From: a virus | Virus record (IMG/VR): IMGVR_UViG_3300040960_000692 | Coordinates: 1-34,353 of that record | DNA: 34,353 nt | Reading direction: 5' to 3' (one strand) | Shown here: piece after piece, positions 1 through 34,353 of the stretch | How positions within the stretch are numbered: position 1 is the first letter of the stretch | How the letters are laid out: every line of letters begins with the position of its first letter | The notes under the pieces: model-generated | Database searches by the model: none | What the model was told of the DNA's origin: nothing | The model's input: only the letters and a program-made list of their open reading frames with translations | Made by a program: the position numbers and the translations under genes

Positions 1-386
1 GCCTGCGCTCTAGGGTAAACTCCATTTGGATCTGAGAAACCTAATCCTTCAGCAGCATTGACTGCACCTGATGTAGTAGGTTTGCCTGGCAATGCACCAA
101 GGATTACTGCGTCTTGTTTTGTATCTGCATCTCTAAAGAAACCAATCACCCATGACCCTTCGATAAGGCCAAGAGGAGTCTGGCCAATACCAGATACGCC
201 AGATGAAGTAATGGGTAACAATGGGTGGGCCCAAGGTAAGTCTGTAGTAGGCAGTTGTTCTCTGTCCTCTGTGTGATAACCTAAACAACGTACTCGAACA
301 CGGCCCAATTTAAGAGGGTCTGCTCTATCTTCGACCACACCTGCGAACCAGATGAAACCGTCTTTGCCCATAAAGTCTGTAATCAT
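1..386 (-). CDS. 5: Baseplate hub protein gp5, N-terminal OB-fold part (partial)
   Basis: The gene starts at 386 and runs off the left edge, so only about 128 residues are visible. They read as the OB-fold domain of T4-like gp5, the central hub/spike protein that sits under gp27 at the tail tip. Supporting motifs are EDRADPLKLGRVRVRC, LPWAHPLLP, GIGQTPLGLIEGSWVVGFF and AVILGALPGKP. An AGGA lies about 11 nt upstream of the ATG, and a late-promoter-like GATAAATA lies about 50 nt upstream. Position directly after gp27 fits, because gp5 and gp27 form the hub complex. Whether the lysozyme and needle domains follow cannot be seen. Confidence 0.88.
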   Translation of the reverse strand, partial: MITDFMGKDGFIWFAGVVEDRADPLKLGRVRVRCLGYHTEDREQLPTTDLPWAHPLLPITSSGVSGIGQTPLGLIEGSWVIGFFRDADTKQDAVILGALPGKPTTSGAVNAAEGLGFSDPNGVYPRAQ

Positions 387-388
387 TT

Positions 389-547
389 TTATTTTTTCCT
401 ATAAATGACCGTATTTAAAGCGGTCACCTCCCTATATTTATCCGTATTTAAACATCCTGCGTACGAGCCGCGGTGCGTAGCACTAATTAGAGGCCTATTG
501 TTAGGAACTCTTATATTCATTGCTTCTTTTGTGATATATTCTTTCAT
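389..547 (-). CDS. Possible 52-aa protein between gp27 and gp5
   Basis: An open frame of 52 codons starts at ATG 547 and stops at 389, two bases before the gp5 ATG. Its second half uses GC-richer codons and contains HRGSYAGCLNTDKYREV, which looks more like protein than random AT-rich sequence. No ribosome site precedes the first ATG; an internal Met (residue 10) is an alternative start. A second frame just upstream (roughly 660-520) reads ERTILELTKDQRQFEQYER before a stop and has no usable start codon. The 320-base stretch may therefore hold one degraded gene in two frames. I do not recognise it. Confidence 0.35.
   Translation of the reverse strand: MKEYITKEAMNIRVPNNRPLISATHRGSYAGCLNTDKYREVTALNTVIYRKK
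435..442 (-). promoter_or_regulatory. Late promoter-like box (GATAAATA) upstream of gp5
   Basis: The minus strand reads GATAAATA followed by TAGGG, one mismatch from the T4 late box TATAAATA. It lies about 50 nt before the gp5 start. An AT-rich genome produces such words by chance, so position is the main support. Confidence 0.4.
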
Positions 548-707
548 ATTGTTCAAATTGTCTTTGGTCCTTTGTAAGTTCTAATATAGTTCGTTCTTAC
601 ATTGTTTGTAGGTCTATTCTATTGTGTCCTCTCATGTGGCCATACCCTTATATGGAAAATTTTTTCAAACTCGCAATAAACTTTGAGGATGCTCAATGTT
701 TTGTTCA

Positions 708-2693
708 TTAAAAGAACCCCTTAAAGATATTTGAAACACCCTTGCCAAAACTTGAATTTTTAAATGAGACCATTGCTTTAGATACAAAGTTATTGTTCAA
801 TACCCTATCTTTACCCATTGGATTAGATGTTGTAGGTAATTTAAGACCGCCAAACACTAACTTGGCCTTTTCTGCGATTTTCTCTACTACTGATTTTCTT
901 GTTAATATGGCACTATTGATATTTGCAAGGTATTTGCTTTGTAATACCCTATTGGATGTACTGTTTAGGACGTTATTAACCGCCTTATTAGCGGCATCCT
1001 TGACGTTTAAGTCTGTACTACTCAAATCTACACCTAGTGACTTAGCAATGTCTTCTACGGTACTTATCTGTGGTGATGGTATTTTAAGGTCTTTGTGTAT
1101 ATTAAACGGTGTAAGTGACGCAATATCAACACCTGAACCTATGACATCTACAGGTTGACTTCTAAAGTGAGCATTGGCCTTAAATGTGTCAGCATTAGGT
1201 AAATCACTTGCAAATACATTTCTTACTACGGTCATTGCTGTAGTGTGTTTTTGTTCTAATAAATCAACTTGATGATGAAGTGTTTTAATTAGGTATCTTC
1301 CTGTTAACAGTTGATCAATTACATCATTTCTTTCTACCTTGTTATCATTGGTTGCTTCTGCGGCATTGTATGATGGCACTTCACACCATACTAGATCACC
1401 TACATTGTAAGTAAAGTTACCTGGCACGTCTATGTTCATTGAGAAGTAATCACGTGAAGCTTCTGATAGTGCTTGTTTTTGTTCTAATCTTGGATCATTA
1501 GCATTACCTTCACTATTTCGTATGTGATTCCATCTTGTAGCAGGTGCTACAAATACACGATTATAATAATCATCCATGTACTTACGATTATCTGATGATG
1601 AAGATTTAGTTAATTTTGATTTATTTAATCGGTCAATTTGATTTTTACTTTTTGAGCCATATGACTTATCATCTACAGTATAATCATCATCAAAGTCAGC
1701 AGGACCAGGTGGCATTACACCTTGATATTTACTGCCAGCACCAGTAGGTGCGTCTATGTGAAGTGCTTGCTCATAATAACTTGTGTATGACATTTTAGTC
1801 TTTGTAAATTTCTTATCAATTAAATCATGTGAGTACATTGTACTACCAAACAATCCACGTCTTGTGTTTGCTAATGTGTTGTATGAATCGTTAAATGAAA
1901 ATGAATATGGTTTTGTAATAGGTGATTCTGTTTCTGTATCAGGTGTTCCAAAGTTAGGATTAAATGCTGATAGTAAATCAATAAAGGCAACAAATGGTCG
2001 ATTACGTGTATTGTCGCCACTTTCTCTATACAAACTTTCTAGTGTTCTAAAATGAAAACCTCTATTGTTCTCATAAAACATATAATGTGGTGTTTTAAAA
2101 TTAACTGGCTCAGACATGTATTGCAACATTCTTACACCATCTATAGGTCTCACGTTAGGAAAAGTGTAGGTGTAATTACCAAGTGTTGGATCAATGAATA
2201 AGTCTTTTTTTGAATTAAGTAAATCCTTATCACCTTTTACTAAGGTGTTTACCATTTCAGCGTATGAACCTGAAATTGATTTAGATACTCGCAATCTCTC
2301 ATTTCGTACCGATTCAATAGAAGTAAAGAACAAAGCAATTGCTTGTACGTTTTGTGAGGTCTTTACTGAACGTTTTTCATATACTTGAAATCTATGATTG
2401 GTAGCATTTATTTCTTCATCACCATCAGCTTCAATAGGTGTTCTCATTTTAAATTCTAAAAACTCATTACCTATAATTGGCAATCTATTTGTTGCACCGA
2501 TTGTGTCAAAAAATAATATGTTACCTGATAAAAATGCTGAATCAATATCTTGGTAAATATTTACAACAGCAGTTAGGCCTGTAATTTCTAATTGAGCACC
2601 ACCATAACTATATAAGACTATTTCTGATGATCGAAAGTCGCCTGGATATCTATAGAAGAAATCATCATATTTTGGATTGCCTTTTTCAGACAT
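708..2693 (-). CDS. 27: Baseplate hub protein gp27-like
   Basis: A 661-residue protein with hub-type motifs: FRSSEIVLYSYGG near residue 20, NIYQDIDSAFLSGNILFFD, and LTGRYLIKTLHHQ near residue 480. In T4, gp27 forms the trimeric torus that joins the tube to gp5, and this gene lies just before gp5. It is much longer than T4 gp27 (about 390 residues). The last 150 or so residues are rich in Ser, Asn, Lys and Ala and look like an added tail. The start has a clear AGGAG and lies one base after the gp53 stop. Function is assigned from family resemblance and order. Confidence 0.75.
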   Translation of the reverse strand: MSEKGNPKYDDFFYRYPGDFRSSEIVLYSYGGAQLEITGLTAVVNIYQDIDSAFLSGNILFFDTIGATNRLPIIGNEFLEFKMRTPIEADGDEEINATNHRFQVYEKRSVKTSQNVQAIALFFTSIESVRNERLRVSKSISGSYAEMVNTLVKGDKDLLNSKKDLFIDPTLGNYTYTFPNVRPIDGVRMLQYMSEPVNFKTPHYMFYENNRGFHFRTLESLYRESGDNTRNRPFVAFIDLLSAFNPNFGTPDTETESPITKPYSFSFNDSYNTLANTRRGLFGSTMYSHDLIDKKFTKTKMSYTSYYEQALHIDAPTGAGSKYQGVMPPGPADFDDDYTVDDKSYGSKSKNQIDRLNKSKLTKSSSSDNRKYMDDYYNRVFVAPATRWNHIRNSEGNANDPRLEQKQALSEASRDYFSMNIDVPGNFTYNVGDLVWCEVPSYNAAEATNDNKVERNDVIDQLLTGRYLIKTLHHQVDLLEQKHTTAMTVVRNVFASDLPNADTFKANAHFRSQPVDVIGSGVDIASLTPFNIHKDLKIPSPQISTVEDIAKSLGVDLSSTDLNVKDAANKAVNNVLNSTSNRVLQSKYLANINSAILTRKSVVEKIAEKAKLVFGGLKLPTTSNPMGKDRVLNNNFVSKAMVSFKNSSFGKGVSNIFKGFF

Positions 2694-2694
2694 A

Positions 2695-3225
2695 TTATGC
2701 TCCTATCAAAGTTCTAAATTCTTCCATAATTAAATCTAAAAATTCAGACTTTATTAATTTAATTCTTCCTTTGTCTTGTTGAAGTCTTAACTCGTAATCG
2801 TAATTTGTAACGGCTGTAGCACCTGCGACTGTGCTGTTAACCTGTATTTTGTGTGAGTTGTCAAATGATGTTGTTGAACCACTATCTTGTGTAACCTCAT
2901 AATGATGAACACCGTTTATATTGGTATACTTGTCGTTTACATAGGTTTCAAATTGTTCTTGTGATAATGGCCAATCGTAAAATCTGTCTTTGATATTATT
3001 AAACAATAAAATAATCCAATAGTATTTTTGATCACCATAGTATTGCTCTGCTACCGACTCTGGTGTTTCTTCGCCTGTAATATTGTATAAATCAAATAGA
3101 GCCGCACTCTCTCTTAAACCTTCTTTTATTTGAACACGTCTTAAAAGATTAGTAACTAACTTATAGTTACCGTTACCTACAGCATCATAGTAGATTTTAG
3201 GAAATTGATTAAAATAAGATGGCAT
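2695..3225 (-). CDS. 53: Baseplate wedge protein gp53
   Basis: A 176-residue protein matching T4-like gp53, which links neighbouring baseplate wedges around the hub. Characteristic stretches are YFNQFPKIYYD at the start, VTNLLRRV, SVAEQYYGDQKYYWIILL and RFYDWPLSQEQF. Length agrees with the family (about 190). The ATG overlaps the gp48 stop (TAATG) and is preceded by AGGAGG, so the pair is translationally coupled. Confidence 0.88.
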   Translation of the reverse strand: MPSYFNQFPKIYYDAVGNGNYKLVTNLLRRVQIKEGLRESAALFDLYNITGEETPESVAEQYYGDQKYYWIILLFNNIKDRFYDWPLSQEQFETYVNDKYTNINGVHHYEVTQDSGSTTSFDNSHKIQVNSTVAGATAVTNYDYELRLQQDKGRIKLIKSEFLDLIMEEFRTLIGA

Positions 3226-4331
3226 TAATGACTACCTCCTATATCAGATAAATCATTTGAGGCACTTCTACGTAATTCATTATAACGATTTCTCTCCATT
3301 AACTCTAGTTCTCTAAATGTTAGTGTTGCGTCTATTGACACAGGATCACCTGAAGCGTGAGTTGAAAACTTATCACTACCATAATCAATATCAACACCTG
3401 TACATGCACATAATCCTATCTGATCAAGGTATGGATTTATTTTTGTACCTTTCATAAATCTAATTACAAATTCATGTGGTACTTTATAAGCAGCAATACT
3501 ACTGCCTGATCCATATCTTTGTGGTAATGTGGCATCTTTTATTACGTGTAACATATTATTTACAACATCAGATTCTTTTTTACTTCTTGGTGTAAATTTA
3601 AATGTAAAACTAAAACTACGATAATCTATACCATTAAATATCATTTCTGTCATGGCTGCTGGTGCAATACCAGTTCTACGTTGTAGAGCAGCACCTATTC
3701 CACCACCAAGACCACCTGTTGCAAAGGAACTTAATCCTGTGAGTAACTTACTTGCTTGAGCACTAACAGCACCTAAGTCTGAACCAAAGAAGTTTCCAGA
3801 GTTAGTTGCGTCTTTAAGTTTAGCAAGAGCACCTAATCCTGCACCTATTTCTTCAGAGCCGTAATCAGCTGCCAAATTAAATTTTAAAGTCTGTGGCATA
3901 TAAACAGCAATACTATTTTTTACTACCCTAGTTGAACCTTTACCTGTTGGTATACCTAGCACACCTGATGTTGAACCTTCACTAAAAAATCTATTTGCAC
4001 CATATACTATTTGATTCAAGTTATCAGCTCTTTTTGTAAGTTGTGTATTACCTACTGCTGAACTGTTACCACCTTCGCCGCCTGTTCTTTCTATAATGTC
4101 GAAAAGTATGTAATGTTCTTGGTCTTTTACATCTAAAGGATAAACAAAAAACTTGTTACTATCTGATGTGTGAGGTGATGAGTAATCAGCGTTTGTAGGA
4201 TTGTAATTTATAACTCCCTTTTTACTAGCAACGGTACTAAAATTAGGTATAGTAGGTCCTTGTAATACTGATGATTTTTTCTTTAATCCGTTAATTACTG
4301 ATGTTATTGCTTTAAAAGGTTGAAATGCCAT
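3225..4331 (-). CDS. 48: Baseplate tail-tube cap protein gp48
   Basis: 368 residues, close to T4 gp48 (364). The protein caps the baseplate hub and is the platform on which the tube polymerises. It contains HYILFDIIERTGGEGG and YMPQTLKFNLAADYGSEEIG, the pattern I associate with marine T4-like gp48. A Gly/Ala-rich middle separates these from the tube-like C-terminal half (IDYRSFSFTFKFTPRS). The ATG lies five bases after a GATAAATA late box at 4337-4344. Confidence 0.75.
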   Translation of the reverse strand: MAFQPFKAITSVINGLKKKSSVLQGPTIPNFSTVASKKGVINYNPTNADYSSPHTSDSNKFFVYPLDVKDQEHYILFDIIERTGGEGGNSSAVGNTQLTKRADNLNQIVYGANRFFSEGSTSGVLGIPTGKGSTRVVKNSIAVYMPQTLKFNLAADYGSEEIGAGLGALAKLKDATNSGNFFGSDLGAVSAQASKLLTGLSSFATGGLGGGIGAALQRRTGIAPAAMTEMIFNGIDYRSFSFTFKFTPRSKKESDVVNNMLHVIKDATLPQRYGSGSSIAAYKVPHEFVIRFMKGTKINPYLDQIGLCACTGVDIDYGSDKFSTHASGDPVSIDATLTFRELELMERNRYNELRRSASNDLSDIGGSH

Positions 4332-4336
4332 ATAAC

Positions 4337-4344
4337 TATTTATC
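4337..4344 (-). promoter_or_regulatory. Late promoter-like box 5 nt upstream of gp48
   Basis: GATAAATA, then GTTAT, then the gp48 ATG. If this is a T4-type late promoter, transcription would begin at or next to the A of the start codon. The AGGA overlapping the box could alternatively act as a ribosome site for a longer transcript. Confidence 0.45.
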
Positions 4345-5965
4345 CTATATTACTAAATGATTTTGAAAGATCATTTGGATTTTGAGTACCTATTGTTGTT
4401 GAACCATATTCTGTTTTATTTTGTGTATTTGAGTTATCATTTACTTGATTATTTACCACAATAGGTGAACCAGTATCAACTGCTGTAGTTGATCTATCAA
4501 CACCTGATGATGTAATTTGATTTGCATTATCTAGTTTAGTTTCTGTTGTGGTTGTTACAGAGCTTAAATCTGTTGAAGATGAGTTGCTAATCATATCACC
4601 TTGATTTGTAGTACTACCATTTGATAATATTTGTATAATTTTTTCTACTTCGTCATCTTTAATTTTGCCTGACCACCAACTTGTTATTCTGTTACCTACA
4701 TCTGCTTTTTCTTTTGCCTTTGTATATTGTTCTAATGTTACAGTTTCTGGTAGATCACCACGTGCTATCAATTTTTTACGCTCTCCTTTGTCTATTGCTA
4801 TTTGTCTGCTCGCATTTTCTCTATCTAAATCATCCTGAGTTACACCTTCATTCATTGCTGAACCTGAAAAGTTTTGACTTAATTCTTTCATCTCTTTTAG
4901 TTCATCTTCACTTTGTGGTCTGTTTAAGAATGCTAAAAAGGCTGGCAATGCAAATACTGATGTTAATAAACCTGCAAATGTAGCAATTGAACCACCAAAG
5001 GTTGCAAGTGTTGTGCCTAAACCTGCAAGTTTTACACCTTTAATATATTTTACAAACTTTTGAATACCTAATGTTGCAAGTATACCTTCAGTAAGACCAC
5101 CACCTTCAAGTAATCCACCTTTATCTTTTTTCTTGCCACCTAGTAACTCATTTGTTAATTCACTTTCTATTAATATTTTTTCTAATACTTCACTTGTAGT
5201 TTCAAATTGTGTATCAGACTCTCTTTCTTCCTCTACTCTTTGTTCTTTGTTTGAAAACAAATCAGGTTTAGAATCTATACCCATTATACCTGCGGTAACT
5301 TGTTTAGCAGTTGTTTTTGTTTGTTGTAATTCACTAGGTGTTTCTAATGCACCTGAGTCGCCTTCTTTTCTACCTATTCTTGCCTCTCGTTTTCTTAAAC
5401 CTCTTTTAATACGTAACGCTTCTGATTCACCTTCTTCTTCAGCACGTATTGCTCGTTCAATTCTTTTACCTATGATTGGTATTCTTGTAACACCTAACCT
5501 TGCGGCTAACTTTAATGGTTTTAGTTCTTTCTTTAAATCTCTAAATGCAAATTTTAATCTAGTAGAAACGCCTAATACTTCACCAAGTCTTTTATTTGTT
5601 TCACCTACAGTTGCCTTTATAAAAGCAATCTCTTGTTTATTTAAAACACCTAAACCTTCAAACTCTTGTATCTTTTTTTCTGTAGAGTTTTGTAGTTGTA
5701 AAGCTTCATCATATTCCATACCTTTAATACTATCAAGGTCGCCAATAGTGTAGTTATCAACAAAGTTAATAACCTCTTGTCTTATATTTGCCTTGTCTAG
5801 TTTATCTTGGTTCTGATAACCTGCTCCTTTAGATACTTTATCAATATATTCTTGTAATGAATCTGATATAGCAAACTTCTCGTCATCCTCCATCTTTTTT
5901 TGACGTTCAAGGATGACTTTGAAGTTAGGTCTAGGTTTTTTAAACTTTACTTTTTCTTCGGCCAT
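4340..5965 (-). CDS. 29: Tail tape-measure protein, gp29-like
   Basis: A 541-residue, charged, largely helical protein with one long hydrophobic Gly/Ala-rich region at about residues 305-345 (TTLATFGGSIATFAGLLTSVF). It ends in a Ser/Thr/Asn-rich tail. It lies between gp51 and gp48, where T4 carries gene 29, and follows the frameshifting gp26/gp51 pair as tape measures follow tail chaperones in many phages. Size is close to T4 gp29 (590), predicting a slightly shorter tail. Sequence similarity to gp29 is not obvious to me, so the call rests on position, size and composition. Confidence 0.6.
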   Translation of the reverse strand: MAEEKVKFKKPRPNFKVILERQKKMEDDEKFAISDSLQEYIDKVSKGAGYQNQDKLDKANIRQEVINFVDNYTIGDLDSIKGMEYDEALQLQNSTEKKIQEFEGLGVLNKQEIAFIKATVGETNKRLGEVLGVSTRLKFAFRDLKKELKPLKLAARLGVTRIPIIGKRIERAIRAEEEGESEALRIKRGLRKREARIGRKEGDSGALETPSELQQTKTTAKQVTAGIMGIDSKPDLFSNKEQRVEEERESDTQFETTSEVLEKILIESELTNELLGGKKKDKGGLLEGGGLTEGILATLGIQKFVKYIKGVKLAGLGTTLATFGGSIATFAGLLTSVFALPAFLAFLNRPQSEDELKEMKELSQNFSGSAMNEGVTQDDLDRENASRQIAIDKGERKKLIARGDLPETVTLEQYTKAKEKADVGNRITSWWSGKIKDDEVEKIIQILSNGSTTNQGDMISNSSSTDLSSVTTTTETKLDNANQITSSGVDRSTTAVDTGSPIVVNNQVNDNSNTQNKTEYGSTTIGTQNPNDLSKSFSNIG

Positions 5966-5968
5966 ATT

Positions 5969-6232
5969 TTATTTTTGTATCTTTGTTGATTTACCGTTTA
6001 CATATAATCCAAACCAAGCTGCACCTGCACCAACTACTACTGATACAAAACCTGCTTGTGCATTATTTGGTTCTGGTAATGCCATAAACCATTGCATTGT
6101 ATTATAAAAAACTACCCCATATAGTACCATCATAATTCTTGGTACAGTTCTCCAATTAGATAAAAACTGTGGTAATTCTTCTTTAAAAAACCACCATATA
6201 TTTTTAATAACTGATTTTCCTTGTTCTAACAT
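5969..6232 (-). CDS. Small membrane protein, holin-like
   Basis: 87 residues with two predicted membrane segments, about residues 30-50 (VPRIMMVLYGVVFYNTMQWF) and 62-79 (GFVSVVVGAGAAWFGLYV), and a charged C-terminus. Size and topology fit a small phage holin, but no family signature is recognised. Its ATG overlaps the stop of the gp51 frame (TAATG) and is preceded by GGGAGA. Being inside the tail operon argues for a structural or injection role as an alternative. Confidence 0.45.
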   Translation of the reverse strand: MLEQGKSVIKNIWWFFKEELPQFLSNWRTVPRIMMVLYGVVFYNTMQWFMALPEPNNAQAGFVSVVVGAGAAWFGLYVNGKSTKIQK

Positions 6233-6426
6233 TATGTTCTCCCTCTTTGTTTTTCTCTTATTTTCTCATTTTCTTCCTTTATATGTTGCATAAGCATTTC
6301 AACATATATTTCCCTCTCCCACGGTAACATTTCTTCTAATTCACTTAACGAATATTTATGGTATTGCATTAAAGCAAAATTCGTTCTATAATAACTTTCA
6401 AGCGACTCGTGTAAGAGGGTTACTGA
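6232..6426 (-). CDS. 51: gp51-like tail chaperone segment, reached by -1 frameshift from gp26
   Basis: A 64-residue frame overlaps the end of gp26. It contains LSELEEMLPWEREIYVEMLM and ends in a Lys/Glu-rich helix, resembling baseplate hub assembly catalyst gp51 and the T part of lambda-type G/T tail chaperones. It has no ATG, GTG or TTG before codon 20 and is closed upstream by TGA. It is entered in register by a -1 slip on T-TTT-TTT at 6432-6426, which would make a gp26-gp51 fusion of about 294 residues. Initiation at Met20 (6369), giving 45 residues, is possible but no ribosome site precedes it. Confidence 0.7.
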   Translation of the reverse strand, partial: SVTLLHESLESYYRTNFALMQYHKYSLSELEEMLPWEREIYVEMLMQHIKEENEKIREKQRGRT

Positions 6427-7115
6427 AAAAAATCAGAAGCCCCTTGTAATAATAATGTAAACTCTTTACCTGATTTAGGATTATTGTATTTGATCAAATG
6501 CGATACAATTGGTAAACTTTCAAAGTATTTTCTTATCATACCAAACTGTTTTGTTGTTAAATGTTCAACAAACTCATCCAGTTCTTCTTTTGATAAGTCA
6601 TTAGCTTCAAAAACTTCTTCACCATTGTAAATTTGAGCAATACAATCTCTCACTAAATTATATGACAAATCTAATAAAGTCTTTTTATTAGATATGTGAT
6701 TGATAGTAGGCACTTTCATAATTACACCGTAACCTGGTTCAAATTCAACTTTTGTTTCAAACTTTTTATTTAAATCAGGTTTTACATCTTCTATCTTTAA
6801 CTGATAGTCAACTGTTACTGTATCATCATCTGGACACTTTAGTTTCATCTCTATTGTTTCACCAACAGATTTACCTCTTATATTTAACCAAAGATATTCA
6901 AAATCATATACAGGCAACTTCGTTACATCTATCTTCGATAGTGTGCAATTTTGAACAATTTTAATTAAAGCATTGTTCATCTCACCCTCATCTCTACTTT
7001 CAACAGCCATCAATAATATTTTTTCTTCTTTAATCAAAAACGGTCTATACTTAATATTGACATTGTTTGATAAAGTCAAATCATATTCAGGCACTCTCAA
7101 AAATGATAAACTCAT
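6420..7115 (-). CDS. 26: Baseplate hub subunit gp26
   Basis: 231 residues, near T4 gp26 (208). The protein acts in hub assembly; in this phage it also looks like the first half of a tail assembly chaperone pair. The N-terminus MSLSFLRVPEYDLTLSNN and the C-terminal KEFTLLLQGASDFFQ fit T4-type baseplate hub proteins. The codons GAT TTT TTT CAG TAA at its end form an in-frame slippery heptamer just before the stop. A spaced AGGAG precedes the start. Confidence 0.7.
   Translation of the reverse strand: MSLSFLRVPEYDLTLSNNVNIKYRPFLIKEEKILLMAVESRDEGEMNNALIKIVQNCTLSKIDVTKLPVYDFEYLWLNIRGKSVGETIEMKLKCPDDDTVTVDYQLKIEDVKPDLNKKFETKVEFEPGYGVIMKVPTINHISNKKTLLDLSYNLVRDCIAQIYNGEEVFEANDLSKEELDEFVEHLTTKQFGMIRKYFESLPIVSHLIKYNNPKSGKEFTLLLQGASDFFQ
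6426..6432 (-). promoter_or_regulatory. Slippery heptamer T-TTT-TTT for -1 frameshifting
   Basis: The run of seven T residues is phased as GA[T TTT TTT] CAG TAA in the gp26 frame, the ideal X-XXY-YYZ arrangement. It ends six bases before the gp26 stop codon is complete. A -1 slip continues for 64 codons into a conserved-looking gp51 domain. No strong downstream stem is obvious. Confidence 0.65.
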
Positions 7116-7129
7116 TATTTACTCCTTTA

Positions 7130-8221
7130 TTAATAAAATATATCTCGTATAATTTTAGGGTCTGGAAGACCTTTCGGGAATACACGACCACCCGTAACTC
7201 TGCCTACAGGCAAATTCTTTTTAATCGTTTCATACACTTGACGACCTGCTCTACCTATTTCATTACCAATACCAAAAGGTAAGTTGTCTAATAAATTACC
7301 TTGTATCGCTGTTGTATTAGTTCTATATTCAAGTCTGTTTAGGGTATTAAATTCTTCAGTATTGTCTTTTGCTAAAAAGTTCCATGCTGTTGTAGCATAA
7401 TTTCTGTATGTAAATGTAACACTTGTTTTAACAATTTGATTTACTGCGTCATAACTTAACGGTGTAGCTGCGATAGTCTTAGGCCAAACTTCATACATCT
7501 GTACTTGATATGATGAGAATCCTGAAGTATCACCTAAACTTTTTCTTATTTCTTGTCTATCTCTACCTGGATCACCACTTGGTTTATAGTTAGATAATGC
7601 TGCCATAAACGTCTTTGTTAATGGTGTAATCGTAATCATGCATGGTGTAGCATAGTCATCATAATAACCCACATTGTGACTAATAGGATCCACAATTGAG
7701 TTTTGCCACGCCTCGAAAAACAATCTTTCTTCATAATTTATACTTGTATAAAATTCTAATGTTACTTCATCATATTGAACATTTTTCGCTATTGCTCTTT
7801 TAGGACCATAATATGTTTCGTTGGTATCATCTGTAATTGTTTTACCTGGAATAGAAACATTTGAACAAAATATATCCATTCTTAATTGTAAATTTGTTTT
7901 TATAGCATTTGAAAGTTTAGCACTTTTATCAAGTCTTGCTGCTTGATTTTTTGACTGTGTGTCATTGTAAACAGCTGTATCACCCAATACACTTCCTTTG
8001 GGACCATCTACTGTAACTAAAAATTGTGTTGGTCTAGCGAATCCACCTGCCTGTGTCATGCCCGATCTGAATACATTATAAACTGAATTATAATTTGATG
8101 TAGCATTATTTGCTGATATTCTTTGATTTGCTTCTCTTACACTAAATTGTGGTTTAGAAGGTGGTATACCTAAACGTATATCTAAATCACCTATCTTTTT
8201 ACCGACACTAATTAATGACAT
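7130..8221 (-). CDS. 54: Baseplate tail-tube initiator gp54
   Basis: 363 residues; T4 gp54 (320 residues) starts tube polymerisation on the baseplate and shares the gp19 tube fold. Visible motifs are RPTQFLVTVDGPKG, LRMDIFCSNVSIPGKTI, YDEVTLEFYTSINYEER and, near the C-terminus, YEVWPKTIAATPLSYDAVNQ followed by SVTFTYRNYATTAW. The last is typical of tube-type domains. TAATG overlap with the upstream gene and AGGAG support the start. Confidence 0.75.
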   Translation of the reverse strand: MSLISVGKKIGDLDIRLGIPPSKPQFSVREANQRISANNATSNYNSVYNVFRSGMTQAGGFARPTQFLVTVDGPKGSVLGDTAVYNDTQSKNQAARLDKSAKLSNAIKTNLQLRMDIFCSNVSIPGKTITDDTNETYYGPKRAIAKNVQYDEVTLEFYTSINYEERLFFEAWQNSIVDPISHNVGYYDDYATPCMITITPLTKTFMAALSNYKPSGDPGRDRQEIRKSLGDTSGFSSYQVQMYEVWPKTIAATPLSYDAVNQIVKTSVTFTYRNYATTAWNFLAKDNTEEFNTLNRLEYRTNTTAIQGNLLDNLPFGIGNEIGRAGRQVYETIKKNLPVGRVTGGRVFPKGLPDPKIIRDIFY

Positions 8222-8775
8222 TAAATAAATCTCCTACTGTCTGAATAAACTTGTGCTTCACTTGCCTTTTTAAATCTTTGTACAGGTAAGTATATTGCAA
8301 CTGCAGCCTCATCTGCATTTATTCTTAAAAATCCTGTTTGTACATATGAATACAAATACTTTTTAATTGTTGGTTTTACAATTTTAATTCTTTTTACATC
8401 ATCATAAGTTACATCAAATTTTGTTTTACTATCAAATCGTTGATCTGTAGCAGTTGCCTGCATACGTTCTAATAATCTAAATCTTAACAACGGTGGTAGA
8501 TAGTGAAAGTTCATACCCATAAATCCACCTGATATTGGTTCTAATGGCAACACTAGAGGAAATATATCGTAGTACGGTAAAGTCTTTCTAAATTTAGGGT
8601 TATACCCAAATAAGTTCAATCGTCCTACACTAGGTCTACCGTTAAGTTTACCTTGTCTGAATAATTGACCTGCTGTAGTACCACTCGCAATCTTATTTAC
8701 TTGTGTTCTATACCATGTAGCCGATTTATCTGTATCGCCTGCTCTTTGTTTGATTGTATCAAATACGCTTGCCAT
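8221..8775 (-). CDS. Conserved T4-like protein, possibly DNA end protector gp2
   Basis: 184 residues with the block LPYYDIFPLVLPLEPISGGF followed by GMNFHYLPPLLR, which I remember from marine T4-like phages where it is often labelled DNA end protector gp2. In T4, gp2 binds the ends of packaged DNA and protects them from RecBCD. Its position next to gp4, the head completion protein, fits that label, but I cannot confirm homology to T4 gp2. No ribosome site is visible; the ATG is 5 nt from the CATAAATA box at 8781-8788. Confidence 0.5.
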   Translation of the reverse strand: MASVFDTIKQRAGDTDKSATWYRTQVNKIASGTTAGQLFRQGKLNGRPSVGRLNLFGYNPKFRKTLPYYDIFPLVLPLEPISGGFMGMNFHYLPPLLRFRLLERMQATATDQRFDSKTKFDVTYDDVKRIKIVKPTIKKYLYSYVQTGFLRINADEAAVAIYLPVQRFKKASEAQVYSDSRRFI

Positions 8776-8780
8776 ACTAC

Positions 8781-8788
8781 TATTTATG
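8781..8788 (-). promoter_or_regulatory. Late promoter-like box 5 nt upstream of the 184-aa gene
   Basis: CATAAATA, GTAGT, ATG. The gene has no Shine-Dalgarno sequence, and the box is placed so that transcription would start at the initiation codon. Confidence 0.5.
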
Positions 8789-8794
8789 ACAATT

Positions 8795-9265
8795 TTAGAA
8801 CGTTTTTAGATGATCTTCGGTAAGTATTTTAAATGACATATCGTGTTTTTTACACCATGCAAATGCTGTTGCCCATTTACGTTTATTTGTTTCATATGTC
8901 AACAATTCTCTTTTGTAGTAAGCTGTTTTTATTTTACCTGGTTGTGGTTTTCTTGTTTGTTTTTTAGGTTTGATTTCAACTAAAAACTTTTTAAATGTGT
9001 TATTAGGTTGTCTGACTTTCATATAGAAATCAGGAAAGTATCTATGGGATTTATTGTCAACACCTCTATAATACAAGGCTATTTCTTCACTGCCCCATTC
9101 AATAATTTCTTTAGTTTTATCGCAATATTTCATAAATCGTTTCTCCCACGAGGAACGATAAACTATATTTTTAGGATTACCTTTATACTTTTGTGGGTTC
9201 TCTGGTTTAAATAAACCTTTGTATGCCCGTCTATCAATATTAGGAAGTTTTTTTATTTTCAACAT
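8795..9265 (-). CDS. 4: Head completion protein gp4 (nuclease-like fold)
   Basis: 156 residues, matching the length of T4 gp4 (150). The core YRSSWEKRFMKYCDKTKEI ... WGSEEIALYY ... HRYFPDFYMKV ... FLVEIKPKKQT is the pattern of gp4/gp50 head completion proteins. It resembles a TnsA/PD-(D/E)XK nuclease core (E of SWE, PDF Asp, E-x-K of VEIKPK). In T4 the protein finishes packaged heads before tail joining. The start lies 26 nt inside the preceding gene. Confidence 0.82.
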   Translation of the reverse strand: MLKIKKLPNIDRRAYKGLFKPENPQKYKGNPKNIVYRSSWEKRFMKYCDKTKEIIEWGSEEIALYYRGVDNKSHRYFPDFYMKVRQPNNTFKKFLVEIKPKKQTRKPQPGKIKTAYYKRELLTYETNKRKWATAFAWCKKHDMSFKILTEDHLKTF

Positions 9266-10313
9266 ATGGTTTTACTAGTTCGTGTTCAATATGCTCTGCC
9301 TTTACCATAGGAAAAGCACCTAATAAAAAAACTTTGTTTTGAAATGTTGGTTTAATAAGATTAAGTACAATTTTATATTGTTTTATAAATTTTTTATACT
9401 TACTGTTAAAAACTTTTATATAATCTTCTTGTTTAGATGTAGGTAATGATTTAAGATAAGGAGTTATATAAACTTGTTTTTTTTGTGCAACAGCTTTTAA
9501 TATTCCTTTTACAACAGCATTTGTAGCAGTTTCCATTGATACAGGAAAATATAATTTCTTTTGATCATAACCTTTTAGATTTTCTATGGCTAATTTCACT
9601 TTATCATCATTATCATAATTGTAAATATCTAAATTTTTATTACTTTCAATATCCATAACTTCATTTATGACAGATGAAAGTTTAGTGCCTTTCCATCTTG
9701 GATCACCTTTTGTGGATTTATCTTTTTGTTTAGTTAGAACATCTTGTAAATCTAAATCTGTAAAGTTAGGATATGCCTTTTTGTATCTTTTCGCTACACT
9801 AATTAACATAGTTTTAATATCTTCTTTTGTGTTATAACCTGCTACAGCACTTTTAGGTTTACCATTTAAAAATATTTGTGCTGCCTCTATGTTACTTATT
9901 TGTTCAAATTCGTTTTCGCCTTTTGGTTCCCAAATAGCCGTAGGTGCGTTTTTGTAGTTATAACTACTTGATAGTATTTCATATCTAGTTTTACCTGTGC
10001 CATGATTAAGATTACCTAGATATGATATGACGTGTAATGGATCTTCTTTTAATTGCCATCCATCTCTTATACTTTCTTCTAATTCTTCTTTAGCTTCATT
10101 TGAACCACTTGACCTTGGTTTTTGTGTAGATACACCTTCTATTGGCTCCCACTTAACACTTTTAAATGGAAGTGCTTTATATCCCACTAGGGTCATAAAC
10201 TCTCGTAGATGATTAAATTTGTCAGAGTCAATCCAATATTTTTTATTATATTCAACATCATCTGAAGTAAACTCTTGTCTTTTTGTTTCTGTAAGATTAA
10301 TAATTCTTGTCAT
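9240..10313 (-). CDS. ParB/sulfiredoxin-like domain protein, function unknown
   Basis: 357 residues. Residues about 80-125 (RDGWQLKEDPLHVI ... GTGKTRYEILSS) resemble the ParB/Srx fold, where a G-x-TR motif lies in a nucleotide or DNA binding loop. The rest is Lys-rich and unfamiliar, with a helical C-terminus. It lies between gp32 and gp4 and overlaps the gp4 start. A role in DNA metabolism or packaging is a guess; ParB-like nuclease activity should not be assumed. Confidence 0.45.
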   Translation of the reverse strand: MTRIINLTETKRQEFTSDDVEYNKKYWIDSDKFNHLREFMTLVGYKALPFKSVKWEPIEGVSTQKPRSSGSNEAKEELEESIRDGWQLKEDPLHVISYLGNLNHGTGKTRYEILSSSYNYKNAPTAIWEPKGENEFEQISNIEAAQIFLNGKPKSAVAGYNTKEDIKTMLISVAKRYKKAYPNFTDLDLQDVLTKQKDKSTKGDPRWKGTKLSSVINEVMDIESNKNLDIYNYDNDDKVKLAIENLKGYDQKKLYFPVSMETATNAVVKGILKAVAQKKQVYITPYLKSLPTSKQEDYIKVFNSKYKKFIKQYKIVLNLIKPTFQNKVFLLGAFPMVKAEHIEHELVKPYVENKKTS

Positions 10314-10335
10314 AATAATTTTATATTTTTATGAG

Positions 10336-10357
10336 TGGGTAGCCCGAAGGCTACCCA
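10336..10357 (-). terminator. Stable UUCG-capped hairpin after gp32
   Basis: On the minus strand an uninterrupted 9-bp stem (TGGGTAGCC / GGCTACCCA) closes a TTCG loop with C-G closure, one of the most stable RNA hairpins. It begins about 25 nt after the gp32 stop. No long U run follows, so it may act as a 3' stabiliser or weak terminator separating gp32 from the tail operon. Confidence 0.65.
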
Positions 10358-10380
10358 ATTGAGAAAGTGAGAGAGATAGA

Positions 10381-11280
10381 TTATGAATCGTCCTCAGCAA
10401 GTTTACTAAAGTACGATAGGTCATCGCTATCGTTGGACGATTCAACTTCCTCTACTGAATTGTTAGAAGACGTTGGTACGTCATTACTGACAGGTGGGAG
10501 GTCAATATCTTCTACAGACTCAGTACTTCTTTGTCCAGTAAGTGTCTTATTCAGTTTCTCTTTGAGTTCATCATAAGATTTAAAATTACTTGGATCAACG
10601 AAGGGTTTTAGAGCATATTGAGATTTCCATATTTTGTCAATCTCCTCATCAGTAGGTTTTACTCTACTTGGTTGCTCAAATTCAGATTTATCATAATTCC
10701 AATAACCATCAACTTTTCTGATTTTTAGTTTAAAGTTTGCACCTTCCCAAAAATCAAATGGGTTAACAGCCTTTTCATCTTCAAACGCTGGGTTCATTGC
10801 TTCTGTAATCTTATCAAATATCTTTTTACCAAATTTGAATAAAAATACTTTACCTTCATTTTCAGGATGTTTTGGATCAGATACTACTAAAATATTTGAA
10901 TAGTAAGATAACTTTCTTTTTCTTTTTCTAGCAATCTCTTTATCAGCTTCTATGCCAGTATTCCATAGTCTAGTATTTTCTTCACTAACAGGATCTTTTT
11001 TGTTTAAAGTTGTTAATGAGTTTTCAATATACCATTGACCACCTGGTCCTTGAAACGCATGATTCCAGACTCTTTGCCATGGCATATCTTCACCTTCAAT
11101 TGCTGGTAAAAATCTTAGCACGGCATAACCATTACCTGATTTATCAAGTTCGGGTTTCCATAACCTATCGTCTTGGTATTTGTTTTTCTTTTCTGGTTGT
11201 TCGATTGTGTTTTCTAACTGTTTAGTTAGTGTATCAAAGTTTGACTTTGACTTCTTTAGGGCTTCTAATGCACTTGACAT
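10381..11280 (-). CDS. 32: Single-stranded DNA binding protein gp32
   Basis: 299 residues (T4: 301). It coats ssDNA at the replication fork and organises gp59, gp41 and the polymerase. Recognisable parts are the N-terminal basic segment, core motifs VWNHAFQGPGGQWYIENSLT and LSYYSNILVVSDPKHPENEG, GKVFLFKFGKKIFDKI, and an acidic C-terminal tail (SSNDSDDLSYFSKLAEDDS). The Cys residues that bind zinc in T4 gp32 are absent; the whole protein has no Cys. An AGGAG precedes the ATG and a late box lies about 60 nt upstream. Confidence 0.92.
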   Translation of the reverse strand: MSSALEALKKSKSNFDTLTKQLENTIEQPEKKNKYQDDRLWKPELDKSGNGYAVLRFLPAIEGEDMPWQRVWNHAFQGPGGQWYIENSLTTLNKKDPVSEENTRLWNTGIEADKEIARKRKRKLSYYSNILVVSDPKHPENEGKVFLFKFGKKIFDKITEAMNPAFEDEKAVNPFDFWEGANFKLKIRKVDGYWNYDKSEFEQPSRVKPTDEEIDKIWKSQYALKPFVDPSNFKSYDELKEKLNKTLTGQRSTESVEDIDLPPVSNDVPTSSNNSVEEVESSNDSDDLSYFSKLAEDDS

Positions 11281-11337
11281 TGTATGTATCTCCTTGTATA
11301 TATTGTTGTACGTATTTGTATTAATGTAAGTATAGTA

Positions 11338-11436
11338 TTATTTATGCTTCTTTTTCTTATCATTAACAAATTTTTCTACCTTTTCTATATAGGCAGAAAT
11401 CTTTTCTAAAATCTTATATAAAATTTTATCAAACAT
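11338..11436 (-). CDS. 32-aa basic small protein upstream of gp32
   Basis: The frame MFDKILYKILEKISAYIEKV..., 32 residues, is amphipathic and ends in a Lys/His cluster. It has no ribosome site, but a perfect TTGACA-17-TATAAT promoter places +1 at the A of its ATG (six bases after the -10 box), predicting a leaderless mRNA. Its stop overlaps a late box for gp32. I do not recognise a family; it could be a leader ORF for gp32. Confidence 0.6.
   Translation of the reverse strand: MFDKILYKILEKISAYIEKVEKFVNDKKKKHK
11339..11346 (-). promoter_or_regulatory. Late promoter-like box upstream of gp32
   Basis: CATAAATA followed by ATACTATAC, overlapping the stop codon of the 32-aa gene and about 60 nt upstream of gp32. 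It would give gp32 late expression in addition to the sigma70-like promoter at 11443. Confidence 0.45.
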
Positions 11437-11442
11437 ATGTCT

Positions 11443-11471
11443 ATTATATCACTTTGCACTCAATCTGTCAA
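11443..11471 (-). promoter_or_regulatory. Sigma70-like promoter TTGACA-17-TATAAT for the 32-aa gene/gp32
   Basis: The -35 TTGACA is at 11466-11471 and the extended -10 TGA-TATAAT has its hexamer at 11443-11448, with a 17-bp spacer. It lies inside the last codons of the 288-aa gene. The ATG at 11436 coincides with the predicted +1. Confidence 0.75.
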
Positions 11472-12315
11472 GCAGCTGTGCTTGATCAATATATTCTAAA
11501 TTGATGTCCTCTTGTGCTGTAAATACGTCTATTTTTCTGTTTGTAGGACTATCGTTTAATTCTTTGTTTACTTTAAAAAACTTAATTTTAGGATTTAACT
11601 CCATTAGTCTTTTCCATTGTAATTCCCAATTACCTGATGGCGTTGGTTCAAATTCTGAAGCAACATAGTTCTTTGTGCTTTTGTACAGATTGTTAACTGT
11701 GTTTGTATCAGATACTAGATCATGGCCTATCATATAAATCTCATCTGGTTTTTCTAATTTTGTAGCAATATAACCTGTTGTAGGACCACACGCCCAACCA
11801 TCATCAACACCATCTGGTTCACACTCTCTTATGTCATAAGATTTATCAGGTTGTTTTATCCATGAAACATAAACGTGGGAATTGTGTATATGTTTTTTTA
11901 CTCGTTCTCTATCGCCGCCTTTTTCTTTTGCCTTTTTTAATATTGTAATAGCACCTTCAATTGTAGAACCGTGTGTAACAAATTCTTGTGAGTCACCTTG
12001 TTCGTTTGCCTTTATTAAATCAAACTCTTTCATATCTTTTAAATCTTGTATTGAAGCCATACCCTCAACAATACTTTGATATAACATTGCAGGAACTTTA
12101 GTCCATGCTCTAAAATAGCATGGTATTTTTTGTGCAATACCAGAGTGATATACTTCATGTATCATACCACCATCAACCGAAGTTAAAACATCTATCAGTT
12201 CAGGATAATCTCTATAGATGGCATTACAACCATATAACTTACCATGCGGCTTTAAAAGATTTAAATCAAAATCTTTTCTACTTTCACCGTTGCCAATTAA
12301 AAATACTCTATTCAT
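11449..12315 (-). CDS. Conserved protein with FLIGNGESRKDF nucleotide-sugar-type start
   Basis: 288 residues from the ATG at 12315. A longer frame starting 45 nt upstream exists, but the ATG at 12315 overlaps the stop of the preceding 53-aa gene (ATGA). The N-terminus FLIGNGESRKDFDLNLLK has a Gly-rich strand-loop resembling DUF115/glycosyltransferase-like Rossmann proteins. Later HGSTIEGAITILKKAKEK, WACGPTTGYIATKL and IYMIGHDLVSD also fit a nucleotide-binding fold. I recall relatives in marine T4-like phages near gp32/gp59. Function is unknown; a sugar- or nucleotide-transfer role is inference. Confidence 0.5.
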   Translation of the reverse strand: MNRVFLIGNGESRKDFDLNLLKPHGKLYGCNAIYRDYPELIDVLTSVDGGMIHEVYHSGIAQKIPCYFRAWTKVPAMLYQSIVEGMASIQDLKDMKEFDLIKANEQGDSQEFVTHGSTIEGAITILKKAKEKGGDRERVKKHIHNSHVYVSWIKQPDKSYDIRECEPDGVDDGWACGPTTGYIATKLEKPDEIYMIGHDLVSDTNTVNNLYKSTKNYVASEFEPTPSGNWELQWKRLMELNPKIKFFKVNKELNDSPTNRKIDVFTAQEDINLEYIDQAQLLDRLSAK

Positions 12316-12473
12316 CTTCGTTTCTTTATATGTTGGTAATCTATGTATTGTGAACACCATTCATAAAAACTATCATTATTGGCAGGCCAACATTGAGCAA
12401 ACACTTTATCTTTTCTGTGTTGTCTATATTCTTGTCTTACTTCTTCTTCGGTTAGTTTACGCTCTTCACTCAT
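12312..12473 (-). CDS. 53-aa protein between gp59 and the 288-aa gene
   Basis: Starts at ATG 12473, overlapping the gp59 stop (ATGA), and ends with a TGA overlapping the next ATG. Such tight coupling on both sides supports a real gene. The sequence begins MSEERKLTEEEVRQEYRQHR and contains CWPANNDSFYEWCSQY, with two Cys and four Trp/Tyr in the second half. No family recognised. Confidence 0.7.
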   Translation of the reverse strand: MSEERKLTEEEVRQEYRQHRKDKVFAQCWPANNDSFYEWCSQYIDYQHIKKRR

Positions 12474-13072
12474 ACAAAAACCTCTTTCATAATAAATTTA
12501 CATTTTGTTAAGTTGAAATTGACAAATGGTTTTAACTTGGCAACCTTAAATGACTTTTCAGGCCATATAATAGTTTCGGCAATTTCTTTATCCCAATTTT
12601 TACAAAACGATAATATCTTATCCAAGATGATGAATGTTTGTACTCCGATTTGTTCAGAAAGAAGTAACCGTAACAATCTCGGGTGTTGACCATTAGATAT
12701 ACGAAAAATATCATCAAAAGAAATCCTATCAGCATCAATGATATTACGCAATAATAAGCAATCATTTCTAAAATTGTATGTAAATGATTGATTATATTTT
12801 TTCCACTTTGTATAGTTTGTTTCTCCATCAGCTCTAACTAAATTTCCTATCCATGTTTTTGAATTATGAAAGAAATTACATACAAAATATTCTAGCATTT
12901 CTTCCTTATTGTATTTAGTTGTAAGTTTATGAAAAAAAAATCTATCATTGCGTTTTAAAAATGTATTAAAAGTTGCATTAACTTTGGCATTGTGCTTGTA
13001 AAAATCATAATTAGAGGAAGTGAAGTGTAGTTTAATTGCCAGGTATAATGTATAAGCTTCATAACTGTTCAT
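12470..13072 (-). CDS. 59: Helicase loader gp59
   Basis: 200 residues (T4: 217). gp59 loads the gp41 helicase onto gp32-coated forks and gates origin-independent replication. The N-terminus MNSYEAYTLYLAIKLHFTS, the block KRNDRFFFHKLTTKY and the C-terminal FNLTKCKFIMKEVFV agree with T4-like gp59. It is encoded between gp33 and gp32 as in T4 and overlaps gp33 by a few bases. Confidence 0.88.
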   Translation of the reverse strand: MNSYEAYTLYLAIKLHFTSSNYDFYKHNAKVNATFNTFLKRNDRFFFHKLTTKYNKEEMLEYFVCNFFHNSKTWIGNLVRADGETNYTKWKKYNQSFTYNFRNDCLLLRNIIDADRISFDDIFRISNGQHPRLLRLLLSEQIGVQTFIILDKILSFCKNWDKEIAETIIWPEKSFKVAKLKPFVNFNLTKCKFIMKEVFV

Positions 13073-13293
13073 ATAGGCAAAACTGCTGTACTTGATTTTT
13101 CAACCAAGTTAAGTTCTTGTGCTTCTTCTTTTATTTTTTCTTTAAGTGATTTATTTACAAGAGGTCCTATAGATGACGGATCTATATCATTATCTTCACA
13201 ATAACTTATAACCGCATCCATATAAGTTATCTTTTTCTTTTTAACAATATCCTCAACTATAAGACTAAACTTTTTACTATTCATTAAATTCAT
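13069..13293 (-). CDS. 33: Late transcription co-activator gp33
   Basis: 74 residues. In T4, gp33 binds the RNA polymerase flap and connects the late sigma gp55 to the sliding clamp. Motifs are ITYMDAVISYCEDNDIDP and VNKSLKEKIKEEAQELN, as in marine T4-like gp33. No Shine-Dalgarno is present; the promoter at 13300-13328 predicts +1 at the ATG. An internal Met4 is an alternative start. Having gp33 on an early-type promoter fits its job of switching on the late boxes seen elsewhere in the window. Confidence 0.85.
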   Translation of the reverse strand: MNLMNSKKFSLIVEDIVKKKKITYMDAVISYCEDNDIDPSSIGPLVNKSLKEKIKEEAQELNLVEKSSTAVLPI

Positions 13294-13299
13294 ACATTC

Positions 13300-13328
13300 A
13301 TTATATCATCTGTGAGTGATTTTGTCAA
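13300..13328 (-). promoter_or_regulatory. 33: Sigma70-like promoter TTGACA-17-TATAAT for gp33
   Basis: TTGACA at 13323-13328, 17 bp, extended -10 TGA-TATAAT with hexamer 13300-13305, then six bases and the gp33 ATG. The -35 box abuts the last pseudoknot strand of the tmRNA gene. Confidence 0.8.
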
Positions 13329-13550
13329 GCCTGTTTCTGTTACTCGGTACAGGCAAACCGTTTAGCAGTATTAAGCTGCCATCGCTAAATTGTTAGCATT
13401 TATAAGATGACTTTACGTTGTCAGCGATTAAACTCCAGTAAGTTTTAACTGTGAATCGATCCTAGTTCCACCCCTTAAATTTCATTGTTTAAATGGTGGA
13501 GTGGGTGGCATTGCAGCCACGTCTTCTCCAGGTATTCTCTTACCTTCAAC
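13329..13550 (-). ncRNA. ssrA: Circularly permuted (two-piece) tmRNA
   Basis: Read on the minus strand, an acceptor piece comes first: a T arm of GTGGC/GCCAC (13516-13520 with 13505-13509), CCACTCC, A, and an encoded CCA at 13494-13496. After a 19-nt spacer comes the coding piece, starting GGGGTGG (13474-13468), which pairs with CCACTCC over seven base pairs including the G3-U70 alanine identity pair. Then follow AGGATCGATT, a tag frame ending GCA GCT TAA (13397-13371) inside a GCAG/CTGC stem, and a perfect H-type pseudoknot: CGGT/ACCG (13357-13360, 13345-13348) with GCCTGT/ACAGGC (13349-13354, 13329-13334). The likely tag is AANNLAMAA, though the resume codon is uncertain. Permuted ssrA is typical of Alphaproteobacteria. 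It would be transcribed with the upstream 111-aa gene. Confidence 0.88.
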
Positions 13551-13552
13551 GT

Positions 13553-13888
13553 TTAATTCATTTGTGGCACTACTAAATCAAATGTATGAAATAAAATACA
13601 TCTTTCAAGTCCACTTGGTATATCTAATACAGCAATTGATTGTGTATTATCTTCATTTACCATATAAGTTATCATATAAACTGGTTCACCATCTTCTACC
13701 ATACCTGTTCTACCTAGTGTTAAGTGATATGGTTTAAATTTATAGTGATCAACATAAGTTTGTATAGCATTTACTGTACCACATAAAGCAGGTACCTGTT
13801 GCATATAAACTTCATTACTAAATTCTTCATGCTCGGCATAAACTACAGTTGAAAATAATATACTTAAAACTATTAAAATCTTTTTCAT
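13553..13888 (-). CDS. Exported protein, unknown function
   Basis: 111 residues with a clear Sec signal (MKKILIVLSILFSTVVYAEHE, cleavage near residue 18). The mature part has two Cys (ALCGTVNAI, ERCILFHTF) that could form a disulfide, and alternating beta-type sequence. AGGGGA precedes the ATG, and a perfect late box lies about 85 nt upstream. It is co-oriented with and directly upstream of the tmRNA. No family recognised. Confidence 0.65.
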   Translation of the reverse strand: MKKILIVLSILFSTVVYAEHEEFSNEVYMQQVPALCGTVNAIQTYVDHYKFKPYHLTLGRTGMVEDGEPVYMITYMVNEDNTQSIAVLDIPSGLERCILFHTFDLVVPQMN

Positions 13889-13965
13889 ATTCCCCTTTAG
13901 CTGTTATGGTCGCAAGTAGGATATATTAAATCACCTTTTTTATTAATTCGACTATTGACTCTTTA

Positions 13966-14670
13966 TTAACTATTTATATTATTTCTGTCAAAAAAGTCTT
14001 TAGTGTGTTTATAAAATAACTCCTGATGTTGTTTTATCTTATCTTCACCGTGTATCCATTCTTGTACAAAACCATCTTCACATGCAGCTAAAATTACTGT
14101 TTGTTCTATTTTTTTGTCAGGATAAATTTCTTCAAACATTTTTGCATATGCTGAACATTGTAAAAAATTAGCATAATTATAATCTTCGTCACGTCTTTTT
14201 GTTGAGGTTTTAAAATCAACCACAGATAGTTTACCTTTATATTCAGCAATACAATCAACTTGACCTGCAACACTTATCTCTTTTGAATACAAATATTCTT
14301 CTATACAATGTATGTTATCGAGCCTAGCAAGATAAGGTTTCATAATTCTAAACAGACCTAATGGTGTAACAGCAGTTATACCTATTGACTTGTCATCTTC
14401 ATTTTTTAAATGATTTTCTATTAATGTATGAGTTGCTTTACCTCTATTGATAGCAGATGTAGAAATATAGTTAGCCATTTTTTCACCAACTGCATTTCTC
14501 CATGCCTGTATACCTACTTGTTTTTCGGGTATCTGTCCTAGTATTGAGGTAACGGAAGGCATATTAACGCCATCAATAGTATAATATCTTATGCCATTTT
14601 GACTCTTGCCTTTCACACCTAAACTTTTAGGTAGTTTTTCTTCATTCAGTTTTACATAATTAAACGCCAT
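13966..14670 (-). CDS. PD-(D/E)XK exonuclease (Cas4/MGME1-like)
   Basis: 234 residues. Nuclease signatures: PSVTSILGQIPEK, RGKATHTLIE (H81, E85), AGQVDCIAEYKGKLSVVDFKT with D139, D152 and K154 as metal and catalytic residues, and FLQCSAYAKMF (Q171). This is the RecB-type exonuclease core found in many T4-like marine phages. Likely roles are recombination-linked end processing or host DNA breakdown. It has its own strong promoter (14705-14733) and an AGGAAGG ribosome site. Confidence 0.8.
   Translation of the reverse strand: MAFNYVKLNEEKLPKSLGVKGKSQNGIRYYTIDGVNMPSVTSILGQIPEKQVGIQAWRNAVGEKMANYISTSAINRGKATHTLIENHLKNEDDKSIGITAVTPLGLFRIMKPYLARLDNIHCIEEYLYSKEISVAGQVDCIAEYKGKLSVVDFKTSTKRRDEDYNYANFLQCSAYAKMFEEIYPDKKIEQTVILAACEDGFVQEWIHGEDKIKQHQELFYKHTKDFFDRNNINS
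13971..13978 (-). promoter_or_regulatory. Perfect T4-type late promoter TATAAATA
   Basis: TATAAATA on the minus strand at the 3' end of the exonuclease gene. It is placed to transcribe the exported 111-aa protein and, by read-through, the tmRNA. Confidence 0.55.
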
Positions 14671-14704
14671 AATATACCTTCCTATTATTTAATATTATAC
14701 AATT

Positions 14705-14733
14705 ATTATATCACTATTCGTCAAGTTTGTCAA
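14705..14733 (-). promoter_or_regulatory. Sigma70-like promoter TTGACA-17-TATAAT for the exonuclease
   Basis: TTGACA 14728-14733, 17-bp spacer, TGA-TATAAT with hexamer 14705-14710. Predicted +1 near 14698 leaves a leader of about 28 nt containing AGGAAGG. Confidence 0.8.
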
Positions 14734-14753
14734 GCTATAATAATTTGATTTTT

Positions 14754-15305
14754 TTATTTATAGGTCATCCTCAATCTATGAAAATCATTACAATATTCTA
14801 TATCAAATGCTTTATACTCTTTTGTAAAATGATTTAACTGCTCAATACTACGATATACTTTCTCTACAGCATTAGTGCCTGGTTGTTCATATTCGGCACA
14901 TAAAGGTAAATGTATTGTTGTTTTAAAACCTTTTTTTTGCCAGAATACTGCACTTATAGGTTTTGCATTTATAACACAGCCACCTAGGTTACAACCACCT
15001 ATTATGACTTGTGTTGTGTATTGTTTTATATCCCAACCTTTTATATCTTTAATCTTATCTACAATATTGTTTATAGACTCATCACTTTGGGTATAAAGAA
15101 TATCAAATCCTGCTGTCTTTAACATATCTAAAGTTTCAGACAATATATCACCTCTAGTATTTGATACAAAAATAATATTATCTCTATCAAGTTTGCTACT
15201 AGTAGCAAATTTAAGCAATTCGGAATATCTTCTATTGTTAGTATAGTCATCACCTAATTTAGGGTGACCAATAAAATCAATTAACATAACAATAGTAAAT
15301 TTCAT
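14754..15305 (-). CDS. Isochorismatase/cysteine-hydrolase-like protein (tentative)
   Basis: 183 residues. The N-terminal FTIVMLIDFIG supplies an Asp where cysteine hydrolases have their first catalytic residue. The block TQVIIGGCNLGGCVINAKPIS resembles the Cys-bearing loop of the isochorismatase/nicotinamidase family. The family Lys cannot be placed with confidence and the protein is short, so catalytic activity is uncertain. An HAD- or Rossmann-like fold is an alternative. The ATG is fused to an AAAGGTATATAATG junction. Confidence 0.4.
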   Translation of the reverse strand: MKFTIVMLIDFIGHPKLGDDYTNNRRYSELLKFATSSKLDRDNIIFVSNTRGDILSETLDMLKTAGFDILYTQSDESINNIVDKIKDIKGWDIKQYTTQVIIGGCNLGGCVINAKPISAVFWQKKGFKTTIHLPLCAEYEQPGTNAVEKVYRSIEQLNHFTKEYKAFDIEYCNDFHRLRMTYK

Positions 15306-15382
15306 TATATACCTTTTTGCATATACAAGTCAATGATCTTGTTTTGCTCTTTTATTTTTTCATTATTAAGACGTTCAACAGC
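15305..15382 (-). other. Possible TGA read-through extension of the endolysin
   Basis: In frame after the endolysin TGA lie 25 sense codons reading as a charged amphipathic helix, ending YMQKGI-stop. The final TAA shares its A with the next gene's ATG (TAATG), the same junction style as real gene pairs here. The same AAAGGTATATAATG junction also ends the 92-aa gene at 20215. There is no start codon within the segment until its last six residues. Confidence 0.4.
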
Positions 15383-15853
15383 TCAAGATGGATCATACGG
15401 TTCATACACCGTTTTACCATCATCATTTCTGTATGCTCTTAATACTTGTTTTCTATTTTCTTCAGCGTTCTTATATGAACAATGTATCCACCCACTATTA
15501 GGTTCATCTGGATTGTGAAACTCTAATATAAGCTGATCAAAATCTAAGTTGTCAATAATGTATTTTGCTAGTTCACCATTTGGTACACCAAAGATTTCAA
15601 AGTCAGCGGCTTGGCCTTTTGCGTGCTGTGATTTCGCACTTGAACCTATTTTTAAACATAGTTCAGGACTTCTATATCCTGATGATACAGATACTACTTT
15701 GCCATAATGATCTCTTACTTTTTGTAGAACATTATCACATAGATTTTTTAAGTTATCCATATGATCTTCGCTTGGATTATTACTAATACCATGTCTATCT
15801 GCTGTTTGTGAAGCAGTAAGTTCTTTAAGCGAAAAGTTTTTGCTTAGTTGCAT
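15383..15853 (-). CDS. Endolysin, M15 zinc peptidase
   Basis: 156 residues. It is an M15A-type peptidoglycan peptidase (L-Ala-D-Glu or D-Ala-D-Ala type) used for lysis. Zinc ligands are readable as SQHAKGQAADF (H77, D84) and GWIHCSYK (H124); the N-terminal FSLKELTASQTADRHGI is also typical. There is no signal peptide, so export would need a holin. The frame stops at TGA (15385-15383), then stays open for 25 more residues (AVERLNNEKIKEQNK...) and ends at a TAA that overlaps the next ATG. Confidence 0.85.
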   Translation of the reverse strand: MQLSKNFSLKELTASQTADRHGISNNPSEDHMDNLKNLCDNVLQKVRDHYGKVVSVSSGYRSPELCLKIGSSAKSQHAKGQAADFEIFGVPNGELAKYIIDNLDFDQLILEFHNPDEPNSGWIHCSYKNAEENRKQVLRAYRNDDGKTVYEPYDPS

Positions 15854-15998
15854 TTAGTTTTTCCTTTGCTTTTAGTTTAACTTTTTTAAGGGTTCTAATT
15901 TCGAACCAACTTTGACTTGTTCGGTCGGTTTTTCTTTTTTCTTCAACTTCATTTACTGCTCTTTTTAATTCTTTATGATGAGCCTTAACTTCTAACAT
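15825..15998 (-). CDS. YdcH/DUF465-like small helical protein
   Basis: 57 residues from ATG 15998, preceded by GGGGG. The pattern HHKELKRAVNEVEEKRKTD ... IRTLKKVKLKAKEKL matches YdcH/DUF465 proteins, which form a helical hairpin and end in an LKK-x-KL-x-x-K motif. The function of that family is unknown. It overlaps the endolysin start by 29 nt, so the two are likely co-translated. Confidence 0.7.
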   Translation of the reverse strand: MLEVKAHHKELKRAVNEVEEKRKTDRTSQSWFEIRTLKKVKLKAKEKLNATKQKLFA

Positions 15999-16000
15999 AT

Positions 16001-16393
16001 TTACCCCCTAGTTAGTTTTAACAATTTGTCCATCTGTGCCTTAATAATTGGTCCTCTATTTGGCCAATGTATATAAGGTTCATTGGACTTTGAAAGATTA
16101 TATAAAAAAGGCAATACAATCTTTTCAATCTCTTTAAATCTTGCTTCTATATCAGCATTCTGTATATCTTTGTTTACTGTATCCTTTTCAGCAACAATCT
16201 GCATAATTTCACTCATAGCAGATTTAATATCAGAAACATCTGATTTAATTTTTGCTAATTCTAAATTTGAATTTTCTATTACACTTGGATCAATGGCTGG
16301 TTGTGTTTCTTCAGCTGGTTTTTGAGATACAGGAGTGAAACCGTAATCAACGTCTGTATCAAACTCTCTCATAAAATCTGGTATATCTGCCAT
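16001..16393 (-). CDS. Conserved T4-like hypothetical protein with coiled coil
   Basis: 130 residues: an acidic N-terminus (DFMREFDTDVDYGF), a heptad-rich centre (about residues 43-95) and a distinctive C-terminus YIHWPNRGPIIKAQMDKLL. I associate this ending with marine T4-like phages, but its role is unknown. A good AAAGGAGAA ribosome site lies at the end of the upstream lipoprotein frame. Confidence 0.6.
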   Translation of the reverse strand: MADIPDFMREFDTDVDYGFTPVSQKPAEETQPAIDPSVIENSNLELAKIKSDVSDIKSAMSEIMQIVAEKDTVNKDIQNADIEARFKEIEKIVLPFLYNLSKSNEPYIHWPNRGPIIKAQMDKLLKLTRG

Positions 16394-16395
16394 AG

Positions 16396-16530
16396 TTATT
16401 CTCCTTTATTGTTTATGTATTGAGTTTTAATTACTTTATTTAATACTGTTGTATAAGGATTAAAACTAAGGTCCTTATTAGCACAAGCTGTAAGTAATAA
16501 TCCTACACATAAAATAGGCAGGACTTTCAA
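16396..16530 (-). CDS. 44-aa lipoprotein with TTG start, candidate outer spanin
   Basis: From TTG at 16530 the product is MKVLPILCVGLLLTAC..., a compact type II signal with lipobox LTAC and a mature part of about 29 residues. The frame continues upstream without ATG, but upstream residues are not signal-like, and AGGAC lies 10 nt before the TTG. A tiny lipoprotein near an endolysin suggests an Rz1-like outer spanin, though its partner is not adjacent. The ribosome site is inside a perfect hairpin (16517-16546). Confidence 0.55.
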   Translation of the reverse strand: MKVLPILCVGLLLTACANKDLSFNPYTTVLNKVIKTQYINNKGE

Positions 16531-16546
16531 GCAGAAATGTCCTGCC
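16517..16546 (-). promoter_or_regulatory. Hairpin sequestering the lipoprotein ribosome site
   Basis: GGCAGGAC (16546-16539) pairs perfectly with GTCCTGCC (16524-16517). The 5' arm contains the AGGA ribosome site and the 14-nt loop contains the TTG start. This would hold translation down until opened. Confidence 0.6.
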
Positions 16547-16557
16547 GTATTGAAAAT

Positions 16558-16626
16558 GTACAATGAGCGGATTGACCTATTTGACTCAGGTATACGACCG
16601 TTGTGTTTCAGTTGCTCGCTCTGTAC
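16558..16626 (-). ncRNA. Structured leader upstream of the lipoprotein
   Basis: GTACA-GAGCG (16626-16617) pairs with CGCTC-(AT)-TGTAC (16569-16558), a 10-bp stem with a 2-nt bulge enclosing 47 nt that includes a small ACCT/AGGT stem. Together with the hairpin at 16517-16546 it fills the non-coding stretch. It could be a riboregulator or thermosensor. No known riboswitch consensus was recognised. Confidence 0.45.
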
Positions 16627-16630
16627 TATA

Positions 16631-16945
16631 TTATTTATTTTTTGCAATTTGTCTAGCCTTATATTTTTTAACTGCTTGTTCTGTTTTAACTTCTTTTACT
16701 GATTTTTTCTTATGTTGTTGTGCTAAAGGACTGTTAGGATGTGCTTCAGCAATTCGGCTTAAATTATCTTTCCAACCACCATCACTTCTATAGCTCATAC
16801 CACTTACACCAGCAACAATATTTACTGCATTTATAATTTGTCTGATGTGTTTATTTTTTAAAAGATAGTTTTCCATTTCAGAAATGGTCATCATCTCGGT
16901 AAACTCTTTACCAGTTTTTTTATTTTCAAATGTATAAAGTGGCAT
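16631..16945 (-). CDS. Conserved T4-like protein, FmdB-like N-terminus without zinc Cys
   Basis: 104 residues starting MPLYTFENKKTGKEFTEMM, which resembles the first strands of FmdB-type regulatory zinc ribbons but has no Cys. A conserved-looking RSDGGWKDNLSRIAEAHPNS segment and a Lys-rich tail follow. Similar proteins occur, from memory, in marine T4-like phages. The ATG overlaps the previous stop (TAATG). Function unknown. Confidence 0.55.
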   Translation of the reverse strand: MPLYTFENKKTGKEFTEMMTISEMENYLLKNKHIRQIINAVNIVAGVSGMSYRSDGGWKDNLSRIAEAHPNSPLAQQHKKKSVKEVKTEQAVKKYKARQIAKNK

Positions 16946-17325
16946 TAATTTAATGATAGGTGATATAGTAACTGATTAGTTGCTAAAAGCATATCTTCTA
17001 ATATACTTTGCAAGTCTATTTGACCAGCAACTTCTTTATTGTTTGATAGTTCTTTAATTCTATCTGCTTGTTTTTTTACTTCAGCTTTTACTATTTGAAC
17101 ATCAGCATAATTTAAAATGCCTGGTCTTAATTCAGCACTAAATTTAATTCTTCTACCAGTTTTACCTTGATGTGTTTCAACAAACTCGTCAAGCATTTTA
17201 TTAAATTTAATATAGTACTCACCTAAGCTTTCATGTTCAGAATATGACTTTGTTTGCCAATGATAAGATTGAATATCATTCAAAAAGTTAATATTTAATT
17301 GTATAAATTCTTCTATTTTACTCAT
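16945..17325 (-). CDS. Ferritin/Dps-like helical protein
   Basis: 126 residues, all helical. The segment SYHWQTKSYSEHESLGEYY and following DEFVETHQGKTGRR contain the His/Glu pattern of a Dps/ferritin-like family found in T4-like marine phages. Whether metal is bound is unclear. No ribosome site; ACTAAATA lies exactly five bases before the ATG, a late-box arrangement seen at other genes here. Confidence 0.5.
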   Translation of the reverse strand: MSKIEEFIQLNINFLNDIQSYHWQTKSYSEHESLGEYYIKFNKMLDEFVETHQGKTGRRIKFSAELRPGILNYADVQIVKAEVKKQADRIKELSNNKEVAGQIDLQSILEDMLLATNQLLYHLSLN

Positions 17326-17329
17326 ATTA

Positions 17330-17734
17330 TTATTTAGTATTTGCTATTTCTACTATCCTTTGTATTAGACTACCTAGTCCATTTTGTCTTTGCATTGTTA
17401 ATAATTCTTTTATACCTAAAGGTAAAAAATCTTCAATTGTTAAACCAGCAACTTCATCTTTAGAACAATTGTTAACAAGATCAGTTACTAGTTTAGCTGT
17501 ACCTTTTGTTATAAAGGCATCAGCATCTATTTTATATATCATTGTATTATCTTCTTTTGTTCCACCTATTAACCACAAGTTACTAGCACAACCACGTATT
17601 CTATTTTCTTCAGTTTTTACTTCATTTGGTAATGATGGTACATCTTTTGCTATGTCAATAAGATATGCAAGTCTATCGTGGCCTTGCAACATTTTAAGGT
17701 CATCACCTTTTTGTACTATTTTTTCTTTTAACAT
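17330..17734 (-). CDS. sufE: SufE-like sulfur acceptor protein
   Basis: 134 residues. SufE takes persulfide sulfur from the SufS cysteine desulfurase and passes it to the SufBCD scaffold for iron-sulfur cluster building. The signature ENRIRGCASNLWLIGG carries the acceptor Cys (C49), and the C-terminal half has IKELLTMQRQNGLGSLIQRI. Length matches bacterial SufE (about 138). In the phage it would support host Fe-S assembly during infection, an auxiliary metabolic role. TAGGAT precedes the ATG. Confidence 0.85.
   Translation of the reverse strand: MLKEKIVQKGDDLKMLQGHDRLAYLIDIAKDVPSLPNEVKTEENRIRGCASNLWLIGGTKEDNTMIYKIDADAFITKGTAKLVTDLVNNCSKDEVAGLTIEDFLPLGIKELLTMQRQNGLGSLIQRIVEIANTK
17331..17338 (-). 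promoter_or_regulatory. Late promoter-like box (CTAAATA type) 5 nt from an ATG
   Basis: ACTAAATA, ATAAT, ATG. It lies at the end of sufE. The spacing equals that of the boxes at 4337, 8781 and 33215. Confidence 0.4.
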
Positions 17735-17864
17735 TTAAAATCCTACCGTAGTTTGGCCAACCAAATTTGTCAGGTGACTCTCCTATATATCTCCAACGTA
17801 TAACTCCTGTATTAGGATTTCTTTCATAAATTTTAGGCTGTTCTATTTTGTTTTTTTTGTTCAT
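17703..17864 (-). CDS. 53-aa basic protein
   Basis: Start chosen at ATG 17864 because AAGGA lies just upstream; a longer frame to 17921 lacks a site. The sequence has IRWRYIGESPDKFGWPNYGR and a basic tail. It overlaps the preceding gene by 32 nt and sufE by 32 nt. No family recognised. Confidence 0.55.
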   Translation of the reverse strand: MNKKNKIEQPKIYERNPNTGVIRWRYIGESPDKFGWPNYGRILNVKRKNSTKR

Positions 17865-18426
17865 TTTTAATTCCTTCAGCAAACCACTCTGGCATTTTAG
17901 CAGGTGATTTCCATGTAGCAAATGCTTGTTTTTTCATTATATAGTATTTACGATAAGACGCAACCACATCACCAGGTACTTTACATTCATCTGGCATTGC
18001 TGGTGTAGCATCTGTACCTACAACACTAACTTTAGCGTTTTTAGGTGGATGTTTAAGTATGTCACCTAGTTTTTGAATAGTTAAATGGTCTTTTGTATGA
18101 TTGTATCTTAACTTGTATTCTTCGTTAAGTGCCATCATATGTTTATATAACCATATGTAATTATATGCTGATTGTAATACCCATTGTGTAGATGGATGAT
18201 TTAACCAACCTGCTTTGTAAATAATTGCTTCTTCATTTGAATTATCAAGTTTCCATCTTTTAATATTTCTACCGTTCTTTGTTTTTGCCATATATTCTGT
18301 ACCATCAAGCACACGTTTAGCAGTACACAGCATTTGAGCAGACTCAAGTATCATTTTAACCACATGTTTATCTAAAAGCATTTTAGCAGCTTTTACTGGA
18401 TCTTTGTCAACATAAAATATATTCAT
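17833..18426 (-). CDS. Conserved phage protein of the MNIFYVDxDP family
   Basis: 197 residues. The start MNIFYVDKDPVKAAKMLLDK, then HVVKMILESAQMLCTA, NHPSTQWVLQSAYNYIWLY and ALNEEYKLRYNH, form a pattern I recall from marine T4-like phages and some bacteria, without an established function. Conserved His, Asp and Glu residues suggest an enzyme; relation to pyrimidine dimer glycosylases is occasionally claimed but not visible here. GGGAGGT gives a strong ribosome site. Confidence 0.55.
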   Translation of the reverse strand: MNIFYVDKDPVKAAKMLLDKHVVKMILESAQMLCTAKRVLDGTEYMAKTKNGRNIKRWKLDNSNEEAIIYKAGWLNHPSTQWVLQSAYNYIWLYKHMMALNEEYKLRYNHTKDHLTIQKLGDILKHPPKNAKVSVVGTDATPAMPDECKVPGDVVASYRKYYIMKKQAFATWKSPAKMPEWFAEGIKNEQKKQNRTA

Positions 18427-18435
18427 TGTACCTCC

Positions 18436-18786
18436 CTAATATACAGCCTTTTCATATTTTGTTTGTTTATTTAATTTGTTTTCAACGTTATCTAATTTTT
18501 TATATAAAATAATTAAATCATTTTTTAATCGTTTCATATGCATTGATAAATCATAGTCTATACTACCTAATTCTTTTTTTACATCATTTAGTTTTTCATC
18601 AATAAATGAATTATCAACTGTACTTTCTACTTTTACATCAAGCATTTTATCTTCTAGCATAATCAAACTACGTTTTACTTTTGTTTCAGACTCTTTTATA
18701 TTTTGATTTATAACATTAATTGAATAAACTGTATATACAGCAACTAATATTAAAAATGTTTTAATGGTATTGTTTATAATATTCAT
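18436..18786 (-). CDS. Membrane-anchored coiled-coil protein
   Basis: 116 residues: an N-terminal membrane segment (about residues 9-24, KTFLILVAVYTVYSI) followed by a long heptad-repeat region. The topology matches an inner spanin or a membrane-tethered scaffold, but no lipoprotein partner is adjacent. The ATG overlaps the 63-aa gene's stop (TAATG). Confidence 0.55.
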   Translation of the reverse strand: MNIINNTIKTFLILVAVYTVYSINVINQNIKESETKVKRSLIMLEDKMLDVKVESTVDNSFIDEKLNDVKKELGSIDYDLSMHMKRLKNDLIILYKKLDNVENKLNKQTKYEKAVY

Positions 18787-18977
18787 TAATGTATCAACTT
18801 TCTCATTACGTAATCTTTCATATTATATTCATTTGCCAAATTCATCATTTTATTATACCACATAGATTTCATTTCATCTGAAGTAGCATCAGCACAAGCT
18901 TTTGCTAGATTATCTAATCTATGTTTTTTAAGATTGTCTGGATCTTTTAGTCTTTTTATATCATCAATTGTAATCAT
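18786..18977 (-). CDS. 63-aa small protein, first gene after a strong promoter
   Basis: Charged, helical, no family recognised (MITIDDIKRLKDPDNLKKHR...). There is no ribosome site. The promoter at 18985-19013 puts +1 within one base of the ATG, so the mRNA is predicted to be leaderless. It is coupled to the next gene. Confidence 0.65.
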   Translation of the reverse strand: MITIDDIKRLKDPDNLKKHRLDNLAKACADATSDEMKSMWYNKMMNLANEYNMKDYVMRKLIH

Positions 18978-18984
18978 AGTATAT

Positions 18985-19013
18985 ATTATATATTAATTTG
19001 ACATTGAAGTCAA
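18985..19013 (-). promoter_or_regulatory. Sigma70-like promoter TTGACT-17-TATAAT
   Basis: GCTTGACT with the -35 hexamer at 19008-19013, 17 bp, TATAAT at 18985-18990, then seven bases and the ATG at 18977. Confidence 0.75.
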
Positions 19014-19020
19014 GCATCAA

Positions 19021-19176
19021 TTATCCTTTTAAATACTTCTTTTTATACCACTTATAAAACTTTTTATCTGTAAATATCTCAACTATTTCATTAGCTGGCA
19101 CTTGATCACTACGAATACAATCTGCCATATCTTGGTAATCGGTTATGTCTACCTTACGTGTCATTTTTTTATTCAT
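19021..19176 (-). CDS. 51-aa small protein
   Basis: Start placed at ATG 19176, preceded by AGGAG; the frame is open further upstream but overlaps the previous gene. It contains DITDYQDMADCIRSDQVPAN and ends KFYKWYKKKYLKG. It is short, like many small T4-type accessory proteins. No family recognised. Confidence 0.6.
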   Translation of the reverse strand: MNKKMTRKVDITDYQDMADCIRSDQVPANEIVEIFTDKKFYKWYKKKYLKG

Positions 19177-19177
19177 A

Positions 19178-19366
19178 CTATTTTCTCCTATAGTAATTAA
19201 AAGTCTTTTTCTTTTTATATCTTTTAAGTAAATCATCTAAAGCATTTGATTCTTTTTTTGGTTTTGGTTTTATTACTTGATATCCAATAATATAAGCAAT
19301 CATCATACCTACAGTTGTAATCATTATGCCAAGTACACCTAATAATAAACCATCAGTTAATGTCAT
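19178..19366 (-). CDS. 62-aa single-pass membrane protein
   Basis: One long hydrophobic segment (about residues 6-32, LLLGVLGIMITTVGMMIAYI) followed by a Lys/Arg-rich cytoplasmic tail. It overlaps the glucosaminidase gene by 4 nt and may be part of the same lysis or envelope module. Holin and antiholin roles are possible but unproven. Confidence 0.6.
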   Translation of the reverse strand: MTLTDGLLLGVLGIMITTVGMMIAYIIGYQVIKPKPKKESNALDDLLKRYKKKKTFNYYRRK

Positions 19367-19947
19367 TTATAATCCTCTCTTATTTTTGTGAGAATACTTT
19401 TTATTTTAGCAAAGTAATTTTTATCACTCGCATATGCATCCAGTGTTTCTATCAACATGTATGGATTATCAATACCTTCTTCTCTCATTTGTCTATAACC
19501 TTGATAGGCATGGTGATTGTTTAAGGTTTTAGTATAATGTAAAACACTATCACACTCATGTTCAAATACTTTAACGCCCCATTTTTTTGGTTTATCTTTC
19601 CAAGGTAACATATGAGGCTCTCTTAAATCATATGTACGAATACCAAATAGATTTTTACCCTCTATGGCAAATCTACTCGTTCCCCAACCAGACTCTAGAG
19701 CTGCCTGTGCTACTAATAGTTCTAAATTGACTCTACTAATATCATTGTGAAAATGAATATACTCAACACACATTTTAACATTATCTATAAAAATTTGATT
19801 ATTATTATGTTCAAAGTCAGGCAATGATGGTACAGCAGCTTCTACTCTTTGTTTACCATCAAGTGTATATCCGTACCATACAAATGACATTGCTGTAACT
19901 ACTACAACAAACATCATTGTTTTGATAAAAACTTTAAATTTTACCAT
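19363..19947 (-). CDS. Membrane-anchored glucosaminidase (GH73/Bax-like)
   Basis: 194 residues. An N-terminal hydrophobic segment (about 10-27) acts as signal anchor. The catalytic region is LLVAQAALESGWGTSRFA (E85) and GKNLFGIRTY, the hallmark of Bax/FlgJ-type endo-N-acetylglucosaminidases, which cut the glycan strand of peptidoglycan. It ends with DAYASDKNYFAKIKSIL. It complements the M15 peptidase endolysin by attacking the other bond type. The anchor might work as a SAR-type release signal. Confidence 0.82.
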   Translation of the reverse strand: MVKFKVFIKTMMFVVVVTAMSFVWYGYTLDGKQRVEAAVPSLPDFEHNNNQIFIDNVKMCVEYIHFHNDISRVNLELLVAQAALESGWGTSRFAIEGKNLFGIRTYDLREPHMLPWKDKPKKWGVKVFEHECDSVLHYTKTLNNHHAYQGYRQMREEGIDNPYMLIETLDAYASDKNYFAKIKSILTKIREDYK

Positions 19948-20215
19948 CTTTAATTACCTTTTTCAAGTCTTTTATAGTTTTCTTTTTATTCATAGTAACA
20001 ATATACCATTTATATCTTACTTTATGTTCGCTACTAGGACCAAAAGATGGCACATCATATTCTCTATTAAACACAATAAGGTCTTGTAAATATAATTTAA
20101 CAAGATCATCTAATACATTTTCGGAATGGTTTTTTGGTACTGTAGGAGTTTTCCAATAACCCTTACCCTTTACAACCTCTTGCAATATTTCTTTATGTTT
20201 TTTCAATAGTTTCAT
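19934..20215 (-). CDS. 93-aa protein, unknown
   Basis: Helical start (MKLLKKHKEILQEVVKGKGY), a middle with VLDDLVKLYLQDLIVFNREY reminiscent of a winged-helix recognition region, and a Lys-rich end. It is coupled to the previous gene by AAAGGTATATAATG and overlaps the glucosaminidase start by 14 nt. Function unknown. Confidence 0.6.
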   Translation of the reverse strand: MKLLKKHKEILQEVVKGKGYWKTPTVPKNHSENVLDDLVKLYLQDLIVFNREYDVPSFGPSSEHKVRYKWYIVTMNKKKTIKDLKKVIKDGKI

Positions 20216-20493
20216 TATATACCTTTCTTTACGTAGTATTCATAGCCATGTTCTTCAAACTTCTTTTGAATAAACACAAGGTTACTATTATCTAAAAGTT
20301 CTCTATAACCTTTAAATATCTTTTTACTGGTTCTGCCTGGAAAATTATTTAGGATGTCTTTGTGTAAATGTCCTGTATAATATAGTTCCCACTCACCTAC
20401 ATTGTTTTGTAAAACATAATCAATTATGTTTATGCCTTTTCTAATTTGTTGTTTTAACCAATCATCAACATGGTTCTTTTCATTTTTACTCAT
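20215..20493 (-). CDS. 92-aa protein, unknown
   Basis: Contains GEWELYYTGHLHKDILNNFP and ends EEHGYEYYVKKGI. Mixed helical and strand composition, no membrane segment. It follows SprT with an 18-nt gap and shares its end junction with the next gene. No family recognised. Confidence 0.6.
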   Translation of the reverse strand: MSKNEKNHVDDWLKQQIRKGINIIDYVLQNNVGEWELYYTGHLHKDILNNFPGRTSKKIFKGYRELLDNSNLVFIQKKFEEHGYEYYVKKGI

Positions 20494-20511
20494 AATATAA
20501 CTTTCTTCTTT

Positions 20512-20931
20512 CTATAATTGTAAACCAATATAGTTTACTTTTGGTGAAAAGGACCAAAACACATCATTGTGATTTCCTGTGTCACCTAGGTTTTGCATTT
20601 GGTACAAATGTACCATTTCATGGACTAACGTGTCCAAAAAATCTCTTTTTTCAGGATAGGCAGGTAACATTTCTAATTTATACATTCGTGTACCTTTTCT
20701 TTTCCACTCAAATGTAATGACTTGTCCTACACATTTCTCTCTTTTTAAATCTTTTATTTGAATCTGTCCAAATGGAGATAATTTGTTATCAAAAATAGCA
20801 TTATTAAATTCTTTAAAATACTTCTTTATGTCTTTGTAAGTAGTTGTATATTTTCTTTTTACAGAAAATTCTTTTTTCAACTTTCTTTTAAGTTTCAGAG
20901 CTTTTGATTTTCTAGTTACTATTTTCGCCAT
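20512..20931 (-). CDS. SprT-like zinc metalloprotein
   Basis: 139 residues. The zinc motif HEMVH (residues 104-108) with a third His at 121 (NHNDVFW), preceded by FNNAIFDNKLSPFG, is the SprT/Spartan core. Cellular Spartan proteases clear DNA-protein crosslinks. Many T4-like marine phages carry a SprT-like gene of unknown target. The first 30 residues are very basic, consistent with nucleic-acid binding. AGGAATT precedes the start. Confidence 0.82.
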   Translation of the reverse strand: MAKIVTRKSKALKLKRKLKKEFSVKRKYTTTYKDIKKYFKEFNNAIFDNKLSPFGQIQIKDLKREKCVGQVITFEWKRKGTRMYKLEMLPAYPEKRDFLDTLVHEMVHLYQMQNLGDTGNHNDVFWSFSPKVNYIGLQL

Positions 20932-21229
20932 TTAATAATTCCTCTTTGTATTTTTGATCTGTTTTTAATTTTAAATCAGTAACAACACCATCAAGTATTT
21001 CAGGTAAGTAGGCTTGAATAATATAAATCGAATCAATAACAAATTTGTGAGCAAGTTTTTCTAACTCTTGTTCTATAATATAAGAAGTATCAATATCTGT
21101 GTTTTTTATGGTTTCAGATATAACATGACCAATAACAGCTGTGTTATAATCGTCAGCTTTGACTAGACTAGATAGTCCAAACCATATAATAGAATTTAAT
21201 AATACTATTGTTATCAAAAATTTACGCAT
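20912..21229 (-). CDS. Exported 105-aa protein
   Basis: N-terminal Sec signal (LITIVLLNSIIWFGLSSLVKA, likely cut before DDYN). The mature part is helical and acidic with no Cys. It overlaps SprT by 20 nt and the 67-aa gene stop by TAATG. Probably periplasmic; function unknown. Confidence 0.6.
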   Translation of the reverse strand: MRKFLITIVLLNSIIWFGLSSLVKADDYNTAVIGHVISETIKNTDIDTSYIIEQELEKLAHKFVIDSIYIIQAYLPEILDGVVTDLKLKTDQKYKEELLNGENSN

Positions 21230-21432
21230 TACGAAGTAACCTTATCGTAAAATGTATCTTGGATACATTCTTCTACGTTGTGTTCATCAATACCTGTTAA
21301 ATCAAGGTTATCGACTTTCATAACTTCAGCGACAGCAGTTTCTAAATTAATTAGATTATTCTTAAAATTTAAGATAATCTTATCAACTGTCTTTTCAGCT
21401 TCATCAGTATAATATTGTTTTACTTTTGACAT
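21229..21432 (-). CDS. 67-aa acidic small protein
   Basis: MSKVKQYYTDEAEKTVDKII..., helical and acidic. GGAG lies 10 nt before the ATG in the leader sequence GGAGAATACACT, similar to leaders of other early-type genes here. A 13-codon frame begins at the predicted +1 (21461) and overlaps this start out of frame. No family recognised. Confidence 0.6.
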   Translation of the reverse strand: MSKVKQYYTDEAEKTVDKIILNFKNNLINLETAVAEVMKVDNLDLTGIDEHNVEECIQDTFYDKVTS

Positions 21433-21467
21433 AGTGTATTCTCCTTTTTTGTTGTTTTCATACTGCT

Positions 21468-21496
21468 ACTATATCAGAAAATAGTATGAGTTTCAA
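21468..21496 (-). promoter_or_regulatory. Sigma70-like promoter TTGAAA-17-TATAGT
   Basis: -35 TTGAAA at 21491-21496, 17 bp, extended -10 TGA-TATAGT with hexamer 21468-21473. An ATG occurs six bases downstream (21461), opening a 13-codon leader frame that runs over the start of the 67-aa gene. Confidence 0.65.
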
Positions 21497-21536
21497 GCAA
21501 AATCGGACAATAATTAGCCGTTTTTTATACTGTAAA

Positions 21537-21623
21537 TCAAAGGGAATATAGGGTGTGACAAGTTATCAAGTAGATGTTCTACTTTTGTTCTACACCCTAT
21601 AGTTGAATACTATAGAATCACTC
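21537..21623 (-). ncRNA. Structured, apparently non-coding RNA behind a late box
   Basis: The 206-base gap between the 160-aa and 67-aa genes has no convincing frame. A 10-bp stem TATAGGGTGT/ACACCCTATA (21547-21556, 21592-21601) encloses a 7-bp stem AAGTAGA/TCTACTT (21568-21574, 21578-21584). A CTATAG repeat and a further TATAGA/TCTATA stem lie on the 5' side. Further down, CGG...CCGATTTT could be a weak terminator. A CATAAATA box at 21629-21636 would start transcription just before the structure. Confidence 0.5.
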
Positions 21624-21628
21624 TATAA

Positions 21629-21636
21629 TATTTATG
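21629..21636 (-). promoter_or_regulatory. Late promoter-like box upstream of the structured RNA
   Basis: CATAAATA followed by TTATAG, just after the stop-proximal end of the 160-aa gene; no protein gene starts for about 190 bases downstream. Confidence 0.4.
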
Positions 21637-21638
21637 TT

Positions 21639-22121
21639 TTAGGACGTTTTGTAATCGTCATTCCAACCAAACGCTTCTTTAACCACAGCGTCTGTAAGAC
21701 CTTTATATCTTTTATTAAGTTCTTTTTCTTTTACTGCGACCATCAGTTCAGCATCATCCTTGTGTAAACCTTCTAGCATTTGAATAAACATCATTTCTTT
21801 TTTTGTTTTTGAAAGTTTTTCATCTGCACCCTTTACAAAATGCCATAATTTTTTAGCTTCTGTGTATAGAGTCGTATGCTCAGTTCCTGCTGGAGCTTCA
21901 TTGACCGTATATGGTGGGTTACCAGGTGGTAAATCCCATTCAATTTTTGAATCAAATGCACCCTTCAATACTTGTCTTAATGGAAGTGAGTCGTTTTGTT
22001 TTAAAACCTCGATCTTTTTAGGTTTGTCTTTTGCGTTATTTACTTTAGTTAGAATTTCGTGTAGCAATGGAGCAGATGATCCACTATATTGCATATTCAT
22101 ATTAGATGTGTTTGTTGGCAT
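21639..22121 (-). CDS. Conserved T4-like hypothetical protein
   Basis: 160 residues with LPLRQVLKGAFDSKIEWDLP, GNPPYTVNEAPAG, KLWHFVKGADE, MMFIQMLEGLHKDDAELM and LTDAVVKEAFGW. From memory this is a family shared by marine T4-like phages without known function; the abundance of conserved-looking motifs suggests an essential role. AGGAGGGC precedes the ATG, downstream of a late box and a strong hairpin. Confidence 0.65.
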   Translation of the reverse strand: MPTNTSNMNMQYSGSSAPLLHEILTKVNNAKDKPKKIEVLKQNDSLPLRQVLKGAFDSKIEWDLPPGNPPYTVNEAPAGTEHTTLYTEAKKLWHFVKGADEKLSKTKKEMMFIQMLEGLHKDDAELMVAVKEKELNKRYKGLTDAVVKEAFGWNDDYKTS

Positions 22122-22144
22122 ATTGCCCTCCTCATTTTGTTATG

Positions 22145-22166
22145 TAAGGGCGGCACAAGGCCGCCT
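22145..22166 (-). terminator. GC-rich hairpin in the leader of the 160-aa gene
   Basis: GGCGGC and GCCGCC pair around a CTTGT loop on the minus strand. It lies between the CATAAATA box and the ribosome site, so it may protect the 5' end of late mRNA or terminate transcription coming from the winged-helix gene. No U run follows. Confidence 0.5.
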
Positions 22167-22173
22167 CTACATT

Positions 22174-22181
22174 TATTTATG
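22174..22181 (-). promoter_or_regulatory. Late promoter-like box upstream of the 160-aa gene
   Basis: CATAAATA about 53 nt before the ATG at 22121, followed by AATGTAG. Confidence 0.45.
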
Positions 22182-22199
22182 CGTTTTTAAAGAGAGAGA

Positions 22200-22532
22200 T
22201 TACGCATTTTTATATGCGAACGGAGTCCCATATAATTTTTTAATACCAGCAGCGATAATTGCTTTTGTTGGTACGCCCATTCTGTATGAAGTACCTTTAG
22301 CAGTTTGATTAACATAGATCATGTTTCCTTCTGATCTTAATGTATCAATTAAAGCTCTTGGTGAACCTAAATCGAATTTAGTTCTTAAAGACTTCCAAGA
22401 TACTGGTTCACCTTTTGATAAAAGGTTTAAAACTTTTTGTCTTTTTGACAAAGTTTTTCTACCTCTTGTAGATGTCTTTTTTGATTTTGATACAACTCTT
22501 AATGAGTCATTTGAGAATAATGATTTAAACAT
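22200..22532 (-). CDS. Winged-helix DNA-binding protein
   Basis: 110 residues. A basic N-terminal linker precedes a winged helix: RQKVLNLLSKGEPVSWKSLRT, then RALIDTLRSEGNMIYVNQTA as recognition helix and wing, and a Gly/Ala ending AAGIKKLYGTPFAY. I recall close relatives in marine T4-like phages, where the job is unknown. A regulatory or replication role is inferred from the fold. AAGGAG lies 8 nt before the ATG. Confidence 0.7.
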   Translation of the reverse strand: MFKSLFSNDSLRVVSKSKKTSTRGRKTLSKRQKVLNLLSKGEPVSWKSLRTKFDLGSPRALIDTLRSEGNMIYVNQTAKGTSYRMGVPTKAIIAAGIKKLYGTPFAYKNA

Positions 22533-22560
22533 TTATTCACTCCTTATTATATAATGTGCC

Positions 22561-22592
22561 TCAATTAAACTATCAAATACTAGGCACGTTTT
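22561..22592 (-). repeat. Inverted repeat GTGCCT/AGGCAC before the winged-helix gene
   Basis: Six-bp arms separated by 20 nt. A poor promoter-like TTGATA/TATATAAT pair overlaps the second arm, so the repeat could be an operator for the adjacent DNA-binding protein or a weak terminator. Low specificity. Confidence 0.3.
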
Positions 22593-22629
22593 AGTATTTG
22601 TAGTATCCCAAAGTGCTTTATGGAATTCT

Positions 22630-23001
22630 TTAAAATTTTTTATAATCAATTGTAATAGCATATAAATTTTCACCTTCACCTTTTGTTGTTACAGCCTTAT
22701 CGACTCTTTCTTGTAAAGGGTGTTTCATGTGTACTTGTCTTAATAGCATTGATTTTAACGACTCAGATAATAATTTATAATCACTTAAAAATTTTGGGTC
22801 AGCTAGATTAAAGTTTTCATCTTTTAATCTTAATAACATTGTTTCTGTAAGGTCTTCACTTACTGATTGAACAAAAACTTTATTATGTTCAAGTCTTATC
22901 ATTTCTTGTCTTTTAGCATCTAATTCCTGAGCCTTAGCATTAGGTGGTTGTTTAGGAATTTTAGGAAACAATATTATGTTATCTTTGTTTTTATTTGCCA
23001 T
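22630..23001 (-). CDS. Conserved hypothetical protein (NIILFPKIP)
   Basis: About 123 residues from ATG 23001 (another ATG lies 6 nt upstream). It starts MANKNKDNIILFPKIPKQPP, then a long helical region with MIRLEHNKVFVQSVSEDLTE, and ends ENLYAITIDYKKF. Similar short proteins occur near this position in marine T4-like phages, from memory. It overlaps the glutaredoxin stop by 11 nt. Confidence 0.55.
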   Translation of the reverse strand: MANKNKDNIILFPKIPKQPPNAKAQELDAKRQEMIRLEHNKVFVQSVSEDLTETMLLRLKDENFNLADPKFLSDYKLLSESLKSMLLRQVHMKHPLQERVDKAVTTKGEGENLYAITIDYKKF

Positions 23002-23278
23002 CAACATTCTTTGTTACTTCACCTTTAAAATTACATAGACCTTTATCAGCAAAATACTCAACTAACTCATTGTATCCGCCAATGTGTTTATCGTCAATTA
23101 TTATTTGTGGCATAGTTCTTACTTGTTTACCTACAGCCTCATATAACTGTTCTGGTGTTGTAAAATCTTTACCAAACATTTTTTCTTCGTACTTAAAACC
23201 TAGTGTCTTTACAAGATGTTTAGACTTCTCGCAATAGACACAATTAGGTTTTGAGTATATTTCTATTTTATGACTCAT
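22991..23278 (-). CDS. grx: Glutaredoxin
   Basis: 95 residues from ATG 23278, which overlaps the lipoprotein stop. The active site CVYC (C13, C16), TMPQIIID with the cis-Pro, and IGGYNEL for glutathione binding are all present. It probably reduces the phage class I ribonucleotide reductase encoded at 28247-31680, as T4 NrdC does, although it lies about 5 kb further along the transcription direction. Confidence 0.88.
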   Translation of the reverse strand: MSHKIEIYSKPNCVYCEKSKHLVKTLGFKYEEKMFGKDFTTPEQLYEAVGKQVRTMPQIIIDDKHIGGYNELVEYFADKGLCNFKGEVTKNVDGK

Positions 23279-23876
23279 TTGCAATAACCTCTACTTCATC
23301 ATAGGCCTTATCAGCCATTTCTTTAAGTTTGAAAGCGTCAACAACAGTTTCAATAGAGTAGTTGTACATTTTATTGTATTCACCCATTGGCAATCTTAAA
23401 CCAATCCATGATCTGTAGTATCCGTTCTTTGTTAGAGTTACCTCTTGAGCAAATACTTCATATCCTCTTACAGGTGTCTGTTTGATTATATTTACCAATG
23501 TAGTTTCTACATCTGTTACAACAGTTTTATTAGTATTCTTACCTAATTCTGTAGTAAATATTTTTGCTTTCTTATTCATCTCACCTTTTACTTTGTCAGC
23601 AAGTTCAGCCTTTGCAATCATCATACCTTTTTCAATTGCAAGTTCTAAATCTGGTGAAACACTTGTGCCGACACCAAAGATACAAACTTTATCTTTACCT
23701 TTGCCGAACGTTTTAGTACCACATTCTTTTTTCTCGTTATAATCTTTCATATACCAAGATGGTACTTTAAGGACTTGTTTATCTTTTTCTTGTTTGATTT
23801 TATATGTACTATTAGAACATCCTGTAAGTATCAGGCCAACAGCACCTATCATTACATATTTAACATACTTATTCAT
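23268..23876 (-). CDS. LPP20-like outer-membrane lipoprotein
   Basis: 202 residues with signal and lipobox (IGAVGLILTGCSNS, Cys20). The motif KVPSWYMKDY followed by IFGVGTSVSPDLELAIEKG and many Ala/Lys helices is the LPP20 pattern, named for a Helicobacter lipoprotein. The phage role is unknown; envelope remodelling or superinfection exclusion is possible. It has a promoter at 23905-23933 and an AAGGAG site. Confidence 0.6.
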   Translation of the reverse strand: MNKYVKYVMIGAVGLILTGCSNSTYKIKQEKDKQVLKVPSWYMKDYNEKKECGTKTFGKGKDKVCIFGVGTSVSPDLELAIEKGMMIAKAELADKVKGEMNKKAKIFTTELGKNTNKTVVTDVETTLVNIIKQTPVRGYEVFAQEVTLTKNGYYRSWIGLRLPMGEYNKMYNYSIETVVDAFKLKEMADKAYDEVEVIANES

Positions 23877-24027
23877 TCACTTTCTCCTTCATAATATTAA
23901 ACACATTATATACTATTTCTTTTGTTTTGTCAACAGCCTGTGTTCTCTCAACTGTTGCAACAAATGGTTCCCATGTAAATGCAATGGATACCCATAAAAA
24001 AGATGTTATTATTAACGTTTTTATCAT
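23869..24027 (-). CDS. 52-aa exported or membrane protein
   Basis: From ATG 24027 (TAATG overlap with the 140-aa gene stop, GAGGT upstream) to a TAA 8 nt inside the next gene. It begins MIKTLIITSFLWVSIAFTW, a signal peptide or single membrane helix, followed by a charged helix. The promoter for the downstream lipoprotein lies within it. Confidence 0.65.
   Translation of the reverse strand: MIKTLIITSFLWVSIAFTWEPFVATVERTQAVDKTKEIVYNVFNIMKEKVNE
23905..23933 (-). promoter_or_regulatory. Sigma70-like promoter TTGACA-17-TATAAT inside the 52-aa gene
   Basis: TTGACA 23928-23933, 17 bp, TATAAT 23905-23910. Predicted +1 about 22 nt before the LPP20-like gene, with GAAGGAG in the leader. Confidence 0.7.
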
Positions 24028-24449
24028 TATCTTACCTCCCAATTACCATCTTTATCTAAACATACTTTACCAGGTTTGTGGTATGCGTGTTTAGGTCTTT
24101 CATAATATCTACAATAGGCAGGTGTATTCATATCACCATAGTAAAATTGAGCAAATAACTCCCAATATGTAGGACCATCGTATGCCTTTCGGCCATCTGC
24201 ACATTCTACTACTTCCTGTTTAACAATCTCACCATTGTTTAATTGTTTAATTTCTATCTTAATGAAGCAATATTGATCTTTGATAGGTTGTATTTTATCA
24301 TATTCTACTGTAACATTTTTGCCTTCTAATTTATCAATTTTTTTCATTGTGTTTTCAAATGAATCTTCCGAGTAAGCAACTTGCATTAATACTGGTATCA
24401 ATAATAACAATAGAAATATAAAAAATAATGTTCTCTTTTTATTGATCAC
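24027..24449 (-). CDS. Exported protein with 17-kDa-antigen-like C-terminus
   Basis: 140 residues from a GTG start preceded by GGAG. An N-terminal Sec signal (FFIFLLLLLIPVLMQVAYS) precedes a mature region with four Cys and an ending GKVCLDKDGNWEV. That ending resembles the C-terminal Cys-x(n)-DG-x-W signature of the rickettsial 17-kDa surface antigen family. It shares this ending with the next gene upstream. Confidence 0.5.
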   Translation of the reverse strand: MINKKRTLFFIFLLLLLIPVLMQVAYSEDSFENTMKKIDKLEGKNVTVEYDKIQPIKDQYCFIKIEIKQLNNGEIVKQEVVECADGRKAYDGPTYWELFAQFYYGDMNTPAYCRYYERPKHAYHKPGKVCLDKDGNWEVR

Positions 24450-24930
24450 TTACTCTCCATCTTCCGTCTGGCATTTTACAAACTTCTTGCCATTCCATTT
24501 TTCTATAAGGGTTACCATATAGTATTGAATCAAAAAATCTTGTGTTGTCTAAATTTTGATCATGTGTAGTTTCAACTACTGTACACTTAATTGGACCTTT
24601 TAAATAAAAACCTGTGGTCTTAATAATACCATTACTTTGTGTTTTAGGATTTTGCCAAGTTGTAAACCCTGGACTACTAGGTGCGTTTTCTAAATGATCT
24701 ACAAATGCTCTTGTCATTAATTGATCATCTGTTTCAGCATTCATAATATCTGCACCTTTAAATGAACCTGCAACTGCACAAGTAGCCACAACAGCAGGAT
24801 TATCACTTATATATTGCCAACATGCTGTACCAGCAACAGCCGCTGTACTGGATGCACCAATATAGGACTGTTTACTAGCACAATTAGAGAGCAACAACAA
24901 ACAACTAATTAAAAGTAATTTCTTCAACAT
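24439..24930 (-). CDS. Lipoprotein, 17-kDa surface-antigen-like
   Basis: 163 residues from ATG 24930. Signal and lipobox: LLLISCLLLLSNCASK. A Gly/Ala stretch (IGASSTAAVAGTACW) suggests a glycine zipper, and the end WQEVCKMPDGRWRV matches the 17-kDa antigen signature. Such proteins are outer-membrane lipoproteins of Alphaproteobacteria, so capture from a host is plausible. It overlaps the 127-aa gene by 26 nt. Confidence 0.55.
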   Translation of the reverse strand: MLKKLLLISCLLLLSNCASKQSYIGASSTAAVAGTACWQYISDNPAVVATCAVAGSFKGADIMNAETDDQLMTRAFVDHLENAPSSPGFTTWQNPKTQSNGIIKTTGFYLKGPIKCTVVETTHDQNLDNTRFFDSILYGNPYRKMEWQEVCKMPDGRWRVSDQ

Positions 24931-25288
24931 CTTCAATTTTTAATTTTTCTTTTTCTTCTTTTTTAAGTTTTTCTTCTTTTTCTTTTTGTTTTTCAGTCAT
25001 TTCTTCTAAATATTTTTGATATTTGTATTCTTGTAAAGTTAAGCCGAACACTTTTTTATAAAAGTGATCAACTGGAACTGGTGAAGAATATGCAAGTATC
25101 AAATTATCAAAGTTAATATCTAAATTTCTATACATCTTCGGATTAGATTTTTTTGCAACTTTATGTGAATTTAATAGTTGTAATCTATTTGTAAACACAT
25201 CTTCATACGGTTCGTTTTGAGTTGATTGTTGCAAATCTTTTTGTTTTGCAATTTTAAATTCTTCAAATATAGTTTGTTTATCTATCAT
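24905..25288 (-). CDS. 127-aa protein with charged coiled-coil tail
   Basis: Helical throughout; the last 40 residues are an extreme Lys/Glu repeat (EKQKEKEEKLKKEEKEKL). The middle has LDINFDNLILAYSSPVPVDH. The ATG follows AGGACACT, a leader shared with the 135-aa genes at 26600 and 27018. No family recognised. Confidence 0.6.
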   Translation of the reverse strand: MIDKQTIFEEFKIAKQKDLQQSTQNEPYEDVFTNRLQLLNSHKVAKKSNPKMYRNLDINFDNLILAYSSPVPVDHFYKKVFGLTLQEYKYQKYLEEMTEKQKEKEEKLKKEEKEKLKIEDVEEITFN

Positions 25289-25326
25289 AGTGTCCTTTTG
25301 TTAAGTTAATAATCATTTATGTACTA

Positions 25327-25355
25327 ATGCTATCACAGTTTATTATAAAAGTCAA
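25327..25355 (-). promoter_or_regulatory. Sigma70-like promoter TTGACT-17-TAGCAT
   Basis: GCTTGACT with the -35 hexamer at 25350-25355, 17 bp, TGA-TAGCAT (25327-25332; 4 of 6 consensus). It gives about a 33-nt leader with AGGACACT before the 127-aa gene. Confidence 0.55.
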
Positions 25356-25430
25356 GCGTTAAATAAGTCAATAAAATCAACGTTTTTAATAGAACAAAGT
25401 AAGAACATCTGACCTATTGTACTATTGATT

Positions 25431-25619
25431 CTACTTATCATACGGAGATGTATCATTACCTATCATTTTACACATATATTGTATATCATCAATTAAATGA
25501 TTAACCTCAGCGTCCCTTTCAGGTGTTTTTGGATTGTTATATTTTAAATTATATAACTTGTCCGATTGTGATTTAATAGTATCAATCTTCTTACAAAAAT
25601 CACTAATCTTGTGTAACAT
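25431..25619 (-). CDS. 62-aa helical protein
   Basis: MLHKISDFCKKIDTIKSQSD..., with two central Cys (one in YMCKMIG) and no membrane segment. Its start overlaps the exported 75-aa gene by 17 nt. No ribosome site other than the coupled upstream frame; function unknown. Confidence 0.5.
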   Translation of the reverse strand: MLHKISDFCKKIDTIKSQSDKLYNLKYNNPKTPERDAEVNHLIDDIQYMCKMIGNDTSPYDK

Positions 25620-25830
25620 TATTTTTTACCTTTGTGAATAAAGATTTAACCTTTGCCCAATTTTTAGCATTTTGTTCTTTACCAGCCTGCCAAGATGTCT
25701 GTTGAAATTCTTTGATTTCTGACCATTCATTAGCAATATAGTTCTTTACTTTAGTGTCCATTGTTTCTTCGGACTTTGCCATAGTAGCCGTCATTATGGC
25801 AACTATTGATAACAGCATTAATGTTTTCAT
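25603..25830 (-). CDS. Exported 75-aa protein
   Basis: Short Sec signal (MKTLMLLSIVAIMTATMAKS), then a helical, Lys-rich mature part rich in Trp (EWSEIKEFQQTSWQAG). AAGGAAAA precedes the ATG. It is one of several small exported proteins in this early-type block. Function unknown. Confidence 0.6.
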   Translation of the reverse strand: MKTLMLLSIVAIMTATMAKSEETMDTKVKNYIANEWSEIKEFQQTSWQAGKEQNAKNWAKVKSLFTKVKNNVTQD

Positions 25831-26150
25831 TATATTTTCCTTCCCATTGATTTAAAATCTTTAGCATCAACAACCTGATAACCGCCTTTGTTGTATGCTA
25901 CAGATATTGTTTTACCAGCAGGTAAATTTGTACTATAATATCTTCTATAGGTACTACCCACTATCCTATCACTTGTTGGTATAGAATCTCTTACTTTGAA
26001 TATTGAAGTATCTAAAGGTTTAGGTACTCTTTTTGATTTGATAATCTGGCCTGTTTTTACATTTACATTAAGACCCAATGTACTCAACCATTTATGATAT
26101 TGTAATTTTATTAAATCTAATTGTTCTTTTTTTGTCATTTTTTTTGACAT
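25830..26150 (-). CDS. 106-aa basic protein with leaderless start
   Basis: Start set at ATG 26150 because a promoter (TTGACA-17-AATAAT) sits directly before it with six intervening bases; the frame is open further upstream but that part contains the -10 box. Content: MSKKMTKKEQLDLIKLQYHK, then GSTYRRYYSTNLPAGKTISV and a basic end. No family recognised. Confidence 0.6.
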   Translation of the reverse strand: MSKKMTKKEQLDLIKLQYHKWLSTLGLNVNVKTGQIIKSKRVPKPLDTSIFKVRDSIPTSDRIVGSTYRRYYSTNLPAGKTISVAYNKGGYQVVDAKDFKSMGRKI

Positions 26151-26156
26151 TCTATT

Positions 26157-26185
26157 ATTATTGCACATTTTAATCAATTTGTCAA
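26157..26185 (-). promoter_or_regulatory. Sigma70-like promoter TTGACA-17-AATAAT
   Basis: -35 at 26180-26185, 17 bp, -10 AATAAT at 26157-26162, then AATAGA and the ATG at 26150. It lies right after the stop of the 2H-like gene. Confidence 0.6.
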
Positions 26186-26189
26186 TAGT

Positions 26190-26600
26190 CTATATTTTAT
26201 CATAATTAAAGTATTTAATAGTACCTTCTACATAACCAAGTCTTTTGTCTTTTACTTTAGGATTTGTAAACATAGTGTTAGCGTCACCTGATCTATAACC
26301 TTCTTTATGTGATAAAGTAATATGAGCAGCACCTTTATCATTTCTTTTTAATTTTTTATTACTGTCTAATAAAAACATATCTTTTACCCAATATGCGTCA
26401 ATGTGATTATTTGCTCTGTAGCCATTAATCATAGCACCTACTTTTTTACCCACAAGATTTTTGTACTTATTAAAAACCTTAACACTTGGTTTAAATGCAA
26501 GTGTAATATGGTCCGATACTAACACTTTCATTGTAGCACTTTTTTTAACTGCACTACAACTTTGTTTATCTAATGCGATAGCAAAATAACCATTATACAT
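26190..26600 (-). CDS. 2H phosphoesterase-like protein
   Basis: 136 residues. Two H-x-T motifs, DHITLAFKPS (H31, T33) and AHITLSHKEG (H93, T95), are spaced as in the two-lobed 2H phosphoesterase fold. That fold hydrolyses 2',3'-cyclic phosphates or cyclic (oligo)nucleotides. The start YNGYFAIALD also fits the first strand. Possible roles are RNA 2',3'-cyclic phosphate processing or cleavage of immune cyclic nucleotides, as T4 Acb1 does. Overall length fits; the specific substrate cannot be told. TAATG couples it to the gene upstream. Confidence 0.6.
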   Translation of the reverse strand: MYNGYFAIALDKQSCSAVKKSATMKVLVSDHITLAFKPSVKVFNKYKNLVGKKVGAMINGYRANNHIDAYWVKDMFLLDSNKKLKRNDKGAAHITLSHKEGYRSGDANTMFTNPKVKDKRLGYVEGTIKYFNYDKI

Positions 26601-27007
26601 TATTTACCTCTTTGATTTTCTGATTCTAACTGAATAGCAACATCAACATCTGACTCTTCTTTTTCAGTTAAAGCCTTTTCATCAGCATACTGATCAATTT
26701 CTACATCACCATTTTCTTCAGCATACTCATCATCTGTATAAGATACTTTACCAAGATATTCTGTTGTATCACTATCTGAATAATTAGCGTCAATCATATA
26801 AGTTTCAACACTATTTTTAGTTGTAGTTATCTCGTGGTTAATTTGTGAATGATCAATGCCACCATCATCTAAAAACTTTTGATCAGCTTCGTCTTTATCT
26901 TTAGCCAATACCTCTTGTTCAACAACAAGTGTATAATAAGTTTTTTTTCTGTATAGGTTTTTACCTATATTTTCTTTTGTATATATTATATTTGTGTCTA
27001 TTGTCAT
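26600..27007 (-). CDS. 135-aa acidic protein
   Basis: Begins MTIDTNIIYTKENIGKNLYR with beta-type sequence, then becomes very acidic (YTDDEYAEENGDVEIDQYAD). Such acidity suggests DNA mimicry or interaction with a basic partner, but nothing specific is recognised. AAGGAGGACACT precedes the ATG. Confidence 0.55.
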   Translation of the reverse strand: MTIDTNIIYTKENIGKNLYRKKTYYTLVVEQEVLAKDKDEADQKFLDDGGIDHSQINHEITTTKNSVETYMIDANYSDSDTTEYLGKVSYTDDEYAEENGDVEIDQYADEKALTEKEESDVDVAIQLESENQRGK

Positions 27008-27017
27008 AGTGTCCTCC

Positions 27018-27425
27018 TTAATTTAATTGTGTTATGTATTCTCTTTTAGTTGTATATTTTTTTGTTAAATCTGGATCGAAGTCTTTTCTAAAGCCTTGTC
27101 TTTTGTATAATTGACCAAAGTCATTAAATAAATTATGGTCACCTGCAGCCGTTTCTGGACCGAATACATCTTCATAAGTTTGATAATATTCGTCTGGATA
27201 GATTATCTCAATAGCAGTAGCACCAGCAAAGTTTGTTGCGTCTTCTTTATAAGTCTTATCCATATAATCTTTGAATTTAAGTAATTGTTTTCTGTAATAC
27301 TTAATTTTAGAAATAGGAACGTTTTTATACATTGAGCTACTGCCCCAAAAATATTCTGCGTCTTCGGAATCAAAGTATTCTCTTTTGTAAACAATGTTAA
27401 ATGTTTTGTATAATTCTTTTGTCAT
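27018..27425 (-). CDS. 135-aa early-type protein, unknown
   Basis: Start taken at ATG 27425 with AAGGAGACACT upstream; an in-frame ATG at 27446, two bases from the predicted +1, is an alternative leaderless start. The protein is rich in Tyr, Asp and Lys (YKREYFDSEDAEYFWG, YPDEYYQTYEDVFG). No family recognised. Confidence 0.55.
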   Translation of the reverse strand: MTKELYKTFNIVYKREYFDSEDAEYFWGSSSMYKNVPISKIKYYRKQLLKFKDYMDKTYKEDATNFAGATAIEIIYPDEYYQTYEDVFGPETAAGDHNLFNDFGQLYKRQGFRKDFDPDLTKKYTTKREYITQLN

Positions 27426-27454
27426 AGTGTCTCCTTTATTTGTCATATACATAT

Positions 27455-27483
27455 ACGCTACACTAAAAATACTTAAAAGTCAA
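27455..27483 (-). promoter_or_regulatory. Sigma70-like promoter TTGACT-17-TAGCGT
   Basis: GCTTGACT with the -35 hexamer at 27478-27483 and a 17-bp spacer to TAGCGT (27455-27460; weak -10). The -35 context GCTTGACTTTTA is identical to that of the promoter at 25350. Confidence 0.45.
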
Positions 27484-27538
27484 GCATTAAAAAGTGTTGA
27501 TTTTATTAGGTTTTTAGATTAAATGTTCTTGTTTTGTT

Positions 27539-28087
27539 CTACTTTTTATCAAATCCTGCCTTAGCAACATAGAACGAATCAACAATATCTGTTACAGGAT
27601 TGTTTAGTTTTGTTTGATCAAATTCTTTCATCAAATCAATATGTGTATCTTTTACAAATTGCTCATACATTTTAAGCTTGTCTGCATTGCCTTTACCTGT
27701 AGCATTCTTCTTTACTTGACCAGGCACTATACTTTCAAATCTCTTGTTTAGTTTGTACAGTTTATGTTTGAGAGCACCCATATTCTCTGCTAGGTTGAAT
27801 ACAAGTCCTTTACTGCCATATGAGTAGCCTTCTACAAAAATATTACCAATAGCAGTATCAACAATATTAATCGCCCAATCGGAAATTTGATCGTGTCGTT
27901 GTGTCTCGGAGGTATAGGGTAAATGAAGTCTGCCATTTATTTGTCCATTACAAAAATCACCTTCATATTTTTTTACATTTGTAAGATAGTATATCTTACA
28001 ATTTTCAAATTTAAACTTACCTCTACATACACATATAGCAGGACTTGTTAAACTATAATCAATTCCAATCGTCTTCGTCTTCTTCAT
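27539..28087 (-). CDS. RuvC-like Holliday junction resolvase
   Basis: About 182 residues from ATG 28087 (MKKTKTIGIDYSLTSPAICV). RNase H-fold acidic residues: D10 in GIDYS, E in IFVEGYSYGSKG, and D pair in NPVTDIVDSFYVAKAG; KKNATGKGNADKLKMYE is also typical of T4-like phage RuvC proteins. It would resolve recombination or replication junctions in place of T4 endonuclease VII. It overlaps the zinc-ribbon gene by 29 nt. Confidence 0.8.
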   Translation of the reverse strand: MKKTKTIGIDYSLTSPAICVCRGKFKFENCKIYYLTNVKKYEGDFCNGQINGRLHLPYTSETQRHDQISDWAINIVDTAIGNIFVEGYSYGSKGLVFNLAENMGALKHKLYKLNKRFESIVPGQVKKNATGKGNADKLKMYEQFVKDTHIDLMKEFDQTKLNNPVTDIVDSFYVAKAGFDKK

Positions 28088-28247
28088 TGTCAAAAATTGC
28101 ATCCTCTTCATCTATAGAAGTGTCTGCACCACAAAAAGGACAAGTAGTTGGTTCTATTTCTTCATCCCATTCAACATGATAGGATACATCACAGTTTTTA
28201 CAACTGATTGTAACTTTATTTAAATTTGGTGGAGTAAGTGTTGTCAT
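28059..28247 (-). CDS. Small zinc-ribbon protein
   Basis: 62 residues with CKNC (C16, C19) and CPFC (C36, C39), a classic four-Cys zinc ribbon, then a very acidic tail (EEDAIFDNEEDEDDWN). The tail's codons overlap the basic start of the resolvase in another frame. TAATG couples it to nrdB. A nucleic-acid or protein adaptor role is likely but unspecified. Confidence 0.7.
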   Translation of the reverse strand: MTTLTPPNLNKVTISCKNCDVSYHVEWDEEIEPTTCPFCGADTSIDEEDAIFDNEEDEDDWN

Positions 28248-29353
28248 TATAGTTTAAATGTTTTAAATTGATCTTTTTTTACATCTTGTTTAAGTCCACC
28301 AATAACATAACTTTCTATTTCAGTTTCTTGTGGAGCATTTTGCATTGAACGACTATTAAACCAATGTTGTGTCCATGGTAATGGATTATTGGATGATGAG
28401 TGTTCATATACTTGATTTAATCCTATAGTTCTCATTCTTCTATTTGCTATATATTCAACATATTGATGTAACAGTTTTTCAGAAAGGCCTATCATAGAAC
28501 CTTTTTGAAACAAATAAGTCGCCCAACGTTTTTCTTCTTGGACTGCGTCATCATAAATTTGATAAACTTCTTTTTCTGTATCTTTAATAACTTTGTTCAT
28601 TACTTTATCATTTTCTTTATTTCTATAATTATTAATAATGCTTTGTGACATTAACAAATGTTGACTTTCATCTCTAGCAATCAATGATAATATTTTAGCA
28701 CTACCTTCCATAAGTTTAAGTTCACCAAAAGCAAATGAACAAGCAAATGATACATAAAATCTTAAGCCTTCTAATACATTTACAGTTACTAATGATAGCC
28801 ATAGTGCTTTCTTTAGTTCATATTCGTCAACTGATTTAGGGTCTAGTTTGTATTTGTAACCTAAATCAATTAGTTTATCATAACCTTCAGTTACAGACTT
28901 TGCTCTTTTTTCTATTTTCTCATCTTGTATAATTGTATCAAATACATCAGATGGATTTGAATATAGATTTTTAATAATGTATGTATAACTTCTACTGTGA
29001 ATTGTTTCCATAAAGTCCCATGCAACAATGGCACCTTCTAATTCAGGTATAGAAACAAATGGTAAAAATGCAAGACACGGACCTCTACCTTGTACTGAAT
29101 CTAACATTGTTTGATATTTTAAATTAGATGTAAAGATAAACTTTTGTGATTCAGATAATTGAGAGTAATCGTTTCTATCTTTTTGTAAAGATACTTCTTC
29201 TGGTCGCCAAAAGAAACCTAACTGTTGTTGTGTCAATCTATCAAATACAGGATACTTAAATGTATCATATCTTTGTACAGCTAAATCTGCACCAAAAAAC
29301 ATTGGTTGTTTTGTACTATCTAGTTTTTTATCTTTATTAAATACTGTTTTCAT
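28247..29353 (-). CDS. nrdB: Class Ia ribonucleotide reductase beta subunit NrdB
   Basis: 368 residues from ATG 29353, whose A is shared with the nrdA stop (TAATG). The diiron and radical site is readable: TMLDSVQGR (Asp), ETIHSRSYTYII (Glu, His and the radical Tyr), and ARDESQHLLMSQ. NrdB makes the tyrosyl radical used by NrdA to reduce ribonucleoside diphosphates. It supplies dNTPs for phage DNA. Confidence 0.95.
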   Translation of the reverse strand: MKTVFNKDKKLDSTKQPMFFGADLAVQRYDTFKYPVFDRLTQQQLGFFWRPEEVSLQKDRNDYSQLSESQKFIFTSNLKYQTMLDSVQGRGPCLAFLPFVSIPELEGAIVAWDFMETIHSRSYTYIIKNLYSNPSDVFDTIIQDEKIEKRAKSVTEGYDKLIDLGYKYKLDPKSVDEYELKKALWLSLVTVNVLEGLRFYVSFACSFAFGELKLMEGSAKILSLIARDESQHLLMSQSIINNYRNKENDKVMNKVIKDTEKEVYQIYDDAVQEEKRWATYLFQKGSMIGLSEKLLHQYVEYIANRRMRTIGLNQVYEHSSSNNPLPWTQHWFNSRSMQNAPQETEIESYVIGGLKQDVKKDQFKTFKL

Positions 29354-31680
29354 TAAATTGTACAAGAATCACAGTTTTCTGGATCCTCTTCCTCTTTTAC
29401 TTCTTCTTGTTTATCCTCTGGCACGTTATCGTGGAATCCAACTGGATGAGCAGGTTCTTCTTCATCCTTCTTACTGTCATATGTGTTTTGATAATAAGAA
29501 GTCTTCCAACCTAGTTTATATGTCGTCAACAAATCTTGTGCCATTACCGATACTGGTACTTGACCATCAGTATAATTTTCAGGATTATAAGACCAGTTAC
29601 CTGATATTGCCTGGTCAAAATACTTTTGCATTACTGCAACGATATTTATATATCCTTCATTCCCTTTCATATCCCAAAGTAATGTATAAAAGTTCTTTAG
29701 TTTATTATATTCAGGTACGATCTGTTTTAAAGGACCCTTTTTAGATTTTTTAACTGACAAATAATCTCTTGGTGGCTCAATACCATTTGTTGCGTTTGAT
29801 ACAACAGATGATGATTCACTTGGCATTTGAGCTGAAAGTGTTGAGTGTCTTAAACCATGTTCTTTTATTTCACTTCTTAACCATTCCCAATCGTAAGTAT
29901 AATCTCTTTTTACTAATTCATCTACGTCTTTTTTATAAGTGTCAATAGGTAGTATACCATCTGCATACTTTGTTTGTTTAAATGCTGAACATTGTCCTTT
30001 TTCTTTTGCAAGTTGATTACTTGCCTTTAATAGAAAATATTGAAATGCTTCTGTAAGTTTATCAACTTGTCTCCATGCTAATTTCTGTTCATACTTGTAA
30101 CCTTTTTTAGCGAGATAGTGAGCAAGGCCAATATAACCAATACCTAAACTTCTTCTTGCCTTTGTAGATATTTCAGCAGCATTGATAGGATATTTTTGAT
30201 GGTCTATAATTTCATCTAATGCTCTTACTGCTAAATCACATAAAGGTTCTAGTTCATCTCTTTTGTTTATTTTACCCACATTGATGGCAGATAAAATACA
30301 TAAAGCAATTTCACCTTCTCCATCAATGTGTTGTATTGGAGTGGTTGGTAAAGTTATTTCCTGACATAGATTTGACATATAAACTCTATCTTTAAAAGAT
30401 GAGTGAGTATTACAATGGTCAATATTCATAATATAGATACGGCCTGTTTCAGCACGTTCTTTCAATATATCAAAAAATAATTCTTGTGCATTAACTTTTG
30501 TTTTCTTAATAGATAATTTTCTTTCTGCCTTCTCGTAAAGTTCATCAAACTCTGGTGTTCCCCAGGCTTCATATAGTTCAGGCACTTCGTGTGGTGAAAA
30601 CAAAGTTATGTCTTGGTTGTTTATAAATCTTTCATAAAATAATTTTGATAGTTGTATTGAATAGTCAAGTTTTCTAACTCTATTATCTTCACTACCTTTA
30701 TTATTTTTAAGAACAATAATGTCACCTATTTCTTGGTGCCAGATTGGGAAGTGGACTGTTGCTGATCCTCCTCGGACTCCATTTTGAGTGCAACACTTAA
30801 CCGTTGCCTCAAACTTTTTAAGAAAAGGTATAACACCAGTGTGTTGGACCTCTCCTCCTCGTATTCTTGCATTGATTCCACGTATCCTGCCTGCATTGAT
30901 TCCGATTCCAGCTCTTTGAGCGATGTATCTTCCAATCGCCATATCACCAGAGAAAATACTAGGTAAGGTATCATCAATATCAACCAATACACAACTCGCA
31001 TACTGACGTAAAGGAGTTCGTACACCAGCCATAACGGGAGTAGGAATATTGATTTTGAATTGACTAATTGCGTCATAATATTTTTTAACATAACTCATCC
31101 TCGTTTCTTTTGGATATTTAGCAAACAACGTTGCTGAAATAAGCATGTACATAAATTGTGGTGTTTCATACACCTGATTAGTACTTCTATCTTGTACTAG
31201 ATACTTGTCTATCACTTGTCTTAATCCAGCATAAGTAAAATCATAATCTCTATTATGATTGATCCAGTTTTCCATTCTATCAAAATCTTTTCTTTGATAG
31301 TTTTTTAAAATTTCTTTATCATATAATCCCATCTCTACAATTTTTTTAACATGATCATAAAGGTGTGGGTGATCCCATAGTTTACCGATAACTTGTTTTC
31401 TCAATGAATATAAAAGTAATCTACTTGCTACATATGTGTAATTAGGATTATTTAAATCTATTAAATCTGCAGCTGACTTAACTAAAATCTGTTGTATTTC
31501 GTCTGTGGTAATACCATCATAAAATTGTAAACCACTTTTCATTTCTACTTGGGAAGAAGATACTCCAGTTATATCTTCACAAGCATACTCAACCATTTCA
31601 TGTATCTTTTCAATATTAAGAGGTTCTGTTCCTCTATCTTTTCTTTTTTTGACGTTTATAGACTCGTTTCCCATTACCAT
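29353..31680 (-). CDS. nrdA: Class Ia ribonucleotide reductase alpha subunit NrdA
   Basis: 775 residues, close to E. coli NrdA (761). An ATP-cone-like N-terminus (EPLNIEKIHEMVEYA), ASCVLVDIDD (first redox Cys), SNLCQEITLP (radical Cys, Asn, Glu), ALCILSAIN (second redox Cys), KTSYYQNTYD (radical-transfer Tyr pair) and a C-terminal CDSC are all present, so the enzyme looks complete. AAGGAGAG precedes the start. Glutaredoxin at 22991 may be its reductant. Confidence 0.96.
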   Translation of the reverse strand: MVMGNESINVKKRKDRGTEPLNIEKIHEMVEYACEDITGVSSSQVEMKSGLQFYDGITTDEIQQILVKSAADLIDLNNPNYTYVASRLLLYSLRKQVIGKLWDHPHLYDHVKKIVEMGLYDKEILKNYQRKDFDRMENWINHNRDYDFTYAGLRQVIDKYLVQDRSTNQVYETPQFMYMLISATLFAKYPKETRMSYVKKYYDAISQFKINIPTPVMAGVRTPLRQYASCVLVDIDDTLPSIFSGDMAIGRYIAQRAGIGINAGRIRGINARIRGGEVQHTGVIPFLKKFEATVKCCTQNGVRGGSATVHFPIWHQEIGDIIVLKNNKGSEDNRVRKLDYSIQLSKLFYERFINNQDITLFSPHEVPELYEAWGTPEFDELYEKAERKLSIKKTKVNAQELFFDILKERAETGRIYIMNIDHCNTHSSFKDRVYMSNLCQEITLPTTPIQHIDGEGEIALCILSAINVGKINKRDELEPLCDLAVRALDEIIDHQKYPINAAEISTKARRSLGIGYIGLAHYLAKKGYKYEQKLAWRQVDKLTEAFQYFLLKASNQLAKEKGQCSAFKQTKYADGILPIDTYKKDVDELVKRDYTYDWEWLRSEIKEHGLRHSTLSAQMPSESSSVVSNATNGIEPPRDYLSVKKSKKGPLKQIVPEYNKLKNFYTLLWDMKGNEGYINIVAVMQKYFDQAISGNWSYNPENYTDGQVPVSVMAQDLLTTYKLGWKTSYYQNTYDSKKDEEEPAHPVGFHDNVPEDKQEEVKEEEDPENCDSCTI

Positions 31681-31690
31681 TTTTCTCTCC

Positions 31691-32707
31691 TTAACAACGT
31701 TTGTATGAATTTAATTGAGTAATTGCTGACAAACCTGAATAGGTATTGTCGAATATAATTTTTTGTATTTGTTCTTTTGTCTTGCCGTTTACGATCATTT
31801 CGTTAATATCTTTTTCTTTTGTTCCTTCTGGCCATATTGTTACCATATAACTTTTATCAATCAACTTATACATTCTATCTATAATTTCTTTATTTCTTGG
31901 TTCGTTATCAAAAATAAAGACAACATCTTTTTTTTCAACAGGTAGTTGTAGATCAGCACCACCAGCCGCAAGACAATTTTCAAGGAACAAACTATCTAAT
32001 GGACCTTCAACTATGTATAATCTTTTGTGTAGATTAATTCGTTCTAGGCCAAATATTTTTTGTTTGTTTTCCTGTAGTTTTATTGTTAGATATTTTGGTT
32101 GTTCTTTACCAAATGCTCTGCCTTGTAAAGCAAAGATTTCACCACCAACATCATAAAAAGGTATTATCAATCTAGGATGTTCGTACTTGTTATTTAGACT
32201 ATCAAAAGTTCCAGGTCGCAACTTATTTACATACGTTTGGAACTTGTCGCAATAATATAATCGGTCAAAGTATTCTGTAGGCAGTTTTCGTTTTATCAAA
32301 TACTGCTTTGCAGGATGTTCATTTTCAATATTACTAAAGGCTGTAAGGCCTTGTAGAGGTGTAGATTTTAATTTTTGTTTTGTATCAGTTTTAAACTTAT
32401 CAAATAAACTTTCAGCGTCATTTGATGGTTTACTACCTTTATATCTTTCTAAAATATATTGGTCGTATAAAGGTCTATCAACTAACTTTATAAGATTTGC
32501 CAGATTGTGTGAAGCACTACAATTATGGCATTTAAAAAACATATCATTTTTTACTCTATAAAGATATGCTCTTGCCTTTGTTTTAGACTTTTTAGAATCA
32601 CCACAAACAGGACAACGAAAATTGAAAAGGTAATCTCGTTTCTTTTTAAACTGTTGTAATCTAGGCTGTATTTTACTAATATAATTTAAATCAATGTAAC
32701 CACTCAT
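31691..32707 (-). CDS. 61: DNA primase gp61
   Basis: 338 residues (T4: 342). It makes RNA primers for lagging-strand synthesis together with the gp41 helicase. A zinc-binding module CPVC (C32, C35) ... CHNC (C60, C63) is followed by the Toprim region YIVEGPLDSLFLENCLAAGG and FIFDNEPRNKEI. No ribosome site exists; the promoter at 32715-32743 places +1 within one base of the ATG. Confidence 0.92.
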   Translation of the reverse strand: MSGYIDLNYISKIQPRLQQFKKKRDYLFNFRCPVCGDSKKSKTKARAYLYRVKNDMFFKCHNCSASHNLANLIKLVDRPLYDQYILERYKGSKPSNDAESLFDKFKTDTKQKLKSTPLQGLTAFSNIENEHPAKQYLIKRKLPTEYFDRLYYCDKFQTYVNKLRPGTFDSLNNKYEHPRLIIPFYDVGGEIFALQGRAFGKEQPKYLTIKLQENKQKIFGLERINLHKRLYIVEGPLDSLFLENCLAAGGADLQLPVEKKDVVFIFDNEPRNKEIIDRMYKLIDKSYMVTIWPEGTKEKDINEMIVNGKTKEQIQKIIFDNTYSGLSAITQLNSYKRC

Positions 32708-32714
32708 AATAAAC

Positions 32715-32743
32715 AGTATATACTATATATACTATTTTGTCAA
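32715..32743 (-). promoter_or_regulatory. 61: Sigma70-like promoter TTGACA-17-TATACT for the primase
   Basis: TTGACA 32738-32743, 17 bp, TATACT 32715-32720, seven bases, then the gp61 ATG at 32707. Predicts leaderless early expression of gp61 and perhaps the nrd genes behind it. Confidence 0.75.
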
Positions 32744-32750
32744 GGTCCTA

Positions 32751-33209
32751 TTACAGAATTTTAAATACTGACATCAACTGAGGCATAGACAATCCTAGCA
32801 CTATTGCCGCCCCTATGATGATCCATCTGTATTTCTCAAAAACGCCTATCCTACCGTCTAAATTTGAGTTTAAAGTCTTAATTTCACACATTAAACGCTT
32901 TTCAGACATCTCAATTTCGTCTGTTAATTCTTTGTGAATCTTATTGATTCTAGCGTGTAATTCTTTATAATTTGTATCAAATTCAACTCTACGATTCTCT
33001 ATTAGGTTGAATATTGCTTTATCAATTTCCTCTTGTTTAGATAGTTTTTCTTCGTGTACAGCCAACATAGATTTAATACTTCCTGATATATCAGTTAATT
33101 TATCTATTGCGTTGTCAAGTTTAGTATTAACATTTGCAACCTGTTCAACTTCAGTTTTAAGAACCTGAACATCTGTAGCAAGTTTCTGTATGTCGTTTAA
33201 TTCAGCCAT
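32751..33209 (-). CDS. Coiled-coil protein with C-terminal membrane anchor
   Basis: 152 residues: heptad repeats over about residues 5-120 and a C-terminal membrane segment (about 129-149, WIIIGAAIVLGLSMPQLMSVF). I recall similar tail-anchored proteins in marine T4-like phages with no known function; lysis timing or virion membrane contact are guesses. No ribosome site; AATAAATA lies exactly five bases before the ATG. Confidence 0.6.
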   Translation of the reverse strand: MAELNDIQKLATDVQVLKTEVEQVANVNTKLDNAIDKLTDISGSIKSMLAVHEEKLSKQEEIDKAIFNLIENRRVEFDTNYKELHARINKIHKELTDEIEMSEKRLMCEIKTLNSNLDGRIGVFEKYRWIIIGAAIVLGLSMPQLMSVFKIL

Positions 33210-33214
33210 AGTAG

Positions 33215-33222
33215 TATTTATT
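33215..33222 (-). promoter_or_regulatory. Late promoter-like box 5 nt from the coiled-coil gene ATG
   Basis: AATAAATA, CTACT, ATG. Fourth instance in the window of a late box ending five bases before a start codon. Confidence 0.45.
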
Positions 33223-33223
33223 A

Positions 33224-33424
33224 TTATGCAACTTTGAGTATAGTTCTTAACTCTTGTAATCTTTTAACTTTCCAAAGTTTTATAAATGTTTTTCTGCGTC
33301 TCCGTAACTTTTGTTTCTTAATTTTGAGCCAGTGTAAATTGAGTAAGTATAGTTTTCTTTTTTTTTCATTTCTTATTATCCTTTTTGCTATTAGTTTTAA
33401 CTTTCTTTTTTGAAGTAAAGTCAT
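33224..33424 (-). CDS. 66-aa highly basic protein
   Basis: Starts at ATG 33424 with a strong GGAGGG ribosome site and overlaps the end of the cyclase gene by 59 nt. Over a third of residues are Lys or Arg (KLRRRRKTFIKLWKVKRLQEL). The composition partly reflects an A-rich frame, but the ribosome site and the otherwise empty gap support it. DNA or RNA binding is plausible. Confidence 0.5.
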   Translation of the reverse strand: MTLLQKRKLKLIAKRIIRNEKKRKLYLLNLHWLKIKKQKLRRRRKTFIKLWKVKRLQELRTILKVA

Positions 33425-34353
33425 AACCCTCCATTAAGTTTGTTACTGGTTTATAAATGGTTACTAACTCATCTTTACCCTTAACCTTAATTTTATCTAG
33501 CTCAATTGACTTAATATTTTTCAGTTGCTCTTTTGTATAGGAAGAATAAATCAAAGGTGTAACCTTTCCACTTTCATCTCTATAATTTCTTGTAGCAGCC
33601 TCAAGTCTAGCTGCCAAGTTTACAGCGTCACCTACAACAGAATAATCTAATCGGTTTTCACTACCCATATTACCGACAATACAAGTTCCTGTGTTAACAC
33701 CTGAACCTATGTTTATATCAGGAAGACCTTTCTCCCTAAATTCTTTTTTTAACTTTTCAGTTTCTTCAGCACATTCTATACCTGTCTTTACAGCCATCTC
33801 AGCGTGATTAGGACAATCTAATGGTGCGTTCCAAAATGCCATAATACAATCACCCATATACTTGTCAATCGTACCACCATTTCTTAAAACAATTTGACTC
33901 ATACGATTTAAATAATCATTGATTACAGCAACCAATCCCTCAGGATCATCTTTGTTTTTATAGTATTCAGAAATAGGAGTAAAGCCTACAATATCCATAA
34001 ACAAGAAAGACATTTCTTTTCTATCACCACCAAGTTTTAATTTTTCAGGATTCTTTACAAGTATAGCAACTTGTCTTGGATCCAAATACTTCTCAAATTG
34101 TTTTCGTATTTGTTGTTTTAATTTAAACTCTAAAATAAATCTATTAAAGACACTATGAAATCCTACAATTGTAAGTGTAATAATAATCCAACTTGAGTCT
34201 GCTAATATAGCATATTTGTTAAACAGATAATAAGAGGCAAAAACACTTGCGCCATATAAACTTAAAAGTTTTATTCCTATAAACCAATAAGGTGTAAATC
34301 TTGTTATGATTACTATAACTAAACCTATAATAACTGATACTGCTAATTCAATA
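33366..34353 (-). CDS. Membrane-anchored class III adenylate cyclase (partial)
   Basis: The frame enters from the right edge, so the N-terminus is missing. About 328 residues are visible: three hydrophobic segments (IELAVSVIIGLVIVIITR, YGASVFASYYLF, SSWIIITLTIVGF), a linker KQQIRKQFEKYLDPRQV, and a full catalytic domain. Metal Asp residues lie in FLFMDIVGFT and YMGDCIMAFW. The adenine-selecting Lys and Asp are in TIDKYMGD and RLDYSVVGD, and the catalytic Asn and Arg in VNLAARLE. This layout is that of CHASE2-type bacterial cyclases. The predicted product is cAMP, very unusual for a phage genome. Confidence 0.85.
   Translation of the reverse strand, partial: IELAVSVIIGLVIVIITRFTPYWFIGIKLLSLYGASVFASYYLFNKYAILADSSWIIITLTIVGFHSVFNRFILEFKLKQQIRKQFEKYLDPRQVAILVKNPEKLKLGGDRKEMSFLFMDIVGFTPISEYYKNKDDPEGLVAVINDYLNRMSQIVLRNGGTIDKYMGDCIMAFWNAPLDCPNHAEMAVKTGIECAEETEKLKKEFREKGLPDINIGSGVNTGTCIVGNMGSENRLDYSVVGDAVNLAARLEAATRNYRDESGKVTPLIYSSYTKEQLKNIKSIELDKIKVKGKDELVTIYKPVTNLMEGYDFTSKKKVKTNSKKDNKK

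What the first reader, a model, noticed from the sequence alone, without database searches (positions are those of the whole stretch)
13329..13550. Phage-encoded circularly permuted tmRNA
Seen: an encoded CCA end lies 19 nt upstream of GGGGTGG. The two acceptor strands pair over seven bp with the G3-U70 Ala identity pair. A tag frame ends GCA GCT TAA in a GCAG/CTGC loop, and a six-bp pseudoknot follows. Known: permuted, two-piece ssrA is characteristic of Alphaproteobacteria and a few other lineages; tmRNAs in phages are rare. Inference: the phage may keep ribosomes cycling when host mRNAs are degraded, or tag proteins with AANNLAMAA. The gene sits beside gp33, between an early promoter and a late operon.
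Basis: partly seen in the sequence, partly recalled or inferred. Interest (0 to 1): 0.88.

Follow-up and report, generated by a model that had tools for sequence, protein, structure and literature searches.

The report
Marine phage carries two-piece tmRNA gene
This marine T4-like phage, probably one that infects SAR11 bacteria, carries its own copy of the ribosome-rescue RNA (tmRNA) in the rearranged two-piece form of its likely hosts; the finding is real, but such phage genes have been described before, so it is a new member of a known kind.

Summary
On the minus strand, window 13555 to 13326, lies a complete circularly permuted (two-piece) tmRNA gene: Rfam alpha_tmRNA E=1.2e-15, tmRNA_permuted E=1.6e-12, both above the curated cut-offs; ARAGORN misses it. 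The window is a 34-kb virus contig, a T4-like pelagimyophage related to Pelagibacter phage Mosig. Seven acceptor pairs with G3-U70, a T-arm, encoded CCA, a tag frame (tag A+ANNLAMAA) and an H-type pseudoknot are all present. Related phages show compensatory changes in the acceptor, T-arm and pseudoknot helices. 72 of 79 phage tags read from the resume codon end in -AA.

It is not novel in kind. Annotated ssrA sits beside gp33 in Mosig, and the Melnitz paper (PMC9004378, 2022) describes two-piece phage tmRNA; HTVC008M has one unannotated. In IMG/VR it is common: 61 of 71 testable gp33 loci carry it. On a tree the phage tmRNAs cluster apart from sampled alphaproteobacterial ones, so this looks like an old phage lineage, not recent host capture. 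No SmpB was found in 20 phage records, so the RNA most likely works with host SmpB, host processing enzymes and host proteases. Function is inferred.

The parts
13326..13555 (-). permuted tmRNA (ssrA) gene; 5' end abuts the stop codon of the upstream ORF, 3' end is the pseudoknot
   Evidence: cmscan RF04321 13371-13555 and RF01849 13326-13612; the alpha model's extra 57 nt at the 5' end fall in the upstream ORF
13505..13520 (-). T-arm of tRNA-like domain, GTGGC-TGCAAT-GCCAC, 6-nt T-loop
   Evidence: sequence; 5/5 pairs; same loop length in 17 loci incl. diverged variant L101
13494..13504 (-). acceptor 3' strand CCACTCC plus encoded ACCA end
   Evidence: sequence, aligned in both Rfam models
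13475..13493 (-). 19-nt intervening segment between the two pieces
   Evidence: sequence; mostly 12-49 nt in other phage loci, 142 nt in Melnitz
13468..13474 (-). acceptor 5' strand GGGGTGG, start of coding piece; G3-U70 Ala identity pair
   Evidence: pairs 1-3 invariant (G-C, G-C, G-U) in 92 of 92 phage representatives
13371..13397 (-). tag reading frame GCT AAC AAT TTA GCG ATG GCA GCT TAA = ANNLAMAA (plus the Ala carried by the RNA)
   Evidence: sequence; resume-first reading of 79 phage tags gives 72 ending in AA
13365..13379 (-). hairpin GCAG/CTGC around the tag stop codon
   Evidence: sequence
13329..13360 (-). H-type pseudoknot, S1 CGGT/ACCG, S2 GCCTGT/ACAGGC, with AACAGAA loop
   Evidence: sequence; S2 covaries, 53 distinct helices in 85 phage representatives
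13300..13328 (-). early-type (sigma70) promoter TTGACA-17-TATAAT for gp33, its -35 box directly abutting the tmRNA 3' end
   Evidence: 12/12 match
13069..13293 (-). gp33-like late-transcription coactivator gene
   Evidence: phrog_254, E 1.2e-23
13553..13888 (-). 111-aa ORF with signal-peptide-like start, directly upstream of the tmRNA; no family match
   Evidence: ORF list, PHROG/Pfam negative, translation
13966..14670 (-). PD-(D/E)XK exonuclease gene upstream
   Evidence: phrog_298 E 6.6e-55, PF12705
14705..14733 (-). early-type promoter TTGACA-17-TATAAT upstream of the exonuclease-ORF-tmRNA stretch; nearest perfect promoter upstream of the tmRNA
   Evidence: 12/12 match, no terminator-like site found in the region

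Best explanation
The locus is a functional, phage-encoded, circularly permuted tmRNA gene of the alphaproteobacterial type. Shown: its sequence, its pairing, and the conservation of both in related phages. Inferred: the transcript is cut by host tRNA-processing enzymes into an acceptor piece (ending in the encoded CCA) and a coding piece (starting GGGG). These stay joined by base pairing, are charged with alanine through the G3-U70 pair, and with host SmpB enter ribosomes stalled on truncated mRNA. The ribosome switches to the tag frame, adds AANNLAMAA, terminates and is recycled, and the tagged protein goes to host ClpXP-type proteases. The phage most likely gains ribosome-rescue capacity while infection produces many broken mRNAs; the tag is kept as a degradation signal.
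For: Both Rfam models match over their full length, above cut-off. Acceptor, T-arm and pseudoknot helices covary in phages. The Ala identity pair is invariant in 92/92. Resume-first tags end in AA in 72/79, LAA 56 and MAA 8, so the tag's C-terminal degron is under selection. tmRNA is found upstream of gp33 in 61 of 71 testable loci. Phage tmRNAs cluster together (4 label changes against 44 in shuffles). The window's coding piece is 84-97% identical to close phage relatives but at most 71% to any sampled cellular one. No SmpB in 20 phage records, three of them complete isolates, while alphaproteobacterial genomes generally carry their own tmRNA (352/385).
Against: No expression or processing data. 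The T-loop is one nucleotide short, which is unusual for a tRNA-like domain. No promoter of its own was found in the window's clade, so its transcription must be read-through or from an unrecognised promoter. The infected host already has a tmRNA, so the benefit is unproven. Host identity (SAR11) is inferred from related isolates only.
Confidence: 0.85

Rival explanations
1. Counter-defence replacement: the phage tmRNA is a version whose tRNA-like domain has diverged from the host's so that it keeps working when the host tmRNA is cut by a defence nuclease, as has been proposed for phage tRNAs.
For: In the pelagimyophage clade T-loops are of the UGC(A/G)A type in 25 of 28 rows plus two with the 6-nt form, whereas 156 of 166 sampled cellular tmRNAs have GGC(A/G)GUA. 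The host already has a tmRNA. Phage tRNAs that evade host tRNA-targeting defences are described in PMC10264068 (title and abstract seen).
Against: No nuclease that cuts SAR11 tmRNA is known to me; about 40% of phage tmRNAs keep the host-type loop; divergence alone does not show escape.
Confidence: 0.1
2. Tag-directed host takeover: the main use is to tag proteins for degradation and recycle amino acids, as PMC9004378 suggested, rather than to free ribosomes.
For: Tag frames and their AA ends are conserved; many other phage tmRNAs have a sigma70-like promoter right upstream, which fits early expression.
Against: Trans-translation acts on stalled ribosomes and cannot by itself choose host proteins; recycling yield would be small. 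Tag conservation fits rescue as well, as in bacteria.
Confidence: 0.12
3. Relic or passenger: a tmRNA captured from a host, now only a recombination anchor or a decaying copy.
For: 10 of 71 gp33 loci lack it; acceptor and coding pieces show mosaic identities between relatives; 6-nt T-loop.
Against: Compensatory base-pair changes, invariant G3-U70, intact tag frames in 72/79, and a phage-specific cluster on the tree.
Confidence: 0.04
4. Contamination or misassembly with a host ssrA gene.
For: The contig is metagenomic (IMG/VR record).
Against: Flanked on both sides by T4-like genes; same arrangement in many independent contigs and in isolates Mosig, HTVC008M and Melnitz; far from cellular sequences.
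Confidence: 0.005

Closest known systems
SsrA of Pelagibacter phage Mosig EXVC030M (MT647606.1, annotated tmRNA directly upstream of the late promoter transcription accessory gene)
   Same: Same permuted form, same place beside gp33 and downstream of a PD-(D/E)XK nuclease gene and a small ORF
   Different: Sequence diverged; resume codon is Gly (tag GEDNFALAA), T-loop 7 nt, longer spacer (43 nt)
SsrA of Methylophilales phage Melnitz (MZ577095-8; PMC9004378)
   Same: Permuted phage tmRNA of alphaproteobacterial type in a T4-like marine phage
   Different: Tag ANDNYVPVDYALAA, 142-nt spacer, own TTGACA-17-TATAAATA promoter, glutamine riboswitch just 3' of it; the window has none of these
Unannotated tmRNA of Pelagibacter phage HTVC008M (KC465899.1 about 145103-145414)
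   Same: Permuted, upstream of gp33; A-A tag end, ANFNEYALAA
   Different: Longer spacer (49 nt), 7-nt T-loop, two further small genes before gp33
Alphaproteobacterial two-piece tmRNA (Rfam RF01849; Caulobacter type)
   Same: Gene order, helices, pseudoknot with AACAGAA, Ala identity pair, A-A tag end
   Different: Window tag has 8 codons against a cellular median of 12, a different T-loop class, and no SmpB gene in related phage genomes
One-piece phage tmRNAs (mycobacteriophage Bxz1 group, Bacillus phage G; PMC4131195)
   Same: tmRNA carried by a phage
   Different: Found in unrelated phages; one-piece form from general knowledge, not tested here

Membership tests
permuted (two-piece) tmRNA, alphaproteobacterial type | Covariance-model match above curated cut-off | tested here: met
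   RF01849 64.5 bits (cut-off 50), RF04321 73.6 bits (cut-off 47)
permuted (two-piece) tmRNA, alphaproteobacterial type | Acceptor piece with CCA lies upstream of the coding piece; acceptor strands pair over 7 bp | tested here: met
   sequence; pairing with compensatory changes in phages
permuted (two-piece) tmRNA, alphaproteobacterial type | G3-U70 alanine identity pair | tested here: met
   present; 92/92 phage representatives
permuted (two-piece) tmRNA, alphaproteobacterial type | T-arm present (usual loop 7 nt) | tested here: met
   5-bp arm present and covarying in relatives; loop is 6 nt here against 7 in nearly all relatives, a variation rather than a loss
permuted (two-piece) tmRNA, alphaproteobacterial type | Short tag frame with resume codon and A-A end | tested here: met
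   ANNLAMAA; 72/79 phage tags end AA
permuted (two-piece) tmRNA, alphaproteobacterial type | Pseudoknot 3' of the tag | tested here: met
   S2 6 bp, covaries
permuted (two-piece) tmRNA, alphaproteobacterial type | Processing into two RNAs, alanylation, trans-translation | not testable with these tools
   needs RNA and biochemistry
self-contained tmRNA-SmpB system | SmpB gene in the same genome | tested here: not met
   PF01668 absent from 20 phage records incl. complete HTVC008M, Melnitz, Mosig; the window itself is a fragment and was not among those 20

The most novel reading that the evidence does not exclude
Marine T4-like phages keep an old tmRNA lineage of their own whose tRNA-like domain has a T-loop class different from that of sampled cellular tmRNAs (UGCRA type, 6 nt in this phage), so that it works in place of, and not merely in addition to, a host tmRNA that is inactivated or limiting during infection.
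Probability: 0.12. Interest if true: 0.6.

Novelty: new member of a known kind. Interest (0 to 1): 0.3.

Why it matters
It shows that ribosome rescue is a regular phage function in a widespread marine phage group, not a curiosity: most testable gp33 loci of this clade carry it, with the tag and the charging signal conserved. Because isolates with the same gene exist (Mosig, HTVC008M, Melnitz), the question of why a lytic phage brings its own tmRNA can be tested directly.

Tried and rejected
Late-promoter control: TATAAATA sits mostly 67-72 nt upstream of CTCCACCA in 40 of 123 distinct phage loci, which first looked like a T4-type late promoter; most of these also have TTGACA at 17 nt, so they read as sigma70-like (early or dual) promoters, and I dropped the late-only claim. 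In the window clade, TATAAATA about 478 nt upstream lies in the coding end of the exonuclease gene, so its conservation may be due to coding. Loci L060-L065, which first looked like tmRNA remnants, carry complete genes further upstream, about 500 nt in most of them. A tag search that scored for an AA end was biased and was replaced by a resume-first reading.

Full report
What is there. The window is a 34,353-base virus record whose identified genes, all on the minus strand, are those of a T4-like marine myophage: baseplate and tail tube proteins, DNA end protector, single-strand DNA binding protein, helicase loader, gp33-like late-transcription coactivator, PD-(D/E)XK exonuclease, ribonucleotide reductase, primase, RuvC-like resolvase. 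Its closest named relative over the middle 8 kb is Pelagibacter phage Mosig, followed by HTVC008M and Melnitz. Between a small ORF (13888-13553) and gp33 (13293-13069) on the minus strand lies the feature.

Check of the observation. cmscan of the whole window against Rfam 15 returns two matches over cut-off, both here and both on the minus strand: alpha_tmRNA (13612-13326, 64.5 bits, E 1.2e-15) and tmRNA_permuted (13555-13371, 73.6 bits, E 1.6e-12), each over the full model. A permissive scan adds only one hit far below its family's cut-off. ARAGORN calls nothing, possibly because the T-loop is 6 nt.

Comparative test. From these and three isolates I extracted 168 permuted phage tmRNAs, 92 of them under 90% identical to each other. 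Acceptor pairs 1-3 are G-C, G-C and G-U in 92 of 92 (the search pattern itself fixes CTCC and GGGG in many of these, so the invariance is partly by selection); pairs 5-7, which the pattern leaves free, vary with compensation, and overall 95% of cells are paired against 84% on average and 87% at most in 1000 shuffles. The T-arm, also free in the pattern, varies in the same way. The pseudoknot's second stem averages 6.9 bp against 4.9 (maximum 5.4) when 3' strands are exchanged between loci, with 53 distinct helices. Read from the resume codon without regard to the ending, 72 of 79 tags end in AA, 56 in LAA and 8 in MAA; several of the seven exceptions run off the contig or are misread. The window's tag is ANNLAMAA after the alanine carried by the RNA. 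This is what a working, tag-making tmRNA should look like; a decaying copy or a tRNA-like-domain-only inhibitor of the DS6A kind (PMC4131195) should not.

Where it sits and how often. Of 71 gp33 loci with at least 600 bases of upstream sequence, 61 have a tmRNA within 1.5 kb upstream and 10 do not. In Mosig the tmRNA is annotated next to gp33; in HTVC008M it is present but unannotated; in Melnitz it is annotated. A maximum-likelihood tree of 92 phage and 55 cellular tmRNAs puts 90 phage rows together with only two long-branched Methylobacterium sequences among them (4 label changes against 44 in shuffles); the window falls in a 28-row phage clade with Mosig and HTVC008M (support 96/92). The window's coding piece is 84-97% identical to close phage relatives and at most 71% to any sampled cellular tmRNA. 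The sequences are short, so deep branches are weak, but recent capture from a host is not supported.

Expression. A perfect early-type promoter (TTGACA-17-TATAAT) begins at the base after the pseudoknot and would drive gp33; another lies at 14733-14705, upstream of the exonuclease gene, and no terminator-like site was found in the region. In many other phage lineages, Melnitz included, TTGACA-17-TATAAATA sits at a nearly fixed 67-72 nt upstream of CTCCACCA (40 of 123 distinct loci have the exact TATAAATA within 150 nt, nearly all in one 25-nt bin; expectation about 0.3 per bin from the overall frequency, my arithmetic); sampled cellular loci show no such peak. In the window's clade there is no such promoter, so the tmRNA is most likely read through from upstream. 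This is inference.

How it probably works. Alphaproteobacteria have their own permuted tmRNA (352 of 385 sampled genomes) and, from established knowledge, SmpB. No SmpB was found in 20 phage records, including three complete isolates. So the phage RNA is expected to borrow host processing enzymes, alanyl-tRNA synthetase, SmpB and ClpXP. The likely gain is more ribosome rescue during infection, when broken mRNAs accumulate; tag-driven recycling and counter-defence are less likely alternatives.

What is known. The tmRNA database of 2025 lists 79 unique bacteriophage sequences (PMC11915505). The window is thus a new member of a known kind.

Noticed in passing
window 13505-13520 (-): T-loop of the tmRNA has 6 nt (GTGGC-TGCAAT-GCCAC); 17 loci share this arm length, including one diverged variant (L101). 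Nearly all relatives have 7 nt.
   Followed up: partly
phage representatives and cellular loci: Cellular tmRNA T-loops are GGC(A/G)GUA in 156 of 166, while the pelagimyophage clade has UGC(A/G)A types in 25 of 28, which would allow a U54-A58 pair as in ordinary tRNA.
   Followed up: partly
L002 2742-3053 (KC465899.1 about 145103-145414): HTVC008M carries a permuted tmRNA (alpha_tmRNA 83.8 bits) that is not annotated in its GenBank record.
   Followed up: yes
L003 6067-6019 (-): The Melnitz glutamine riboswitch (E 4e-9) lies a few nt 3' of the tmRNA on the same strand, so it may control the next gene downstream rather than the tmRNA, contrary to the wording of PMC9004378.
   Followed up: partly
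L004 4522-4315 (-): manA RNA motif (64 bits, above cut-off) in Mosig between the rubrerythrin gene and a hypothetical gene; not seen in the window.
   Followed up: no
loci (e.g. L003, L094, L125, L179): TTGACA-17-TATAAATA at a nearly fixed distance upstream of many phage tmRNAs: a sigma70-like promoter whose -10 box is also the T4 late consensus, possibly a dual early/late promoter.
   Followed up: partly
L021 compared with window: Coding piece 97% identical but acceptor piece 81%: mosaic exchange between the two halves of the tmRNA gene.
   Followed up: no
L194, L196: Phage tmRNA whose tag appears to end in ASA rather than AA (AKKSTTFASILPVKVERVSLVQEALAASA), a possible change of the degron.
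   Followed up: no
window 13553-13888 (-): Small ORF with signal-peptide-like start directly before the tmRNA, no PHROG or Pfam match; a similarly placed small ORF precedes the Mosig tmRNA.
   Followed up: no
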